Below, piece by piece: positions 1-64,000 of a DNA stretch of 64,000 bases. Origin of the DNA: Thiohalorhabdus sp. Cl-TMA (GTDB lineage: Bacteria > Pseudomonadota > Gammaproteobacteria > Thiohalorhabdales > Thiohalorhabdaceae); NCBI RefSeq assembly GCF_041821045.1, contig NZ_JBGUAW010000008.1:62001-126000 (forward strand), given 5' to 3'. Below the pieces are notes generated by a model that saw only the letters and a program-made list of their open reading frames with translations, did no database searches and was not told where the DNA came from. The first letter of the stretch is position 1. Each line of letters begins with the position of its first letter. A program made the translations under genes and the position numbers.

Positions 1-220
1 CGCGGACGCGCTGCCGACGGTGTGGAAGTCCGCCTCGGCCTGGATCCGCTGCAGGCGTGCCACCGCCTCCGGGAAGGTATGGACCGCGCCCTCCCAGTCG
101 GTGAGGTCGGGGGGCATGTAGGTCGCCATGTCGTCGGGCATGACCGTGTATTCGGGCTCCGGGTCTTCCCCGGAATCGCCGCCCCCGTTGGGGACGATGG
201 ATATGTCTTCGAGCCGCATG
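1..220 (-). CDS. hupH: Hydrogenase maturation protein HupH/HyaF family, N-terminal part
   Basis: Seventy-three N-terminal residues lie in the window and the rest runs off the left edge. The protein begins MRLEDISIVPNGGG and continues with an acidic, proline-rich stretch. This matches the start of the HupH/HyaF family, accessory proteins for making the small subunit of membrane-bound [NiFe] hydrogenases. It starts 22 bases after the hyaE stop and is the last visible gene of the minus-strand operon hupD-hupF-hyaE-hupH. The name rests on the N-terminus plus context. The hyp maturation genes may follow outside the window, but that is a guess. Confidence 0.75.
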
Positions 221-241
221 GCCTGTTCCTCGCCTTGCCGT

Positions 242-649
242 TCAATCCGCTTGGTAATTCAGGCGCAGGTCGGGGCTGTCCGGCTGCACCGCCAGGATCT
301 CCGGAATCCGCCGGAGATAGACGTCCCAGTCCTGCATCCGGCTGATGGCGCCGAGGTAGCAGCCGTCCCGGAAAAAGGCCAGGGCCGGCCATACCGCGAA
401 GCCGTAGCGGGCTTCCAGCTCCTTCTCCGATTCACGGGCCACCACGCCCGCACGCAGGTGCCCTCCGAGCTCCTTGAGAAGCTCCGGAAGCACCACGGCT
501 ACGTCATCGGCCTCCTTGTAGCGCCCCGGATCCCCCGTGAAAAACAGGACGCACTCGCCGCCGGCGCCCAGGAATTCGTCGGCCCCGTCGCGATCCAGCA
601 GGGGCAGCCCCAGCTCCTCGGTGAGGCGCCGAATCAGTGGCGTGCTCAT
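242..649 (-). CDS. hyaE: Hydrogenase-1 maturation chaperone HyaE/HupG (thioredoxin-like)
   Basis: A 135-residue protein of the HyaE/HupG family, which has a thioredoxin fold without the redox CxxC. It binds the Tat signal of the hydrogenase small subunit during assembly. The sequence has the family features CVLFFTGDPGRYKEADDVAVVLPEL and a central FAVWPALAFFRDG strand-turn-helix. The start at MSTPLIRR is chosen because its ATG overlaps the hupF stop by four bases (ATGA), implying translational coupling. An upstream in-frame extension is only the shadow of hupF. It acts in the cytoplasm with HupF and HupH. Confidence 0.85.
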   Translation of the reverse strand: MSTPLIRRLTEELGLPLLDRDGADEFLGAGGECVLFFTGDPGRYKEADDVAVVLPELLKELGGHLRAGVVARESEKELEARYGFAVWPALAFFRDGCYLGAISRMQDWDVYLRRIPEILAVQPDSPDLRLNYQAD

Positions 650-960
650 TGCGAATCCTCCGGATATTGATCGCGCAGGAAATCCGGAAGCGGTGGCTCC
701 CGGTCCACGAGGTCGGGGAAGTAGGCATCCACGGACTCCCCGCGCAGGGCCGCCTCCAGCCCGTCCAGGGCTGCACCCACGCGGGCCGCCTCTTCCGCCG
801 ACAGCACCTGGCGCGCGGCGTCCAGGTGCACCAGTACCCAGGCCTCCGGCCCGGGGTCGTCTACCAGCAGGGTGCTCACCCAGCGCTCCTCCCCGCGCCC
901 GGCCACCAGGGCCCGACCCGGCTGCTGCTCCTGGATCTGCATGGGCTGGCCAATACACAT
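646..960 (-). CDS. hupF: Hydrogenase maturation factor HupF (HypC family)
   Basis: A 104-residue HypC-family protein beginning MCIGQPMQI. Cys2, exposed after Met removal, is the family's functional residue for the Fe(CN)2CO cofactor precursor. HupF is the hydrogenase-dedicated HypC paralogue, and in Rhizobium it protects HupL maturation when oxygen is present. The C-terminus is longer and more acidic than in typical HypC, as expected for HupF. It lies between hupD and hyaE and overlaps hyaE by four bases. Confidence 0.88.
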   Translation of the reverse strand: MCIGQPMQIQEQQPGRALVAGRGEERWVSTLLVDDPGPEAWVLVHLDAARQVLSAEEAARVGAALDGLEAALRGESVDAYFPDLVDREPPLPDFLRDQYPEDSQ

Positions 961-1002
961 GGGCGCCCTTCCTCCTTTTCGGGGTGGAATTCCGCGGACC
1001 GG

Positions 1003-1647
1003 CTACTCGGCTGCACCGTTCGGCCCGCCGGTCAACGGCAGGAAGCGGGCATCGCCGAACCGGCAGGCCTCCTCCGGCCCCGGCCGCCCCTCCTCGTAGG
1101 CACTCCGGGCCAGGGCGGCCGCCGGCTTCCCGGCCTCCTCCTCCGGCTCGGCGGACCGGGGCAGGGGCTCGACGCCGAAAGCGCGGAGGTACTCCACCGC
1201 TTCCACCACCGCCGGCTCCAGCTGCGCGGCCACCGTGTCCGTCAGGCTGCCCCCGTAATCCTCCAGCACCTCCGGCTGCACGCCCACCAACAACATGGAG
1301 CCTGGCGGATCCCCGAGCAGCTCCGCCGTGGCCAGTACCTCTTGGAATCCGGTCTGGTGCAGGCTCATCTTCTTGGCGCCCAGGAACTGGGGCACCTCCT
1401 CATCCCGGACCCGATGGAGCGTGCCAGGCGCGCTGCCGAAATCCACCGCGTCCAGCACCACCAGCACATCCGCCTCGCGCACCGGCCCCACCAGATTCAG
1501 CCCCTGGGTGCCGCCGTCGAGCACGGTCACCTCCTCGGGGAAGCGGTAGCTGCGCTGCAGATACTCCACGGCCCGGACCCCGAACCCTTCGTCCGCCCAC
1601 AGCAGATTGCCGATGCCCAGAACCAATATGTGTCCGGCCTGCCCCAT
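1003..1647 (-). CDS. hupD: Hydrogenase maturation endopeptidase HupD/HyaD
   Basis: A 214-residue peptidase (family M52) that cuts the C-terminal tail from the nickel-loaded hydrogenase large subunit. Its three nickel-contact residues are present: Glu20 in the GIGN...DEG motif, Asp66 in VVLDAVD and His97 in LHQTGF, matching E. coli HybD Glu16, Asp62 and His93. The tail after about residue 165 is longer than usual and rich in Ala and Glu. The start MGQAGH is preferred over an upstream in-frame one because it leaves about 28 bases of leader after the predicted sigma-54 start site near 1675. It is the first gene of the accessory operon and divergent from hupSLC. Confidence 0.9.
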   Translation of the reverse strand: MGQAGHILVLGIGNLLWADEGFGVRAVEYLQRSYRFPEEVTVLDGGTQGLNLVGPVREADVLVVLDAVDFGSAPGTLHRVRDEEVPQFLGAKKMSLHQTGFQEVLATAELLGDPPGSMLLVGVQPEVLEDYGGSLTDTVAAQLEPAVVEAVEYLRAFGVEPLPRSAEPEEEAGKPAAALARSAYEEGRPGPEEACRFGDARFLPLTGGPNGAAE

Positions 1648-1685
1648 TAGCGCGCTCCCTGAAAAATTCCCGACACCAGGAGTAA

Positions 1686-1702
1686 GGCAACGGCCGTGCC
1701 AC
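1686..1702 (-). promoter_or_regulatory. Sigma-54 promoter of the hup accessory operon
   Basis: The minus strand reads TGGCACGGCCGTTGCC. Against the sigma-54 consensus TGGCACG-N4-TTGCW only the last base differs, and the GG and GC are exactly 10 bp apart. The predicted start is near 1675, about 28 bases before the hupD start. Confidence 0.8.
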
Positions 1703-1878
1703 TCGTTCAATCCCACATAAAGCACTGTTTTATTGATTTTTTAATGTATGGCGCCGTGATCCATCCATTCCGAACTGAAAGCTATCTTTTCATAAATATC
1801 CCGAACCGGAAATTTACCTTCCATGCCTTTCGGGCGTGGTGGCTCGGATCAAGACGCCGGAAGCTGATCACCCCATTA

Positions 1879-1905
1879 CCGCTTCCGCGCCCCCGGCGGA
1901 AGCGG
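1879..1905. repeat. 10-bp perfect inverted repeat, candidate enhancer site
   Basis: Arms CCGCTTCCGC (1879-1888) and GCGGAAGCGG (1896-1905) are perfect complements around a 7-base spacer. The centre lies about 87 bp upstream of the hupS -24 element and about 190 bp from the hupD one. That is a normal place for an upstream activator site of a sigma-54 promoter. Function is inferred. Confidence 0.5.
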
Positions 1906-1977
1906 CCTTTCCGCCTTGCCCGCCGCCCACGCTCCCGAACAAAAACTAATAGATTGTTTTAAAGGGATTAATTTCGA

Positions 1978-1993
1978 TGGCACGAAAGGTGCT
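1978..1993 (+). promoter_or_regulatory. Sigma-54 promoter of hupSLC
   Basis: TGGCACGAAAGGTGCT matches TGGCACG-N4-TTGCW with one difference (GTGC for TTGC) and has the strict 10-bp GG-to-GC spacing. The predicted start is near 2004, giving a 48-base leader. An ATG at 1977, in frame with hupS, lies inside this promoter and so cannot be the start codon. Confidence 0.82.
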
Positions 1994-1997
1994 CAGG

Positions 1998-2013
1998 ACC
2001 GGAAAATTCCGGT
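1998..2013. promoter_or_regulatory. Palindrome over the hupS start site, candidate operator
   Basis: ACCGGAAAATTCCGGT has 7-bp perfect arms around two A residues and covers the predicted hupS +1 (about 2004). This placement would suit a repressor or an RNA-level element. The function is inferred only. Confidence 0.4.
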
Positions 2014-2051
2014 TCGCCCCCGGAGCACAACGCTTGTCAGGGAGGAGCACG

Positions 2052-3125
2052 ATGACGGAGACCTTCTACGACGTGATGCGCCGGCAGGGAATCACCCGGC
2101 GCAGCTTTCTCAAATACTGCAGCCTTACCGCCGCGGCGCTGGGCCTGGGCCCCGCCTATTCCGGACGCATCGCCCATGCCATGGAGACCAAGCCCCGGAC
2201 ACCGGTGCTCTGGCTGCACGGGCTGGAATGCACTTGCTGTTCCGAATCCTTCATTCGGTCCGCCCATCCGCTGGCCAAGGATGTGGTCCTGTCCATGATC
2301 TCCCTGGACTACGACGACACCCTCATGGCCTCCGCCGGGCATCAGGCCGAGGCCATCCTCCAGGACGTGCGCGAGAAGTACCGGGGCAATTACATCCTGG
2401 CGGTGGAGGGCAATCCGCCCCTCAACCAGGAGGGCATGTCCTGCATCTCCGGCGGCCGCCCCTTCGTGGAGCAGCTCCGCGAGACGGCCGCCGACTGCAA
2501 GGCCATCATCAGCTGGGGGTCGTGCGCCTCCTGGGGCTGCGTGCAGGCGGCCAAGCCCAATCCCACCCAGGCCACCCCCATCCACAAGGTGATCACCGAT
2601 AAGCCCATCGTGAAGGTACCGGGCTGCCCGCCCATCGCCGAGGTGATGACCGGGGTGATCACCTACATGCTGACCTTCGAGCGCCTGCCCGAGCTGGACC
2701 GCCAGGGCCGGCCCAAGATGTTCTACGGCCAGCGCATCCACGACAAGTGCTACCGGCGCCCCCATTTCGACGCCGGCCAGTTCGCCGAAGAGTGGGACGA
2801 CGAAGGGGCCCGCAAGGGATATTGCCTCTACAAGCTCGGCTGCAAGGGCCCGACCACCTACAACGCCTGCTCCACGGTGGGCTGGAACGGCGGAACCTCC
2901 TTCCCCATTCAGTCCGGGCACGGCTGCATCGGCTGTTCGGAGGAGAACTTCTGGGACCAGGGGTCCTTCTACGACCGCCTGACCACCATCCCCGGGTTCG
3001 GCATCGAATCCAACGCCGACACGGTGGGCGCCGTGGCCGCCGGCGCCGTGGGTGTCGGTGCCGCCGCGCACGCCGCCGCCAGCGCGGTCCGGAAAGCCCG
3101 GTCCAAGGAGGAGACTGAAGAATGA
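2052..3125 (+). CDS. hupS: [NiFe] hydrogenase small subunit, O2-tolerant group 1 type
   Basis: A 357-residue iron-sulfur subunit of a membrane-bound uptake hydrogenase that carries electrons from the NiFe site. A Tat signal (RRSFLK, about residues 16-21) exports the folded heterodimer. Proximal-cluster ligands are CTCC near the mature N-terminus, GSCASWGC and GCPP. The two extra cysteines of O2-tolerant [4Fe-3S] enzymes (second Cys of CTCC and last Cys of ASWGC, as in E. coli HyaA) are both present. Distal and medial ligands follow in [16 protein letters not shown] and GHGCIGC. An Ala/Gly-rich C-terminal helix should anchor it in the membrane. The start is set by GGAGG at 2041-2045 and by the promoter, which excludes an upstream ATG. 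It overlaps hupL by four bases. Confidence 0.95.
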
Positions 3126-4909
3126 GTAAGACCGAGACCCCCAACGGCTTCCAGCTCGACGACAGCGGACGCCGGGTCGTCGTCGACCCGGTCACCCGCA
3201 TCGAAGGCCACATGCGCTGCGAGGTAAACGTGGACGACGCCGGTGTGATCCGCAATGCGGTTTCCACGGGCACCATGTGGCGGGGCCTGGAGGTCATCCT
3301 GAAAGGGCGCGACCCGCGCGACGCCTGGGCCTTCACCGAGCGCATCTGCGGCGTCTGCACCGGCACCCACGCCCTGACCTCCTGCCGGGCAGTGGAGGAC
3401 GCCCTGGGGATCGAGATCCCCGACAACGCCAACTCCATCCGCAATCTCATGCAGCTGGCCCTGCAGATCCACGATCACCTGGTGCACTTCTACCATCTCC
3501 ACGCCCTGGACTGGGTGGACGTGCTCAATGCCCTGGAGGCCAGTCCCAAGGCCACCTCGGAGCTCGCCCAGCGCTACTCTTCCTGGCCCAAATCGTCGCC
3601 CGGGTATTTCCGCGACATCCAGAACCGCCTGAAGAAATTCGTGGAGTCGGGGCAGCTGGGGCCATTCACCAACGGCTACTGGGGGAACCCCGCCTACAAG
3701 CTGCCGCCCGAGGCGAACCTCATGGCGGTTACCCACTACCTGGAGGCCCTCGATTTCCAGAAGGAGATCGTCAAGGTCCATACCATCTTCGGTGGCAAGA
3801 ACCCCCATCCCAACTGGCTGGTGGGCGGCATGCCCTGCGCCATCAACGTGCACGACACGGGCGCGGTGGGCGCCATCAACATGGAGCGGCTGAATCTGGT
3901 GTCCTCCATCATCGACCGCACCATCGAGTTCGTGGACAAGGTCTACATCCCGGACCTGCTGGCCATCGGCGGCTTCTACAAGGACTGGCTGTACGGCGGC
4001 GGGATCTCGTCGCAGGCGGTGATGGCCTACGGCGACATCCCGGACCGCGCCAACGACCCGGACAGCCATCTGATGCCGCACGGCGCCATCGTCGACGGCG
4101 ACCTCTCCAAGATCCACGAGGTGGACCTCCGCGATCCGGACCAGATCAAGGAGTACGTGGCCCATTCCTGGTTCTCCTACCCCGACGAGTCCCGGGGCCT
4201 CCACCCCTGGGAGGGCATCACGGAGCCGGATTTCACTCTGGGCGCCAACACCAAGGGCACGAGCACCAACATCGAGGAGCTGGACGAGGCCGGGAAATAC
4301 TCCTGGATCAAGGCGCCCCGCTGGCAGGGCCACGCCATGGAGGTGGGCCCCCTGTCCCGCTACATCATCGGCTACGCCCAGGGGAATCCCGAGTTCAAGG
4401 AGCCCACGGACAAGTTCCTGTCCGATCTCGGTGCGCCCTTCGAGGCCCTGTTCTCCACCCTGGGGCGCACCGCGGCACGCGGCTTGGAGGCCTCCTGGGC
4501 GGCCCACAAGATGCGTTATTTCCACGACAAGCTGATCGCCAACATCAAGGCCGGGGACAGCTCCACCGCCAACATCGAGAAGTGGGACCCCGCCACCTGG
4601 CCCAAGCGGGCGAAAGGCGTGGGCCAGTCGGAGGCGCCGCGGGGGGCCCTGGGGCACTGGATCGAGATCGCCGACGGCAAGATCGCCAGCTACCAGGCGG
4701 TGGTGCCCACCACCTGGAACGGCTCGCCCCGGGATCCGGAGGGCAACATCGGCGCCTTCGAGGCCGCGCTCATGAACACGCCCATGGCCCGCCCCGAAGA
4801 GCCGGTGGAGATCCTGCGCACCCTGCACAGCTTCGATCCCTGCCTGGCGTGCTCCACGCACGTCATGGCCGAGGACGGCGATGAGCTCTCTCGGGTGCAG
4901 GTGCGCTAG
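3122..4909 (+). CDS. hupL: [NiFe] hydrogenase large subunit
   Basis: A 595-residue catalytic subunit that oxidises H2 at the NiFe(CN)2CO centre on the periplasmic side. The N-terminal nickel motif [10 protein letters not shown] and the C-terminal DPCLACSTH supply the four cysteine ligands. After the final His about 15 residues remain ([15 protein letters not shown]); this is the tail HupD removes. It is exported with HupS on the latter's Tat signal and has none of its own. Length and motifs are normal for group 1 enzymes. Its ATG overlaps the hupS stop. Confidence 0.97.
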
Positions 4910-4948
4910 GCGCCCCCGCACCCCCGGACCAAAAACGGGAGGTTTGGC

Positions 4949-5644
4949 ATGAACGGGAACGCGGAAGCCCGGCCGTCCTCGGTGTACGTCTTCGAGGCCC
5001 CGGTGCGCCTCTGGCACTGGGTCAACGCCGCCGCTATCGTGGTGCTGGCCGTTTCCGGCTACTTCATCGGCAGTCCGCCCTTCGCCGGGCCGGGAGAGGC
5101 CAGCGACCACTATCTGATGGGGACCATTCGCTTCCTCCATTTCGCCGCCGGCTACGTGCTCGCCGTGGGCTTCCTGGGCAGGATCTACTGGGCCTTGGTC
5201 GGCAATCACCACGCTCGGCAGATGTTCCACCTGCCGCTGCGGAGCGCCTCCTGGTGGCGGGATTTCCGCTACGAGCTGCGCTGGTACGCCCTCCTGGAGC
5301 GCTCGCCCCGCAAGTTCGTGGGACACAATCCGCTGGCCCAGGCCTCCATGCTGGTGCTGTTCGTTCTGGGGACCGGCTTCATGATCCTCACCGGCTTCGC
5401 CCTCTACAGCGAGGGCACCGGCAAGGGCAGCTGGCAGGATGCCCTGTTCGGCTGGGTCATTCCGCTGCTCGGCGGCAGCCAGCCCACCCACACCCTCCAC
5501 CACCTGGGCATGTGGCTCATCGTGGCCTTCGTCATCGGCCACGTGTACGCGGCCATCCGCGAGGAGCTCCTGTCCCGGCAGAGCATGGTCAGCACCATGA
5601 TCAGCGGCTGGCGCACCTTCCGGGACGGAAAACCGCCGGAATAG
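4949..5644 (+). CDS. hupC: Ni/Fe-hydrogenase b-type cytochrome subunit
   Basis: A 231-residue integral membrane diheme cytochrome b of the HyaC/HupC family that passes electrons from HupS to quinone. It opens with the family stretch VRLWHWVNAAAIVVLAVSGYF. Several hydrophobic helices carry the histidines expected for heme, for example LHFAAGYV and LHHLGMWLIVAFVIGHVY. It lies 39 bases after hupL and has a GGGAGG ribosome site. It is the last protein gene of the structural operon and is followed by a GC-rich hairpin. Confidence 0.93.
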   Translation: MNGNAEARPSSVYVFEAPVRLWHWVNAAAIVVLAVSGYFIGSPPFAGPGEASDHYLMGTIRFLHFAAGYVLAVGFLGRIYWALVGNHHARQMFHLPLRSASWWRDFRYELRWYALLERSPRKFVGHNPLAQASMLVLFVLGTGFMILTGFALYSEGTGKGSWQDALFGWVIPLLGGSQPTHTLHHLGMWLIVAFVIGHVYAAIREELLSRQSMVSTMISGWRTFRDGKPPE

Positions 5645-5672
5645 CACCCGCCTCCACACAACCGGAGCCAAT

Positions 5673-5698
5673 GGCCCCGTCCGGCCCGGACCGGGGCC
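5673..5698 (+). terminator. GC-rich hairpin after hupC
   Basis: GGCCCCGTCCG pairs with CGGACCGGGGCC around a 3-base loop, about 11 bp with one bulge, followed by TCTCCGTTTCCC. It lies 28 bases after the hupC stop. The tail is not a clean T-run, so termination could be partial. Confidence 0.5.
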
Positions 5699-5794
5699 TC
5701 TCCGTTTCCCACCGATGTTCGCGCCCCCTTCCGGACAGACCGCCCAGGCACCGCTCCGGGCCGCCATTAGCCAATCTGGCCACAATTTGGTGCA

Positions 5795-5809
5795 AATGTA
5801 GCCATTGAC
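5795..5809. repeat. AATGTRGCCATTGAC element, copy 1
   Basis: AATGTAGCCATTGAC here differs at one base from AATGTGGCCATTGAC at 15629-15643. This copy is about 49 bp upstream of the candidate RNA promoter and the other about 71 bp upstream of the porin promoter. Both are in the same orientation. It may be a shared regulator site. Just before it lies a small palindrome, ATTTG-GTG-CAAAT (5785-5797). Confidence 0.45.
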
Positions 5810-5856
5810 CGCCCGGCACCATAGAAGAATTCATTTATTTTCAAATACATAGATTT

Positions 5857-5872
5857 TGGCATGGCACTCGCA
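5857..5872 (+). promoter_or_regulatory. Sigma-54-like promoter of the candidate RNA
   Basis: TGGCATGGCACTCGCA fits TGGCACG-N4-TTGCW with two differences and keeps the 10-bp GG-to-GC spacing. The predicted start is near 5883. There is no protein gene on this strand before 7074, but a strong terminator stands at 6093-6119. Confidence 0.55.
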
Positions 5873-5882
5873 TAGCCCTGCC

Positions 5883-6119
5883 GAGCCGCAGAACCCCGAT
5901 GGGTCCTTGCCTATGCACGGACTGGAATTGCCTGGGAAACCATCCGCACTCGGCAAACTCCAAGGAAGTGACGGGCTGAGCCATCAATTCCCTGGAACGG
6001 GAGCACCCTTCCGGGGGTGGCCGTGCCGTGGACGCCGGAGCCGGCGTCGAAGGCTTGAAGACCGCGTACCGAAGCTGGTGCCGTGGAAGTGCGGGCCGGG
6101 GGCAACCCGGCCCTTTTTT
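5883..6119 (+). ncRNA. Candidate sigma-54-driven small RNA (about 237 nt)
   Basis: A plus-strand transcription unit bounded by a sigma-54-like promoter and a strong intrinsic terminator, with no convincing gene inside. The interior can fold: a perfect hairpin lies at 6031-6048 (GACGCCG/CGGCGTC), with a CACCC/GGGTG stem just before it. I do not recognise a known RNA family. The unit sits between hupC and cynS. An alternative is that it encodes the 26-codon ORF at 5899-5979 (three cysteines near the start), but that has no ribosome site. A longer ORF over the region crosses the terminator and is not credible. A third possibility is that it is just a long hupC 3' end. Confidence 0.5.
6093..6119 (+). 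terminator. Strong intrinsic terminator of the candidate RNA
   Basis: GGGCCGGG (6093-6100) and CCCGGCCC (6106-6113) form a perfect 8-bp stem with loop GGCAA, followed directly by six T residues. The T-run is on the plus strand, so it does not serve cynS. Confidence 0.88.
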
Positions 6120-6142
6120 GTGTCCGAAGACTCGGCGGACGC

Positions 6143-6172
6143 AAAAAAGCCGGCGAAGCGGACTTCGCCGGC
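6143..6172 (-). terminator. Intrinsic terminator of cynS
   Basis: On the minus strand GCCGGCGAAG and CTTCGCCGGC form a perfect 10-bp stem with a 4-base loop, followed by six T residues. It lies about 45 bases after the cynS stop. Confidence 0.9.
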
Positions 6173-6217
6173 GGCGTTCAGCCCCGTAGAGGGAGGGAGC
6201 CGGGGCCGGACAGCGGC

Positions 6218-6658
6218 TTACCAGATCTTGTAGGGCAGGAACTTGCCGTTCATGGTCACCACCACGCGGTCGCCCTTGGGGTCTTCCTGGCGGTCCACGT
6301 CCAGGGTGAAGTCGATGGCCGACATGATGCCGTCGCCGAACTTCTCGTGGATGACCTCCTTCATGGACGTTCCGTATACCTGCATGATCTCGTAAAAACG
6401 GTAGATCAGGGGATCGGTGGGCACGGTCTGGTCGGTCCCCTTCATGGGGCAGACAGCGAGCGCGTCCACCACCTCTCCGGAAAGTCCCAGGGCACCCGCG
6501 AGCCGCTCCCCGTATTCGCGCGGCATGCTGCTCTGGCCGAGGGCGGCGGCGGTCACGAAGACCGGATTGAGCCCCACCTCGCCGGCGAGCGTTTCCCAGG
6601 TCAGGCCCTTGTCGGCCTTGGCGGCCATGACGGCCTCGGTCATTGCCAGCTTATCCAT
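6218..6658 (-). CDS. cynS: Cyanase (cyanate hydratase)
   Basis: A 146-residue cyanase, which converts cyanate and bicarbonate to ammonia and CO2 through carbamate. The catalytic triad is intact: Arg87, Glu90 and Ser113, each offset by nine from E. coli Arg96, Glu99 and Ser122. The family signature runs through YRFYEIMQVYGTSMK and GDGIMSAIDF. The start MDKLAMTE gives the family's normal length; an upstream extension has no family match. It is monocistronic, with its own terminator and a sigma-54 promoter about 100 bases upstream. It is divergent from an ABC transporter that probably imports its substrate. Confidence 0.96.
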   Translation of the reverse strand: MDKLAMTEAVMAAKADKGLTWETLAGEVGLNPVFVTAAALGQSSMPREYGERLAGALGLSGEVVDALAVCPMKGTDQTVPTDPLIYRFYEIMQVYGTSMKEVIHEKFGDGIMSAIDFTLDVDRQEDPKGDRVVVTMNGKFLPYKIW

Positions 6659-6758
6659 GGCAGCGTCCTCTCCTTGCTTCCGCCCCTCCGAACCGCCCCG
6701 GACGGGCGAGCGGGTTGCCGTTTTCGGCCCGGTCGGCGAGCCGTTCCATCCCCTCGAT

Positions 6759-6774
6759 TGCACCTTCTGTGCCA
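6759..6774 (-). promoter_or_regulatory. Sigma-54 promoter of cynS
   Basis: The minus strand reads TGGCACAGAAGGTGCA, two differences from TGGCACG-N4-TTGCW, with exact 10-bp GG-to-GC spacing. The predicted start near 6748 gives a leader of about 90 bases. Confidence 0.78.
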
Positions 6775-6904
6775 TCCCCGCGAACGCGGCCCTAACCCGC
6801 CCAAAACCCCAATCTGGCTGGCAGCCCCAAAAGCCTCGCCGACGCCGTTTGCCCTGGAATCTTGCGCATCCCTCCCATGATCGCACCTGTCTGGTGCATA
6901 CACT

Positions 6905-6921
6905 TTCCGTTGCCCGGTAAA
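6905..6921. repeat. TTCCGTTRCCCGG direct repeat, copy 1
   Basis: TTCCGTTGCCCGGTAAA. The first 16 bases match copy 2 (6957-6972) at 14 positions, 52 bp away on the same strand. The core TTCCG...CGGAA is itself an inverted repeat, imperfect in this copy. It is a candidate enhancer site for the nearby sigma-54 activator. Confidence 0.5.
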
Positions 6922-6938
6922 GCGCAAGACCACCAGGC

Positions 6939-6952
6939 CATTGTTGACAATG
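6939..6952. promoter_or_regulatory. CATTGT-TG-ACAATG palindrome, candidate operator
   Basis: A 14-bp palindrome with perfect 6-bp arms. The same element (CATTGTCGACAATT) stands at 15581-15594 between the osmC-like operon and the porin. The TTGT/ACAA layout resembles sites of FadR-subfamily GntR regulators, but no such regulator is encoded in the window. Confidence 0.5.
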
Positions 6953-6956
6953 TCCA

Positions 6957-6972
6957 TTCCGTTACCCGGAAA
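6957..6972. repeat. TTCCGTTRCCCGG direct repeat, copy 2
   Basis: TTCCGTTACCCGGAAA. Arms TTCCG and CGGAA pair perfectly around TTACC. It lies about 50 bp upstream of the transporter -24 element. It pairs with copy 1 across the central palindrome. Confidence 0.5.
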
Positions 6973-7020
6973 ACTTCCGGTTTTACCGGTCAGGCCTGCA
7001 ATCCACCGCATATTCAATCA

Positions 7021-7036
7021 TGGCACAATTGCTGCA
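7021..7036 (+). promoter_or_regulatory. Sigma-54 promoter of the ABC transporter operon
   Basis: TGGCACAATTGCTGCA, two differences from TGGCACG-N4-TTGCW, with exact 10-bp GG-to-GC spacing. The predicted start near 7047 is 27 bases before the ATG at 7074. An in-frame ATG at 7020 overlaps this promoter and is rejected as a start. Confidence 0.8.
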
Positions 7037-7073
7037 GAGCCCCGGTCAGCCCACTTCAATCGGGGATGCCGCA

Positions 7074-7892
7074 ATGAGCGCAACAGTGACCATCGACTAT
7101 GTCTCCCATACCTTCCGGGGGCATCGGGAGCCCACTCTCAGCAGCGTGGACGCGAGAATCGAGGCCGGGGAGCGGGTGGCCCTCGTCGGCCGCAGCGGCT
7201 GCGGCAAGACCACCCTCCTGCAGATGATGGCGGGCCTGCTGCTTCCCAGCGAGGGCGTGGTCCGCATCAACAACCGGCAGGTCACCCGTCCCAATGCCCG
7301 CTGGAACCTGATGTTCCAAAAGGCCTGCCTCTATCCCTGGCTCAATGTGCGGGAGAACGTGCGGCTGGGCTGCCTGTTCGCCGGCCGCACGGAGGGCATG
7401 GAGGACCGGGTGGACCGCTTCCTGGAGCTGGTGGGCCTCGGCGACCGGCGGGACGCCCCGGTTCAATCCCTGTCCGGGGGACAGCAGCAGCGGGTGGCCC
7501 TGGCCCGTTCTTTGAGCCTGGAACCGGAGCTGCTCCTCCTCGATGAGCCTTTCTCCGCGCTGGACACCTTCACGCGCGGCGCGCTCCAGGACGACGTGGC
7601 TCAGATCGCCGCGGACCAGGACCTGACCATGGTGCTGATCACCCACGACATCGACGAAGCGGTGGCCATGGCCGACCGGGTCTTCGTCATGGCCCAGAAC
7701 CCCGGCCGGGTGCTCGGCGAGGAGCCGATCCCCCTGGCCTTTCCCCGCAATCGTCACGCCCCGGAATTCTCCCGGGTACGGGAACGCCTCATGCACCGCT
7801 TCGAAGCCGCCAGCGGCCTGCAATCCGGAAACGAGGCTGCGGAGACGCCGTCAGCCGACACGCAGCCGCCCCCCATTCGCCGCGCCGTCTGA
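7074..7892 (+). CDS. ABC transporter ATPase, nitrate/sulfonate/cyanate type
   Basis: A 272-residue ATP-binding subunit of the SsuB/TauB/NrtD group. Walker A is GRSGCGKTT (Lys45), the signature is LSGGQQQR, and Walker B plus D-loop is LLLLDEPFSALD, followed by the switch His in LITHDIDEA. The start at 7074 is fixed by the sigma-54 promoter, which overlaps the only upstream ATG. Next to cynS the natural substrate is cyanate, but this family also carries nitrate, taurine and alkanesulfonates, and sequence alone cannot decide. It is the first gene of an ATPase, binding protein, permease operon. Confidence 0.88.
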   Translation: MSATVTIDYVSHTFRGHREPTLSSVDARIEAGERVALVGRSGCGKTTLLQMMAGLLLPSEGVVRINNRQVTRPNARWNLMFQKACLYPWLNVRENVRLGCLFAGRTEGMEDRVDRFLELVGLGDRRDAPVQSLSGGQQQRVALARSLSLEPELLLLDEPFSALDTFTRGALQDDVAQIAADQDLTMVLITHDIDEAVAMADRVFVMAQNPGRVLGEEPIPLAFPRNRHAPEFSRVRERLMHRFEAASGLQSGNEAAETPSADTQPPPIRRAV

Positions 7893-7913
7893 CCCCCAAC
7901 AGGAGAGCACCTT

Positions 7914-9152
7914 ATGACCAAGCCGACCGACACCGATGACCACGGATACCTGTTCGATCACGAGATGGGCCGCCGGGATTTCATGCTGGATTCCCTCGCC
8001 GCCGGCGGACTGCTGGCTTCGGGATTGTCGCTGCCCGCGCGCATGGCCCGAGCCGCGGTACCCGACGACGAAGTGGTCCGCATCGGCTATCTGCCCATCA
8101 CCGACGCCACCGCCCTGCTGGTGGCCTACGCCAAGGGCTTCTTCAAGCAGGAAGGCCTGAAAGCCGAAGCGCCCACGCTCATCCGCGGCTGGTCGCCGCT
8201 GGTGGAGGGCTTCTCCGCGAGCAAGTTCAATCTGGTCCACCTGCTCAAGCCCATCCCGGTATGGATGCGCTACAACAACAATTTCCCGGTGAAGATCACC
8301 GCTTGGGCCCATATCAACGGCTCGGGGCTGGTGGTGGGCCGGCACATGGACGCCCAGCGGTTCGCCGACCTCGGCGGCAGTCAGATCGCCGTCCCCTACT
8401 GGTATTCCCAGCACAATATCATCCTGCAGATGGGACTCCGCGAGGCCGGGCTGAAGCCGGTGCTCAAGGACATGAACGCCGAGCTCGCACCGGACGAAGT
8501 GAACCTCTCCATCATGCCGCCGCCGGACATGGCGCCCGCTTTGGCCTCGCGCAAGATCGACGGTTACATCGTGGCGGAGCCATTCAACGCTGCCGGGGAG
8601 CTGCTGGCCGGGGCGAAGATGTTGCGCTTCACCGGCGACATCTGGCGCAACCACCCGTGCTGTGTGGTGTGCATGAACGAAAACGCCCTCGAAACCAAGC
8701 CGGAGTGGTCGCAAAAGGTCACCAACGCCGTGGTCAAGGCCCAGATCTACGCGCAGCAGAACAAGGCCGAGGTGGCTCATCTGCTCTCCAAGGATGGCGA
8801 GGGCTACCTGCCCATGCCGGCCAACGTGGTGAAGCGCGCCATGACCAGCTACGCCGACGCCGACTATGCCGAGCCCGACGCCATCCACCACCCGGAATGG
8901 GACAACGGCCGGATCGACTTCCAGCCCTACCCCTTCCCTTCGGCCACCCGCTTCATCGTGGAGGCCATGACCAAGACCAAGGTGGGCGGCGACACCACCT
9001 TCCTCAACGATCTGGACCCGGATTTCGTCGCCAATGACCTGGTGGAGTACCGCTATGTGGAGCGGGCCATGAAGCAGATCCGGGGCTGGGAGAACGCCCC
9101 GGGCATCGACATGGAGAGCCCGTTCAAGCGGGAGGAGGTGATTTCCCTATGA
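7914..9152 (+). CDS. ABC transporter substrate-binding protein with Tat signal
   Basis: A 412-residue NrtA/SsuA/NMT1-like periplasmic binding protein. The N-terminus has a twin-arginine motif (MGRRDFML) followed by a hydrophobic stretch and an A-R-A-A type cleavage region. The mature part begins VRIGYLPITDATALLVAYAKGFFKQEGL, the usual first lobe of this family. A three-cysteine stretch, HPCCVVCMNE (about residue 250), is unusual for an exported binding protein and could bind metal or form a disulfide. It lies 21 bases after the ATPase gene with an AGGAGAG ribosome site, and overlaps the permease by four bases. Cyanate is the context-based guess for ligand. Confidence 0.85.
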   Translation: MTKPTDTDDHGYLFDHEMGRRDFMLDSLAAGGLLASGLSLPARMARAAVPDDEVVRIGYLPITDATALLVAYAKGFFKQEGLKAEAPTLIRGWSPLVEGFSASKFNLVHLLKPIPVWMRYNNNFPVKITAWAHINGSGLVVGRHMDAQRFADLGGSQIAVPYWYSQHNIILQMGLREAGLKPVLKDMNAELAPDEVNLSIMPPPDMAPALASRKIDGYIVAEPFNAAGELLAGAKMLRFTGDIWRNHPCCVVCMNENALETKPEWSQKVTNAVVKAQIYAQQNKAEVAHLLSKDGEGYLPMPANVVKRAMTSYADADYAEPDAIHHPEWDNGRIDFQPYPFPSATRFIVEAMTKTKVGGDTTFLNDLDPDFVANDLVEYRYVERAMKQIRGWENAPGIDMESPFKREEVISL

Positions 9153-10006
9153 GCACGCTCGCGCCCACTTCGCCGTCGGCGCGCGCCGGCCAGGCGGGCC
9201 CCCGAAGCGGGGCCCGCCTGGCCGGGCTCGTCTTCCACTCGCCCTGGCTGAGCCGCGGCCTCTACACCGCGGTGGGGCTCGCCGTGCTCCTCGCCTTCTG
9301 GTGGCTCGGGGGCTACCTGCTGGCCGCCGACCCGGCCACGGCCCCCTTCGCCGGCTTCGCGCCCGGTCCCACCTTCGCCGCACTATGGGACCTAGTGTGG
9401 TCGGCCTCACTGTACGAGGCCATTTGGGCCAGCTTCTACCGCCTCGGCCTCGGCCTGCTGTGGGCGGCGGCCATCGGCGTGCCCCTTGGGGTGGCCGTGG
9501 GCTATTTCCGCACCCTGCGCGAGATCACCCACGTGCCCTTTCAGTTCCTGCGTATGATCAGCCCCCTGTCCTGGATGCCCATCGCCGTTCTGGTATTCGC
9601 CACCTGGAATCAGGCCATCGTATTCCTCATCGCCGTAGCGGCGGTCTGGCCCATCACCTTCTCCACGGCGCACGGCGTCCAGCGCATCGATCCACTGTGG
9701 CTCAAGGTGGCCCGCAACATGGGGGCCGAGCACCTGCAGATGCTTCGCCGCATCATCCTGCCCGCCATCGCCCAGGACATCTTCAGCGGCATCCGCATGG
9801 CCGTGGGCGTGGCCTGGATCGTGCTGGTCCCGGCGGAATTCCTCGGGGTCACCTCCGGCCTCGGCTACGCCATCAACGACGCCCGGGATACCCTCTCCTA
9901 CGCCACGCTGTCGGCCATCGTGGTGGTTATCGGCACCATGGGCTTCCTGCTCGACGGTCTCTGCCTGCTTCTCATCCGGCGGTTCAGCTGGCGCCACGAG
10001 GCCTGA
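9149..10006 (+). CDS. ABC transporter permease, nitrate/sulfonate/cyanate type
   Basis: A 285-residue inner-membrane permease of the SsuC/NrtB family with about six hydrophobic helices. The ATPase-docking EAA loop is visible around VARNMGAEHLQMLRRIILPAIAQDIFSGIRMAVGVAWIVLV, the signature of the group. Its start overlaps the stop of the binding-protein gene. It probably works as a homodimer with the ATPase encoded at the head of the operon. A GC-rich hairpin without a T-run (about 10053-10073) follows, so some transcripts may continue into the activator gene. Confidence 0.9.
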   Translation: MSTLAPTSPSARAGQAGPRSGARLAGLVFHSPWLSRGLYTAVGLAVLLAFWWLGGYLLAADPATAPFAGFAPGPTFAALWDLVWSASLYEAIWASFYRLGLGLLWAAAIGVPLGVAVGYFRTLREITHVPFQFLRMISPLSWMPIAVLVFATWNQAIVFLIAVAAVWPITFSTAHGVQRIDPLWLKVARNMGAEHLQMLRRIILPAIAQDIFSGIRMAVGVAWIVLVPAEFLGVTSGLGYAINDARDTLSYATLSAIVVVIGTMGFLLDGLCLLLIRRFSWRHEA

Positions 10007-10168
10007 CCACCGACGCACCAGATGCGGGCGATCACCCGCCGCATGCACCAGCCGGGGGCGCGCTGCCCCCGGTTGCCTGCCCTCCTGAAGTCCTGACGCA
10101 CAGGAACGGTCCTTGCAAAGCCCGGGGAGGCGGGAACGCCGACCCGAAGCCTTCAAGGAGCATTCCCC

Positions 10169-11752
10169 ATGAACCGCGGTAACGGCCACTGCGTCCAATC
10201 CGACTCCGAGATGCTGGTGCTGCGCGAGGCCTCCAAGCTGGTGGGCCACAGCCACCCACCCGGCTACGCCATCGATCGCATCCTGCGCCTGCTCTCCGAG
10301 CTGCTGGGGCTCAACCGCGGCCGGGTCCTGCTTCCCGAGCCGGAGACCGCCACCCTGCGCATCCAGTTCGCCTACGGACTCACGCCCCAGGAGCGGGCAC
10401 GCGGCGTCTACGGCCGCGGCGAGGGCATCACCGGCCAGGTAATGGAGACCAGCCAAGTGGGCCTGGTGCAGGACATCGACAACGAGCCCGGCTATCTGCG
10501 CCGCGCCGTGGACCGCTCCATCCTGCCCCCGGAAACGGTGGCCTACATCGCCGTGCCCATCCTCCTGGAGGAGGAAGTGGTGGGCGTACTGGCCGTGCAC
10601 CGCCTGCGGCACCGGGAGCGCCCTTTCCGGGCCGACCTCAACATCCTGGAGATCGTGGCCACCCTGATCGCCCAGATCCTGCGCCTCCACCATCTGATCT
10701 CCGAGTCCACCATCGAGCTCGCCGCGGAGACCGCCGTGGAGCCGAGCGTGGACGACACCGGTGCCGAGCATGGCCTCATCGGCACCAGCCGCGCCCTGCG
10801 CAAGGCCCTGCGCCAGGCCCGACACGTGGCCAACACCCGAGCCACGGTGATGCTCCTGGGCGAAACCGGCACCGGCAAGGAGAAATTCGCCCGCATGCTG
10901 CACGCGGCGAGCAACCGCCGCGACCAAGCCTTCGTGGCGCTCAATTGCGCGGCCATCCCGGAAGAGCTGCTGGAATCGGAGCTGTTCGGTCACGAGAAAG
11001 GCGCCTTCAGCGGTGCCGTGGCCACCAAGAGGGGGAAGTTCGAGCTGGCGGACGGCGGCACGCTGTTCCTGGACGAGCTCGCCGAGCTCGACCTGGACAT
11101 GCAGAGCAAGCTCCTCCGGGTCCTAGAGGAGCGCGTCGTCCACCGGGTCGGGGGGACCCGGGACATCCCCGTGGACGTCCGCATCGTCACCGCCACCCAC
11201 CAGGACCTGGCCGCGGCGGTGAACGGCGGCACCTTCCGGCTGGACCTCTACTACCGCCTCAATGTCTTCCCGGTGCACCTGCCCCCCTTGCGCGAGCGCA
11301 CGGAGGACATCCCGGCCTTGGCCCGCCATTTCCTGGCCTCCGCCAACGCCGAGTTCGACCGCGAGGTGGAGCTCGGCCAGGGCGTGCTCGACCGCCTGGC
11401 CAGCCAGAGCTGGCCGGGAAACGTGCGCCAGCTGGAGAACCTAATCCACCGGGCGGCCCTCATGGCGGAGGGCCCGCTGATCTCCGCGCGGCTGATGGAC
11501 ACCATCCTCGCCGAGGAGAGCCGGATCCACCACACCGGGACCTCCGGCGACGCCGCGCAGGCGGGCTCGCCCGGCCCGGGGCAGACCGCGGGCGGGGTGC
11601 GGCCCTACGCCCGGGTGGACCCCAACGAGGGCGCGCGCCTGCTCGCGGCGGTCCGTCAGTGCGGCGGCAACAAGACCCAGGCCGCCTTGATGCTCGGCCT
11701 GACGCCACGGCAGCTGCGCTATCGGCTGGAGAAGCTGGGGCTGGAGGCCTGA
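10169..11752 (+). CDS. NifA-like sigma-54-dependent transcriptional activator (GAF-AAA+-HTH)
   Basis: A 527-residue enhancer-binding protein. An N-terminal GAF sensor domain (about 25-175) precedes a short linker and the AAA+ domain (about 200-435). Walker A is GETGTGKE (231-238) and Walker [10 protein letters not shown] (296-304). The C-terminal Fis-type HTH is [20 protein letters not shown]. The sigma-54 contact loop reads GAFSGA (278-283) instead of the usual GAFTGA. AAGGAG at 10155-10160 supports the start. There is no receiver domain, so it should sense a ligand or partner protein through GAF, as NifA and FhlA do. It lies among seven sigma-54 promoters and is the obvious activator for some or all of them. 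Confidence 0.92.
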
Positions 11753-11829
11753 GCAGAAAGGATCCGGAGCCGGCAGGGGCGCTGGCCATGCGGACGCGAG
11801 GGGAAAGAGGCCTGCGGAGGAAGCCCATC

Positions 11830-11852
11830 GGCCCCGGGATGGACCCGGGGCC
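11830..11852. terminator. Convergent hairpin between activator and rubredoxin reductase genes
   Basis: GGCCCCGGG and CCCGGGGCC form a perfect 9-bp stem between two convergent genes. There is no T-run on either side, so it may act as a two-way terminator or RNA end stabiliser. Confidence 0.45.
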
Positions 11853-11875
11853 GGGGGGCGGAGCTTAACGGGCTT

Positions 11876-13279
11876 TCAGGAGAGCGCCGGGTCCTCGACG
11901 TGCTCCGTCTCCTTGCGGAGCCGCCGGTACAGGCCACCCGCACGCTCCGTGAAGGCCCCGCTGGCGGCGAGCCCGGTGACCCGGTCGCCGTCGAAATGCA
12001 ACAGCAGGCTGTCGCCCCCCGAGCGCTCCTCCTCTTCCCAACGTCCCACTAAACCGGGGGCTGGCGGGCAGACCGCCAGCGGCAAGCTGGGGGTCTTTAC
12101 CCGGATCAGCGGCGGCAGGGGCACGAAGGGCGCCTCGCGACCGGCCAGAGTGGCCGCGGCAGCCCGCGCCTGGCGCTGGATGGGCTCGATGAAGGCGTAG
12201 CACTGGCCCGCCACCTCCGCGCCGTCCCCAACCGCCAGGATGCGGGGATCCGAGGTGCGCATGGAGCGGTCGACCGGGATACCGCGGCCCACCTCCACAC
12301 CGGCGGAGCGCGCCGGCTCCAGCACCGGCTCCAGCCCGGCCGCGGCGATCACCAGGTCCGTCGGCCATTCCGTGCCGTCGCCGCCCTTGATCACGTATCC
12401 GGCCCCTTCCCGGCGTACCTCGGCGACCGGAGTGCCGCAGCATACTTCGATACCCGAGGCGGCCAGGGCTTCCTTCAAGCGGTCCCCCAGGGGCTCGGGG
12501 AGAAGGCGTGCCAGGGGAGTGGGCGCCGGATCGGCCAGGGTCACCTCGAAGCCCCCAGCATTCAGGTCCTCGGCCAGCTCCGTTCCCACCAGGCCGGCAC
12601 CCAGTACGGTGACGCGGCGCTTCTCGGCAAGGGCCGCGCGGAGCTGTCGATAGTCGGTAAGGCTGTTCACCGTGCGCACCTCCCCCGCGCCATCGCCGCC
12701 CAGGGGCGGCGGCACGGAGCGCGCGCCCGTGGCCAGCACGAGCTCCCCGTAGGGAAGCCCCCCGGAAGGGGTGATCACCCGGCGCCGCCCGGCATCCACG
12801 GCCAGCACGCGCGTGAACGCTTCCAGGCGCACGCCGAGCTCCGCTGCCTTCTCGGCGCCCGAGGCCTCCACCAGTTCGCCTGGCGCCCGGCCGGCCGCCA
12901 GGGCGTTGGACAGGCCCGGCTTGGAGTAGACGGCGGCATCATCGGCGGCCACCAGGGTTATGGAACGCCCCGCATCCTCACGGCGCAGGGCCTCCGCCAC
13001 CGACCAGCCGGCCACCCCGGCGCCCACGATCACCACGCCCTCCGGATCGGGGCCCTCGTCGTTCCCCGGGAGCGCCGCGGCCCCGGGTCCGGCGGTATCC
13101 GGCGGGTCCTCGAGCGGAACGAAGTCGGCCTTTCCGACGCCGCACAGGGGGCAATACCAATCCTCGGGGATGTCCTCGAATCGGGTGCCCGGGGCCAGGC
13201 CACTGTCGGAGTCGCCCTTGGCCTCATCGTAAATGTAGCCGCAGACCAGACAGATGTAACGGCGATAGGGTTCGCTCAT
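11876..13279 (-). CDS. Rubredoxin fused to FAD-dependent NAD(P)H:rubredoxin oxidoreductase
   Basis: A 467-residue fusion. Residues 1-55 are a rubredoxin with Cys10, Cys13, Cys43 and Cys46 around one iron. After a Pro/Gly/Ala linker follows a pyridine-nucleotide-disulfide-type flavoprotein of the NorW/AlkT group: the FAD motif [17 protein letters not shown], an NAD(P) motif [17 protein letters not shown], and AVGDGAEV at the C-terminal FAD contact. The enzyme would pass electrons from NAD(P)H through FAD to its own rubredoxin and on to a partner, perhaps the flavoprotein encoded two genes upstream. The start MSEPYRRY overlaps the DUF302-like stop by four bases. It is the last gene of the operon. 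Confidence 0.9.
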
Positions 13280-13671
13280 GGGGTGATCTCCTCCGGAACC
13301 GCGGCCAGGATGCCCTCGAAGACCGGATTCAGCTCCTCGCCGATGGCGTCCAGCTCCGCAGAGCCGTAGGGGGTGAAGGCCTCCAGGGGCGGACGGCAGG
13401 CGACATGCGTTGGTCCGTCCGCCGTCTCCTGGTAGACATGGATGCGCAGCGGGATCTCGATGCCGGCCGGTTTGCAGGCCCGCCATACCCGCACGGCGTA
13501 GTCGGGCCGGAAGACCTCCAGGATCTGATCGGCGGGGACCTCCACGCCCACCAGGGCAGCCTTGGCCTGGCCGTTGATGTGGCTCACCAGCCGCATGTCG
13601 GCTTCCTCGATGGCCGCGTGCAGGCGCTCGAGAGCCTCCCCCGGAGGCAGGCGGGTGGAATGGCGGATCAT
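13276..13671 (-). CDS. DUF302-like small protein
   Basis: A 131-residue soluble protein with the pattern of DUF302: an N-terminal helix with [10 protein letters not shown], then [41 protein letters not shown], a lipid- or cofactor-like alpha/beta fold of unknown role. There is one Cys in the middle and one in HVACRPP. No signal peptide. Both ends overlap neighbours by four bases, so it is tightly co-translated with the acyl-CoA dehydrogenase-like and rubredoxin-reductase genes. Function unknown; the family assignment is moderately sure. Confidence 0.7.
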
Positions 13672-14846
13672 GCGGCGGCCTCCTGCTGACGGGCCGAAAG
13701 GCGCTCGGCGATCTCCTTGCGCAGATGCTTGATGGCGGGGGTGACGATGGCCACGAAGTAGGCCTCCCGCAGCTTGCGCTGGGCCGCGGACTTCGCCTGA
13801 TAACCGCTAGCCCCGGTATGGAGCATGGCGGAGTGGGCCGCCCGCAGGGCCAGCTCGCCCCCGGCGAGCCGCAGCTGGAGTACCTCACGCATGAATTCCG
13901 GATCCACCCGGTGGCCATCCCGTGCCAGCGCGGCCGTGGCCGCCTGCAGGTCCTCCGCCTCCTCGGCCAGCTCGTCCGGACGGTCCTCCAGGTAGCAATT
14001 GACGTGGGCCAGACGCGGCTCCACCTCGCGCATGAGCTCGATGCAGCCCTGCACCATTCCCAGGCCCATGCCCATCTGCAGGAGCACGAAGCCGGGCTGG
14101 ACACGCTGCAGGAAGGGACCCACCGGGTCCGCCAGCACCCAGAAACGGGGCAGGAAGACGTCGTCGAAGCGGCAGGCCAGAGTGGCCGTCCCTTCGAGCG
14201 CCGCGAACTCCGTGTTCTGTGAAAGGGTCAGCCCTTCGGTGCGGCAGGGGATGATGGCCATGACCTCCCGCGGTTCGGGGCCCTCGACCCGGAACACCGC
14301 GCCGAAATAGTGGTCCTCGCCCAGGTTGCTGACCCACGGCAGCAGGCCGTTGATGCGGAACCCGCCCGGCTCTTCCACGGCGCTCAGGCGTAACGGCTCG
14401 ATGCCGGAGAAATACTTCATGGGATTGGAAAGCCCGGTTCCGCCCATCACCTCGCCCCGCGCGAGGGGGCCGGCCATGGCGGCCTTTAGGCGGGCATTGT
14501 CGGTGTTCTCCACGTACCAGGCGCAGGTGTCCTGGCACCAGGTGAGAAAGCCGGTGGACAGGCATTCGGCGGAAACCGCGGTCATGGCCTCGATGCTGCC
14601 GCGCAAATCCATTTCGCCCACGGGATTTTGGGAGGCGAGATGCGGTGTGAACGCCCCCGCCTTGCCCAGCGCCTGCATGACGTCTCCCGGATAGCGGCCC
14701 GCGCAATCGATGGCCACGGTCTGGGGCCGGAGCACGTCGGCGACCACCGTATTGACAGCGGGGAGGAGCCCGGGGCCCTCGGGCCCCGATTCCCCCGCCA
14801 CCTTCGGACCGGCGCTGCCGGTACGGACTTCGGTGACGTCGGTCAT
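13668..14846 (-). CDS. Acyl-CoA dehydrogenase-fold flavoprotein
   Basis: A 392-residue protein with the fold pattern of acyl-CoA dehydrogenases and their relatives: an N-terminal helical domain, a central beta domain with [27 protein letters not shown] and a [14 protein letters not shown] strand, then a long helical C-terminus. Relatives include dehydrogenases and flavin-dependent monooxygenases (DszC/SfnC type), which share this fold. I see no clear catalytic glutamate of the beta-oxidation enzymes, and there are no acyl-CoA metabolism genes near it. With the rubredoxin reductase downstream, a monooxygenase or other redox role is as likely as acyl-CoA oxidation. AGGAGGG precedes the ATG. The substrate is unknown. 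Confidence 0.78.
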
Positions 14847-14873
14847 ACCGTTCCCTCCTTTACGAGGTGTGAC

Positions 14874-15428
14874 CTAGTCGGCCAGGCCGATCTCGGTGTT
14901 GACCGGATTGCGGAAGGTATTGGCCACCGGGGACCAGTAGTCGGCGTGGTGCACCAGATCCTCCAGCTCCTCGCGGCTCACGTCGCCGTCGAGATCCACC
15001 TTGATGCGGACGTCGGTGAAGCCGAGCCGCTTCTCCGACTGGTCCCCCGCCCCCCAGACGGAGGTCACGTTGACGTCGCCCTCCAGATAGAGCTCCAGCT
15101 TGGTGAGCGAAATGCCCCGAGCCACCGCGTTGGCATGGATGCCCACGGATATGCACGAGCCCAGTGCTGCCAAGGAGGCCTCCGAGGGGTTGGGCGCCGT
15201 GTCGTCGCCCAGCAGGTGCGGCGGCTCGTCGACGACGTGGGCGGGGAGGTCGCGGACATAGTTGAGATGCCGGAACCGGCCCTCGCAGACGGTGTGGTTC
15301 TTGAGGGTGGCCACCCGGGTGGGGTCCGCCTTGCCCTTGGCCACCAGCCCGTCCAGCCCGCCCTTGTCGATGGGCGCCAGGGGGCTGCCGGAGAGCGTGA
15401 CGGCGGCGGTTTCGGTGGGTTCGGACAT
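14874..15428 (-). CDS. OsmC family protein
   Basis: A 184-residue OsmC/Ohr-superfamily protein, a fold used for thiol-based reduction of hydroperoxides. The two cysteines expected for such chemistry are Cys48 (HTVCEG) and Cys92 (LGSCISVGIHANA), the second in the conserved helix. An N-terminal 20-residue extension is present. AGGAGGAG precedes the ATG. It is the first gene of a four-gene operon under a sigma-54 promoter. It may protect the redox partners of this operon, or act on a sulfur or peroxide intermediate; no specific substrate can be read from the sequence. Confidence 0.85.
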   Translation of the reverse strand: MSEPTETAAVTLSGSPLAPIDKGGLDGLVAKGKADPTRVATLKNHTVCEGRFRHLNYVRDLPAHVVDEPPHLLGDDTAPNPSEASLAALGSCISVGIHANAVARGISLTKLELYLEGDVNVTSVWGAGDQSEKRLGFTDVRIKVDLDGDVSREELEDLVHHADYWSPVANTFRNPVNTEIGLAD

Positions 15429-15483
15429 GGGAATCTCCTCCTATCGGAAAATTATGGAAATGCCTTGCCGGCACCCCTCCGAT

Positions 15484-15500
15484 AGCAGGTCTCGTGCCAT
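15484..15500 (-). promoter_or_regulatory. Sigma-54 promoter of the osmC-like operon
   Basis: The minus strand reads TGGCACGAGACCTGCT, one difference from TGGCACG-N4-TTGCW, with exact spacing. The predicted start near 15473 is 45 bases before the start codon. Confidence 0.8.
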
Positions 15501-15580
15501 ATTATTTTTATATTTTATATCATGAACTTATACATAATCTCTGGAGGCTTCCAAGGGGCTCGGAAAGCGCGAAAAGTTAC

Positions 15581-15594
15581 CATTGTCGACAATT
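15581..15594. promoter_or_regulatory. CATTGT-CG-ACAATT palindrome, candidate operator
   Basis: The inner 12 bases ATTGTCGACAAT form a perfect palindrome. They match the cynS/ABC region element at 6939-6952 except for one central base; the outermost base also differs. It lies about 83 bp upstream of the osmC-side -24 element and 120 bp upstream of the porin one. Confidence 0.5.
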
Positions 15595-15628
15595 CGAGCA
15601 GTAGTCGCCGCCCGCCGCACTTGCAGAC

Positions 15629-15643
15629 AATGTGGCCATTGAC
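15629..15643. repeat. AATGTRGCCATTGAC element, copy 2
   Basis: AATGTGGCCATTGAC, 14 of 15 bases identical to 5795-5809. It contains ACAATG/CATTGA half-sites turned outward relative to the nearby palindrome. Confidence 0.45.
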
Positions 15644-15712
15644 GCCAAGCACAGCTCACCTGATCGCCGCCCTCCAGAAATTTTCATATTAAATATCAAA
15701 AAGATAACTGCG

Positions 15713-15728
15713 TGGCACGCCGGTTGTA
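15713..15728 (+). promoter_or_regulatory. Sigma-54 promoter of the porin gene
   Basis: TGGCACGCCGGTTGTA matches the full -24 element and TTG of the -12 element. The invariant C of GC is T here, so it may be weaker. Spacing is correct. The predicted start is near 15739. Confidence 0.65.
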
Positions 15729-15790
15729 TTGGGAGAAGCGGCCTCCGAGCCGTCTCGTGCACCGCAACCCTCATCAGGAGGAGCATCTCC

Positions 15791-17188
15791 ATGGGCAATG
15801 GCTGGCATTTCCGCCCCGCATGCAGCATCCTCGCCGCCGGCATCCTGGCGGCCCCCGCTGCGAGCGCGGGCATCACCATCGATGACGAGGACACCAACCT
15901 GGATATCGGCGCCCAGTTCCGGGTTCGCCACCAGAGCTACCCCTTCCCGGCCGACGAGGGCATCGACCGGTTCACCAACTACCGGGCACGCGTCAATCTG
16001 GATTTCCGCTTCGGGGACGATCTGCGGGTCTTCCTGCAGCCCCAGAAGGTGGGCATCTTCGGCGACAACGACACCGGCGCAGCCGTGGACCTCAACAAGA
16101 CCCCGGCCAACCAGTCGCTCCACCAGGCCTATCTGGACTGGGACCTGAGCGAGGCCTTGAGCCTACGCCTGGGCCGCTTCGAGCAAGCCCTCGCCGACCA
16201 CCGTCTGATCGGCAACTTCGTCTGGTCCCAGCGCGGACGCTCCTTTGACGGCGCCCGACTGCGCTGGAGCAGCGGCAGCCACGCCGTAAGCGCCTACGGC
16301 CTGGTGCTGGCCGGGGAGGACTACGGCGGCGCCACCGGCGCCGGGGGCCCCCTGCCCGCCGGGGACAAGACCGCCGACCAGCAGGCCTACATCGCCCACT
16401 ACCGCGGCGACGGCGTGGTGGGCGGCAACAGCCGCCTGGAGCTGACCTACGTCTATGACGAGGATTTCGCCGCCGTGCCCTACTCCGCGTCCCTCCTAGA
16501 GGGAGGTGCCCGGCCCGGGGCCGAACGCCACACGGCCGGCTTCTTCCTGGTGAATACCGACGCGAAAGGCGGCTACCTGTCGCCCTTTCCGCCCATGGCC
16601 ATGGGCTACGTGAAGGATCCGGGGCTGTATTACCGGGTGGAGGGCTATCTGCAGCGCGGGGATCTCGGTCCCGACGGCGGCAATCAGGACATCAGCGCCT
16701 ACATGGGGACGGGTTATCTGGGCTACAGCTTCGGCGAGGCGGCCGGACGGCCGCTGATCTGGGGCGGGGTGGACTACCTGTCCGGAGACAAGGACCCCAA
16801 CGACGGCGACTACGAGGCGTTCAGCACCCTGTATTCCACCAACCACGCCTACTACGGCTTCATGGACTACTTCCTCATCTCGCCGGCCGCCGACACCAAC
16901 CGGCACGGCCTGCGCGACGCCAATCTGTCGCTGCACTTCAAGCCGCGGCCGGACACCGGGGTGTTTCTCAAGGCCCACAACTTCGCCCTGGCCGACGCCC
17001 CGTCGGGGGTGGAAGAAAGTCTCGGCAACGAGATCGACCTGACCGTGGCCTACAAGGCCCACCCCAAGGCGGTCTTCCTGTTCGGTTACTCCAAGTTCTT
17101 CAGCGACGATGGCATCGTGGAGCTGGGGAGCATCGAGGACGGCGCCGACCCGACCTTCTTCTACGGGATGGTGAACACGGTTTTCTAG
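15791..17188 (+). CDS. Outer-membrane porin, alginate-export/beta-barrel type
   Basis: A 465-residue exported beta-barrel. A signal peptide (about residues 1-26, ending PAASA) precedes a mature start rich in alternating aromatic and polar strands, such as FRVRHQSYPF and NYRARVNLDFRFGDDLRVFLQPQKVGIFGD, a pattern of the alginate-export (AlgE-like) family. The last residues, FFYGMVNTVF, end in the aromatic Phe recognised by the barrel-assembly machine. AGGAGGAG at 15776-15783 fixes the start at MGNGW, not the ATG 53 codons upstream, which lies before the promoter. It probably admits the substrate of the co-regulated genes; specificity unknown. Confidence 0.83.
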   Translation: MGNGWHFRPACSILAAGILAAPAASAGITIDDEDTNLDIGAQFRVRHQSYPFPADEGIDRFTNYRARVNLDFRFGDDLRVFLQPQKVGIFGDNDTGAAVDLNKTPANQSLHQAYLDWDLSEALSLRLGRFEQALADHRLIGNFVWSQRGRSFDGARLRWSSGSHAVSAYGLVLAGEDYGGATGAGGPLPAGDKTADQQAYIAHYRGDGVVGGNSRLELTYVYDEDFAAVPYSASLLEGGARPGAERHTAGFFLVNTDAKGGYLSPFPPMAMGYVKDPGLYYRVEGYLQRGDLGPDGGNQDISAYMGTGYLGYSFGEAAGRPLIWGGVDYLSGDKDPNDGDYEAFSTLYSTNHAYYGFMDYFLISPAADTNRHGLRDANLSLHFKPRPDTGVFLKAHNFALADAPSGVEESLGNEIDLTVAYKAHPKAVFLFGYSKFFSDDGIVELGSIEDGADPTFFYGMVNTVF

Positions 17189-17210
17189 CAGGCGGGCATG
17201 ATCCGCGCAC

Positions 17211-17236
17211 GGGGTCGGCACCTGCCGGCCCCGTTT
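17211..17236 (+). terminator. Porin gene terminator hairpin
   Basis: GGGGTCGGCA (17211-17220) pairs with TGCCGGCCCC (17223-17232) with one T-G wobble and a 2-base loop, followed by GTTTCC. The stem is strong but the T-tail is short. Confidence 0.55.
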
Positions 17237-17266
17237 CCGTCCGGCAGACGAGCGAAGGAGCCGCTG

Positions 17267-17773
17267 TTACTTCAGGCGCGCCAGCAGTGCCTCGCACCGC
17301 GCCCGGCGGTCCGGATCCGGGTCCGCCATGCAGGAAACCGCGGCAATGCGGTCCAGGTAGTCCGCCGGAGCGCCCTGGTAGCGGGCGCCGTGCCAGACGA
17401 TATCCCGGTACCAGTCGTAGGGCGGCAGGTCCGGTTCGATGAAGTCCTCCTCGCCCAGATACACGAACGCGGAGTAGCGGCGGCCGTTCACCTGCACCTC
17501 CATGCGGTCGTCCCGGTACCCCTCCCCCTCCACGGCATCCAGATCGGGCTTTTCCCCGGCCGCTATCTCGAACAGGGCTCCGAACGCCCGGTCCCCCGAA
17601 TCCCCGGTATAAACCAGGTTCCCTTTCCCGGAGCCATCGTATCCGCGCTTATGGAAAGCAAGCTGATAGCCCGACAGGTCCACCCGGCCCAGCAGCCGGG
17701 CGGAGGGTACCCGCTCGCCGAGCCGGAGCGGATGGAGATTGGAGCCGAAGGCCAGGTAATGGAGCGTAGACAC
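17267..17773 (-). CDS. Gamma-glutamylcyclotransferase-like protein
   Basis: A 168-residue protein of the GGCT/AIG2-like fold. The substrate loop YLAFGSNLHPLRL stands at the N-terminus. A catalytic-type glutamate is in LDAVEGEGYRDDRM, and YSAFVYL follows. Such enzymes release 5-oxoproline from gamma-glutamyl peptides, but many bacterial members are uncharacterised. It starts at GTG with GGAGG five bases upstream. It is convergent with the porin gene and shows no operon links. Confidence 0.85.
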   Translation of the reverse strand: MSTLHYLAFGSNLHPLRLGERVPSARLLGRVDLSGYQLAFHKRGYDGSGKGNLVYTGDSGDRAFGALFEIAAGEKPDLDAVEGEGYRDDRMEVQVNGRRYSAFVYLGEEDFIEPDLPPYDWYRDIVWHGARYQGAPADYLDRIAAVSCMADPDPDRRARCEALLARLK

Positions 17774-17886
17774 GGTTCCTCCGTCTTGGGTCCGAGGGAC
17801 CCTCAGGATAACAGAAGCGCGGGCGATTGCCGGAACGACGCCGGGGCGGCAAACTGGCCCCCTTCCCGCCCTCGGAGGAATAGCCG

Positions 17887-18318
17887 GTGTCCGAGCTGCT
17901 CAAGGAATACAAGCGCATCCCCGTGGCCGAGCGGACCGAGCTGGTCCTGCGGGCCGACCTGGATCCCCGCTGGCGCCCGTGCATTCTCGAGGACCAGGAT
18001 GCCCAGGTGAAGGCATACTTCGCGCGGCGGATGGACCTGAGCGGCGACGAAGTGGCCGCCCTGCTCGCGGACCCCAATCAGACCGTCCGCCTGAACTGCG
18101 CCCGCCGCGGCGACCTCGGGCCTGAACAGGTGGAGCGCTGCGTCCGCGACCGTGACCCCAATCTGCGCTACTTCATCGCCCGCAGCCCGCAGCTGACCGA
18201 GGGGCAGCGTAACCGGCTGCTGGCCGACGAGGATCCGCTGGTGCGCCGGGCCGCGACCAAGGGTCCCAAGATTCGGGGCACCCGGCGGCGCCCTGGTCAG
18301 GCGCTCCTGATCCGCTAG
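17887..18318 (+). CDS. LRV-like repeat protein
   Basis: A 143-residue protein starting at GTG after GGAGG (17874-17878). Residues about 25-125 form four or five repeats of roughly 22-24 residues of the type DPNxxVRxxxARRxDLxxEQ, as in leucine-rich-repeat-variant (LRV) proteins. The Azotobacter LRV protein also has a 4Fe-4S cluster with clustered cysteines. Here three cysteines lie in separate repeats (RPCILED, LNCARRG, VERCVRD), so a cluster is uncertain. The C-terminus is basic. Role unknown; probably protein binding. Confidence 0.7.
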   Translation: MSELLKEYKRIPVAERTELVLRADLDPRWRPCILEDQDAQVKAYFARRMDLSGDEVAALLADPNQTVRLNCARRGDLGPEQVERCVRDRDPNLRYFIARSPQLTEGQRNRLLADEDPLVRRAATKGPKIRGTRRRPGQALLIR

Positions 18319-18360
18319 ACCGCCTCCCGGCCGGGTCCGCCAAAAGGGCGGCGGGGCCGC

Positions 18361-18603
18361 CGCCCGGTGGGAGCTACGAGCTCCGAATCCTTCCGCGTAT
18401 ATGCCCCGCAGGGTCTCCTCGATCCACGCACGGTTACGACGCTCGTCCTCCCGGTTCCGCTCTACCAGCCCGCGGGCCGGTTCGGGCAGATCATTCCGGT
18501 CCCTGACCCGGTCATAGGCGGTGCGGGTGTCGTCCTCGTTGCTCCGCATGGCCAGCAGGATCGCTTGGTCCCCGCCGAGGTCCGCCATCCGAACCTTGGC
18601 CAT
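18361..18603 (-). pseudogene. DUF2383-like (ferritin-like) C-terminal fragment
   Basis: From an ATG at 18603 the minus strand reads MAKVRMADLGGDQ and then a helical stretch, RSNEDDTRTAYDRVRDRNDL, EPARGLVERNREDERRNRAWIEETL. This resembles the second half of the PA2169/DUF2383 four-helix-bundle family. The first half is not found upstream in any frame. Downstream the frame runs into low-complexity Pro/Arg sequence with no stop until 17803, antisense to the LRV-like gene. It is probably a remnant; a short intact gene is less likely. The limits are approximate. Confidence 0.4.
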
Positions 18604-18728
18604 TCTGCCCCCGGGTATGGCATCCACGGGAACGGGGAAGACCCGCCCGCCGGGCACCGCTCCGCCCTGGACATGGCCGGGTGTTCATCGGAACCTGAAT
18701 ATGTATCGACTGCGTTGGAGACGCCACC

Positions 18729-19550
18729 ATGTCCCAAACAACCGTAGAATCCCACTACACCCGCGGCGACCTGGAAAGCGCCCTGTTCCAGGCACTGGAA
18801 GCCGCCGGTCTTGATCCCGCCCACCTCCACCCGGACGACTTGGCGCCCGTGGACGAATTCCACATCCGAGGCGCCGAGGCTACCCGCGAGATGATCCACC
18901 TGGCCGGCTTCAGCGCCGAAGACCACGTCCTCGACGTGGGCAGCGGCATCGGCGGGCCCTCCCGCCAGCTTGCTCGGCAATGCGGCTGCCGGGTCACGGG
19001 CCTGGACCTGACCAGCGAGTACTGCGCGCTGGCTCGCACCCTCGCCGAACGGGTCGGGCTGGCGAAGCGGGTGGAATACCGGCAGGGGGACGCGCAGGCC
19101 ATGCCCTTCGAAGACAATGCCTTCGACGGGGTCTGGACGCAGCACATGTCCATGAACGTGGCGGACAAGGACAGTCTGTATGGGGAAATCCGGCGCGTCC
19201 TGCGTCCGGGCGGGCGCCTGGCCATGTACGAGATCGTGGCGGGCCGCGGCGGTACTGTGCATTTCCCGGTGCCCTGGGCGCGCAGCCCGGAGATCAGCCA
19301 CCTGACCACCGCCGAGAACCTGGAGGTGGACCTCCGCGCCCGGGGGCTCGAGGTCCGCTACTGGAATGACGCCACCAGCCCGGCGGCGGCCTTCTTCTCG
19401 GCCATGCTGGACCGGGTCCGGGAGAACGGCCCGCCGCCGCTCGGCCTGCACATCCTGTTGGGGCCGGACATGCGGGAGATGGCAGCCAACATGCTGCGCA
19501 ACCTGGAGGAGGACCGTATACGGGTGGTCCAGGTGGTGATGGAGGGCTGA
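18729..19550 (+). CDS. SAM-dependent methyltransferase (class I)
   Basis: A 273-residue methyltransferase. The SAM-binding motif I is VLDVGSGIGGPSRQLA (about residues 60-75), followed by the acidic turn VTGLDLT, GDAQAMPF (motif II region) and LRPGGRLAMYEIV (motif III). An N-terminal helical cap begins VESHYTRGDLESALFQALE, as in small-molecule N- or C-methyltransferases such as sarcosine/dimethylglycine methyltransferases and UbiE relatives. Glycine betaine synthesis is one possibility, but there is no partner gene here. It is convergent with glpK, with a 7-base gap. Confidence 0.82.
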   Translation: MSQTTVESHYTRGDLESALFQALEAAGLDPAHLHPDDLAPVDEFHIRGAEATREMIHLAGFSAEDHVLDVGSGIGGPSRQLARQCGCRVTGLDLTSEYCALARTLAERVGLAKRVEYRQGDAQAMPFEDNAFDGVWTQHMSMNVADKDSLYGEIRRVLRPGGRLAMYEIVAGRGGTVHFPVPWARSPEISHLTTAENLEVDLRARGLEVRYWNDATSPAAAFFSAMLDRVRENGPPPLGLHILLGPDMREMAANMLRNLEEDRIRVVQVVMEG

Positions 19551-19557
19551 GACCAGC

Positions 19558-21054
19558 TCAGGAAGAGGGCCCGTGGCGGATTCGCGCCACCGCCTCCCGC
19601 CAGCCCGAATAGAGCCGTTCCCGCTCTGCCGCCTCCATGCGCGGCTCGAACAGGCGTTCTCGGCTGCGGGCACCGGCCAGCTCCCGGGTACCCGACCAGA
19701 AGCCCACGCTCAGGCCGGCCAGGAAGGCACTCCCGGCGGCCGTGGTCTCCACCAGGCGCGGCCGGTCCACGGGCACGCCCAGAATATCGGCCTGGAACTG
19801 CATCAGTAGATTGTTGGCCGACGCGCCGCCGTCCACGCGCAGCTCGGCCACCGGCGTCTCGGCGTCGGCGTTCATGGCGTCCATTACGTCGCGGGTCTGG
19901 TAGGCCATGCTTTCCAGAGCGGCCCGGGCCAGGTGGGCGCGCCCGGTACCCCGCGTCATGCCGAGAAGGGCCGCCCGCGCCTCCATGTCCCAATAAGGCG
20001 CCCCCAGCCCGGCGAAAGCCGGCACCAGATAGACCCCCTCGTTGTCCGCTAGGCTGGCGGCCAGGGCCTCCGTCTCCGAGGCGTCCTCAACGATGCCGAG
20101 CCCGTCGCGCAGCCACTGCACCGCCGCCCCCGTTACGAAAACCGCCCCCTCCAGGGCGTAGGCGGGACGCCCGTCGGCGTCGCAGCAGAGGGTGGTCAGC
20201 AGGCCGTGGCTGCTTATGGGGTGCCGGTCCCCCATATTCATGAGCACGAACGAGCCCGTCCCGTAGGTGTTCTTCGCCTGGCCCGGCTCCCAGCACTGCT
20301 GGGCGTACAGGGCGGCCTGCTGATCCCCGGCCATGCCGGCGATGGGGATGCCGCTCGGCAGCCCCTCCAGGGCCACCGTCCGGCCGAGCTCCCCCGCGCT
20401 CGGGCGCACCTCGGGCAGCATGGCGGCTGGCACCCGCAGCGCCTCAAGCAGCTCGGGATCCCATTCCCGTCGGTGGATGTTGTACAGCAGGGTGCGGGAG
20501 GCGTTGGTGGGCTCCGTGGCATGCACCGCCCCGCCGGTGAGCTTCCAGAGCAGCCAGGTCTCCACGGTGCCGAACAGCACCTCGCCCGCCTCGGCCTTTC
20601 TCCGGGCCTCCGGATAGCGGTCGAGGATCCAGCGGATCTTGGTTCCGGAGAAGTAAGCATCCACCACCAGTCCGGTCCGTTCCCGGAAAAAAGGCTCTAG
20701 CCCCGCTTCCTGCAGCTCCTGGCAGATGCCCGCCGTCTGGCGGCTCTGCCAGACGATGGCAGGATGCACCGGGGCGCCGCTGGCCCGGTCCCAGACCACC
20801 GTGGTCTCGCGCTGGTTGGTTATGCCGATGGCGGCCACGTCCCGGCCGGCAACGCCTGCGTTCGCCAACGCCGCTGCCATGACCCGCAGGCTACCCCGCC
20901 AGATCTCCTCGGGGTCGTGCTCCACCCAGCCGGGATGGGGATAGGACTGGATAAGCTCCTGATAGGCGCGGCCCACCGCCTCGCCCCGGCGGTCGAATAC
21001 CAGGGCCGTGCTTCCCGTGGTGCCCTGATCCAGGGCCAGAATGACTCGGCTCAT
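19558..21054 (-). CDS. glpK: Glycerol kinase
   Basis: A 498-residue FGGY-family kinase that phosphorylates glycerol to sn-glycerol 3-phosphate. The N-terminal phosphate loop [15 protein letters not shown], the ITNQRETT motif and C-terminal [23 protein letters not shown] are all as in E. coli GlpK. The start [10 protein letters not shown] is used because the 40 residues upstream do not fit the family. There is no glpF, glpD or glpR nearby, so it is a lone gene here. Confidence 0.95.
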
Positions 21055-21189
21055 CGCCCCTACTCCCTCCGTGGATGCCATTGTTGGCCACCCTACCCAT
21101 GCGGGGCCGATGGTGTATAGATTGGATGAGCACCTGCGATGCGGCGGCGCCTCCGCGCCCGCCCGAACGATCATCCGGGGAGGTTAATC

Positions 21190-21402
21190 ATGGACATGAC
21201 GGAGATCCGGGCAATCGCCCGGAGGAAGGGTATCAAGCCGGCGAAAGCCCGCAAGGCCGAGCTCATCCACCGTATTCAGCGGGCGGAGGGCAACTTCGAC
21301 TGCTTCGCCTCCGCCGAGGCCGGCTACTGCGACCAGCCGGCCTGTCTTTGGCGGGAGGACTGCTTCAGGCAGGCCCGGAAGCGCGGCGGGCTTTCTCCCT
21401 AG
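21190..21402 (+). CDS. Small SAP-like domain protein with four cysteines
   Basis: A 70-residue protein. The N-terminal half, MTEIRAIARRKGIKPAKARKAELIHRIQRAEG, looks like a SAP or Rho-N-like helix-extended-helix motif, often DNA- or RNA-binding. The C-terminal half carries four cysteines (CFAS...YCDQPACLWREDCF) that may bind a metal. GGGGAGG at 21177-21183 sets the start at 21190; the upstream in-frame ATG lacks a ribosome site. No operon partner. Function unknown. Confidence 0.75.
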   Translation: MDMTEIRAIARRKGIKPAKARKAELIHRIQRAEGNFDCFASAEAGYCDQPACLWREDCFRQARKRGGLSP

Positions 21403-21426
21403 GGGACGGGCCTCCCCCGCGGGATT

Positions 21427-22716
21427 TCATCCCCCGGCGCCGGGATAGAGGTAGTGCCGGGTCCAGGGCAGCTCGTTGTCCGTGGGCCGGCTGAACACCA
21501 GCTGGAAGAGCTGCAGGCTGCCCGAGCGGAATGCGGCGATGGAGCCGGAAAGATAGAGCCGCCAGGCCCGCACGAACTTCTCCCCGAAGCGCCGCCGAAC
21601 CTCCTCCTCGTGGGCATTGTAGCGCTGCAGCCAGTGCTCCAGGGTCAGGGCGTAGTGCAGCCGCAGGTTCTCCACATCCTGGATGGAGAAATTGTACGGC
21701 TCGAAGATCTCCGTGGTCTCGGAGAGGGCAGGCGGGTAGGCGCCGGGGAAGATGCGCCGCTCGATCCAGGGGTTCATGGGCCCGATGGGGCGGTTGCGGC
21801 CGATGGAGTGCACCAGGGCCCGCCCCCCCTCGCTCAGCACCCGGTCGATCACCCCTCCCAGCTCGCGGTAGTGGTCGGTACCCACGTGCTCCAGCATGCC
21901 CACGGACACGAAGGCGTCGTAGGTCCCGGTCACGTTGCGGTAGTCATCCTGGATGAACTGGACGCGGTCCTCCAGGCCCTCGGCCCGGACCTGCTCCCGG
22001 GCGTAGGCGATCTGCTCGGTGGAGATGTTGAAGGCCTTGACGGTTACCCCGAACTCCCGGGCCAAGTGCCGCGCCAGCGAGCCCCAGCCGCAGCCGGCCT
22101 CCACCACGGTCTGCCCCGGCTCCAGGCGCAGTTTGCGGGCCACGTGATCCATCTTGGCGCGCTGTGCCGCTTCCAGACCCATTTGCGGATCCTCGAAGTA
22201 GGCACAGGTGTAGAGCATGTCCTCGTCGAGCCAGAGGGCGTAGAATTCGTTGCCCAGGTCGTAGTGGTGGTGAATGTTCTCGCGGCTGCCCGCCAGGGTG
22301 TTTCGGCGGGCCCGGTACAGGCGGGAGGTCAGACCGGGCCGGCCGCCGCCCGCACCGTGCCGCTGCTGCCGGGTCAGGTCCACCACGGTCAGGAGCTCGG
22401 CCAGATCCCCCTCCACCTCGATGCGGCCGGCGGCGTAGTCGTCGCCGAAATGGAGGTCGGGGTGCCGGAGCAGGCGATAGAAGGCGCCGCGGTCGCGGAT
22501 ATGCACCCGGGCGATGGGGTCCGAAGGCACGGGCTCCACGGGATGGCCGTCCCACAGAATCACGGAAAAGGGCGGATCTCCCAGGGTATCCAGCAGTCTG
22601 CGCACCAGCCCCCGCTCAATACCCAGTACGCTCGTACCCCGCCCGGACTGCGGTCCGGCGACATTTCCCCCACCGCTCTCCGGCAAACTGAGCGGTGAAT
22701 CGTCATCCCGTCTCAT
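21427..22716 (-). CDS. cfa: Cyclopropane-fatty-acyl-phospholipid synthase
   Basis: A 429-residue enzyme that adds a methylene from SAM across double bonds of membrane phospholipid acyl chains. The N-terminal domain (about 30-110) precedes the SAM-dependent core: HHHYDLGNEFYALWLDEDMLYTCAYF, VVEAGCGWGSLARHLA, and the conserved SVGMLEHVG. The C-terminal part (FEPYNFSIQDVENLRLHYALTLEHWLQRY) is standard. The enzyme usually appears in stationary phase or acid stress; no regulatory sequence is recognised here. Confidence 0.93.
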   Translation of the reverse strand: MRRDDDSPLSLPESGGGNVAGPQSGRGTSVLGIERGLVRRLLDTLGDPPFSVILWDGHPVEPVPSDPIARVHIRDRGAFYRLLRHPDLHFGDDYAAGRIEVEGDLAELLTVVDLTRQQRHGAGGGRPGLTSRLYRARRNTLAGSRENIHHHYDLGNEFYALWLDEDMLYTCAYFEDPQMGLEAAQRAKMDHVARKLRLEPGQTVVEAGCGWGSLARHLAREFGVTVKAFNISTEQIAYAREQVRAEGLEDRVQFIQDDYRNVTGTYDAFVSVGMLEHVGTDHYRELGGVIDRVLSEGGRALVHSIGRNRPIGPMNPWIERRIFPGAYPPALSETTEIFEPYNFSIQDVENLRLHYALTLEHWLQRYNAHEEEVRRRFGEKFVRAWRLYLSGSIAAFRSGSLQLFQLVFSRPTDNELPWTRHYLYPGAGG

Positions 22717-22850
22717 CTACCCTCTCCTATGACCGGCACCTTCCCCGCACGGTGCAACTTTTACTTTGTCCTTCGGAAATCCGAGGATGCAAGCCCCATG
22801 CTGGCGCGGGGCGTCATCCGAAAGTCCGCCCAGCATGGCCGGCGGATATT

Positions 22851-24089
22851 TCAGAAATTCGGATCGTCGGAGCCGTGGAAGCGCTCCAGCTCCTCCAGCT
22901 CCAGAACCGCCTGCTCCTCGGCGGGCAGCAGGCGATCGGCGCCGAAGGGGGCGGCCTCGGGCCCGGCAGGCCCCCGGACCGATCGGGACTGGCGCAGCTC
23001 GATCACCGCCCGGAGCAGGGCACCGATCTGTCCGCGTCCGTGGAGCAGGGCACCGGACACCTCCCGGTCCAGATGCATTTCGCGGACCAGCTGCCGCAGC
23101 GGGCGGCCAAGCAGCGGCTGCATGACGGAGAGCGCGCCGGCGATGAACGCCTCGTCGCCGAATGCCTCGTCCCCCTTTCCCGCCCGCGCCACCAGCTCCA
23201 TGCTCCGCCCGCGGACAATACTCTCCTCCAGCAGCGGCTGCCGAAGCCCCGCGGTTATGTTCCCCGAGTACAGCAGCAGAGCCACCCACTTCTGGAGCCC
23301 CTTCTGGCCGAGCATCACCATTGCCTGGCGGACGTTCTCCACCTCCTTGGGGATATGGAAGGCACCGGAGTTGATGAAATGCAGCAGACGCTCGCTGATT
23401 TCCGGGTTCTCGCTGAAGGTCTCGGCCACCTCTTTGATTTCGGCGCGGCGCCCCAACTGATTGAAGAGCCGGAACAGGACGGTGGTCTCCTCGGGCAGCG
23501 CCTCCCGGGTCACGTCCACCGGCTGCGCGAAGAACTGGCCCTCGAAGCGCACGCAGCCCAGGTCCCGGCAGATGTCGAAAGCCCCCCGGTCGTGTACCCC
23601 GATGGCCACCAGGGGAACCTCCGCGGCCTTCAGCGGCGCGAGCCATTCGCTCAGGGTATTGAGGTCCCCGCAGCGGGAGACATCGATCCGGTACATATCC
23701 ACCCGGCGGCCCACCCGCTCGGGATCCCGGAGCGGATCGCCCAGCTCCACCGCGACGCGTCCGCCCTCTCGGCGCCACTCGTCCAGCGTGCCCTGAATGC
23801 CCGAATCGACGAGGTCCTCCGCGGAAACCTCCAGTAGATGGGCCCACGGATCGAGCCCCAGACTGGTGCGCCGGGGAAGCATTTCCGAGGTAACGGGGAC
23901 CAGGAGGGGCATACCGCCGCCGAGAGCAGGGAGCTCCTCCCGACCCATGGCCTCGGTTAAAACCTGGACGTCCGGCCGCCGCCCGTCGCCGCCGGACTCC
24001 GCCTGCAGGGAACGTGGCTGCAGCTCGTAGCCCACGAGCTTCTGGTCTCTATCAAGCAGGGGAAACCGCGACAGGAAGATCGAAGCCAT
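22851..24089 (-). CDS. EAL-like and HDOD domain signalling protein
   Basis: A 412-residue protein of the YuxH type. The N-terminal about 200 residues are a degenerate EAL-like domain (FLSRFPLLDRDQKLVGYEL ... MYRIDVSRCGDLNTL) without the catalytic EAL and metal residues. The C-terminal half is an HDOD domain (NQLGRRAEIKEVAETFSENPEISERLLHFINSGAF), also degenerate in HD residues. Such proteins are thought to act in regulation by binding, not hydrolysis. The start is MASIFLSRF, preceded by GAGGAG; the upstream in-frame extension has no family match. Confidence 0.85.
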   Translation of the reverse strand: MASIFLSRFPLLDRDQKLVGYELQPRSLQAESGGDGRRPDVQVLTEAMGREELPALGGGMPLLVPVTSEMLPRRTSLGLDPWAHLLEVSAEDLVDSGIQGTLDEWRREGGRVAVELGDPLRDPERVGRRVDMYRIDVSRCGDLNTLSEWLAPLKAAEVPLVAIGVHDRGAFDICRDLGCVRFEGQFFAQPVDVTREALPEETTVLFRLFNQLGRRAEIKEVAETFSENPEISERLLHFINSGAFHIPKEVENVRQAMVMLGQKGLQKWVALLLYSGNITAGLRQPLLEESIVRGRSMELVARAGKGDEAFGDEAFIAGALSVMQPLLGRPLRQLVREMHLDREVSGALLHGRGQIGALLRAVIELRQSRSVRGPAGPEAAPFGADRLLPAEEQAVLELEELERFHGSDDPNF

Positions 24090-24244
24090 GGGCGCCCACT
24101 CCTCGGGGCCTGCAAGGGGACGATTCACGTCCCCACTAGGGCATGATATTGAAAAGGAACATACCAAGCCAGAGGCGTGTCTGAAAATTGTCCCGACCTG
24201 GGTGTCCGAGAGGGCGCCGTAATATCGGGTGGATTTTCGGGCGG

Positions 24245-26695
24245 TCAGGAGTCGCCAGGGCCCGTCCCGCCGCTGTCGAGCCCGACGCCGAGCATGTCTC
24301 CGAGCTGGACATCCACCCGTGGGTCGGCGAGGGGACCGTGCAGACGGAGCGGGATCACCAGGCCATTCAGGAGCGCTGGGAGCGCTTCGTCCTTTCCCCG
24401 CAGGGCCAGATCGAGCGCATAGTCCAGGTGACCTTCCGGCAGGTCCACATAACCGCTTCCGTCGGCGCGGAAGAGAGCCGCCATCGCCTTCAAGTCCCGG
24501 CTATGGATGCGGCCGTCCCGGACCTCCAGGGTGCCCTGGAGGGAACGAAAGCGGGTACCCGCGCCCCCACCGGCCGGACCGCTTCCGCCCAGCGGGGATA
24601 GGTAAGACCGAACCCGCTCAATCAAATCCAGGCCCACGAGGTTGCCCTCCCGAAGGAGATATCCGCCCGTTCCCTCCAGTGTCCGCACCATCTCCGCCGG
24701 GGTGCGGCCCCGAGCCTCCAGGTCCAGGTCCAGCCGAGCCACTCCGTCCACAAGCACCTTACCGGCCACATCCCGCTGCAAGGGCCCCACTTGTACGCCG
24801 CTGATCCGCTCCTGCAGCGCCAGCCTGGGCTTCCGCCCAGTGACGTCCCCCTGCAGCCGGCCCCGGTATCGCCCCCGGTACAAGCGGGCATGCATCGACT
24901 CCACCCGCAGCCGACCGCGGGCGGCGTGCAGGCTGGCCCGTAGCCGCTCCATTCGGACACCGCCCGCCCTGAGACCGTCCACCCGCAGACGGCCGCCGAG
25001 GGTCAATCCACGCAGGGTCCGCACGGGAACCTCGGTAAGGATCGCGGCGGCCACCCCGGCCGGCCACGGCGCCGCCGACTGCAACCGGGGCAGATACGCG
25101 TCCAGATCCAGGCCGTTTACGTGGAAATCGAATCCGATCCGCGGCTGGCGCGCACCGGCCACCAGGAGCAGGCCGCCGGTGAGCCGCGAGCGATCCAGGG
25201 TGGCGTGAAGTTGGGGGAAGGCAATGCGGGCGGACCCGCCGGAGAAAGTGGCGGCCAGCTCGGCCCGGCGGAGCACGCCCGGATCCGACCTCGGCGGAAG
25301 CGGCAGCCCCAGGCGGTTGGCCAAGGAGCGCGGATCGAATTCCGCGGTCTCCAGCCGCCCGGAGTACGTGCGAAGGTCCGGGGAATGGGCCCGGCCGGTG
25401 AAGAGCAGTCCGCCGAGCCGCCCCTCCAGACCGGCCAGGGTCAAACCTTGCGGGGCGCCGCCGAAGGCGATCCGCGCGGAAACCCGCCCCCCTTCCAGGC
25501 CGCCGGCCCGGAATCCCTCGGGGGCTCCCCGGAGCAGCCATCCCGCCACCTTGCGGCCGTGGTCCACACGAAGCGACAGCCTCCCTTCAAGCGCGGGGTC
25601 GGACAGCGGCGAACGGCCCTCCAACCTGCCTTGCACGTGCAGGCCGGCCACCGAGCCCCGCACATCCGTGAGGGACGCGCTTTGGGAGGCCCCCGAGTAC
25701 CGGAAGCCGGCTCGCAGATAGGAACGCTCCAGGGCTCCGGGAGGGAGTCTGGGCAGGGACAATCGGGCCAGGACCGCCGCCGCGCGGCCTGGATCCCGGA
25801 CCTCCGCCTTCCAATGCCCGCTCCAATCGGTCCCGCCGGAAGCGCGCCCCCCCTCCGCCTCCCCGGTCATCCGCAAGCCGAGGGCGTCCAGGAGCACACG
25901 GCCGGCCCGGAACCGGCCGGCGTCCAGATCCGCCAGGATCTCCCGCACCCGCAGGCGCCCATCGATTCGCTCTCCGGGAAGGTGGCGTCCCCGCAGGCTC
26001 AGGTCCGCCTCCAGATCCCGGGCCCGGTATTCCCGCTCCTGGGGCCGCCCGATCAAAGCGGTGGTCAGCTCCACCGTGCCCCGCGGAATGGAGTCCCGGC
26101 CGCGCAGATCCGCCGACAGCGCCAGGGGCACCCGGCGGCCCGGAGCCAGCGCACCGCTCTCCAGGCGCAGGTTTTTCAGCGCAAGGCGTCGGCCCGCTTT
26201 GCGGTCCTCCCAAATCACCTTGCCGTCGTTGACGCGGAGGCCGCCGTGGGCCAGGCCGACAACGCCGGCAAGTGGACTCCCCCCTGAGCCTCCCTCCTTG
26301 GCCGGAGACCAGTTGCCACGGCCGCTGCGGCCTCCGACCAGGTGCACCGCCAGCCCTTCCAGCGACACGGCGCCCAGACGAACCCGCCCCCGGAGCAGGG
26401 GAAGCAGCCGAATCGGACCATGGATCCGCGCCACCCGTGCCAGCGGCTGCGGCCCGAACCCGGGAGCGTCCGCCAACCGCACTTCCTGCATTTCCAGGCC
26501 GGGCCAGGGCAGAAGATCCAGGCGCATGACGCCCTGGATCTCCACCGGGCGGCCGAAATGGCGGCTCGCCAGCGCCTCCAGATCCCCCCGGTAGGCACTG
26601 GCGTCCACCAGCCAGGAAACGGCCACGGCGGCCACCAGCAGCAGCGCCGCCACCCCTGCCAGACCGGCGAGCAGGAATCTCCGCACTCGTTTCAT
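24245..26695 (-). CDS. AsmA family protein
   Basis: An 816-residue inner-membrane-anchored protein of the AsmA/TamB-related group thought to aid lipid or protein traffic to the outer membrane. One N-terminal helix (about 7-27) is followed by the AsmA signature YRGDLEALASRHFGRPVEIQG. A long beta-rich body of repeated short strands leads to the AsmA_2 region near VARLDLDLEARGRTPAEMVRTLEGTGGYLLREG. The start MKRVRRF is preferred, with GGGGGCGAAG upstream. It stands alone between a signalling protein and a divergent redoxin gene. Confidence 0.88.
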   Translation of the reverse strand: MKRVRRFLLAGLAGVAALLLVAAVAVSWLVDASAYRGDLEALASRHFGRPVEIQGVMRLDLLPWPGLEMQEVRLADAPGFGPQPLARVARIHGPIRLLPLLRGRVRLGAVSLEGLAVHLVGGRSGRGNWSPAKEGGSGGSPLAGVVGLAHGGLRVNDGKVIWEDRKAGRRLALKNLRLESGALAPGRRVPLALSADLRGRDSIPRGTVELTTALIGRPQEREYRARDLEADLSLRGRHLPGERIDGRLRVREILADLDAGRFRAGRVLLDALGLRMTGEAEGGRASGGTDWSGHWKAEVRDPGRAAAVLARLSLPRLPPGALERSYLRAGFRYSGASQSASLTDVRGSVAGLHVQGRLEGRSPLSDPALEGRLSLRVDHGRKVAGWLLRGAPEGFRAGGLEGGRVSARIAFGGAPQGLTLAGLEGRLGGLLFTGRAHSPDLRTYSGRLETAEFDPRSLANRLGLPLPPRSDPGVLRRAELAATFSGGSARIAFPQLHATLDRSRLTGGLLLVAGARQPRIGFDFHVNGLDLDAYLPRLQSAAPWPAGVAAAILTEVPVRTLRGLTLGGRLRVDGLRAGGVRMERLRASLHAARGRLRVESMHARLYRGRYRGRLQGDVTGRKPRLALQERISGVQVGPLQRDVAGKVLVDGVARLDLDLEARGRTPAEMVRTLEGTGGYLLREGNLVGLDLIERVRSYLSPLGGSGPAGGGAGTRFRSLQGTLEVRDGRIHSRDLKAMAALFRADGSGYVDLPEGHLDYALDLALRGKDEALPALLNGLVIPLRLHGPLADPRVDVQLGDMLGVGLDSGGTGPGDS

Positions 26696-26831
26696 CTTCG
26701 CCCCCTGCGCCATTGCACCGGCCGGGCGGCTTTCCCCCGGCTCGGATGGCGAGCCCGCCGAATTCCGCCCGCTCCCACCGGTCCAAAACGGAAAATCCAG
26801 CCAAGCCCACTCACCATACCGGAGGACGACC

Positions 26832-27290
26832 ATGGCTGTTGCCCGACCCGGAGAAGTCGTCGCCAACTTCCGACTGACGGACCGCCAGGGGCGGCCTGTG
26901 TCCCTTTGGGACTACAAACATCGGCGTCCCGTGGTCCTGGTGCTGCCGGAACGGGACGCATCGGGGCTGCTGAGCGGGTTCGCCGAGCATTACCCGGACT
27001 ACCGCCGGTCCGGGGGCGAGGTCCTCGCACTGGTGCCCGGCACCGCGCCCGCGGCGGAACTGCCTTTCCCGGTGCTTCGGGACCCCCGCGGTGCTACCGG
27101 GGACCGGATGACCCGGAACCGTCCCTCGGTCCTGGTCCTCGACTCCTACGGGGAGCTGTTCGCTCGCTGGGAGGGAGCGGAAGCGGCGGCCCCCGATCAC
27201 GGCGAGATCGCCGACTGGCTGTTCTTCACCCAGGTCCAGTGCGAGGAATGCGGCATCATGGCCCCCCATTGGCGGCGCACCGAAGCCTGA
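26832..27290 (+). CDS. Redoxin-fold protein lacking the peroxidatic cysteine
   Basis: A 152-residue protein with the start of an AhpC/TSA-type redoxin domain: PGEVVANFRLTDRQGRPVSLWDYKHRRPVVLVL. Where peroxiredoxins have the catalytic PxxxTxxC, this one has LPERDASG, so it cannot be a classic peroxidase. A CEEC motif near the C-terminus (residues about 138-141) is the only cysteine pair and could be redox-active or bind metal. GGAGG (26821-26825) precedes the ATG. Divergent from the AsmA gene. Confidence 0.7.
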   Translation: MAVARPGEVVANFRLTDRQGRPVSLWDYKHRRPVVLVLPERDASGLLSGFAEHYPDYRRSGGEVLALVPGTAPAAELPFPVLRDPRGATGDRMTRNRPSVLVLDSYGELFARWEGAEAAAPDHGEIADWLFFTQVQCEECGIMAPHWRRTEA

Positions 27291-27518
27291 ACCGGGACGC
27301 CGATCCCCCCTGGCCCGGCCACCGGAGTCTGCCGGACCGCCGCGTCCCCAACGTGGCGCCCCGGTCCCCCAGCGGCAGCCGCGAGCCGGGTTTCCTATTT
27401 GTTCACGGATACTTAAGGTACAAGATGGGAAACGCCGGACAAGGCGGGCGGACCTCCGTTCCGTACCCGAAGGCCGGTCCGGCTCCATTTTCCGCGTTCG
27501 TGAGGAGGACACTACCCC

Positions 27519-27836
27519 ATGGGATTTCCCGCCCGTTACGTCCTGGCCGTTCTTCTCCCGCCTGTGGCCGTAATCGGCCTCGGCCGCCGTTCCGCCACCG
27601 TAGGGCCCATCGGGGTGATCCTCCTTGCCGCGCTGGTCACCTATGCGCTCGCGCCGTGGACGCCCTGGATGATTTTGGGGGATATGTTCTGGGCGGCGGC
27701 GGCGATCTGGGCCGTGCTCACCGTCCGGGGTGCGGAGGAGGACGAGCGCCACGAGCCATTCAGCACCGCCGAGCATCACGTGAGCCCGGAGCGCCATTAC
27801 TCCGCCGAGGACCAAGCGCCCCGCGAGAAGGACTAG
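27519..27836 (+). CDS. Small membrane protein of unknown function
   Basis: A 105-residue protein with two predicted transmembrane helices (about residues 6-22 and 28-68, the latter perhaps split in two) and a hydrophilic, His/Glu-rich C-terminal tail (EEDERHEPFSTAEHHVSPERH). GAGGAGGAC (27500-27508) supports the start. Its stop overlaps the recJ stop from the other strand by four bases. No family recognised. Confidence 0.6.
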   Translation: MGFPARYVLAVLLPPVAVIGLGRRSATVGPIGVILLAALVTYALAPWTPWMILGDMFWAAAAIWAVLTVRGAEEDERHEPFSTAEHHVSPERHYSAEDQAPREKD

Positions 27837-29611
27837 GAGGCCGCGTACCCGCCGTCGGCGGAACCGGAACGCCCGGCCTCCCGGCATTCCTCCACCACCA
27901 GCTGGACACTGCGGCGGCCGCGGAAGGTGTTCACCTCAAGCCGGTAGGCCATCTCCACGGCTTCAAGCTCGGGTATACGTCCCTCGGGGGCTCCGCGGAA
28001 CTGGATGGCCTCGATGGTGAAATCGCCGCCGTCCGGGCACAGCCACATCTTTAGATGGTTGTGGCCCACCACCCGCATCTCCTGGACCCGGAAGCGTCCC
28101 TGGAACAGGGGAGGCGGGAATCCGGTGCCCCAGGGCCCGCCGCTCTCCAGCAGCTCCGCCTTGCGTAGATTGAGCTCCTCGGGGCCCAGCTCACCGTCGG
28201 TTTCCAGGCGTGGTGTCAGGGCCTCCGGATCGGCGAGCTCCCGCACGGCATTATCGAAGGCCTCCTCGAAGACGGCCAGCCGATCGGGCTCAAGCGACAG
28301 CCCGGCGGCCATGGCATGGCCGCCGAACCGGCTCAGCAGACCGTCATGGGTGGAGGCCACCCGGTCGAGAACGTCCCGTATGTGGATCCCCGCCACCGAG
28401 CGCCCGGAGCCCTTGAGTAGGCCGCCGTCCCCGGGAGCGAAGGCGATCACCGGCCGGTGGAGGCGCTCCTTGATGCGCGAGGCCACCAGTCCCACCACGC
28501 CCTGGTGCCAGTCCTCGCGGTAGAGGCAAATGCCATGGCGCTCCGCCAGGGCCGGGTCGTCCGCCAGGGCCTCCACGGCGTCGTCGTGCATGTCGGCTTC
28601 CAGGGAGCGGCGCTGCTGGTTGAGGCTGTCCAGCTCCCGGGCCAGCTCGCGGGCCTCGCCGAAATCCGCCGCCAGCAGGCAGCGGATGCCGAGGCTCATG
28701 TCCTCAAGGCGTCCGGCGGCGTTGAGCCGGGGCCCCACCACGAAGCCGAGATCCGCCCCCCGCAGCTGTTCCGGCTCCCGTCCCGCCACCTCCACCAGGG
28801 CCCGTACCCCCGGCCGCGCCTTACCGGCCCGGATGCGGCCCAAGCCCTGGTGCACCAGGATTCGGTTGTTGCGCTCCAGGGGGACCACGTCCGCCACGGT
28901 GCCCACCGCCACCAAATCCAGCAGCTCGTTGAGGTTGGGCTCCTCCAGGCCGCGGGCCGTGAACCACCCTCCCTCGCGCAGGTGGGCGCGTAGGGCCGCC
29001 ATGACGTAGAAGATCACTCCCACTCCGGCGCTGGATTTGGCGGGGAAGGGACAGCCGGGCTGGTTGGGATTGACGATGGCGTCGGCGTGGGGAAGCTCGG
29101 CGGGGGCGAGGTGGTGGTCGGTGATCACCACCGCCATGCCCCGTTCCCGGGCGGCGGCCACGCCGTCGCGGCTGGAGATGCCGTTATCCACCGTAACCAG
29201 GACGTCGGGAGCGAGCTGGTCGGCGGCTTCGGTGACGATTCCGGGGGTGAGGCCGTAGCCGAAGCGGAACCGGTCGGGGATCACATAGGTAACGCGGGCC
29301 CCCATGGCGCGCAGGGCCACCACGGAAAGAGCGGTGCTGGTGGCGCCGTCGCAGTCGAAATCGCCGACCATGCAGATGGTGGCGTCGCGCTCCATGGCGC
29401 GGGCAAGCACGCTGACGGCCTGCTCCATGCCAAGCAGGCCGTCCGGGCGTTCCAGGGCACTGGCCCGCCGTTCGAGCTGTTCGGGCGTGTGCACGCCCCG
29501 CGCGGCGTACACGCGTGCCAGGAGGGGATCGGTTCCGGCGTCTACGAGCCGCCGTTCGGCCTGCGGGTCGCGGGAGCGCGGCGTCCAATGGCGGGCACGA
29601 TGTCCGGTCAA
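27833..29611 (-). CDS. recJ: Single-stranded-DNA-specific exonuclease RecJ
   Basis: A 592-residue 5'-3' exonuclease acting in recombination and mismatch repair. DHH-family motifs are all visible: VGDFDCDGATSTAL, VTVDNGISS, VITDHHLAP and AKSSAGVGVIFYV, with the DHHA1 region near GLLSRFGGHAMAAGLSL. It starts at TTG (29611), chosen by GGGAGA upstream and by family length. The conserved neighbour upstream is a phosphoglycerate-mutase-like protein, as in many gammaproteobacteria. Confidence 0.95.
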   Translation of the reverse strand: MTGHRARHWTPRSRDPQAERRLVDAGTDPLLARVYAARGVHTPEQLERRASALERPDGLLGMEQAVSVLARAMERDATICMVGDFDCDGATSTALSVVALRAMGARVTYVIPDRFRFGYGLTPGIVTEAADQLAPDVLVTVDNGISSRDGVAAARERGMAVVITDHHLAPAELPHADAIVNPNQPGCPFPAKSSAGVGVIFYVMAALRAHLREGGWFTARGLEEPNLNELLDLVAVGTVADVVPLERNNRILVHQGLGRIRAGKARPGVRALVEVAGREPEQLRGADLGFVVGPRLNAAGRLEDMSLGIRCLLAADFGEARELARELDSLNQQRRSLEADMHDDAVEALADDPALAERHGICLYREDWHQGVVGLVASRIKERLHRPVIAFAPGDGGLLKGSGRSVAGIHIRDVLDRVASTHDGLLSRFGGHAMAAGLSLEPDRLAVFEEAFDNAVRELADPEALTPRLETDGELGPEELNLRKAELLESGGPWGTGFPPPLFQGRFRVQEMRVVGHNHLKMWLCPDGGDFTIEAIQFRGAPEGRIPELEAVEMAYRLEVNTFRGRRSVQLVVEECREAGRSGSADGGYAAS

Positions 29612-29763
29612 CCAAATCTCCCAAACGACGCCCGGATAGCGCTCTCCGCGCCCGGCCCTCCGGGAACGGGCCGAGCAGTCGCGGAGACCGGTCCGGATCT
29701 GGACAGGGTACGGCCCCCTTCCCCATCGGGAAAGGATGGCGGGGATGCCAAACGGCGGTCAGC

Positions 29764-30933
29764 TTAGCGGAAGAAGGCCTCCCAGCCAACGATTTGTCCG
29801 GCCAGCTTCTCCTCGCTGACCGGCCGCGGCCGGTTCCAGGGCCAAAGCCGTCCGGCCCGGCAGTCCAGCGCCGGGGCCGGCGGCGAGGGCTCGGCCGGAC
29901 GGGCGCCCGTGGGCGCCTCCGGACCGAGAATCACCCAGGCCGAGCGCGCCACGCCCTCCGCCAGGGCGGTAGAAAGCGGGCCGAGCCATTGTTGATCGAG
30001 CGCCTCAAGGGCGTCCACCTTGGCGCCCAGATCCCCCCGGGCCCCGGCGGCCCGCGGCCGGTCCGCCACCGCCAGCACCGGTCCGCCGGCGCTTCCCTTC
30101 TCCCGAAGGACCTCCTGGAAGTCGGACACCGGCCCCCGCAAACCGGTACCGGTCAGACGCCCCAGCCCGGAGAGATGCGGAGCCTCCCCCCATACCGCCC
30201 GCCAGGGCGGGGTTTCCGGCCGGCCCGGAAAGGCTCCGGCGCCCCAGAACCAGAGGGTGTTCACCTCGGGCCGCCCCTCCATGCGGCGGCGGCCATTCAC
30301 GGCATGGGCGGCGAGGAGCATTTGCACCTCGTTGGCCAGGCGGTGCCAAGCGGCTTCCTCCGCGCCACGCGGCAGCCCGCCTCGCGCGTCGGCGCCGATC
30401 CAGGACTCCAGGGCCACGCTACGGACGCCCGGATCCCGGGGCAGATGCAGGAGCCAGCAGCCCGGCGCGAGCACCACGAGCCGGGCACCCTCCGGCTCGA
30501 ACAGCTCGCGGTTCAGCGCTTCCGCCAGCTCCTCGGCCTCCTCCGGGTGCAAGGCGAGATCATCGGGATCGGTGACCACCGCCGCTTCCGGGGTGACGGC
30601 CAGATGGGCCGGGTCGGCGTGCAGATACCTCCCTTCGGCCGGGTCCCGGCCATCACCGTACCAGTCGATCAGACCGGCGGGCGGATCCTGGTCGGATGGG
30701 GGATGAAGGCCGAAGGCGCCGAACAGGTCCCCGCCCGCATGGACGGAATGGCCCGAGGGAGCGGCGTCGAAGGGCCGCAGGCGGCCCCGGCGGGAAAGGG
30801 CCCGCAGATTGGGAAGCTCGGCATACTGCAGGGGCGTGCGGCCACCGAGCAGATCCTGCGGGTGATCCGCCGCGCCGCGCAGCAGCAGGACGAGATCGGG
30901 GGGCAGATGCTTGCTCAAGACCGGCTCCGACAC
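29764..30933 (-). CDS. Cofactor-independent phosphoglycerate mutase-like protein (COG4255)
   Basis: A 389-residue protein with distant likeness to apgM-type phosphoglycerate mutases; it is commonly found beside recJ in gammaproteobacteria. Recognisable blocks are LLLRGAADHP, the acidic central domain, and LANEVQMLLAAHAVNGRRR with VNTLWFWGAGAFP. The metal ligands of true mutases are not clear, so it may not be an enzyme. GTG start. Function unknown. Confidence 0.72.
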   Translation of the reverse strand: MSEPVLSKHLPPDLVLLLRGAADHPQDLLGGRTPLQYAELPNLRALSRRGRLRPFDAAPSGHSVHAGGDLFGAFGLHPPSDQDPPAGLIDWYGDGRDPAEGRYLHADPAHLAVTPEAAVVTDPDDLALHPEEAEELAEALNRELFEPEGARLVVLAPGCWLLHLPRDPGVRSVALESWIGADARGGLPRGAEEAAWHRLANEVQMLLAAHAVNGRRRMEGRPEVNTLWFWGAGAFPGRPETPPWRAVWGEAPHLSGLGRLTGTGLRGPVSDFQEVLREKGSAGGPVLAVADRPRAAGARGDLGAKVDALEALDQQWLGPLSTALAEGVARSAWVILGPEAPTGARPAEPSPPAPALDCRAGRLWPWNRPRPVSEEKLAGQIVGWEAFFR

Positions 30934-30981
30934 GCGGCGGTCAAAGATTGGCGCCGTCCGTTCCTGGAGCGGCGGCCCGGA

Positions 30982-32052
30982 TCAGATGAACGCCTTGATG
31001 ACCCCTTCTACCGCGGACTCGGTGGCGTCCACCGTATAGGGCTGATCACTCTGCTCAATGGCGGTATCGGGGTCCTTGAGGCCGTGCCCGGTGAGCGTGC
31101 AGACCACCGTGGAGCCCTGGGGAATCCGACCCTCCTGGATCTCGGCCACCACGCCGGCTACGGAGGCTGCGGAGGCGGGCTCGCAGAACACGCCGTCGGT
31201 AGAGGCCAGCAGCTTCTGCGCCTCCAGGATCTGCGCGTCCTGTACCGAGTCGAACCAGCCGCCTGACTCCTGCTGGACCCGCAGGGCGCTGTCCCAGGAG
31301 GCCGGGTTGCCGATGCGGATGGCGGTGGCCACGGTATCCGGACTACCGATGCGGTGGCCCTCGATGATGGGCGCCGAGCCCGAGGCCTGGAAGCCAAGCA
31401 TGACGGGCTTGCCGCAGCGGTCCTCTTCGGCGTACTCGCTGTAGCCCATCCAATAGGCGGTGATGTTGCCGGCATTGCCCACGGGCAGGGCGTGGTAGTC
31501 CGGGGCGCGGCCCAGCTCCTCCACCACCTCGAAGGCGGCGGTCTTCTGCCCCTGCAGGCGGTGCGGGTTGATGGAGTTCACCAGGGTGATGGGGTAGTCC
31601 TCGGCGAGCTCGCGGACAATTTCCATGGCGTCGTCGAAATTGCCGCGGATCTGAATCACCTTGGCGCCGTGCATCATGGCCTGGGACAGCTTGCCCAGGG
31701 CGATCTTGCCTTCGGGGATGATGACGAAGGCGGTCATGCCGGCCCGGGCGGCGTAGGCGGCCGCCGAGGCGGAGGTGTTGCCGGTGGAGGCACACACCAC
31801 GGCGCGCGAGCCCTCCTCGAAGGCCTTAGTGACGGCCACGGTCATGCCGCGGTCCTTGAACGACCCGGTGGGGTTCAGACCCTCGAACTTGAGGTAGATC
31901 TCGCCTTCGAAGCCCAGCCTGCGGGGCAGGTTGTAGGTGCGGATACAGGGCGTGCGGCCCTCGCCCAGGCTGATGGCGTCGGCGGGATCGTCGATGGGCA
32001 GACGACCCGCATAATGCTGGATCAGGCCCGTGTACCGGGTTGCTTTGGTCAC
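30982..32052 (-). CDS. thrC: Threonine synthase
   Basis: A 356-residue PLP enzyme converting O-phosphohomoserine to threonine. The PLP lysine is Lys66 in [12 protein letters not shown]; the glycine-rich phosphate loop is [15 protein letters not shown]. The length marks the short class of ThrC. GTG start. It lies 69 bases after hom, completing the alaC-hom-thrC set. Confidence 0.95.
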
Positions 32053-32121
32053 TCGCTACTCCGTGGTATCGCCCAGGCGCGCCGGGCTCCGATACGATTG
32101 AAAACGGGGGTGGGCCCCGAG

Positions 32122-33441
32122 TCAGACCGCGTCCACCTCCTCGAGGCGGAGCAGCTGACTGGGGCCGTTGATCACGTCCAGTTGGTCGATGGCCGCCACC
32201 GCCCTGCGCATGGCGCGCTCCTTGGTGGTGTGCGTTAGCAGCACCACCGGCACATCCGTGTCACCGGGATGGGGCTCCTTCTGACGGAAGGCCTCGATGG
32301 AAATGCCCTCCTCGGAGAGGATGCGCGTCACCTGAGCCAGTACCCCCGGCTGGTCCTGGGCCTGCATGCGCAGGTAGTACTCGGTCTCCACCTCCTCCAC
32401 GTGGGCCCAGCGCGGCTCCTGCATGCCGTCGGCGCGGAAGCCCAGGTAGGGGACCCGGTACTCCGGAGAGGCGCCCAGGGTGCGCGCCACATCCACCAGG
32501 TCGCCCACCACCGCGGAGGCCGTGGGATCGGCGCCGGCGCCGGGACCGTAGTAGAGAGTCGGCCCCACGGCGTCTCCTACCACCTGCACGGCGTTGAATA
32601 CCCCTTCCACGCTGGCCAGCATGGTGTCCTCCGGGACCAGGGCCGGATGCACCCGCAGCTCGATGCCACCGTCGGGGCCATGCTTGGTAATGGCCAGCAG
32701 CTTGATGCGGTAGCCCAGCTCCCCGGCGTAGAGGATGTCCTCGCGGGTGATGCTGCGGATACCCTCGATGTGCAGGGCCTGGTAGTTGATGGGCGCACCG
32801 AAGGCCACGGCCGCCACCAGGGCCAGCTTGTGGGCGGCGTCGATGCCGTCCACGTCGAAGGTGGGGTCCAGCTCCGCATACCCAAGGTCCTGGGCCTCCT
32901 TCAGGGCATCCTCGAACTCCATGCCCTCGGTGCGCATGCGGGACAGCATGTAGTTGGCGGTGCCGTTGGCGATGGCGTGCACACTCTCTATGCGGTTGCC
33001 GGCCAGGCCCTCGCGCAGGGCCTTGATGATGGGAATGCCCCCGGCAACCGCCGCCTCGAAGGCCAGGTCCACGCCCTTTTCCCCGGCGAAGCGGAACAGC
33101 TCGTTGCCGCGCTCCGCCAGCAGGGCCTTGTTGGCCGTGACCACCGGCTTGCCGTGCTCCAGCGCCTTGCGCACCAGGGGCTCGGCATTGTCCACCCCGC
33201 CCACCAGCTCTATGACGATGTCGATTTCGGGGTCGGTGCAGATGGACTCGGCATCCGTGCCCACGTCGATGCCGTCGAGCTCCACCGGACGGGGCTTGCT
33301 CGGGTCCTTCACCGCCACCCGGGTCACCTCCAGGGAGCGGCCCAGGCGCCGCTCGAGGGGCTCGGCATTGCGGCGCAGCAGGCTCACGGTGCCGCCGCCC
33401 ACCGTGCCCAGTCCCAGAATTCCGACGCGTACTGGATCCAC
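32122..33441 (-). CDS. hom: Homoserine dehydrogenase
   Basis: A 439-residue enzyme reducing aspartate semialdehyde to homoserine. The order is an NAD(P)-binding Rossmann domain (VGILGLGTVGGGTVSLL), the catalytic domain (VVTANKALLAERG, TANYMLSRM, AELDPTFDVDGIDAAHKLA), then a C-terminal ACT domain (YLRMQAQDQPGVLAQVTRILSEEGISIEAFRQ), where threonine feedback usually acts. The start is GTG at 33441, preceded by AAGGAG; upstream residues belong to alaC read in another frame. Confidence 0.95.
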   Translation of the reverse strand: MDPVRVGILGLGTVGGGTVSLLRRNAEPLERRLGRSLEVTRVAVKDPSKPRPVELDGIDVGTDAESICTDPEIDIVIELVGGVDNAEPLVRKALEHGKPVVTANKALLAERGNELFRFAGEKGVDLAFEAAVAGGIPIIKALREGLAGNRIESVHAIANGTANYMLSRMRTEGMEFEDALKEAQDLGYAELDPTFDVDGIDAAHKLALVAAVAFGAPINYQALHIEGIRSITREDILYAGELGYRIKLLAITKHGPDGGIELRVHPALVPEDTMLASVEGVFNAVQVVGDAVGPTLYYGPGAGADPTASAVVGDLVDVARTLGASPEYRVPYLGFRADGMQEPRWAHVEEVETEYYLRMQAQDQPGVLAQVTRILSEEGISIEAFRQKEPHPGDTDVPVVLLTHTTKERAMRRAVAAIDQLDVINGPSQLLRLEEVDAV

Positions 33442-33497
33442 CTTCGGGTCTCCTTCCCCTGTAACCGTTTCCACCGATTTGCCGTTAGGGGCGGCCG

Positions 33498-34706
33498 TTA
33501 CTCCTGTGTGGAGCCCAAGGCCGCCGGGGCGTGCGTGCGCATCAACCTGCGGATATTGCGGATGGCCTGCCGGGTCCGGTGCTCGTTCTCCACCAGGCCG
33601 AAGCGCACGTAGCCATCCCCGTACTCCCCGAAGCCGATGCCCGGAGAAACGGCCACCGCGGCCTCGTCGAGCAGGAATTTGGTGAACTCCAGGGAGCCCA
33701 TTTCCCGGAAGGGCTCCGGGATGGGCGCCCATACGAACATGGAGGCCTTGGGCTTTTCCACCGGCCAGCCGGCGTCGTTGAGGCCCTCCACCAGGGTGTT
33801 GCGGCGCGCCTCGTAGACCTGCCGATTCTCCTCCACGCAGTCCTGCGGGCCCTCCAGGGCGATGATGGAGGCCACCTGGATGGGCGTGAAGATCCCGTAG
33901 TCCAGGTAGCTTTTCATGCGCTTGAGGGCGCCGATGAGCTCGGTGTTGCCGCTCGCGAAGCCCACCCGCCAACCGGGCATGTTGAAGCTCTTGGACAGGG
34001 AGTAGAACTCCACCCCGACGTCCTTGGCCCCCGGCACCTCCAGAAAGCTGTGCGCCTTGTAGTCGTCGAAGGTGATGTCCGCGTAGGCGAAGTCGTGGAC
34101 CACCCACAGCCCGTGCTCCTTGGCGAAGGCCACCACCTTCTCGAAGAACTCCGGTCCCGCCACCGCCGTGGTGGGATTGTGCGGGAAGTTGAGGATCAGC
34201 ATCTTGGGCTTCGGCCACCCCTCCCGCACCGCTCGCTCCAGCTCGGCGAAGAAGTCCACGTTGGGCCCCATCTCCACGGAGCGCAGATCGCCGCCGGCGA
34301 TCACCACCCCGTAGGTGTGGATGGGATAGGTGGGATTGGGCGCCAGAACCACATCCCCGGGTCCGATGGTGGCCAGGAGGAGATGGGACAGACCCTCCTT
34401 GGAGCCGATGGTGACGATGGCCTCGCTGTCGGGATCGAGCTCCACGTTGTATTTGTCGGCGTAGCGCTGGCACAGGGCCTTGCGCAGCCGGGGAATGCCC
34501 TGGGAGGCAGAGTAGCGGTGCGTATCCGGGCGCTGGGCCGCCTCGCAGAGCTTGTCCACGATGTGCTGAGGAGTTGGCCGGTCGGGATTGCCCATGCCGA
34601 AGTCCACCACGTCCACGCCGCGCTTGCGTGCCGCCATCTTGCGCTCGTTCACGATGGCGAAGACATACGGCGGCAATCGCTTCATGCGCTGAAAATCATG
34701 ATCCAT
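33498..34706 (-). CDS. alaC: Alanine-synthesizing transaminase AlaC
   Basis: A 402-residue class I/II aminotransferase of the AlaC (YfdZ) type that makes alanine from pyruvate with glutamate. The PLP lysine is Lys239 in [21 protein letters not shown] and VVHDFAYAD carry the usual Asn and Asp contacts. It heads the alaC-hom-thrC cluster, a common gammaproteobacterial arrangement. Confidence 0.93.
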
Positions 34707-34885
34707 GGGGAAAACGTGGCCTCGGCGATAGTCGGTTGAACGAATGGTGGGACGGAGAAATCCAAGAACTTTACTGACGGGGCGCTCAAGGTGTCAAATT
34801 ATCCCAGGCCGCTTTCGGGGGGAAACCGCCTTGCGCACCGGCCGCCCCCGCCGCCAGACCCATTTCGTGCACAAAAGAGGCATTC

Positions 34886-35269
34886 ATGGACTTCCGTGAG
34901 ATCCAGACCGAGGGCAGCTACCTGATCCGGGGCTATGCCCCCGGCGAGCTGCGCATAAACGAAGAGCGCTTCAACGAGAGCCTGATGCTCTTCCGGGAAT
35001 CCATGTGGAGTGGCTGGCTTCCCGAGCGCTCAGGCGACCTGGAGGCCTGGCACCTGGAGCCGCTGGTGGATTCGGGCGTGGAGGTGCTGCTGATCGGCAC
35101 GGGGGACCGGCTGCAGTTCCCCGAGCCCCGGGTGACGGCGCCGCTCGTCAACAACCGGATCGGGGTGGAGACCATGGATACCCCGGCCGCCTGCCGGACC
35201 TACAACCTGCTCATGAGCGAGGACCGGGTGGTTGCGGCGGCGCTGTTCCTCACCGAGCGGGCCGGCTAA
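34886..35269 (+). CDS. Mth938/DUF498 domain protein
   Basis: A 127-residue protein of the Mth938-like (DUF498, NDUFAF3-related) family. Typical blocks are GYAPGELRINEERFNESL and SGVEVLLIGTGDRLQFP, ending VETMDTPAACRTYNLLMSEDRVVAAALFL. The eukaryotic relative helps build complex I; the bacterial role is not established. Convergent with nlpD. Confidence 0.88.
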   Translation: MDFREIQTEGSYLIRGYAPGELRINEERFNESLMLFRESMWSGWLPERSGDLEAWHLEPLVDSGVEVLLIGTGDRLQFPEPRVTAPLVNNRIGVETMDTPAACRTYNLLMSEDRVVAAALFLTERAG

Positions 35270-35295
35270 CGCCCCCACCCTCCCGGTGCGGCTCC

Positions 35296-36096
35296 TCAGC
35301 GGTCGGGCAGCACCTGCAGCGGATCGATGGGGTCCGTGCGCCGGCGCACCTCGAAGTGCAGGGAGTGCTGCTTTGCGGCCCCCGTCTTGCCAACCCGGGC
35401 CACCGGCTGCCCCGCATCCACGGTGTCGTCCTCGGCCACGAGGTTCTCCCGGTTATAGGCGTAGGTGGTGAGAAAACCGCCGCCGTGGCGGATAATCACG
35501 AGGTTGCCGTAGCCGCGCAGTCCGTCACCCGCGTACACCACCTGGCCGGGAGCGGCCGCCCGCACTTCGGCCCCCGAGGGGGCCGCGATGTCGATGCCGT
35601 TGCTGCGGGACCGCCCCTCTGGATCGTAGCTGCGGATAATGCGGCCGCTGACGGGCCAGAGCCAGCCCCCCGGCCCCCCGGCCTCCGCCTGCCCTTGCAC
35701 CGCCACCTTTTCTACCTTGGGCATTTCCTTGGTGGTGACGTCCTGGCTGTCGGTCCCGGAGCCGCCGCCGTCCCGTCCGCGCCGACCACCCGTATCCCCA
35801 CCGCCGTCCCCGGATTGCCCGTCCGGCGGAATCAGCCGCAGACGCTGGCTCAATTCCAGACTGGAAGGGTTTTCGATGTCGTTCCAGCGGGCGATCTTGC
35901 GATGGTCCACGCCGAAGCGCCGTCCGATGCTGTAGAGGGTGTCCCCCCGCCGGACGTAATAGTACGGGGGCGTGGGGCCGTGATAGCGCGGCGCGTACAG
36001 GGGCGGCGGTGCGCCGCACCCCGTCAGGGCGAGGGGCGCGGCGACGGACAAAAACAGGAAAAATCGGGAGCTGCGGCTGGCCACGGTGTCTTCCAC
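35296..36096 (-). CDS. nlpD: Murein hydrolase activator lipoprotein NlpD
   Basis: A 266-residue outer-membrane lipoprotein. A signal with lipobox LALTGC leads to a LysM domain (YYVRRGDTLYSIGRRFGVDHRKIARWNDI). A Gly/Asp-rich linker is followed by an M23/LytM domain (IDIAAPSGAEVRAAAPGQVVYAGDGLRGYGNLVIIRHG ... HSLHFEVR). Full zinc ligands are not evident, as in NlpD, which activates amidase AmiC. The GTG at 36096 is used; a second GTG at 36084 gives a better signal peptide and may be the true start. rpoS does not follow it. Confidence 0.9.
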   Translation of the reverse strand: MEDTVASRSSRFFLFLSVAAPLALTGCGAPPPLYAPRYHGPTPPYYYVRRGDTLYSIGRRFGVDHRKIARWNDIENPSSLELSQRLRLIPPDGQSGDGGGDTGGRRGRDGGGSGTDSQDVTTKEMPKVEKVAVQGQAEAGGPGGWLWPVSGRIIRSYDPEGRSRSNGIDIAAPSGAEVRAAAPGQVVYAGDGLRGYGNLVIIRHGGGFLTTYAYNRENLVAEDDTVDAGQPVARVGKTGAAKQHSLHFEVRRRTDPIDPLQVLPDR

Positions 36097-36136
36097 AAGG
36101 TATATATAGCCAGCCTATCGCATTACCGCGGACGCT

Positions 36137-36721
36137 TCATCCGCCCGAGTAGAAGCTGTACAGGACCAGTCCGGCCAGAGCCGCAAGGCCTGTCCAGAAC
36201 ACGGCCGGGGACCAGCGCTCCACCTGTTGATAGAGCCGCTCACCGCCCACACGGATGATACCGGCGAGGACAAAAAAGCGGAGTCCGCGACCGGCCAGGG
36301 AGCCCACCACGAAGGGCAGCAGGGGCATCTGCAGGCTGCCGGCGCCGATGGTGAACACCTTGTAGGGAATGGGGGTGAGCCCCGCCAGAAATACGGCCCA
36401 CCCCCCATAGGCGCCGAACCATTCCACGACCCGGGCGTATTCCTCCCGGGCGCCGTAGAAGGCCAGCAGCGGCTCGGCCACCGCCTGGTACAAAAGGGCC
36501 CCGATCAGGTAGCCCACCAGCCCTCCCAGAACGGAGGTGACGGTGGTCAGCGCCGCGAAATACCAGGCCTTGCGTGGCCGGGCCAGAGCCATGGGCGCCA
36601 TGAGCACGTCGGGGGGAACCGGGAACACGGAGGATTCCGCGAAGGAGAGAGTGCCCAGCCAGAGCGGAGCGCGGGGATGGCCGGCCTTGACCAGGGACCA
36701 GTGCACCAGGCGTCGGATCAT
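36137..36721 (-). CDS. yqaA: YqaA family membrane protein (SNARE-associated/DedA-like)
   Basis: A 194-residue inner-membrane protein with about four to five hydrophobic helices and the VTT/DedA-like stretch LGTLSFAESSVFPVPPDVLMAPMAL, followed by GLTPIPYKVFTIGAGSLQMPLLPF. It belongs to the YqaA branch, commonly located between pcm and nlpD in gammaproteobacteria. DedA relatives move lipids; the YqaA role is not proven. Confidence 0.88.
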   Translation of the reverse strand: MIRRLVHWSLVKAGHPRAPLWLGTLSFAESSVFPVPPDVLMAPMALARPRKAWYFAALTTVTSVLGGLVGYLIGALLYQAVAEPLLAFYGAREEYARVVEWFGAYGGWAVFLAGLTPIPYKVFTIGAGSLQMPLLPFVVGSLAGRGLRFFVLAGIIRVGGERLYQQVERWSPAVFWTGLAALAGLVLYSFYSGG

Positions 36722-36869
36722 ATCAGCCCCTTTTCCACGAGAATTGGCCTATTGCCCGGCTCCCGGTACCGCCCCCGGCCTGCCTTGGACCGTTCGGACA
36801 CCGGAATTCGGCAATACTTAATGCGCGTCAAGAAAGGTCCTGCCGGAGCGGGCTTCGTCCACCTTCGGG

Positions 36870-37517
36870 CTACTTCGAGGAGGACGGCGTGCCCGCTTGG
36901 TGACGCAGAGGGACGAAGCAGCAGGGACCCAGGTCCTCGGCCTGGAATCCGTCCGGATTGCGCAGCCAGCGGATGAGCCGCTGGTCCTCTCCGGTGCCCA
37001 CCGGGCCCACCAGACAGCCGCCCACCCGGATCTGGTCGAGGATCTCCTCGGGCGGCCCTTCCGCGCTGGCGGCCATGAGCCCGGCATCGAAGGGTGCGCT
37101 TTCCCGCCAGGCGGTTCGGCCGTCACCGTCGCGGAAGCGGACATTCCCGTAGCCCAGCGTGCGCAGGTTCTGCTTTCCGCGCCGCGCCAGCTGGGGCAGC
37201 AGCTCCACGGCCCAGACACCGTCCACCAGCTCCGCGAGAACGGCACTCTGGTAACCGGAGCCCGCCCCCACCTCGAGCACCCGCTCCGGGGCCACCTCGA
37301 GCACCGCCTCCGTCATACGCGCCACTTCCCAGGGCTGGGACAGGGTCTGGCCCCAGCCAATGGGCAGTGCGGTATCCTCGTACGCCCGGGTCGCCAGCGC
37401 CTCGTCGACGAACAGGTGGCGCGGCACCCGCTGCATGGCCGAAAGCGCCGCCTCGCTCCCGATACCCCGGGCGCGCAGGCCGTCGACCATGCGCTCCCGG
37501 GTGCGGGCCGAGGTCAT
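36870..37517 (-). CDS. pcm: Protein-L-isoaspartate O-methyltransferase
   Basis: A 215-residue repair enzyme that methylates isoaspartyl residues. The SAM motif is VLEVGAGSGYQSAVLAEL, preceded by LPIGWGQTLSQPWEVARM, the substrate-site block. The start ATG overlaps the surE stop by four bases; longer in-frame sequence is antisense-frame noise through surE. Confidence 0.95.
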   Translation of the reverse strand: MTSARTRERMVDGLRARGIGSEAALSAMQRVPRHLFVDEALATRAYEDTALPIGWGQTLSQPWEVARMTEAVLEVAPERVLEVGAGSGYQSAVLAELVDGVWAVELLPQLARRGKQNLRTLGYGNVRFRDGDGRTAWRESAPFDAGLMAASAEGPPEEILDQIRVGGCLVGPVGTGEDQRLIRWLRNPDGFQAEDLGPCCFVPLRHQAGTPSSSK

Positions 37518-38302
37518 TCCTGTTCCGGAGTCATGGGGGCGCCTTGGAGCCACCCCTCGATCTCCTGCATGGATTCGTAGTGGGTCATGTCCAGCCCCAG
37601 GGGGGTAACCGATACATACCCGGAGCGCACCGCGTGAAAGTCGGTTCCGGGGCCGGAATCGGCTTCCGGACCGGCGGAGCCGATCCAGAAAATGGTCTCG
37701 CCGCGCGGGTCCTTGTCCACCACCACCCGCTCGCTCGCGTGGCGATTGCCCAGGCGGGTCACCTGGACCCCCTTCAGCTCCTCGAAGGGCAGGTCGGGGA
37801 TATTGACGTTGAGGATCAGCTGCGGAGGGAGCTGGTGGGTACACAGGAGCTGCCCCGTCAGGTGGGCGGCCACCCGCGCGGCGGTCTCGAAATGGGTGGC
37901 ATTGCGTCCCACCAGGGAAACGGCCATGGAGGGGGTGTCCAGGTGGCGGGCCTCGACGGCCGCCGCCACGGTGCCGGAATAGACCACGTCATCCCCCATA
38001 TTGCTACCGTGGTTGATTCCGGATACCACCACCGTGGGCTCCACCTCGAAGACGCCGCCCAGGGCGATATGCACGCAATCGCTGGGGGTGCCGTCGATGG
38101 CGAAGGTGTCCTCGGTTATGCGACGCGCGCGAAGAGGATGGAGAAGGGTCAGGGCATTGCTGGCGGCGCTGCGGTCCGCCTCGGGAGCCACCACCAGAAC
38201 CTGATCCACGGCACGCAGATGCTCGCTGAGCGCCTGGATACCGCGGGCCCGATAGCCATCGTCGTTACTGATCAGAATCACCGGAGCAAGCCCTCGGCCC
38301 AC
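37514..38302 (-). CDS. surE: 5'/3'-nucleotidase SurE
   Basis: A 262-residue metal-dependent nucleotidase. The N-terminal ILISNDDGYRARGI holds the two aspartates for the metal; APEADRSAASNALTL, GTPSDCVHIAL and VVSGINHGSNMGDDVVYSGTVAAAVEA complete the site. The GTG at 38302 is used; another GTG eight residues in (before ILISNDD) would match the usual short N-terminus better. Translationally coupled to pcm. Confidence 0.95.
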   Translation of the reverse strand: MGRGLAPVILISNDDGYRARGIQALSEHLRAVDQVLVVAPEADRSAASNALTLLHPLRARRITEDTFAIDGTPSDCVHIALGGVFEVEPTVVVSGINHGSNMGDDVVYSGTVAAAVEARHLDTPSMAVSLVGRNATHFETAARVAAHLTGQLLCTHQLPPQLILNVNIPDLPFEELKGVQVTRLGNRHASERVVVDKDPRGETIFWIGSAGPEADSGPGTDFHAVRSGYVSVTPLGLDMTHYESMQEIEGWLQGAPMTPEQE

Positions 38303-38363
38303 TTATAGAGGCGGGCCTGCCCGGCCCGAGCGATATAGGGAGGAAAAAGCTGGATGAGGAATA

Positions 38364-38440
<77 letters not shown>

Positions 38441-38478
38441 AACAGAAGTTGATATTCTAGGGAAACCGGAGACCGTGG

Positions 38479-38838
38479 TCAATCCATGCCTTGCTTTTCC
38501 CGGGCATCGAGATCGGCCAGGAGGGCGGACAGCTCCCCGCGCACCTCGCGCAGCACGGCCATCGCGCTGGCCTCGCCCTCGGCGGAGCCGCCCTCGTTCA
38601 GGCGGTCGCGGGCCCCCTCGATGGTGTACTTGCGCTCCCAGAGCAGATATCGGATACGCTGGACCAGCCGCACGTCCTCCGGCCGATAATAGCGCCGGTT
38701 GCCGCTGCGCCGCAGGGGCCGCAGCTGGGAGAATTCCTCCTCCCAGTAACGCAGCACGTGCGGCTCCACACCGCACAGCTCCGCCGCTTCCCGGATTCCG
38801 AAGAACCGCTTGTCGGGAAGCGGGGCGCCTTCACTCAT
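38479..38838 (-). CDS. MerR family regulator
   Basis: A 119-residue protein with an N-terminal MerR winged HTH ([45 protein letters not shown]) and a short helical tail. No cysteine set for metal sensing. It is the MerR protein that routinely follows ihfA in gammaproteobacteria; target unknown. Its ATG overlaps the ihfA stop. Confidence 0.92.
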
Positions 38839-39128
38839 TCCACGGGCTCGCCGTTCACCCGGCCCTTGAGCACTTGGCTGGGCCGGAAATTGACCACCCG
38901 GCGGGCGGTGATGGTCACCTCCTCCCCCGTCTTGGGGTTGCGCCCCGGCCGGGGCGGCTTGTCTCGAAGCTCGAATTTCCCGAAGCCGGAGAGCTTCACC
39001 TCCTCTCCGTTGGCCAGGGCCAACCGTATCTCATCCAAGCTGGTCTCCACGAGCTCCCGGGCCTCTTTCTTGCTGAACCCGATCCGGTCGTGGAGCATTT
39101 CCACCAGGTCCGCCTTGGTAATTGCCAA
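38835..39128 (-). CDS. ihfA: Integration host factor alpha subunit
   Basis: A 97-residue DNA-bending protein, partner of IhfB. HU-family features are present: [21 protein letters not shown] and the arm [29 protein letters not shown], with Pro at the intercalating tip. It starts at TTG with GAGGGG upstream. Downstream of pheT as usual. IHF is typically needed by sigma-54 promoters like those at the start of the window. Confidence 0.96.
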
Positions 39129-39247
39129 TCTGGACCCCTCAATATTCGTGTTCGGACGGTAAAGCCTCCGGAGTCCGCCACGCCGGGGCGGTGCGGCTCC
39201 GGAGACCTAGTGAAGCAGGATCTTGGGGAAGGGCCTCCCGTGCGGCA

Positions 39248-41644
39248 TCAAGCTCGAAGGGTCGCCCCCAGTCGATTCCCGAACCGCTCCACCAACTGGG
39301 AGACGGCGGCATCGATCTGCTCGTCGGTGGGCGTCTCGTCACGGGCCTGGAGTGTCAGCGACAAGCCCATGCTTTTAAAGCCTTCCTCGATGCCCTTGCC
39401 AGTGTAAACGTCAAAAATTTGCCAGTCCACGAGACTCAGCGGACCCTCCTCCAGTCCTTCGGCCAGCAGGCCCTCCAGGGCCGCCGCCGTGACGGCCTCC
39501 GGAACCACAACCGCCAAGTCCCTGTGCGTCACCGGGAGGCGGGATACCGGCTGGTACCGGGGCACCCCCCCAGAGTGGCCACGAAGCACTTCCAGATCAA
39601 GCTGGTAAAGCACCGTACCCATACTTACTTCCACCGCCTCGGCCAGGGAGGGATGCAGGGTTCCGAGCCAGCCGGTCTCCTCACCGTCCACCAGGATCCG
39701 CGCCGCTTGGCCCGGATGCAGGGCGGGATGGGTGTCGGCCACGAGCTCGGTCCGGCGGGAGCTTACCCCGGCCCGGCGCAGGAGGGCCTCGACGTCTCCC
39801 TTGGCATCGAAAAAGTCCGCCGAGCGCTTGCGGCCTTCCCAGTGGGGCGGGTCCACGGGTCCCGCGAGGAGGCCGCCGATGGCATCCCGCTGCTGTAGGG
39901 CGCCCTCCCGTTGCGGGAATACGCGGCCCAGCTCGAACAGCCGCAGCCGATGATTCTGGCGCGCCTGGTTGGCCGCGGCGGTCTCAAGCAGTCCGGCGAA
40001 CAGATCGGGACGCATCACCGACTGCTCCCGCGAGAGCGGGTTGGCGAGGGCAAGCGGGTCGGCCTCGGGATCGAGCCTGGCCACGATCTCGGGGTCCACG
40101 AAACTGTAGGTGATCACCTCGCGGTAGCCGCGATCCACCAGAGCCTGGCGCAGGGGTCGGTCCTGGACGTCGGTTTCGTAGCCAGCGTGCGGCTCCATGG
40201 GGCCGACCATGCGGGCAGTGGGCAGCTGGTCGTAGCCGTGGAGGCGGGCGACCTCCTCGATCAGGTCGGCTTCCAGAGTGAGATCGAAGCGGAAGGACGG
40301 CGGCACCACCTCCCACTCCTCGCCCTCCTCTTCCGCCTCGAAGCTCAGGCGGCGAAAAGCGTCGCCCATTGCCTCGGCGCCGAGGTTCGTGCCCAGGCGG
40401 GCATCCGCCCGTGCGGGCCGGAAGGGAATGACGGGGCGCTGCGGCAGATCAGCCTCGTTGACCCCCTCCACCACCGGCCCGGCCTTGCCCCCTGCCAGCT
40501 CCACCAGCAAGGACGTCGCCCGCTCCATGGCGATCACGGGCAAGTGGGGATCGACGCCCCGCTCGAAACGGTGGCTGGCATCGGTGTGCAGCCCGAGCTT
40601 CCGGGCCCGACCGGCCACCGCGCCAGGCCGGAAGTGGGCCGCCTCGAGGAAGACATTGGCGGTGGCCTCCCCCACCGCTGTGGCTTCCGCCCCCATCACG
40701 CCCGCGACGGCCTGAACGCCGGCGTCGTCGGCGATCACCAAGGCGCCGGCTTCCAGTTCCGCGGCGCTGCCGTCCAGCAGGGTCACCGGCTCCCCGGAGC
40801 GGGCGTGCCGCACACGGACATCCCCGGTGAGCCGGTCGTTGTCGAAGGCATGCAGGGGCTGGCCCAGCTCCAGCATGACGTAGTTGGTGATATCCACCAG
40901 CAGCGATACGGGTCGGACGCCGCAGCGGCGCAGACGTTCCTGCATCCAGAACGGGGTCCTCCGACTGGGATCCACCTCCTCCACCACCCGACCCAGATAG
41001 CGGGGGCAATCGGGCCCCGCCTCCAGATGAACGCCACGGCGCGTCTCCAGGACCGGCGTAACCGGCCCAAGGGGCGGCCCCACCAGGGGACAGTCCGCGA
41101 GCGCGGCCACCTCCCGGGCCACTCCCGCGATGGAGAGGCAGTCGCCCCGGTTGGGGGTCAGATCGAGCTCCACCACCGTATCGTCGAGCTCCAGGTATTC
41201 CAGGACCGGCGCGCCCACCGGGGCATCCGCGGGCAGGATCATCAGCCCTGCGGATTCCTCGGCGAGGCCCAGCTCCGTCTCCGAGCACAGCATGCCTTCG
41301 GAGACCTCGCCGCGCAGCTTGCTCTTCTTGATCTTCAGGCCGTTGGGCAGCAAAGCGCCCGGCACCGCCACCGGGACCTTGTCCCCGGGCCCCATGTTGT
41401 CGGCCCCACACACAATGGATCGCGCGTGCCCTTCCCCGGCGTCCACGGTGCACAGGGAAAGCCGGTCGGCATTCGGATGCTGTTCGCAGGTCTCGATAAC
41501 CCCCACGAGGACCATGTCGAGGCCCTGTCCGAGGTATTCGGTGCCCTCCACTTCCAGGCCGGCCATGGTCAGGCGATGGACCAGGCTCGCCTGGTCCCAG
41601 TCGTGCTCCACCCACTCCGCGAGCCAGCGCTCACTGAACCGCAT
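39248..41644 (-). CDS. pheT: Phenylalanine--tRNA ligase beta subunit
   Basis: A 798-residue subunit with an N-terminal tRNA-binding domain (MVLVGVIETCEQHPNADRLSLCTVDAGEG), the B3/B4 editing domain, B5 (GYDQLPTARM region) and the C-terminal ferredoxin-fold anticodon domain. The start MRFSERWL matches the family. It lies 160 bases after pheS and 120 bases before ihfA. Confidence 0.97.
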   Translation of the reverse strand: MRFSERWLAEWVEHDWDQASLVHRLTMAGLEVEGTEYLGQGLDMVLVGVIETCEQHPNADRLSLCTVDAGEGHARSIVCGADNMGPGDKVPVAVPGALLPNGLKIKKSKLRGEVSEGMLCSETELGLAEESAGLMILPADAPVGAPVLEYLELDDTVVELDLTPNRGDCLSIAGVAREVAALADCPLVGPPLGPVTPVLETRRGVHLEAGPDCPRYLGRVVEEVDPSRRTPFWMQERLRRCGVRPVSLLVDITNYVMLELGQPLHAFDNDRLTGDVRVRHARSGEPVTLLDGSAAELEAGALVIADDAGVQAVAGVMGAEATAVGEATANVFLEAAHFRPGAVAGRARKLGLHTDASHRFERGVDPHLPVIAMERATSLLVELAGGKAGPVVEGVNEADLPQRPVIPFRPARADARLGTNLGAEAMGDAFRRLSFEAEEEGEEWEVVPPSFRFDLTLEADLIEEVARLHGYDQLPTARMVGPMEPHAGYETDVQDRPLRQALVDRGYREVITYSFVDPEIVARLDPEADPLALANPLSREQSVMRPDLFAGLLETAAANQARQNHRLRLFELGRVFPQREGALQQRDAIGGLLAGPVDPPHWEGRKRSADFFDAKGDVEALLRRAGVSSRRTELVADTHPALHPGQAARILVDGEETGWLGTLHPSLAEAVEVSMGTVLYQLDLEVLRGHSGGVPRYQPVSRLPVTHRDLAVVVPEAVTAAALEGLLAEGLEEGPLSLVDWQIFDVYTGKGIEEGFKSMGLSLTLQARDETPTDEQIDAAVSQLVERFGNRLGATLRA

Positions 41645-41806
41645 CGGTGTTCCTTCCCGTTGCTCTAGCGTAATACCCGACAGGACCGCGGCGGGCACGG
41701 GGAACCCGCGTTTCGACCGGAACCTCGATCCGGCGGCCGCTCCCTGCTCCCCGGACTATTCCCCGCGCTCCCGGGTGCTCCTTGGCTGCTGTTCGGCGCA
41801 GCCGGA

Positions 41807-43323
<1,517 letters not shown>

Positions 43324-43438
43324 GAGGCATTACTCCTTGGATCTTCGCTCCCCACGCAGATCCCTTCCCGGGTCCCCGCAGGGGTCCAATGGATTCCGGC
43401 GGCCCCTTCGGAGGGCCGCCCCGGCTCCCGAAACGGGC

Positions 43439-43636
43439 TCAGGAGTACGGCAGCATCCGGCGCACGTTGCCCTCTTCCACCTTGGAAACGAGATCCGGCT
43501 TGCGCAGGTTACGCTTGCGGTCCCGGTCCTTTTTGGTGCGGATGTGGCTGTAGTGCGAGCTCCGGCGCTTGATCTTGCCGCGGGCGGTGACCTTGAAGCG
43601 CTTGGCCGCCCCGCGGTTGGTCTTCATCTTGGGCAT
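43439..43636 (-). CDS. rpmI: 50S ribosomal protein L35
   Basis: A 65-residue basic ribosomal protein with the standard sequence [25 protein letters not shown] and KRNLRK at the conserved C-terminal region. It lies 71 bases after infC. Confidence 0.98.
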
Positions 43637-43707
43637 GACGACGGCTCTCTCTCGTCCTGAGCATGGGAAAACGAAAAGTACGCAGAAGGCCGATACGGCC
43701 CGGCCTT

Positions 43708-44229
43708 TTAATGCTTGAGCGGGGTGACCACCATGATCATCTGGCGCCCTTCCAGCTTGGGCTGCTGCTCCACCTTCCCGTACTCCCCGAGGTCTTCCTC
43801 GATGCGCTGGAGGATCCCCCGGCCGATGTCCTGGTGCAGCATTTCCCGGCCGCGGAAGCGCATGGTTACCTTGACGCGGTCCCCGTGCTTCAGGAACCGG
43901 ATGGCGTTCCGCAGTTTGACCTGGTAGTCATGCTGATCCGTCTTGGGCCGGAATTTGACTTCCTTGAGCTGGACCTGCTTGGTCTTGGCCTTGGCCTTGT
44001 GTGCCTGCTTGCTGGCTTCGTACTTGTACTTGCCGTAGTCCATGATCTTGCACACAGGCGGCTCCGCCTGCGGCGAGACCTCGACAAGGTCAAGCCCCGC
44101 CTCGTCCGCTCTATCGAACGCTTCCTGGAGGGAAACAACGCCTACCTGCTCTCCCTCGGCATCAACCAGCCGGACCTCTTCAGCCTCGATGTCCTCGTTG
44201 ACGCGAGGTTGTTTCTCCTGTTTAGCGAT
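43708..44229 (-). CDS. infC: Translation initiation factor IF-3 (ATC start codon)
   Basis: A 173-residue IF-3. Reading from an ATC at 44229 gives [22 protein letters not shown] and so on, the exact family N-domain, followed by the C-domain from about residue 90. No ATG, GTG or TTG lies at that place; the first standard codon (GTG at 44055) would delete the first 58 residues and most of the N-domain. GGAGGG at the thrS 3' end is the ribosome site. E. coli infC starts at AUU and IF-3 limits its own translation through that rare codon; ATC should work the same way. The gene begins two bases after the thrS stop. Confidence 0.93.
44227..44229 (-). promoter_or_regulatory. Non-canonical ATC start codon of infC
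   Basis: The plus strand reads GAT here, ATC on the coding strand. It is placed right after GGAGGG and at the family N-terminus. It is the likely autoregulation point for IF-3. Confidence 0.8.
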
Positions 44230-44231
44230 CT

Positions 44232-46163
44232 CTAGCCCTCCGATTCGATCTGCTTGCTATCGACCTCGTCCCGCAGGCGGTCGATAAACGTGCCAAGGTC
44301 CGTAGCACCCAGATCCTCCCCGGATCGATGGCGCACGGATACCTGGCCGGACTCCATTTCCTGGTCCCCCACCACGAGCATGTAAGGGACCTTGTCCATG
44401 GTATGCTGACGTATTTTAAAGCCGACTTTCTCGTTCCTCAAGTCGGCTTCCGCCCGAAATCCGGCATTTTTCAGCTCGTTTGCCACCTCGGCGGCATAGT
44501 CGCCCTGCTTGTCGGTGATGGGCAGCACCTGGGCCTGAACGGGAGCCAGCCAAGCCGGGAACTTTCCGGCGTAATGCTCGACCAGCACGCCGAAGAACCG
44601 TTCCAGAGAGCCGAAGATGGCCCGGTGGATCATAATCGGCCTGGAGCGCCCGCTTTCCTCGTTCACATACTCCAAGTCGAACCGCTCCGGCAGGTTGAAG
44701 TCAAGCTGGACCGTGGAGCACTGCCACTGCCGGCCGATGGCGTCGCGAATCTTGAAGTCGATCTTGGGCCCGTAAAAGGCGCCTCCGCCTTCGTCGAGGT
44801 GGTATTCCATGCCCTGGCGCTCGATGGCCCCGCGCAGCGCGCTGGTGGCCTTTTCCCAGATATCGTCCGAGCCCACGGACTTCTCCTCCGGGCGCGTGGA
44901 GAGATAGAGGTCCACATCGTCGAAGCCGAAGGTGCGCAGGACCCGCATGGTCAGGTCCAGGACCCCCGCGATCTCCGTCTCCATCTGGTCTTCCCGGCAG
45001 AAGATGTGGGCATCGTCCTGGGTGAAGCCGCGCACGCGCATCAGCCCGTGCAGGGCGCCACTCATCTCATAGCGGTAGACGGTGCCGAGCTCCGCCCAGC
45101 GGATGGGCAGCTCCCGGTAGGAGCGCAGCTGGTCCTTGTACACAAGCACATGGAACGGGCAGTTCATGGGCTTGATCTCGAAGGGGTGCCCTTCCACCTC
45201 CATGGGAGGATACATGGAGTCGCTGTAGAAATCGGCATGGCCCGAGGTGCACCACAGGTCGTAATCGGCCACGTGCGGGGTGTACAGGAACTCGTAGCCG
45301 TCCCGCTCGTGCTCGTTGCGCCAGTAGTCCTCGATATTCCGCCGGATCCGGGCGCCCTTGGGGTGCCAGAACACCAGCCCGCCGCCGGCGTCCTCCTGGA
45401 TGGAGAACAGGTCGAGCTGCTGGCCGATGCGCCGATGGTCCCGCTTTTCCGCTTCTTCAAGCTGCGTCAGATAGCGCTTGAGGGACTTCTTGTCGGGCCA
45501 GGCGGTCCCGTAGACGCGCTGCAGCATTTCGTTGCGGGCGTCCCCCCGCCAGTACGCGCCGGACACCTTGGTAAGCTTGAAGGCCTTCAGCTTCCCGGTG
45601 CTCGGCACGTGCGGTCCGCGACAGAGGTCTACGAACTCCCCCTGCCAGTAGACGGACACGTCCTCGCTGTCCGGGATCTCACCGATGATCTCGGCCTTGT
45701 ACTCCTCACCCTGCTCGCGGAAGAAGCGCACCGCCTCGTCGCGCGGCCACACTTCCCGCTTCACGGGCTCGTCACGCTCGGCGATCTCGGCCATCTTGTC
45801 CTCGATGGCCTCCAGATCCTCGGGAGTGAAGGCCCGCTCGTAGGCGAAGTCGTAGTAGAAGCCGTTCTCCACCACGGGACCGATTGTCACCTGTGCCTCC
45901 GGGAACAGCTCCTTCACCGCCTCCGCGAGCAAGTGCGCCGTGGAGTGCCGGAGCACCTCCAGGCCCTCCTCGTCCTCGGAGGTGACAATGGCGACTTCCG
46001 CGTTGTCGGGAACGGTGTGGGAGAGATCCACTAGACGGCCGTTCACCTTGCCGGCCACCGCGGCCTTGGCGAGGCCGGAGCCGATTTCCGCGGCGACATC
46101 ACCAACGGTGACAGGCTGGTCGAACTGTTTTATGGACCCGTCGGGCAGGGATACGGATGGCAC
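44232..46163 (-). CDS. thrS: Threonine--tRNA ligase
   Basis: A 643-residue class II synthetase. The order is a TGS domain ([22 protein letters not shown]), the editing domain with [11 protein letters not shown], the catalytic core ([26 protein letters not shown], motif 2) and the C-terminal anticodon domain ([30 protein letters not shown]). It starts at GTG 46163 by family alignment; the upstream 31 codons lie in the leader. It is the first gene of the thrS-infC-rpmI-rplT series. Confidence 0.97.
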
Positions 46164-46214
46164 AGCGGCCTCCCGTGGTTGCTTGGACCGAGAATGGATT
46201 GCAGCAGAAACACC

Positions 46215-46245
46215 GAACTTTGGCCCATCCCTTCGGGCCAAGTTC
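46215..46245 (-). promoter_or_regulatory. thrS leader stem-loop
   Basis: GAACTTTGGCCC and GGGCCAAGTTC pair along about 11 bp with one bulge, 52 bases upstream of the thrS start codon. In E. coli ThrRS represses its own mRNA by binding leader stems. The loop here does not show a Thr anticodon, so the role is open. Confidence 0.5.
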
Positions 46246-46254
46246 CCCCCAAAC

Positions 46255-46279
46255 AAAAAAAGGCATCCGGCCGGATGCC
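46255..46279 (-). terminator. Intrinsic terminator after tRNA-Val
   Basis: On the minus strand GGCATCCGG and CCGGATGCC form a perfect 9-bp stem, followed by seven T residues. It lies between tRNA-Val and thrS on the same strand, so it ends the tRNA transcript before thrS or attenuates thrS. Confidence 0.88.
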
Positions 46280-46293
46280 TCGGGTCAGGAAGA

Positions 46294-46368
46294 TGGTAGG
46301 CGCGGGCGGTTTCGAACCGCCGACCTCTACCGTGTCAAGGTAGCGCTCTCCCGCTGAGCTACGCGCCT
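46294..46368 (-). tRNA. tRNA-Val (anticodon GAC)
   Basis: A 75-base tRNA with encoded CCA. The acceptor AGGCGCG pairs with CGCGCCT; the D arm is GCTC/GAGC; the anticodon stem CTACC/GGTAG carries loop TTGACAC; the T arm is GGCGG-TTCGAAA-CCGCC. Anticodon GAC reads GTC/GTT. Confidence 0.97.
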
Positions 46369-46454
46369 GTCAGGAATTCAAAAAAGTACCACCCCTGCCC
46401 CCCCGGGGTCAACCTGAGGGCCACCGACGCAGCAGCCCCTCGAACCGGGAAAGC

Positions 46455-46485
46455 GATAAGGCCCCGGGCGCGTCCGGGGCCTTAT
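46455..46485 (-). terminator. Terminator of the nuo operon
   Basis: GATAAGGCCCCGG and CCGGGGCCTTATC form a perfect 13-bp stem with a short loop 24 bases after the nuoN stop. The tail on the minus strand is GCTTTCC, a weak T-run. Confidence 0.75.
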
Positions 46486-46509
46486 CCGCGCGCCACTTCG
46501 ATGGCCCGC

Positions 46510-47958
46510 TTAGATCCCCTGCACCGCGTAGAGGCAGAGGTCCACCAGTGGTCCCGGGATGATGCCGAGCAGCAGCACACCCAGGGCGTTCAGGGAAAGC
46601 ATGCCGCTGGCGAGCACGTCCCCGTCGGGACGGAGCTGCCCTTCCGGGGCGTCGAAGTACATCACCTTGATGACGCGCAGGTAATAGAAAGCACCGATCA
46701 CGGCCATCAGCACGCCGAACACCGCCAGCTCCACCATGCCCGCCTGCACCGCGGCCTGGAACACGTACAGCTTGGCCATGAAACCGCCGGTGGGCGGGAT
46801 ACCGGCCATGGCGAACATAAGGATCATCAGCAGGAAGGCCTTCCAGGGGTGGGTCTGGGAGAGCCCGGCGTAGTCCTGGATGCGGTCGCCGCTGACGCCC
46901 TGCCGGTGCATGAGGCTGACCATGCCGAAGGCGGCGCCCCCCATGAGAGTGTACATGATCATGTACATCATAACCGGCATATAGCCGATATCGGCGGTGG
47001 GAGCCGCGGCCAGCCCGATGAGCAGATAGCCCACGTGCGCGATGGCGGAATAGGCGAGCATGCGCTTGAGGCTACTCTGCGCGATGGCCACCACATTGCC
47101 GATGATCAGGGACAGCACAGCCAGGATGGCGGCCATCTCCTGCCATTGGGCGGCCATGGGACCGAGACCGTCCACCATGACCCGCATAACCAGCGCGAAG
47201 GCGGCCAGCTTCGGGGTGGAGGCCAGCAGCGCGGTAACCGGCGACGGAGAGCCCTGGTAAACGTCCGGGACCCACATGTGGAACGGCACGGCGCCGAGCT
47301 TGAAGGCCAGCCCGATGGCGACGAACACCACGCCCATGACCATGAGCGGGTCCTCGGCGCCCATCTCGGCGGCATGGGCCGCGATATCGGCGATCACCAG
47401 GCTGCCGCTGGCCCCGTAAAGCAGGGAGAGTCCGTAGAGGAACACGCCGGAGGCAAGGGAGCCCAGGATGAAGTACTTGAGCGCGCCCTCGGTGGCGGGA
47501 ACCGAATCCCGGTCCATGGCGATCATGGTATACAGCGACAGGGACATGAGCTCGAGGCCCAGGTAGGCCATGAGCAGGGTCCCCGCGGAGGCCATGAGCA
47601 TCATGCCGATGGCGGCCAGGAGGACAAGGAGGAAGAATTCTCCCTTGTACATCTCCAGACGCTGGAGCGGCCGGCGGGCGTAGATCACCACCAGGGCGGT
47701 CATGCCCAGCAGCACGGTCTTGAGCACTCCGCTCAGCGGATCGTGGATGAAGTGCCCGTTGAATGCCGTCTCCCGAGCCCCGGGAAGGGTATTCACGGCC
47801 AACAGGCCACCCACCAGCAGGGTGAGCACCGTGGCGGCATAGGTGATGCCGCGCTGCTCGGGCTTCAGATATAGATCCAGGACCAGGATGAAGCAGGCCA
47901 TTACCACCACGAAAAGCTCGGGGAGGATGGCCCCCAGGTCGCTCGCTGAAAACTCCAT
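46510..47958 (-). CDS. nuoN: NADH-quinone oxidoreductase subunit N
   Basis: A 482-residue antiporter-like membrane subunit of complex I with about 14 helices. The proton-path signatures are seen in SASGTLLMAYLGLELMSLSLYTMIA and FALVMRVMVDGLG, and SLKRMLAYSAIAHVGYLLIGL carries the conserved lysine helix. It is the last gene of the nuoA-N operon. Confidence 0.97.
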   Translation of the reverse strand: MEFSASDLGAILPELFVVVMACFILVLDLYLKPEQRGITYAATVLTLLVGGLLAVNTLPGARETAFNGHFIHDPLSGVLKTVLLGMTALVVIYARRPLQRLEMYKGEFFLLVLLAAIGMMLMASAGTLLMAYLGLELMSLSLYTMIAMDRDSVPATEGALKYFILGSLASGVFLYGLSLLYGASGSLVIADIAAHAAEMGAEDPLMVMGVVFVAIGLAFKLGAVPFHMWVPDVYQGSPSPVTALLASTPKLAAFALVMRVMVDGLGPMAAQWQEMAAILAVLSLIIGNVVAIAQSSLKRMLAYSAIAHVGYLLIGLAAAPTADIGYMPVMMYMIMYTLMGGAAFGMVSLMHRQGVSGDRIQDYAGLSQTHPWKAFLLMILMFAMAGIPPTGGFMAKLYVFQAAVQAGMVELAVFGVLMAVIGAFYYLRVIKVMYFDAPEGQLRPDGDVLASGMLSLNALGVLLLGIIPGPLVDLCLYAVQGI

Positions 47959-47995
47959 GCGTTCCTACCCTCTTACCCTGTCTCGCAACCGGCGA

Positions 47996-49474
47996 TCAGA
48001 GCTTGGTGGTGTTGACCTGCTCGACCAGCTGCGTGACCGAGCTATCCATGATCTCCAGGAAAGGCGCCGGCCACAGGCCCATCAGGAGCACCAACGCGGC
48101 GAGGGGCGCGAACACCCACTTCTCCCGCCGGGACATGGGCGGCATTTCCTTTTCCACTTTCTCGGAGGTGATCGATCCGAATATCACCCGCTTGTACAGC
48201 CAAAGCGTGTAGGCCGCCCCGAGGATGAGGGTGGTGGCGGCCAGGATGGCGAACCAGGGCTCCACCTTGAAGGCCCCCAGGATCACCATGAACTCGCCCA
48301 CGAACCCGGAGGTTCCGGGGAGCCCGGCATTGGCCATGGCGAACAGCATGAAGAAGGCGGCGAACACCGGCATCACGTTGGCGACCCCGCCGTACTCGCT
48401 TATCAGGCGTGTGTGCAGGCGGTCGTACATGACCCCGATGCACAGGAACAGGGCGGCGGACACGAACCCGTGGGAGATCATCTGCACGAGTCCGCCGGCG
48501 ATACCCTGGCTGTTGAACATGAAGTAGCCCAGGGTCACGAAGCCCATGTGCGCGATGGAGGAATAGGCCACCAGCTTCTTCATGTCCTCCTGGACCAGCG
48601 CCACCAGCCCGATGTAGACCACGGCCACCAGGGATACGGCGATCACCAGCCAGGCCAGCTCGTGGCTGGCGTCCGGAGTGATGGGCAGCGTGAAGCGGAG
48701 GAAGCCGTAGCCGCCCATTTTCAGCATGATGGCCGCCAGGATCACCGAGCCCGCCGTCGGAGCCTCCACGTGGGCGTCCGGCAGCCAGGTATGCACCGGC
48801 CACATGGGCACCTTCACGGCGAAGCCGATGAGGAAGGCCAGGAAGATCCAGATCTGCTCGGACAGCGACAGGGGCACCTCGTGCATGGCGAGGATGTCGA
48901 AGGTCCCCGCTTGGCTGTACAGGTAGATCAGAGCCACCAACAACAGCACCGAGCCCAGGAAGGTGTAGAGGAAGAACTTTATGGTGGCATAGATGCGGTT
49001 CGGCCCGCCCCAGATCCCGATAATGAGGAACATTGGGATCAGCATGGCCTCCCAGAACACGTAGAACAGCACCGCGTCCAGGGCGGAGAACACCCCGATC
49101 ATGATGCCGTTCATGATCAGGAAGGCCGCCATGTACATGGGCACCCGCCGGGTGATGGCTTCCCAGGAGGACGCCACGGCGATCACCGTGGAAAAGGAGG
49201 TGAGCAGCACCAGGAGAACCGACAGGCCATCCACACCCAGCTTGTAGTGGATGTCGAAGGCGGATATCCATACCCGGTCCTCCACGAACTGCATCCCCGC
49301 CGTTCCGGTATCGAAGCCCAGCACGAGCAGGGTGGTCACCAGAAATACCGCCCCGGACACCACCAGGGCCAGCCACCGGGCCATTTCGTCACGATTGGGT
49401 CCCAGGGCCAGGACCAGCACCCCGCCCAGAATGGGCAGCCAGATGGATAAACTCAGGATGGGCAGCTGTTCCAC
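47996..49474 (-). CDS. nuoM: NADH-quinone oxidoreductase subunit M
   Basis: A 492-residue antiporter-like proton-pumping subunit. Landmarks are FYVFWEAMLIPMFLIIGIWGG with the essential glutamate helix, AVKVPMWPVHTWLPDAHVEAP, and DMKKLVAYSSIAHMGFVTLGYF. GTG start. It lies between nuoL and nuoN. Confidence 0.97.
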   Translation of the reverse strand: MEQLPILSLSIWLPILGGVLVLALGPNRDEMARWLALVVSGAVFLVTTLLVLGFDTGTAGMQFVEDRVWISAFDIHYKLGVDGLSVLLVLLTSFSTVIAVASSWEAITRRVPMYMAAFLIMNGIMIGVFSALDAVLFYVFWEAMLIPMFLIIGIWGGPNRIYATIKFFLYTFLGSVLLLVALIYLYSQAGTFDILAMHEVPLSLSEQIWIFLAFLIGFAVKVPMWPVHTWLPDAHVEAPTAGSVILAAIMLKMGGYGFLRFTLPITPDASHELAWLVIAVSLVAVVYIGLVALVQEDMKKLVAYSSIAHMGFVTLGYFMFNSQGIAGGLVQMISHGFVSAALFLCIGVMYDRLHTRLISEYGGVANVMPVFAAFFMLFAMANAGLPGTSGFVGEFMVILGAFKVEPWFAILAATTLILGAAYTLWLYKRVIFGSITSEKVEKEMPPMSRREKWVFAPLAALVLLMGLWPAPFLEIMDSSVTQLVEQVNTTKL

Positions 49475-49511
49475 GAGGTCCTCTCCCGAAGAAATTTCCC
49501 GGATCGACGGT

Positions 49512-51434
49512 TTACCGGATCAAGTACCAGCTGACCAGGACGAACACCCCGATCAGCATGGAAAAAGCGTAGTGATAGACGTAGCCGCTCTGGATCGTGC
49601 GCAGGCGCGCGGCCAGTTCTGCGACACGGCGGGTGCTGCCGTTGACCAGAGCGCCGTCGATGAGCTGCTGGTCGCCGCGGCGCCAGAGTACCCGACCCAG
49701 CCCTATGCCCCCCTCGGCGAAGACGCGCTCGAAGAGCTCGTCGAAGCCGTACTTCTTGGTGAGTATCGGGTAGATGGGCCCGCTCATGTCGGCGATCTTG
49801 GACGGCAGGTCCCGACGAACCATGTACAGGTAGTAGGCGAGGCCGATTCCGCCCACCGCCAGCACCAGCGGGATATACTTACTCCAACCGGCATGGTGAT
49901 GCGCCAGCTCGTGAAGTACGTCGTGGTGATGGTCCACGAAGATGGCACCGCCGAAGTAATCCCCGAACACCACCGGCTCCAGCCACACGTACCCGGCGAA
50001 CACCGACGGAATCGCCAACAGGATCAACGGCACGGTGATGACCCGGGGCGATTCGTGCACGTGCGACTTGGTGTGCTCGTCCATGCGCTCCGGGCCATGG
50101 AAGGTCATGAAATACATCCGGAAAGTGTACAGGGCCGTAATCACAACGCCGGCGAGCACCGCGAAATAGGCGAAGCCGGCCCCGGGCGTATGGGACAGGG
50201 CGGCCGCCTCGATGATGGTGTCCTTGGAGTAGTAGCCGGCGAAGGGCCAGATGCCGGCCAGTGCCAGGGAGCCGATCAAAAAGGTCCAGTGGGTCACGGG
50301 CATGTACTTGCGCAGCCCACCCATCTTGCGCATATCCTGTTCATCCAGGACGGCGTGAATGGCCGAGCCCGCGCCCAGGAACAGCAGCGCCTTGAAGAAG
50401 GCGTGGGTCATGAGGTGGAAGATGCCCGCCGCGTAGGCGGAAACACCCATGGCCACCACCATGTATCCCAGCTGGCTCAGGGTGGAGTACGCCACAACCC
50501 GCTTGATGTCGTTCTGGACCAGACCGATCAGGGCCATGAACAGCGCCGTCGCGGCGCCCACGATCAGCACCACGGCGAGGGCCGTCTCGCTATGCTCGAA
50601 GATGGGCGACAGCCGAGCCAGCATGAACACGCCGGCGGTCACCATGGTGGCGGCGTGAATCAGCGCGGAAATGGGCGTCGGACCTTCCATGGAATCCGGC
50701 AGCCAAACATGCAGCGGCACCTGGGCGGACTTGCCCATTGCACCCACGAACAGGGCGATGGCGATAAAGGTAACCACCGACCATTCCCATCCGGGGATGA
50801 GGGCGAAGGTGGCATGCCCCAGCTCACCCACCTGCTCGAAAACCGCGTCGTACTGAAGGGTCCCGAAGTAGGCGTAGATGGCCGCGATACCGAGGACGAA
50901 CCCGAAATCCCCGACCCGGTTGACCAGGAAGGCTTTCAGGTTGGCGGCGATCGCCGTGGAGCGCTTGTACCAGAAGCCGATCAGCAGGTAGGAGACCAGC
51001 CCCACCCCTTCCCAGCCGAAGAACAGCACCAGGAAGTTGTTGCCCATGACCAGCATGAGCATGAAGAAGGTGAACAGGGAGATGTAGCTGAAGAAGCGGT
51101 TATAACCCGGATCGCCGTGCATGTAGCCGATGGTATAGACATGCACAAGCAGGCTCACGAACGTGACCACCGTCATCATCAGGGCGGTGAGGGGGTCGAT
51201 GAGGAAGCCCACCTCCAGGCTGAGGTCACCGCTCACCAGCCAGTTGTAGACGGTCCCGTTAAAGGTGCCGCCCTGGAGCGTATCGGCAAGCACGTAGAGG
51301 GAAAGGAGGAAGGACGCGGCCACCCCCGGGATGGCCCAGCGGTGCCCGACCTCCCGGTCGCTCAGGGCCTTTGTCCCGGCCATGATGGCCCCCGCCAGCG
51401 AAGCCAGCGGGATCAGCAGGTAAAGCACTTCCAT
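49512..51434 (-). CDS. nuoL: NADH-quinone oxidoreductase subunit L
   Basis: A 640-residue antiporter-like subunit with the long lateral helix at its C-terminus. FFGWEGVGLVSYLLIGFWY holds the key glutamate; GKSAQVPLHVWLPDSMEGPTPISALIHAATMVTAGV and DIKRVVAYSTLSQLGYMVVAMG are standard. The most distal subunit of the membrane arm. Confidence 0.97.
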   Translation of the reverse strand: MEVLYLLIPLASLAGAIMAGTKALSDREVGHRWAIPGVAASFLLSLYVLADTLQGGTFNGTVYNWLVSGDLSLEVGFLIDPLTALMMTVVTFVSLLVHVYTIGYMHGDPGYNRFFSYISLFTFFMLMLVMGNNFLVLFFGWEGVGLVSYLLIGFWYKRSTAIAANLKAFLVNRVGDFGFVLGIAAIYAYFGTLQYDAVFEQVGELGHATFALIPGWEWSVVTFIAIALFVGAMGKSAQVPLHVWLPDSMEGPTPISALIHAATMVTAGVFMLARLSPIFEHSETALAVVLIVGAATALFMALIGLVQNDIKRVVAYSTLSQLGYMVVAMGVSAYAAGIFHLMTHAFFKALLFLGAGSAIHAVLDEQDMRKMGGLRKYMPVTHWTFLIGSLALAGIWPFAGYYSKDTIIEAAALSHTPGAGFAYFAVLAGVVITALYTFRMYFMTFHGPERMDEHTKSHVHESPRVITVPLILLAIPSVFAGYVWLEPVVFGDYFGGAIFVDHHHDVLHELAHHHAGWSKYIPLVLAVGGIGLAYYLYMVRRDLPSKIADMSGPIYPILTKKYGFDELFERVFAEGGIGLGRVLWRRGDQQLIDGALVNGSTRRVAELAARLRTIQSGYVYHYAFSMLIGVFVLVSWYLIR

Positions 51435-51521
51435 GATTACCGCTTCCCCTAACGAATCGTTGATCGCACCCCGGCCGCGTGGACCGGGGCCCCTTTTGGT
51501 CTTTGGTCCAGGGGCGGACCG

Positions 51522-51827
51522 CTAACCTTGCAGGCTGTTGATGTCGTCCACGTCGATGCTGCGCTTGTTGCGGAAGAACAGCACCAGGATGGCCAGCCCC
51601 ACGGCCGCTTCCGCCGCCGCCACGGTCAGGATGAAGAAGACGAAAACCTGGCCGTCCAGGTTATTGAGGTGCTGACTGAAGGCGATGAAGTTCATGTTCA
51701 CCGCCAGCAGGATCAGCTCGATGGCCATGAGGATGGTAATGACGTTCTTCCGGTTGAGGAAAATCCCCATGACGCCGATGGCGAACAGGATTGCCCCCAG
51801 CACCAGGTAATTGGAAAGCGGAATCAT
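51522..51827 (-). CDS. nuoK: NADH-quinone oxidoreductase subunit K
   Basis: A 101-residue three-helix membrane subunit. [23 protein letters not shown] and the [19 protein letters not shown] helix carry the two conserved membrane glutamates. It lies between nuoJ and nuoL. Confidence 0.97.
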
Positions 51828-51866
51828 GCGATCTCCAGGGTCCGGATCGGGACGGGGTCCCGGGTC

Positions 51867-52484
51867 CTATTGCTCGGTCGATTGGCTCGATTCGGAGGGC
51901 ATATCCACCATCCGAAGGCGGTCGCCCCGCTTCACCCGCACCTGATCGCCGGGCGCCTGGTATTTGGAATCCGGCCGGCGCCTGAGCGTCAGAGCAATGG
52001 CGGCCACGAGCGCCACCAGCAGGACCAGCGCCGCCACCTCGAAAGGTAGGAAGTACTCGGTGTACAGCACCCTACCCAACAGCGTGGTATTGCCCGCGGC
52101 CTCGCCGCCCAAGGCGCTTTCGCCGCCGATGACCGGCCCCCCGCCCCCGGCGGACAGCGCCATGGCCATCTCCACCACCAGGATGAAGGCGATCGCCGCC
52201 CCGAGCGGAAGATAGTTGAGAATCCCCTCCCGCATTCGGGACAGGTTGATGTCGAGCATCATGATCACGAACAGGAAAAGCACCATGACCGCGCCGACGT
52301 ACACCAGGATCAGGGTGAAGCCGAGGAATTCGGCGCCCGCGAGAATGAACAGGGCGGAGCCGTTGAAGAAGGCCAGTACCAGGAACAGCACCGAGTGCAC
52401 CGGGTTGCGGGCCGAAATCACCATGAAGGCGGAGGCCACCAGAATGGTGGCGAACAGATAGAAAATGGCCTCTAGGGCAGACAT
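51867..52484 (-). CDS. nuoJ: NADH-quinone oxidoreductase subunit J
   Basis: A 205-residue membrane subunit. The third helix, EFLGFTLILVYVGAVMVLFLFVIMMLD, is the deformable pi-bulge helix of the family. The start MSALEAIF is preferred over a 37-residue in-frame extension that has no match. A hydrophilic C-terminal tail follows the last helix. Confidence 0.95.
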   Translation of the reverse strand: MSALEAIFYLFATILVASAFMVISARNPVHSVLFLVLAFFNGSALFILAGAEFLGFTLILVYVGAVMVLFLFVIMMLDINLSRMREGILNYLPLGAAIAFILVVEMAMALSAGGGGPVIGGESALGGEAAGNTTLLGRVLYTEYFLPFEVAALVLLVALVAAIALTLRRRPDSKYQAPGDQVRVKRGDRLRMVDMPSESSQSTEQ

Positions 52485-52595
52485 GGTCCCTGTAATTCCT
52501 CGCTTGCGGGCTATCGATGATGTTTCGGGCTCGGGCATAAACGTCCCGACCCGCAGCTCACGCAGGCCACAACCCGGGCCCGACCTCGCCGGCAC

Positions 52596-53081
52596 TCAGC
52601 GGTACGGCGCATCCTGACGGCGGGCCTCGGCGATCTCGGCTTCGTACTGGTCGCCGATGGCCAGGAGCTTTTCCTTGCCGTACACCAAGTCGCCGCGTTC
52701 CTCTCCGTGGAACTCGAAGATGTGGGTCTCCACGATGGAGTCCACCGGACAGGACTCCTCACATAAGCCGCAGTAGATGCACTTGGTGAGGTCGATATCG
52801 TAGCGGGTGGTCCGACGGGTGCCGTCGTCCCGCTCCTCGCTCTCGATGGTGATGGCAAGCGCGGGACACACCGCCTCGCACAGTTTGCAGGCGATGCAGC
52901 GCTCCTCCCCGTTGGGGTAGCGCCGAAGGGCGTGGAGACCCCGGAACCGCGGCGACATGGGCGTATATTCGTCCGGGTATTGGACGGTGACCTTCCGTTT
53001 GAAGATGTGGCGGCCAGTGAGCATAAGACCGCGCCACAGCTCCGTCAAAAAGAAGGCCTGAAAGAACCTTGCGCCGGACAT
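52596..53081 (-). CDS. nuoI: NADH-quinone oxidoreductase subunit I
   Basis: A 161-residue ferredoxin-like subunit with two 4Fe-4S clusters: [16 protein letters not shown] and [16 protein letters not shown]. It links NuoG and NuoB clusters. The start MSGARFF is chosen, with GGGAG upstream; an ATG at 53096 is also possible. It lies directly after nuoH. Confidence 0.96.
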
Positions 53082-53099
53082 TACTCGAACTCCCATCTA

Positions 53100-54155
53100 T
53101 CAGTGGAATACCGGGGCCAAGGGGGTCAGATTGGCCACAGCTATCACCAGGATCCATACCAGTGTCACCGGGATGAACACCTTCCATCCCAACCGCATGA
53201 TCTGATCGTAGCGGTAGCGCGGGAAGGTTGCCCGGAACCAGAGGAAGAAGAACAGGAAGAGGGCCGTCTTCAGCAGCAGCCACACGGGCCCCGGAATCCA
53301 GGTGAACGGCGCCACCGGCAGCGGAGCGTCCCAACCGCCCAGGAACAGCAGGGCGGTCAGGATGGAGATCAGGATCATGTTGGCGTATTCGGCCAGGAAG
53401 AACAGGGCGAAGGTCATGCCCGCATATTCCACATGGAATCCGGCCACGATCTCCGATTCCCCCTCGGCCACGTCGAAGGGTGCCCGGTTGGTCTCCGCCA
53501 CACCGGAGATGAAGTAGACCACGAAAAGGGGCAGAAGGGGAAGGAAGTACCAGTTCCAGATGCCACCGGTTTGCGCCGCGACGATCTCGCCGATGTTCAG
53601 GCTGTTGGCCGCCATGATCACGCCGATCAGAGCGAAGCCCATGGCAATCTCGTAGGCGATCATCTGGGCCCCCGCGCGCATGGAGCCGAGGATCGCGTAC
53701 TTCGAGTTGGCCGCCCAGCCGGCCATGATCACGCCGTAGATGCCCAGCGCGGTCACCGCCAGCAGGAACAGCAGGCTGACGTCGATGTCCGCGAGCACCG
53801 GGGTTATCTCCCCGAAGGGCGTGTCATAGGTCGGCCCGAAGGGAATCACCGCCCATGCGAGCAGGGCGGGTCCCAGCGACATCAAGGGGGCAATGATGTA
53901 CACGCCCTTGCTCGCCTGTGCGGGGAAGATGGATTCCTTCAGGAGGAGCTTCAGTCCGTCGGCGATGGGCTGGAGCCAGCCCCGCGGCCCGACCCGATTG
54001 GGCCCCACCCGCATCTGGATGTAGCCGATGACCTTGCGCTCGGCGAAGGTCAGGTAGGCCACCGAGAGCATCACCGGAGCCACGATGGCCACGATCTGGA
54101 CCAGAATCCAGGCCACCGGAAGGACGTATTCGAATGTCCATGAGGCCAAGGTCAT
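53100..54155 (-). CDS. nuoH: NADH-quinone oxidoreductase subunit H
   Basis: A 351-residue membrane subunit lining the quinone tunnel. [36 protein letters not shown] and the [21 protein letters not shown] acidic loop are diagnostic. About eight helices. Confidence 0.97.
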
Positions 54156-54213
54156 CCATCACCCCTCAAGTTTGGTAGCCAGAGCCCGGGCCGGAAAATG
54201 CGGCCGGCCCAGG

Positions 54214-56571
54214 CTACTTGTTCGTTTCGACGCGCACGTACCCGTGAGCGGGCCCCAAGGCCGCCGAGTCCTCTCCGGCGGGGATCCAGACGGTCCCCTT
54301 GGGCACGCCTTCGTCCAGGTGCACGGGCAGCCACACCGCCCCCTCCGAGCCCAGGAAGGGCGCCTCGGCGAATTCCCGCAGGCCCAGTTCCTCGGCGGTC
54401 TCCGGGCTGAGCGTGGCGGTAAGCCCGCCGAACTGCTCCTGGAGCGGCGGTGCATGCCGGACGAAAAGGTCGTCATGGTAGATGTGACGCGCGGGCACCC
54501 GCCAAAGGCCCGTCCCCTTCAGGGTCTCGGGCTCGGCACGGTACGCGGGGTCCGCCGGAGCCCCGCCCAGCACCACCCCGGTGCGAGCGACCGCGGCTTC
54601 CGCGTGGGTCCGGATCTCATCCACTTCGACGAATTCGCTCCCCGGCACGCCCAGGCTGTGCGCCAGGACCCGCAGGATCTTCCAGGCCGGACGGGCCTCG
54701 CCCGCGGGGTTGGCGGCCGGCTTGAAGGTCTGTAGGCGACCTTCTCCCGAGAGGTAGGTCCCTTCGTTTTCCGGATAGGCCGCGGAGGGCAGGATCACGT
54801 CCGCCTGCTCGGCGGTGTGGGACCAGTGGCTGGTAATCACCACGCGGAATTCGGCACTCTGGAAAGCCTTTCCGGCCGTCACCGGGTCACCGGCTTCCAC
54901 GAGCGGGTCGTTCCCCACCACCAGATAGCCCTTGGCAGGCGCATCGCCCAGGAACGAGGCCGCCGGGCGTCCCTTGGGCACGGCGTCCCCGCCGGGGCCC
55001 CGATGGGGAACGCAGCCCATGGCCCAGGCACCGACGCTGTTTCCGTAGGGCGCCAGGTATCCGAAGCGGGCACCGGCCATATCCGCGAGCTGGCTCGCAA
55101 GGGCGGCAATCTCGGCTGCCTGGGGATGCTCCTGGGCCTGCACGCCCACCAGCACCGCGACCCTTCCACCCTTAACCAGGGTCCGGGCCACTTCCCCCAG
55201 CTGCTCGGCGTCGAGGCCGGAATCCGCGGCTCCGGCCAGATTCTCCGGAACGGCCTGACCGGCCGCTTCGGCCACGGCGGCGCCGAGGGCGGCGACCGCC
55301 GTCGACTCCGCCCCCGGCGCATGGACCAGCCGGGCGGCATGCCGGAAGTTCTCGGGGTAGGCCACGGGATTGAGGGCGGCAATGGCCGCGCCCCGCTTCG
55401 CCGCCTTGTGCAGGCGATGGTTGGCAAGGGGCTGATCCTTGCGGGGATTGCCGCCGATCACGACGGCGGCATCCACCCTTTCCAGGTCTTCCAGGGTCTG
55501 TCCGAGGAGCGGAGTGGCGTCCTGCACCTGGCTATCGAAATCCGCGTCCGTCCACTGGACCCGATGGTCCACGTCCGTACCGCCGAGCCCGCGCACCAAG
55601 TGCTGGGTCAGCCATTGCTCCTCGAGGGTGGCGGTGGGGGCCACGGTGGCCGCCAGATCGCCGCCCAGGTCCCGGAGGCCCTTCAGGGCGACGTTGAAGG
55701 CGCTCTCCCAGGAGGTCTCCTCCCACGCGCCGTCGCGGTGGATCATGGGCTGGGTGATACGGCCTTCTGCCACCGCCTCGTAGGAGAAGCGGCCCTTGTC
55801 GCAGATCCACTCCTCGTTGATCGCCTCGTTGACCACGGGAAGCGCCCGTTTCACCTGCCCCCGTACCTCCTCGATCTCCATATTGCAGCCGACGCTGCAG
55901 TGGGGGCACACCGTCTCGTGGCGCTTCATCTCCCAGACGCGCGCCGTGTAGCGGTAGGGCTTGGAGGTGAGGGCCCCGACCGGGCACAAATCGATCATGT
56001 TGCCGGAGAGCTCGGATTCGACGGTACGCCCCACGTAGGTACCGATCTCCATGTGCTCGCCGCGGAAGGCGGCACCGAGCTCCATCATCCCGCCCACTTC
56101 CTGGCCGAAGCGGACGCAGCGAGTGCAGTGGATGCATCGGGTCATCTCGGTCTCGATGAGCGGACCGAGGTCCTCGTTCTCCACCGAGCGCTTGTCCTCC
56201 TGATACCGGGAATGGCCGGAACCGTGCGCCATGGCCAGGTCCTGGAGGTCGCACTCGCCGCCCTGGTCGCAGATGGGGCAATCCAGGGGGTGGTTGATGA
56301 GCAGGAACTCCATGACCCCGCGCCGGGCGTCCACCGCGGTTTCCGAGTGGGTATGGATATGCATCCCGTCGGAAACGGGGGTGGCGCAGGCCGGGACCGG
56401 CTTACGCATCTTCTCCACCTCCACGAGACACATCCGGCAGTTGGCCGCCACCGACAGCTTGCGGTGATAGCAGAACCGGGGCACGTCGATGCCTAGGTTG
56501 TCCGTGACCTCGATGATCATCTGCCCGTCTTGGACGGAATGCGGCTCGCCGTTTATATAGATCTCGGCCAT
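54214..56571 (-). CDS. nuoG: NADH-quinone oxidoreductase subunit G
   Basis: A 785-residue subunit. The N-terminal 2Fe-2S domain (CYHRKLSVAANCRMCLVEVE, CDQGGECDLQD) and 4Fe-4S ligands (MTRCIHCTRCVRFGQEVG) are followed by CPHCSVGCN...WICDKGRF, the extra N7 cluster motif found in only some bacteria. The large C-terminal domain has the molybdopterin-oxidoreductase fold without Mo chemistry. It forms part of the electron wire from NuoF/E. Confidence 0.96.
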   Translation of the reverse strand: MAEIYINGEPHSVQDGQMIIEVTDNLGIDVPRFCYHRKLSVAANCRMCLVEVEKMRKPVPACATPVSDGMHIHTHSETAVDARRGVMEFLLINHPLDCPICDQGGECDLQDLAMAHGSGHSRYQEDKRSVENEDLGPLIETEMTRCIHCTRCVRFGQEVGGMMELGAAFRGEHMEIGTYVGRTVESELSGNMIDLCPVGALTSKPYRYTARVWEMKRHETVCPHCSVGCNMEIEEVRGQVKRALPVVNEAINEEWICDKGRFSYEAVAEGRITQPMIHRDGAWEETSWESAFNVALKGLRDLGGDLAATVAPTATLEEQWLTQHLVRGLGGTDVDHRVQWTDADFDSQVQDATPLLGQTLEDLERVDAAVVIGGNPRKDQPLANHRLHKAAKRGAAIAALNPVAYPENFRHAARLVHAPGAESTAVAALGAAVAEAAGQAVPENLAGAADSGLDAEQLGEVARTLVKGGRVAVLVGVQAQEHPQAAEIAALASQLADMAGARFGYLAPYGNSVGAWAMGCVPHRGPGGDAVPKGRPAASFLGDAPAKGYLVVGNDPLVEAGDPVTAGKAFQSAEFRVVITSHWSHTAEQADVILPSAAYPENEGTYLSGEGRLQTFKPAANPAGEARPAWKILRVLAHSLGVPGSEFVEVDEIRTHAEAAVARTGVVLGGAPADPAYRAEPETLKGTGLWRVPARHIYHDDLFVRHAPPLQEQFGGLTATLSPETAEELGLREFAEAPFLGSEGAVWLPVHLDEGVPKGTVWIPAGEDSAALGPAHGYVRVETNK

Positions 56572-56663
56572 TAAACCCTACCCTTCTCGGTGAGGCCGTG
56601 CTTTTGCCGAAAGCGCCCGCCGCCCGCTCCCGGCGGGCCCGGGCCCCAAGCCTGCGGAAAACG

Positions 56664-57986
56664 TCAGCCCGCTTCGGCGATCTTCCCGGCGGGGGCGGAG
56701 GCACCCACCATGCAGTGCTTGTGCTCGATGTGGTATTCGTACTCGTCGCGGAAATGCTGGATGGAGCTGACCACCGGGGCGACCTCCGCATCCCCGAAGG
56801 CGCAGATGGTCCGGCCCTCGATCCGGGAGCCGATGTTGAGGAGGGTGTCCAGGTCCTCCTGCCGACCCTGGCCCTGCTCGATGCGGTGCACGATCCGGTA
56901 GAGCCATCCGGCCCCTTCCCGGCAGGGCGTGCATTGGCCGCAGGACTCGTGGAAGAAGAACTTCGCCACCCGCTCCACGGCCCGGACAATGCAGGTGGTC
57001 TCGTCCATGACGATCACGGAGCCGGCACCGAGCATGGTCCCCGCCTTGGAGAGGGACTCGTAGTCCATATTGGCGTCCATCATTACATCGCCGGGCACGA
57101 TGGGCACCGAGGGACCTCCCGGGATCACGGCCTTCAGGCGGTTGCCGTCGCGCATACCCCCGGCCAGCTCGAGCAGCTCGGAGAAAGGCGTGCCCATGGG
57201 CACTTCGTAGTTCCCGGGCCGGTTCACGTGGCCGGATACCGCGAAGATCTTGGTCCCGCCGGAATCCGGCGTGCCGAGATTCTGGAACCACTCGCCGCCG
57301 TTGTTGATGATGGCGGGAACGGAGGCCAGGGTTTCCACGTTGTTCACGGTCGTCGGCCGCCCGAAGATGCCGTAGTTCGCCGGGAAAGGCGGCTTGAAGC
57401 GGGGCATGGCCTTTTTGCCCTCGATGGACTCGAGCATCGCCGTTTCCTCGCCGGCGATGTAGGCCCCGCCCCCCCGGTGCACGTACAGATCGAAGTCCAC
57501 CCCGGATCCGAGGATGTTCTGGCCCAGGTATCCGGCCTCGTACGCTTCGTCGATGGCCTGCTGGACGCGGACATAGGGCTCCCAGAACTCGCCCCGGATG
57601 TAGACGTAGCCCACCGTGGCATCCACCGCGAATCCGCCGATCACCATACCCTCCACCAGCATGTGGGGGTTGTAGCGCATGATGTCGCGGTCCTTGAAGG
57701 TGCCGGGCTCCGCCTCGTCGGCGTTACAGGCCAGATACTTGGGCTGGGGGGTGTCCACCGGCATGAACGACCACTTCAGGCCGGTGGGGAACCCCGCGCC
57801 GCCGCGCCCCCGCAGCCCGGACTGCTTGACCTCGCCGATCACGTCATCCCGGGTCATGCCCTCCTGGAGCACCTTCTTCACCGCCCGGTAGCCGCCGTTG
57901 TCCAGGTAGGCCTGGAGCGTGTGGCAATCCGGACGGTCGGTGCCGTCGAGGGTGACCAGCGTGTAGTCCTTCGGATATTCGGGCAT
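56664..57986 (-). CDS. nuoF: NADH-quinone oxidoreductase subunit F
   Basis: A 440-residue subunit binding NADH, FMN and one 4Fe-4S cluster. The nucleotide site is GLRGRGGAGFPTGLKW and CNADEAEPGTFKDRD; the cluster ligands are in ESCGQCTPCREG with the last Cys in RTICAFGDAE. Entry point of electrons from NADH. Confidence 0.97.
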   Translation of the reverse strand: MPEYPKDYTLVTLDGTDRPDCHTLQAYLDNGGYRAVKKVLQEGMTRDDVIGEVKQSGLRGRGGAGFPTGLKWSFMPVDTPQPKYLACNADEAEPGTFKDRDIMRYNPHMLVEGMVIGGFAVDATVGYVYIRGEFWEPYVRVQQAIDEAYEAGYLGQNILGSGVDFDLYVHRGGGAYIAGEETAMLESIEGKKAMPRFKPPFPANYGIFGRPTTVNNVETLASVPAIINNGGEWFQNLGTPDSGGTKIFAVSGHVNRPGNYEVPMGTPFSELLELAGGMRDGNRLKAVIPGGPSVPIVPGDVMMDANMDYESLSKAGTMLGAGSVIVMDETTCIVRAVERVAKFFFHESCGQCTPCREGAGWLYRIVHRIEQGQGRQEDLDTLLNIGSRIEGRTICAFGDAEVAPVVSSIQHFRDEYEYHIEHKHCMVGASAPAGKIAEAG

Positions 57987-58011
57987 CGCTCTTTCCCGTT
58001 CGCCTTCAGCG

Positions 58012-58485
58012 CTAATCGAGGCTGGCTAGGATCTCGTCCATCCGCTCCGGCGAGATGTCCTCGTAGTAATCCTTGCCGATCCAGACCACCGGAGCGCCGC
58101 CGCAAGCCCCCAGGCATTCCACTTCGGTAAGCGTGAAGCGGCCGTCCTCCGTGGTTTCCCCGAAATCGACTCCCAGCTTGCCGCGCAGATGATCGACGAT
58201 GCCGTCGGATCCGCAGAGCATGCAGGACAGATTGGTGCACACCTTGATCTGGTGCCTGCCCACCGGGGAGCGGTTGAACATGTCGTAGAAGGTCGCCGCC
58301 TCGTAGACCTTGATGGGCTCGAGATCCATGTACTCGGCGATGGACTCCAGGGTCGGCTCGTCCAGCCAACCGTACTCGTCCTGCGCGGCGTGCAGGGCCC
58401 AGATCAGCGCTGCCCGGTTCTGCTCGGGCGGATACTGCGCCCTCGCCTCGTCGATCCTCTTGCGAACGGACTCGGAGAGTTGCAT
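58012..58485 (-). CDS. nuoE: NADH-quinone oxidoreductase subunit E
   Basis: A 157-residue thioredoxin-fold subunit with one 2Fe-2S cluster: CTNLSCMLCG and EVECLGACGGAPVV supply the four cysteines. It lies 25 bases before nuoF. Confidence 0.96.
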   Translation of the reverse strand: MQLSESVRKRIDEARAQYPPEQNRAALIWALHAAQDEYGWLDEPTLESIAEYMDLEPIKVYEAATFYDMFNRSPVGRHQIKVCTNLSCMLCGSDGIVDHLRGKLGVDFGETTEDGRFTLTEVECLGACGGAPVVWIGKDYYEDISPERMDEILASLD

Positions 58486-58488
58486 GGC

Positions 58489-59742
58489 TTACCTGTCGAT
58501 CTCGCCGAACACAATGTCCTGGGTTCCGAGGATGGTCACCACGTCGGCCAGCATGTGGCCGCGGGCCATCTCGTCCATGGACGCCAAATGCGGGAACCCG
58601 GCGGCGCGGATCTTCATCCGGTAGGGCTTGTTGGCACCGTCGGAGACCAGATAGACGCCAAACTCGCCCTTGGGATGCTCCACCGCCTGGTAGGTTTCCC
58701 CGGGCGGAATATGGAAGCCCTCCGTGAACAGCTTGAAGTGGTGGATCAGGGCTTCCATGGACTGCTTCATCTCGGCGCGCGGCGGCGGAGCCACCTTGTA
58801 GTCGTCCGTCTTGATGGGCCCGGGATTCTCCCGCAGCCAGTCCACGCACTGCTTGATGATCTTCACGGATTCCCGCATCTCGGCCACACGGACCAAGTAG
58901 CGGTCGTAGGAGTCGCCCTCCGTTCCCACAGGCACGCGGAAGTCCATCCGGTCGTACACCGAATAGGGCTGCTTCTTGCGCAAATCCCATTCGATACCGG
59001 AGCCGCGCAGCATGGGACCGCTGAAGCCGAGCTGCTTGGCCCGCTCCGGAGAAACCACGCCCACCCCCACCAGTCGCTGCTTCCAGATCCGGTTGTCGGT
59101 GAGCAGGGTCTCGTAGTCGTCGATGCTCTTCGGGAAGAACTCGGTGAAGGCGTCGATGAAGTCCAGGAAGGAGCCTTCCCGGTACTTGTTCATCTCCTTG
59201 ACGTCCTTCTCCGAGTGCCACTTGGAAGGCTTGTACTTGGGCATGGAATCGGGCAGATCCCGGTTCACGCCCCCGGGTCGGTAATAGTTGGCGTGCAGCC
59301 GCGCCCCGCTGGCCGCCTCGTAGGCGTCCATGAGGTATTCCCGGTCCCGGAAGGTGTACAGGAACATGGTCATGGCGCCCACATCCATGCCGTGCGCCCC
59401 GAGCCACAGGAGGTGGTTCAGGATACGGGTGATCTCGTCGAACATGACCCGGATGTACTGGGCCCGCTCCGGTACCTCGATACCGCGAAGCTTCTCCACC
59501 GCCAGGCAGAAGGCGTGCTCGTTGGAGAGCATGGAGACGTAGTCCAGGCGGTCGAAGTACGGCAGGGCCTGCATGTAGGTCTTATGCTCGGCCAGCTTCT
59601 CGGTGCCCCGATGAAGCAGTCCGACGTGCGGATCCGCGCGCTGCACCACCTCCCCGTCCAGCTCGAGCACCAGCCGCAGCACCCCGTGGGCGGCCGGGTG
59701 CTGGGGGCCGAAGTTCAGGGTGTAGTTGCGGATCTCAGCCAT
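58489..59742 (-). CDS. nuoD: NADH-quinone oxidoreductase subunit D
   Basis: A 417-residue subunit, the 49-kDa homologue descended from hydrogenase large subunits. The quinone-site region starts [24 protein letters not shown] with the invariant histidine; [18 protein letters not shown] follows. It overlaps nuoC by eight bases. Confidence 0.97.
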
Positions 59743-60328
59743 CTTCCTCGGCCTCCTGCCAATGGGTGCGCGGCACCAGGTTCCGTTCCTCGATGGTCAC
59801 CGGCTGATACACCACCCGCTGCCGATCCGGGTCATAGCGCATCTCCACATGGCCTTCCAGCGGGAAGTCCTTGCGGAAGGGATGGCCCGCGAAGCCATAG
59901 TCGGTGAGGATCCGGCGCAGGTCGGGGTGGCCTTCGTAGATCAGCCCGTACATGTCGAAGGCTTCGCGCTCGAACCAGGTGGCGGCGGCCCAGATGTCCA
60001 CCACGGTGGGCACGACCGGCCGGTCTTCCAGGACCCGCGCCCGCAGCCGGAGGCGATGGTTATGCCTGAGGGAGAGCAGATGGTAAACGGAGGCGAAACG
60101 CGGCGCGTCGGCGGGGTAATCGTAGTATTCCAGGTAGTCCACCCCGCACACGTCGATCAGCTGATCGAAGGCGAAGTCCGCGTTGTCCCGCAGGAAGAGG
60201 CAGACCTTCTGGAGGGATTGCGGAGCCACCTCCACCGTCCACTGGCCCAGGTATTCCTCGACACCGACAATGGCGTCGCCGAACTGAGCGCGCAGGGGCT
60301 CCTCAATGGTTTGCTGGTTTAGCGCCAT
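59735..60328 (-). CDS. nuoC: NADH-quinone oxidoreductase subunit C
   Basis: A 197-residue peripheral subunit (30-kDa type). The signature is [50 protein letters not shown] separate NuoC, not fused to NuoD as in E. coli, matches beta- and many gammaproteobacteria. Confidence 0.97.
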
Positions 60329-60337
60329 GGAGAACCT

Positions 60338-60817
60338 CTACTGGCGGGCGATGGTGTTGGTTCGCTTGATCTTCTTCTGCAGCTGGATGATCCCGTACAG
60401 CAGAGATTCAGCGGTGGGCGGACAGCCCGCCACGTAGATATCCACGGGAACGATCCGGTCGCTGCCCCGGACCACGGAGTAGCTGTAATGATAGTAGCCG
60501 CCGCCGTTGGAGCAGCTGCCCATGGAGATCACCCAGCGGGGCTCGGTCATCTGGTCATACACTTTCCGGAGCGCGGGGGCCATCTTGTTGACCAAGGTGC
60601 CGGCGATGATCATGACATCCGACTGGCGGGGGCTCGGCCGGAACACGACGCCGAGGCGGTCCATGTCGTAACGGGCGGCTCCGGTATGCATCATTTCCAC
60701 CGCACAGCAGGCCAGCCCGAAGGTCATGGGCCACAGAGAGCCGGTGCGGGTCCAATTGACGAGCTTATCGGCCGTGGTGGTCACCACGCCCTTTTCAAGC
60801 GCCCCTTCTACTCCCAT
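60338..60817 (-). CDS. nuoB: NADH-quinone oxidoreductase subunit B
   Basis: A 159-residue subunit holding the last cluster N2. The ligands are the adjacent pair in [27 protein letters not shown] and AGCPPTAE. The start [10 protein letters not shown] is chosen by family length and AAAGGAG upstream; it overlaps nuoA by 10 bases. Confidence 0.96.
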
Positions 60818-61164
60818 TCCAAGGCTCCTTTTTTCCACTCGTAAACGAAGCCGACCACCAGAATGCCCAGGAAGATCGCCATCGCAACGAAGCCGGTAGC
60901 GCCCATCTCATCGAGCACCACACTCCATGGGAAAAGAAAAGCGATTTCGAGGTCAAAAACGATGAACAGGATGGCAACCAGGTAATAGCGGACATCGAAG
61001 CGCATCCGGGCATCTTCAAAGGCTTCGAAGCCGCTCTCATAAGGGGACAGTTTTTCCGGGTCCGGGTTTCTCGGCGCGACCACATAGTTTGCGATCAGAG
61101 CGGCCACCCCGATCAAGAGCGCAATCACCAGAAAAACGAGGATGGGCAGATACTCTTGAAGCAT
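60808..61164 (-). CDS. nuoA: NADH-quinone oxidoreductase subunit A
   Basis: A 118-residue three-helix membrane subunit that heads the operon. [46 protein letters not shown] is diagnostic. Confidence 0.97.
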
Positions 61165-61515
61165 CGGCGTTCCTTACCCGGCTCGAGTGGAGAAATCGTA
61201 AGCCCTAGCCGCTACCCGGGAGGGAAGGGACCGGGCCCGTGGCCAGCCCTGGCCTGGAAAAGCCAAACGGAGTCTATGGCGTGCCCCTTGCCCTGTCAAG
61301 AAACGGTCACGGGCGCCGACGTCTCGCTACAGCCCCGCCATGCCGGGCTTTTTGGGTCCCAAGAACAAAAAAACCGCCCTTCTCTCCAAAGGAAGAGCGG
61401 TTTTCTCGTACGCCGAAGGAGGTAGGATCCGCCGCTCAGCCACGGGGCCCCGCCGCAGGCCCCGAACGCACCTTCTAGCGGAGGGTAGCGGGCTGCGCGA
61501 GTAGGGAGCGCGGAC
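61165..61515. promoter_or_regulatory. nuo upstream region
   Basis: This 351-base gap between secG and nuoA contains the secG-side terminator (61367-61404). The nuo promoter must lie between that and 61165. There is no tRNA-Leu here, which several gammaproteobacteria carry at this point. No gene is visible. Confidence 0.55.
61367..61404 (-). terminator. Intrinsic terminator after secG
   Basis: On the minus strand AAACCGC pairs with GCGGTTT across an inner TCTTCC/GGAGAGAAG part, followed by seven T residues. It ends the tpiA-secG transcript. Confidence 0.85.
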
Positions 61516-61923
61516 TTACTGCCCGCCCCCCTGGCCGCCACCGGAGCCCGGAATGGACGGGATCTGGGAACCGGCTCCCCCCGCTCCCGACCCGGGGGCG
61601 GCCGGGGAGTCCGTTGGCGGCTCGGGCGTATTCGGCGTGGTCTCCTGCTGCTGCGTCGGAGCCGGGGCCGGCTGCTCCATGAGGCTCTCATCGCCTCCCG
61701 TGGAGAGCACCGCGAGACTCAGGGAGCTGAGGAAGAACACCGTGCCCAGGATTCCCGTAACCCGGCCCAGGAAGCCCGTGGAGCCCTGGCTCCCGAAAAG
61801 GGTCTGGGACCCGCCGCCGCCGAAGGCCGTCCCCATTCCCCCCGATTGCCCGGGCTGCATGAGGACCACGCCGATCAGGGCGATGGAGACGATTACGTGG
61901 ATAATCCACAAGATAGTGACCAT
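61516..61923 (-). CDS. secG: Preprotein translocase subunit SecG
   Basis: A 135-residue inner-membrane protein with two helices (ILWIIHVIVSIALIGVVLM and FLGRVTGILGTVFFLSSLSLAVL) joined by QPGQSGGMGTAFGGGGSQTLFGSQG, the SecG hallmark. A long Pro/Gly/Thr-rich tail follows. It lies 45 bases after tpiA. Confidence 0.95.
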   Translation of the reverse strand: MVTILWIIHVIVSIALIGVVLMQPGQSGGMGTAFGGGGSQTLFGSQGSTGFLGRVTGILGTVFFLSSLSLAVLSTGGDESLMEQPAPAPTQQQETTPNTPEPPTDSPAAPGSGAGGAGSQIPSIPGSGGGQGGGQ

Positions 61924-61968
61924 GCGGTCTCCCGCTAGAGTGAACTGGGGACTGGAAGGTCGGACGGG

Positions 61969-62733
61969 CTACAGGTCCGAGGCCACCGCCGCCCGGAGAA
62001 TCCCGACAAACTCGTCCGCCTTCAGGGAGGCGCCGCCGATCAGGCCGCCGTCAATGTCCTCCTGGGCCATCAGATCCGGGGCGGAGGCGGCCTTCATGGA
62101 ACCTCCGTACAGGATCTTCAGGGATTGCCCCGTGACCGGATAGCCCTCCTTGACCTGCCCGCGGATCAGGGCGTGCATCTCCTGAGCCTGCTCCGGGGTG
62201 GCAGTCCGGCCGGTACCGATGGCCCACACCGGCTCGTAGGCGATCACCGCGTCCCGGAAGGCGTCCTCCTTGCCATCCCCGAGAACGGCCTCCACCTGCT
62301 CGCGAACCACCTGCTCCGCCTTGCCGGCGTCGCGCTCCGCCTCGGTCTCGCCCACGCAGAGAATCGGGATGAGGCCGTTGCGCTTAGCCGCATAGAACTT
62401 CTCGGCAACCAGCTCGTTGCTTTCGCTGAAGTACTCGCGACGCTCCGAGTGGCCGACCACCACATAGGTGCAGCCCAAGTCCTTGAGGAGCGGTCCGGCC
62501 ACTTCACCGGTGAAGGCGCCGCTGTCCTCCTGATGGAGGTTCTGCGCGCCCCAGGCGACGGGGGAGCCCTGCACCGCACCGGCTACGCGATCGATCAACG
62601 GGAAAGGCGGGCAGATCCCGGAGCCGACGTGCTCCCAATCCACCTCCGCCTCGGCGATCGCCCGGGCCAGATCTTCGGCCTCGCCCACGCGACCGTTCAT
62701 TTTCCAGTTGCCGACCACTAACGGCTGGCGCAT
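61969..62733 (-). CDS. tpiA: Triosephosphate isomerase
   Basis: A 254-residue enzyme interconverting dihydroxyacetone phosphate and glyceraldehyde 3-phosphate. NWKMNG holds the substrate lysine, VVGHSERREYF the catalytic histidine and IAYEPVWAIGTG the catalytic glutamate. It heads the pair with secG. Confidence 0.97.
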   Translation of the reverse strand: MRQPLVVGNWKMNGRVGEAEDLARAIAEAEVDWEHVGSGICPPFPLIDRVAGAVQGSPVAWGAQNLHQEDSGAFTGEVAGPLLKDLGCTYVVVGHSERREYFSESNELVAEKFYAAKRNGLIPILCVGETEAERDAGKAEQVVREQVEAVLGDGKEDAFRDAVIAYEPVWAIGTGRTATPEQAQEMHALIRGQVKEGYPVTGQSLKILYGGSMKAASAPDLMAQEDIDGGLIGGASLKADEFVGILRAAVASDL

Positions 62734-62962
62734 GCCTCCCTCCTCGGTAATCCTGTCGGAAAACGAGCCATCTTAGCCGTGCGGGAACGCAGGGTCAACG
62801 AAGACCCGGATTACAGGCGGGGAAATGCCATTCACTGGCCGAAAGAGGGAAATGGCGGTCCCTGCGAGCTATATCCTCCAGGGGCCGTAGCCCGCCTGGG
62901 TGACCGCCCCGCCACCGCGGGGCGGCATGCCGTTCGGACGCCGGAATCCCGGGAAGCCGGCT

Positions 62963-64000
62963 TCAGGCCTGGGCGGTTGCCACCTCCGCACGCACCACTT
63001 CGGCGATACGCTCCGCCAGCGCGTGGGTACCGGGCTCATCTCGGCCTTCCACCATCACCCGTACCTTGGGCTCCGTGCCGGAATTGCGCACCACGACCCG
63101 GCCCTCCTCGCCCAGCTCGGCTTCCACCTGGCGGATCACTTCCGCCACGGCCGGAAACTCCCCGATATCGCGCTGCTCGGGCAGGCGGATGCTTACCTGC
63201 GCCTGCGGGAAATAGCGCAGATCCGCTACCGCCTGATCCAGCGGCTGACCCGAGTGGGCCAGCTCTGCGAGCACCATCAGCGCAGTCACGATACCGTCGC
63301 CGGTGGTATTCCGGGTCAGGCACATGACGTGCCCGGAGGGCTCTCCTCCGAGAATCCAGCCGTGCTCCCGGAGCATCTGGAAGACGTGACGGTCTCCCAC
63401 GGGTGCGCGCTCGAAGGGGATTTCCGCTCCCGCCAGGCCCTGCTCCAGCCCCAGATTCGACATGATCGTCCCGACCACGCCGCCATCCAGCTCGCCGCGC
63501 TTCTTCATCTCCAGCGCGGCCAGATAGAGGACACCGTCACCGTCCACGATCCGTCCCCGGGAGTCGGCGAACACCACGCGGTCCCCGTCGCCGTCGAAGG
63601 CCATTCCGGCGTCCGCCTCCCGCGCCACCACCTCCGCGGCCATGGTGTCGGGATGCATGGAGCCCACGTCCTCATTGATATTGAAACCGTCCGGTCGAGC
63701 GCCCACCTCGATCACCTCGGCGCCAAGCTCCCGAAACACCTGGGGAGCCACCCGGTAGGTGGCGCCATGGGCACAGTCCACCACCAGCCGCATGCCCTCC
63801 AGAGTCAGATCCTTGGGGAAGGTGTGCTTGCAGAACTCGATGTAGCGCCCGGCGGCATCCTCCACCCGTGTGGCCTTGCCAAGCTTGGCCGGCTCGGCGG
63901 TCAGAAGGGGGTCCGCCATCCGGCTCTCGATGGCCGCTTCCACGTCATCAGCCAGCTTACAGCCGTCCGGACCGAAGAGCTTGATTCCGTTGTCCGCGAA
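62963..64000 (-). CDS. glmM: Phosphoglucosamine mutase, 5' end outside window
   Basis: The C-terminal 345 residues of GlmM, which converts glucosamine 6-phosphate to glucosamine 1-phosphate for cell-wall synthesis. The reading frame is open to the right edge (SADNGIKLFGPDGCKL region, ADDVEAAIESRM). The metal-binding loop is AFDGDGDRVVF; the sugar loop is GGEPSGHVM; the phosphate loop is VRNSGTEPKVRVMVEG. The catalytic serine lies beyond the window. 229 bases separate it from tpiA, with a GC-rich hairpin (62906-62927) but no T-run. Confidence 0.95.
   Translation of the reverse strand, partial: FADNGIKLFGPDGCKLADDVEAAIESRMADPLLTAEPAKLGKATRVEDAAGRYIEFCKHTFPKDLTLEGMRLVVDCAHGATYRVAPQVFRELGAEVIEVGARPDGFNINEDVGSMHPDTMAAEVVAREADAGMAFDGDGDRVVFADSRGRIVDGDGVLYLAALEMKKRGELDGGVVGTIMSNLGLEQGLAGAEIPFERAPVGDRHVFQMLREHGWILGGEPSGHVMCLTRNTTGDGIVTALMVLAELAHSGQPLDQAVADLRYFPQAQVSIRLPEQRDIGEFPAVAEVIRQVEAELGEEGRVVVRNSGTEPKVRVMVEGRDEPGTHALAERIAEVVRAEVATAQA

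Follow-up and report, generated by a model that had tools for sequence, protein, structure and literature searches.

A candidate NtrC/sigma-54-dependent small RNA between hupC and cynS in Thiohalorhabdus sp. Cl-TMA

The gap between hupC and cynS

In the window, that is, the whole 64,000-nucleotide stretch of Thiohalorhabdus sp. Cl-TMA DNA analysed here, a gap separates the hydrogenase gene hupC from cynS, which is involved in cyanate breakdown. This gap holds a predicted small RNA gene, and its features and flanking genes are as follows (positions are those of the window).

4949-5644, + strand: hupC, hydrogenase cytochrome b subunit (TIGR02125, above cut-off)
5778-5797, + strand: NtrC-type enhancer, predicted; a degenerate dyad GGCCACaatttGGTGCA (5778-5794) overlapping a palindrome ATTTGGTGCAAAT (5785-5797)
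5857-5872, + strand: putative sigma-54 promoter TGGCATGGCACTCGCA; 10 of 12 consensus bases, GG and GC exactly 12 apart
5883-6119, + strand: predicted small RNA, 237 nt; it would begin 12 nt downstream of the -12 GC and end at the T run of the terminator, non-coding in six frames
6031-6048, + strand: internal hairpin GACGCCG-GAGC-CGGCGTC, from folding
6093-6119, + strand: intrinsic terminator GGGCCGGGGGCAACCCGGCCC TTTTTT; 8 pairs, all G-C, loop of 5, six T
6149-6172, - strand: terminator of cynS, facing that of the small RNA
6218-6661, - strand: cynS, cyanase (TIGR00673, above cut-off)

The sigma-54 consensus used was TGGCACG-N4-TTGCW, with the GG and GC invariant. The pattern TGGCAYGNNNNTYGCW matches once in the window, against 0.07 expected, and seven times in the 3.74-Mb genome, while the reversed pattern is not found there, which bears out the sigma-54-like promoter that the sequence-only reading had proposed at this place. 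Two of the other genome matches also have an NtrC dyad upstream. From the position of the box, transcription is predicted to start at 5883. The same reading had described a strong terminator with an 8-bp stem and six T, and had argued that it does not belong to cynS. Both points hold, since the hairpin lies at 6093-6119 and cynS has a separate one on the minus strand (6172-6149); a similar hairpin with a T run also follows cynS in a congener. The two units thus converge, with their terminators about 30 nt apart. It had further credited hupC with a hairpin of its own, and one is indeed present at about 5672-5699, but it has no T run and was not scored as a terminator, leaving hupC without a clear terminator of its own.

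The coding score of the unit ranges from -0.26 to -0.58 in six frames, compared with +0.30 to +0.50 for eleven neighbouring genes, in agreement with the earlier view that these 237 nt hold no credible gene. The internal stems mentioned by that reading were recovered as well. The 237-nt RNA folds with an energy of -110.4 kcal/mol (z -2.4 against shuffles, and -1.9 when the terminator is left out). We observed that the signal sits in the 5990-6090 part (z -2.7), where the 6031-6048 hairpin lies, while the first 107 nt give z -0.3, the 5' half showing no more structure than shuffled sequence. The better-than-shuffle folding (z about -2) stems from the 5990-6090 hairpins and the terminator. By sequence, the unit is thus well supported as a putative sigma-54-dependent, terminator-ended and non-coding gene.

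An NtrC-type enhancer and the surrounding sigma-54 boxes

Upstream of the promoter, an NtrC-type half site TTGGTGCA is present at 5787-5794, 62 nt before the sigma-54 box of the small RNA. The dyad GGCCACaatttGGTGCA carries three mismatches, with one half perfect, and the spacer region has a GC content of 46%, compared with 67% across the window. If one mismatch is tolerated, ATTTGGTGCAAAT has a single further copy in the genome, located before the sigma-54 box of porin-glnK-amtB, in which the porin is TorF-type; the half site and the box are 63 nt apart there and 62 nt apart at the small RNA. The glnK-amtB operon is a classic NtrC target. The genome encodes NtrC (TIGR01818, 700 bits where the cut-off is 559), from a gene on the same contig about 183 kb from the small RNA, as well as sigma-54.

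We then searched genome-wide for the composite pattern TTGGTGCA-N40-70-TGGCAYN6YGC. It has exactly three matches in the 3.74-Mb genome, at porin-glnK-amtB (spacer 63), at narK-nirB (spacer 50; a gene for a NarK-type transporter, with a nirB-like gene after it) and at the small RNA (spacer 62), of which only the narK-nirB match is independent, because the glnK and small RNA sites had partly guided the design of the pattern. No match was obtained with the reversed pattern, in the two congeners, in four same-size first-order Markov genomes or in 1.8 Mb of hupC/hydrogenase loci of other species. This genome-specific motif provides a first map of the NtrC targets of the organism. An NtrC-type site upstream of the sigma-54 box, as at NtrC/sigma-54 small RNAs, is thus predicted here for NtrC binding, and is common only to glnK-amtB and narK-nirB. 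An enhancer spaced as at glnK-amtB strengthens the small RNA reading beyond the evidence of the earlier note, and, as the same switch precedes two nitrogen-uptake operons, the small RNA is probably made under nitrogen shortage.

At narK-nirB (locus L162; box at 2691 and ATG at 2432, both on the - strand), we also observed a leader of about 230 nt with a terminator-like hairpin and a T run before the start codon. It has no Rfam match, and attenuation is possible there.

The small RNA lies within a stretch of five sigma-54 boxes in about 5.3 kb, between genes for hydrogen oxidation and genes for cyanate use. The further elements around it are listed below.

1701, - strand: sigma-54 box before a hydrogenase-maturation-protease-like gene, 11/12
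1978, + strand: sigma-54 box before hupS, 11/12
6759-6774, - strand: sigma-54 box of cynS, TGGCACAGAAGGTGCA, 10/12
6882-6898, no strand: NtrC-type dyad CGCACCtgtctGGTGCA between cynS and the transport operon, 1 mismatch to TGCACC-N5-GGTGCA
7021-7036, + strand: sigma-54 box of a nitrate/cyanate-type ABC transport operon, TGGCACAATTGCTGCA, 10/12
10169-11752, + strand: last gene of the transport operon, for a NifA-like sigma-54 activator (GAF-AAA-HTH by Pfam and NCBIfam) that scores under the nifA cut-off

The ABC transport operon is divergent from cynS and begins about 7074; cynS and the transport genes have a sigma-54/NtrC arrangement in common with the small RNA. The NifA-like activator is possibly a dedicated regulator of cyanate use. 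On the hydrogenase side, the strong boxes of the 1660-2060 region (11/12 each) are divergent. Another strong box (11/12), TGGCACGAGACCTGCT, is found at 15484-15499 on the - strand, some 70 nt ahead of the gene at 14874-15428.

Relatives and known small RNAs

Conservation in relatives was the check that the sequence-only reading had set for itself, and it failed as far as it could be run: 368 further genomes of the class (the two congeners and 366 others) yielded no copy of the small RNA. The DNA homologue search covered 55 relatives, 369 genomes of the class, plasmid records and, from other species, 80 hupC loci. The matches found elsewhere were 20-50-nt scraps of GC-rich stem or terminator and were rejected as homologues; the best one (E 7e-5, in genome G241) spans 31 nt only, and nothing in the sequence surrounding it points to a related RNA. 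Among the congeners, only G001 has cynS; there the gene is followed by its terminator and then by a protein-kinase-like gene, and by no small RNA. Since this congener is devoid of the hydrogenase locus and matches the large hydrogenase subunit only distantly, the absence there corresponds to a missing locus and not to an RNA lost at a conserved locus. The proposal of a sigma-54 small RNA therefore stands for the predicted promoter, enhancer, terminator and non-coding nature, but finds no copy in relatives.

The Rfam search, at gathering and relaxed thresholds, returned nothing credible for the small RNA, consistent with the earlier remark that it resembles no recognised one. The PrrB/RsmZ model (RF00166) matched positions 6017-6119 only weakly and in part, at 11.6 bits (E 3.6) where gathering requires 44, and some GGA motifs are present. 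An RsmZ-type Csr/Rsm sponge was rejected, as this score is far below gathering and the 9 GGA motifs are not above chance (6.9 in shuffles). A CrcZ-type decoy was rejected too, with 0 matches to the A-rich motif AANAANAA.

We compared the unit with three described RNAs. NrsZ of Pseudomonas aeruginosa is an intergenic RNA of about 226 nt, transcribed under nitrogen limitation through NtrB/C and RpoN, according to section 2.9 of PMC8395346. The same source attributes its function to the first 60 nt, which suffice, and describes it as highly conserved in Pseudomonas with ntrC and PA5126 as neighbours (PMC8395346). The likeness seen between NrsZ and the 237-nt RNA described here is one of predicted regulation; the Rfam search brought out no similarity to a known family, NrsZ adjoins ntrC whereas the present RNA lies between hupC and cynS, and NrsZ is conserved across Pseudomonas whereas the present RNA was found in one genome. 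In Pseudomonas stutzeri A1501, the non-coding RNA NfiR has NtrC sites and a predicted sigma-54 box and is induced when fixed nitrogen is lacking; it is 54 nt long, starts 29 bp after its box and depends on Hfq for its stability (PMC6606865). It thus shares with our candidate the NtrC sites and predicted sigma-54 box on a non-coding RNA, but differs in size (54 against 237 nt) and in its Hfq dependence, no Hfq being found in the present genome. Finally, CrcZ of Pseudomonas is presented in section 3.2 of PMC8395346 as an RpoN-dependent intergenic RNA of 407 nt, driven by CbrB and carrying A-rich Hfq-binding motifs. It is likewise intergenic, RpoN-type and in need of an enhancer-binding protein, but the small RNA here has none of its A-rich Hfq/Crc-binding motifs.

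Proposed role and alternative readings

The unit is probably an independent small RNA gene that belongs to the nitrogen-limitation regulon, is driven by NtrC and sigma-54 and most likely acts on mRNAs in trans through base pairing. Under nitrogen shortage, NtrC in its phosphorylated form would bind the GGTGCA site, which precedes the start by about 90 nt; the AT-rich spacer would loop, and sigma-54 RNA polymerase would transcribe from about 5883 to 6119. The weakly structured 5' half would most likely pair with mRNAs in trans, by analogy with the first 60 nt of NrsZ, while the stable 3' hairpins and the terminator would protect the RNA. The promoter, enhancer, terminator and non-coding nature are supported as predictions; transcription of the unit, binding of NtrC and not of a different activator, and action through pairing are inferred. 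The best reading is that it may work like NrsZ or NfiR, a likeness of mode that does not imply homology to either. Altogether, the computational case for an NtrC/sigma-54-regulated small RNA is convincing; it would be a regulator of a familiar type whose sequence is new, in a genome without detectable Hfq. A rough target scan scored ungapped pairing with 61 start regions, 57 of them called in the window and four belonging to nitrogen genes; the top scores were ordinary window genes paired with GC-rich stems, and the hup, cyn and nitrogen genes were unremarkable.

Other readings of the locus were considered. The small RNA could be switched on by a HupR/HoxA-like regulator of the hydrogenase cluster or by the NifA-like protein of the cyanate operon, the signal being hydrogen or cyanate and not general nitrogen shortage. 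Both activators are encoded within about 11 kb of the small RNA and two sigma-54 boxes, at 1978 (+) and 1701 (-), belong to the hup operon itself, yet ATTTGGTGCAAAT was not found in the hup promoter region while it occurs with the same spacing at glnK-amtB, making such an activator unlikely. The lack of a T run in the hairpin just after hupC would also fit a terminator that is the distant end of the hup operon, the preceding 450 nt being a long 3' untranslated region and the sigma-54 box a chance match. This seems quite improbable given how rare such sites are in the genome, with seven matches to the box pattern and three to the combination of box and enhancer.

The position of the unit relative to cynS suggests yet another role, as an antisense regulator of this gene through read-through or collision of the converging transcripts, whose terminators are so close together. 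However, the strong terminator would end the RNA before cynS, NtrC would induce both together, and in the pairing scan the complementarity to the cynS start was not unusual; we regard this role as very doubtful. As for a short mRNA encoding a tiny protein, for example from the 26-residue frame at 5899-5979, its ATG does lie 16 nt after the predicted start, but no Shine-Dalgarno sequence was seen upstream and the frame has a coding score of -0.17 against at least +0.30 in neighbouring genes, so that a protein-coding function is highly unlikely.

Hfq (PF17209) was not found in the three Thiohalorhabdus genomes (G000, the genome of the window, G001 and G002), two of them 99% complete, while the same search detected it in E. 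coli and others. Such an absence is unusual for Gammaproteobacteria, and it sets this genus, without detectable Hfq, apart from the Pseudomonas cases, which are linked to Hfq. The genome of the window encodes two ProQ/FinO-domain proteins, L168 (G000:C1:390897-391181) and L169 (G000:C9:110579-110728); no ProQ domain was detected in the two congeners, which are also without the small RNA. We tentatively raise the possibility, on which we place little weight, of a nitrogen-starvation small RNA in an Hfq-less lineage, which might work with a ProQ/FinO-domain protein or chaperone-free and couple nitrogen supply to hydrogen oxidation or cyanate use. In the literature compared here, NtrC/sigma-54 small RNAs are known from pseudomonads and tied there to Hfq. 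If true, an NtrC/sigma-54 small RNA in another gammaproteobacterial lineage, one without detectable Hfq, would point to independent recruitment of small RNAs by the nitrogen regulon and would offer a simple case of Hfq-free riboregulation.
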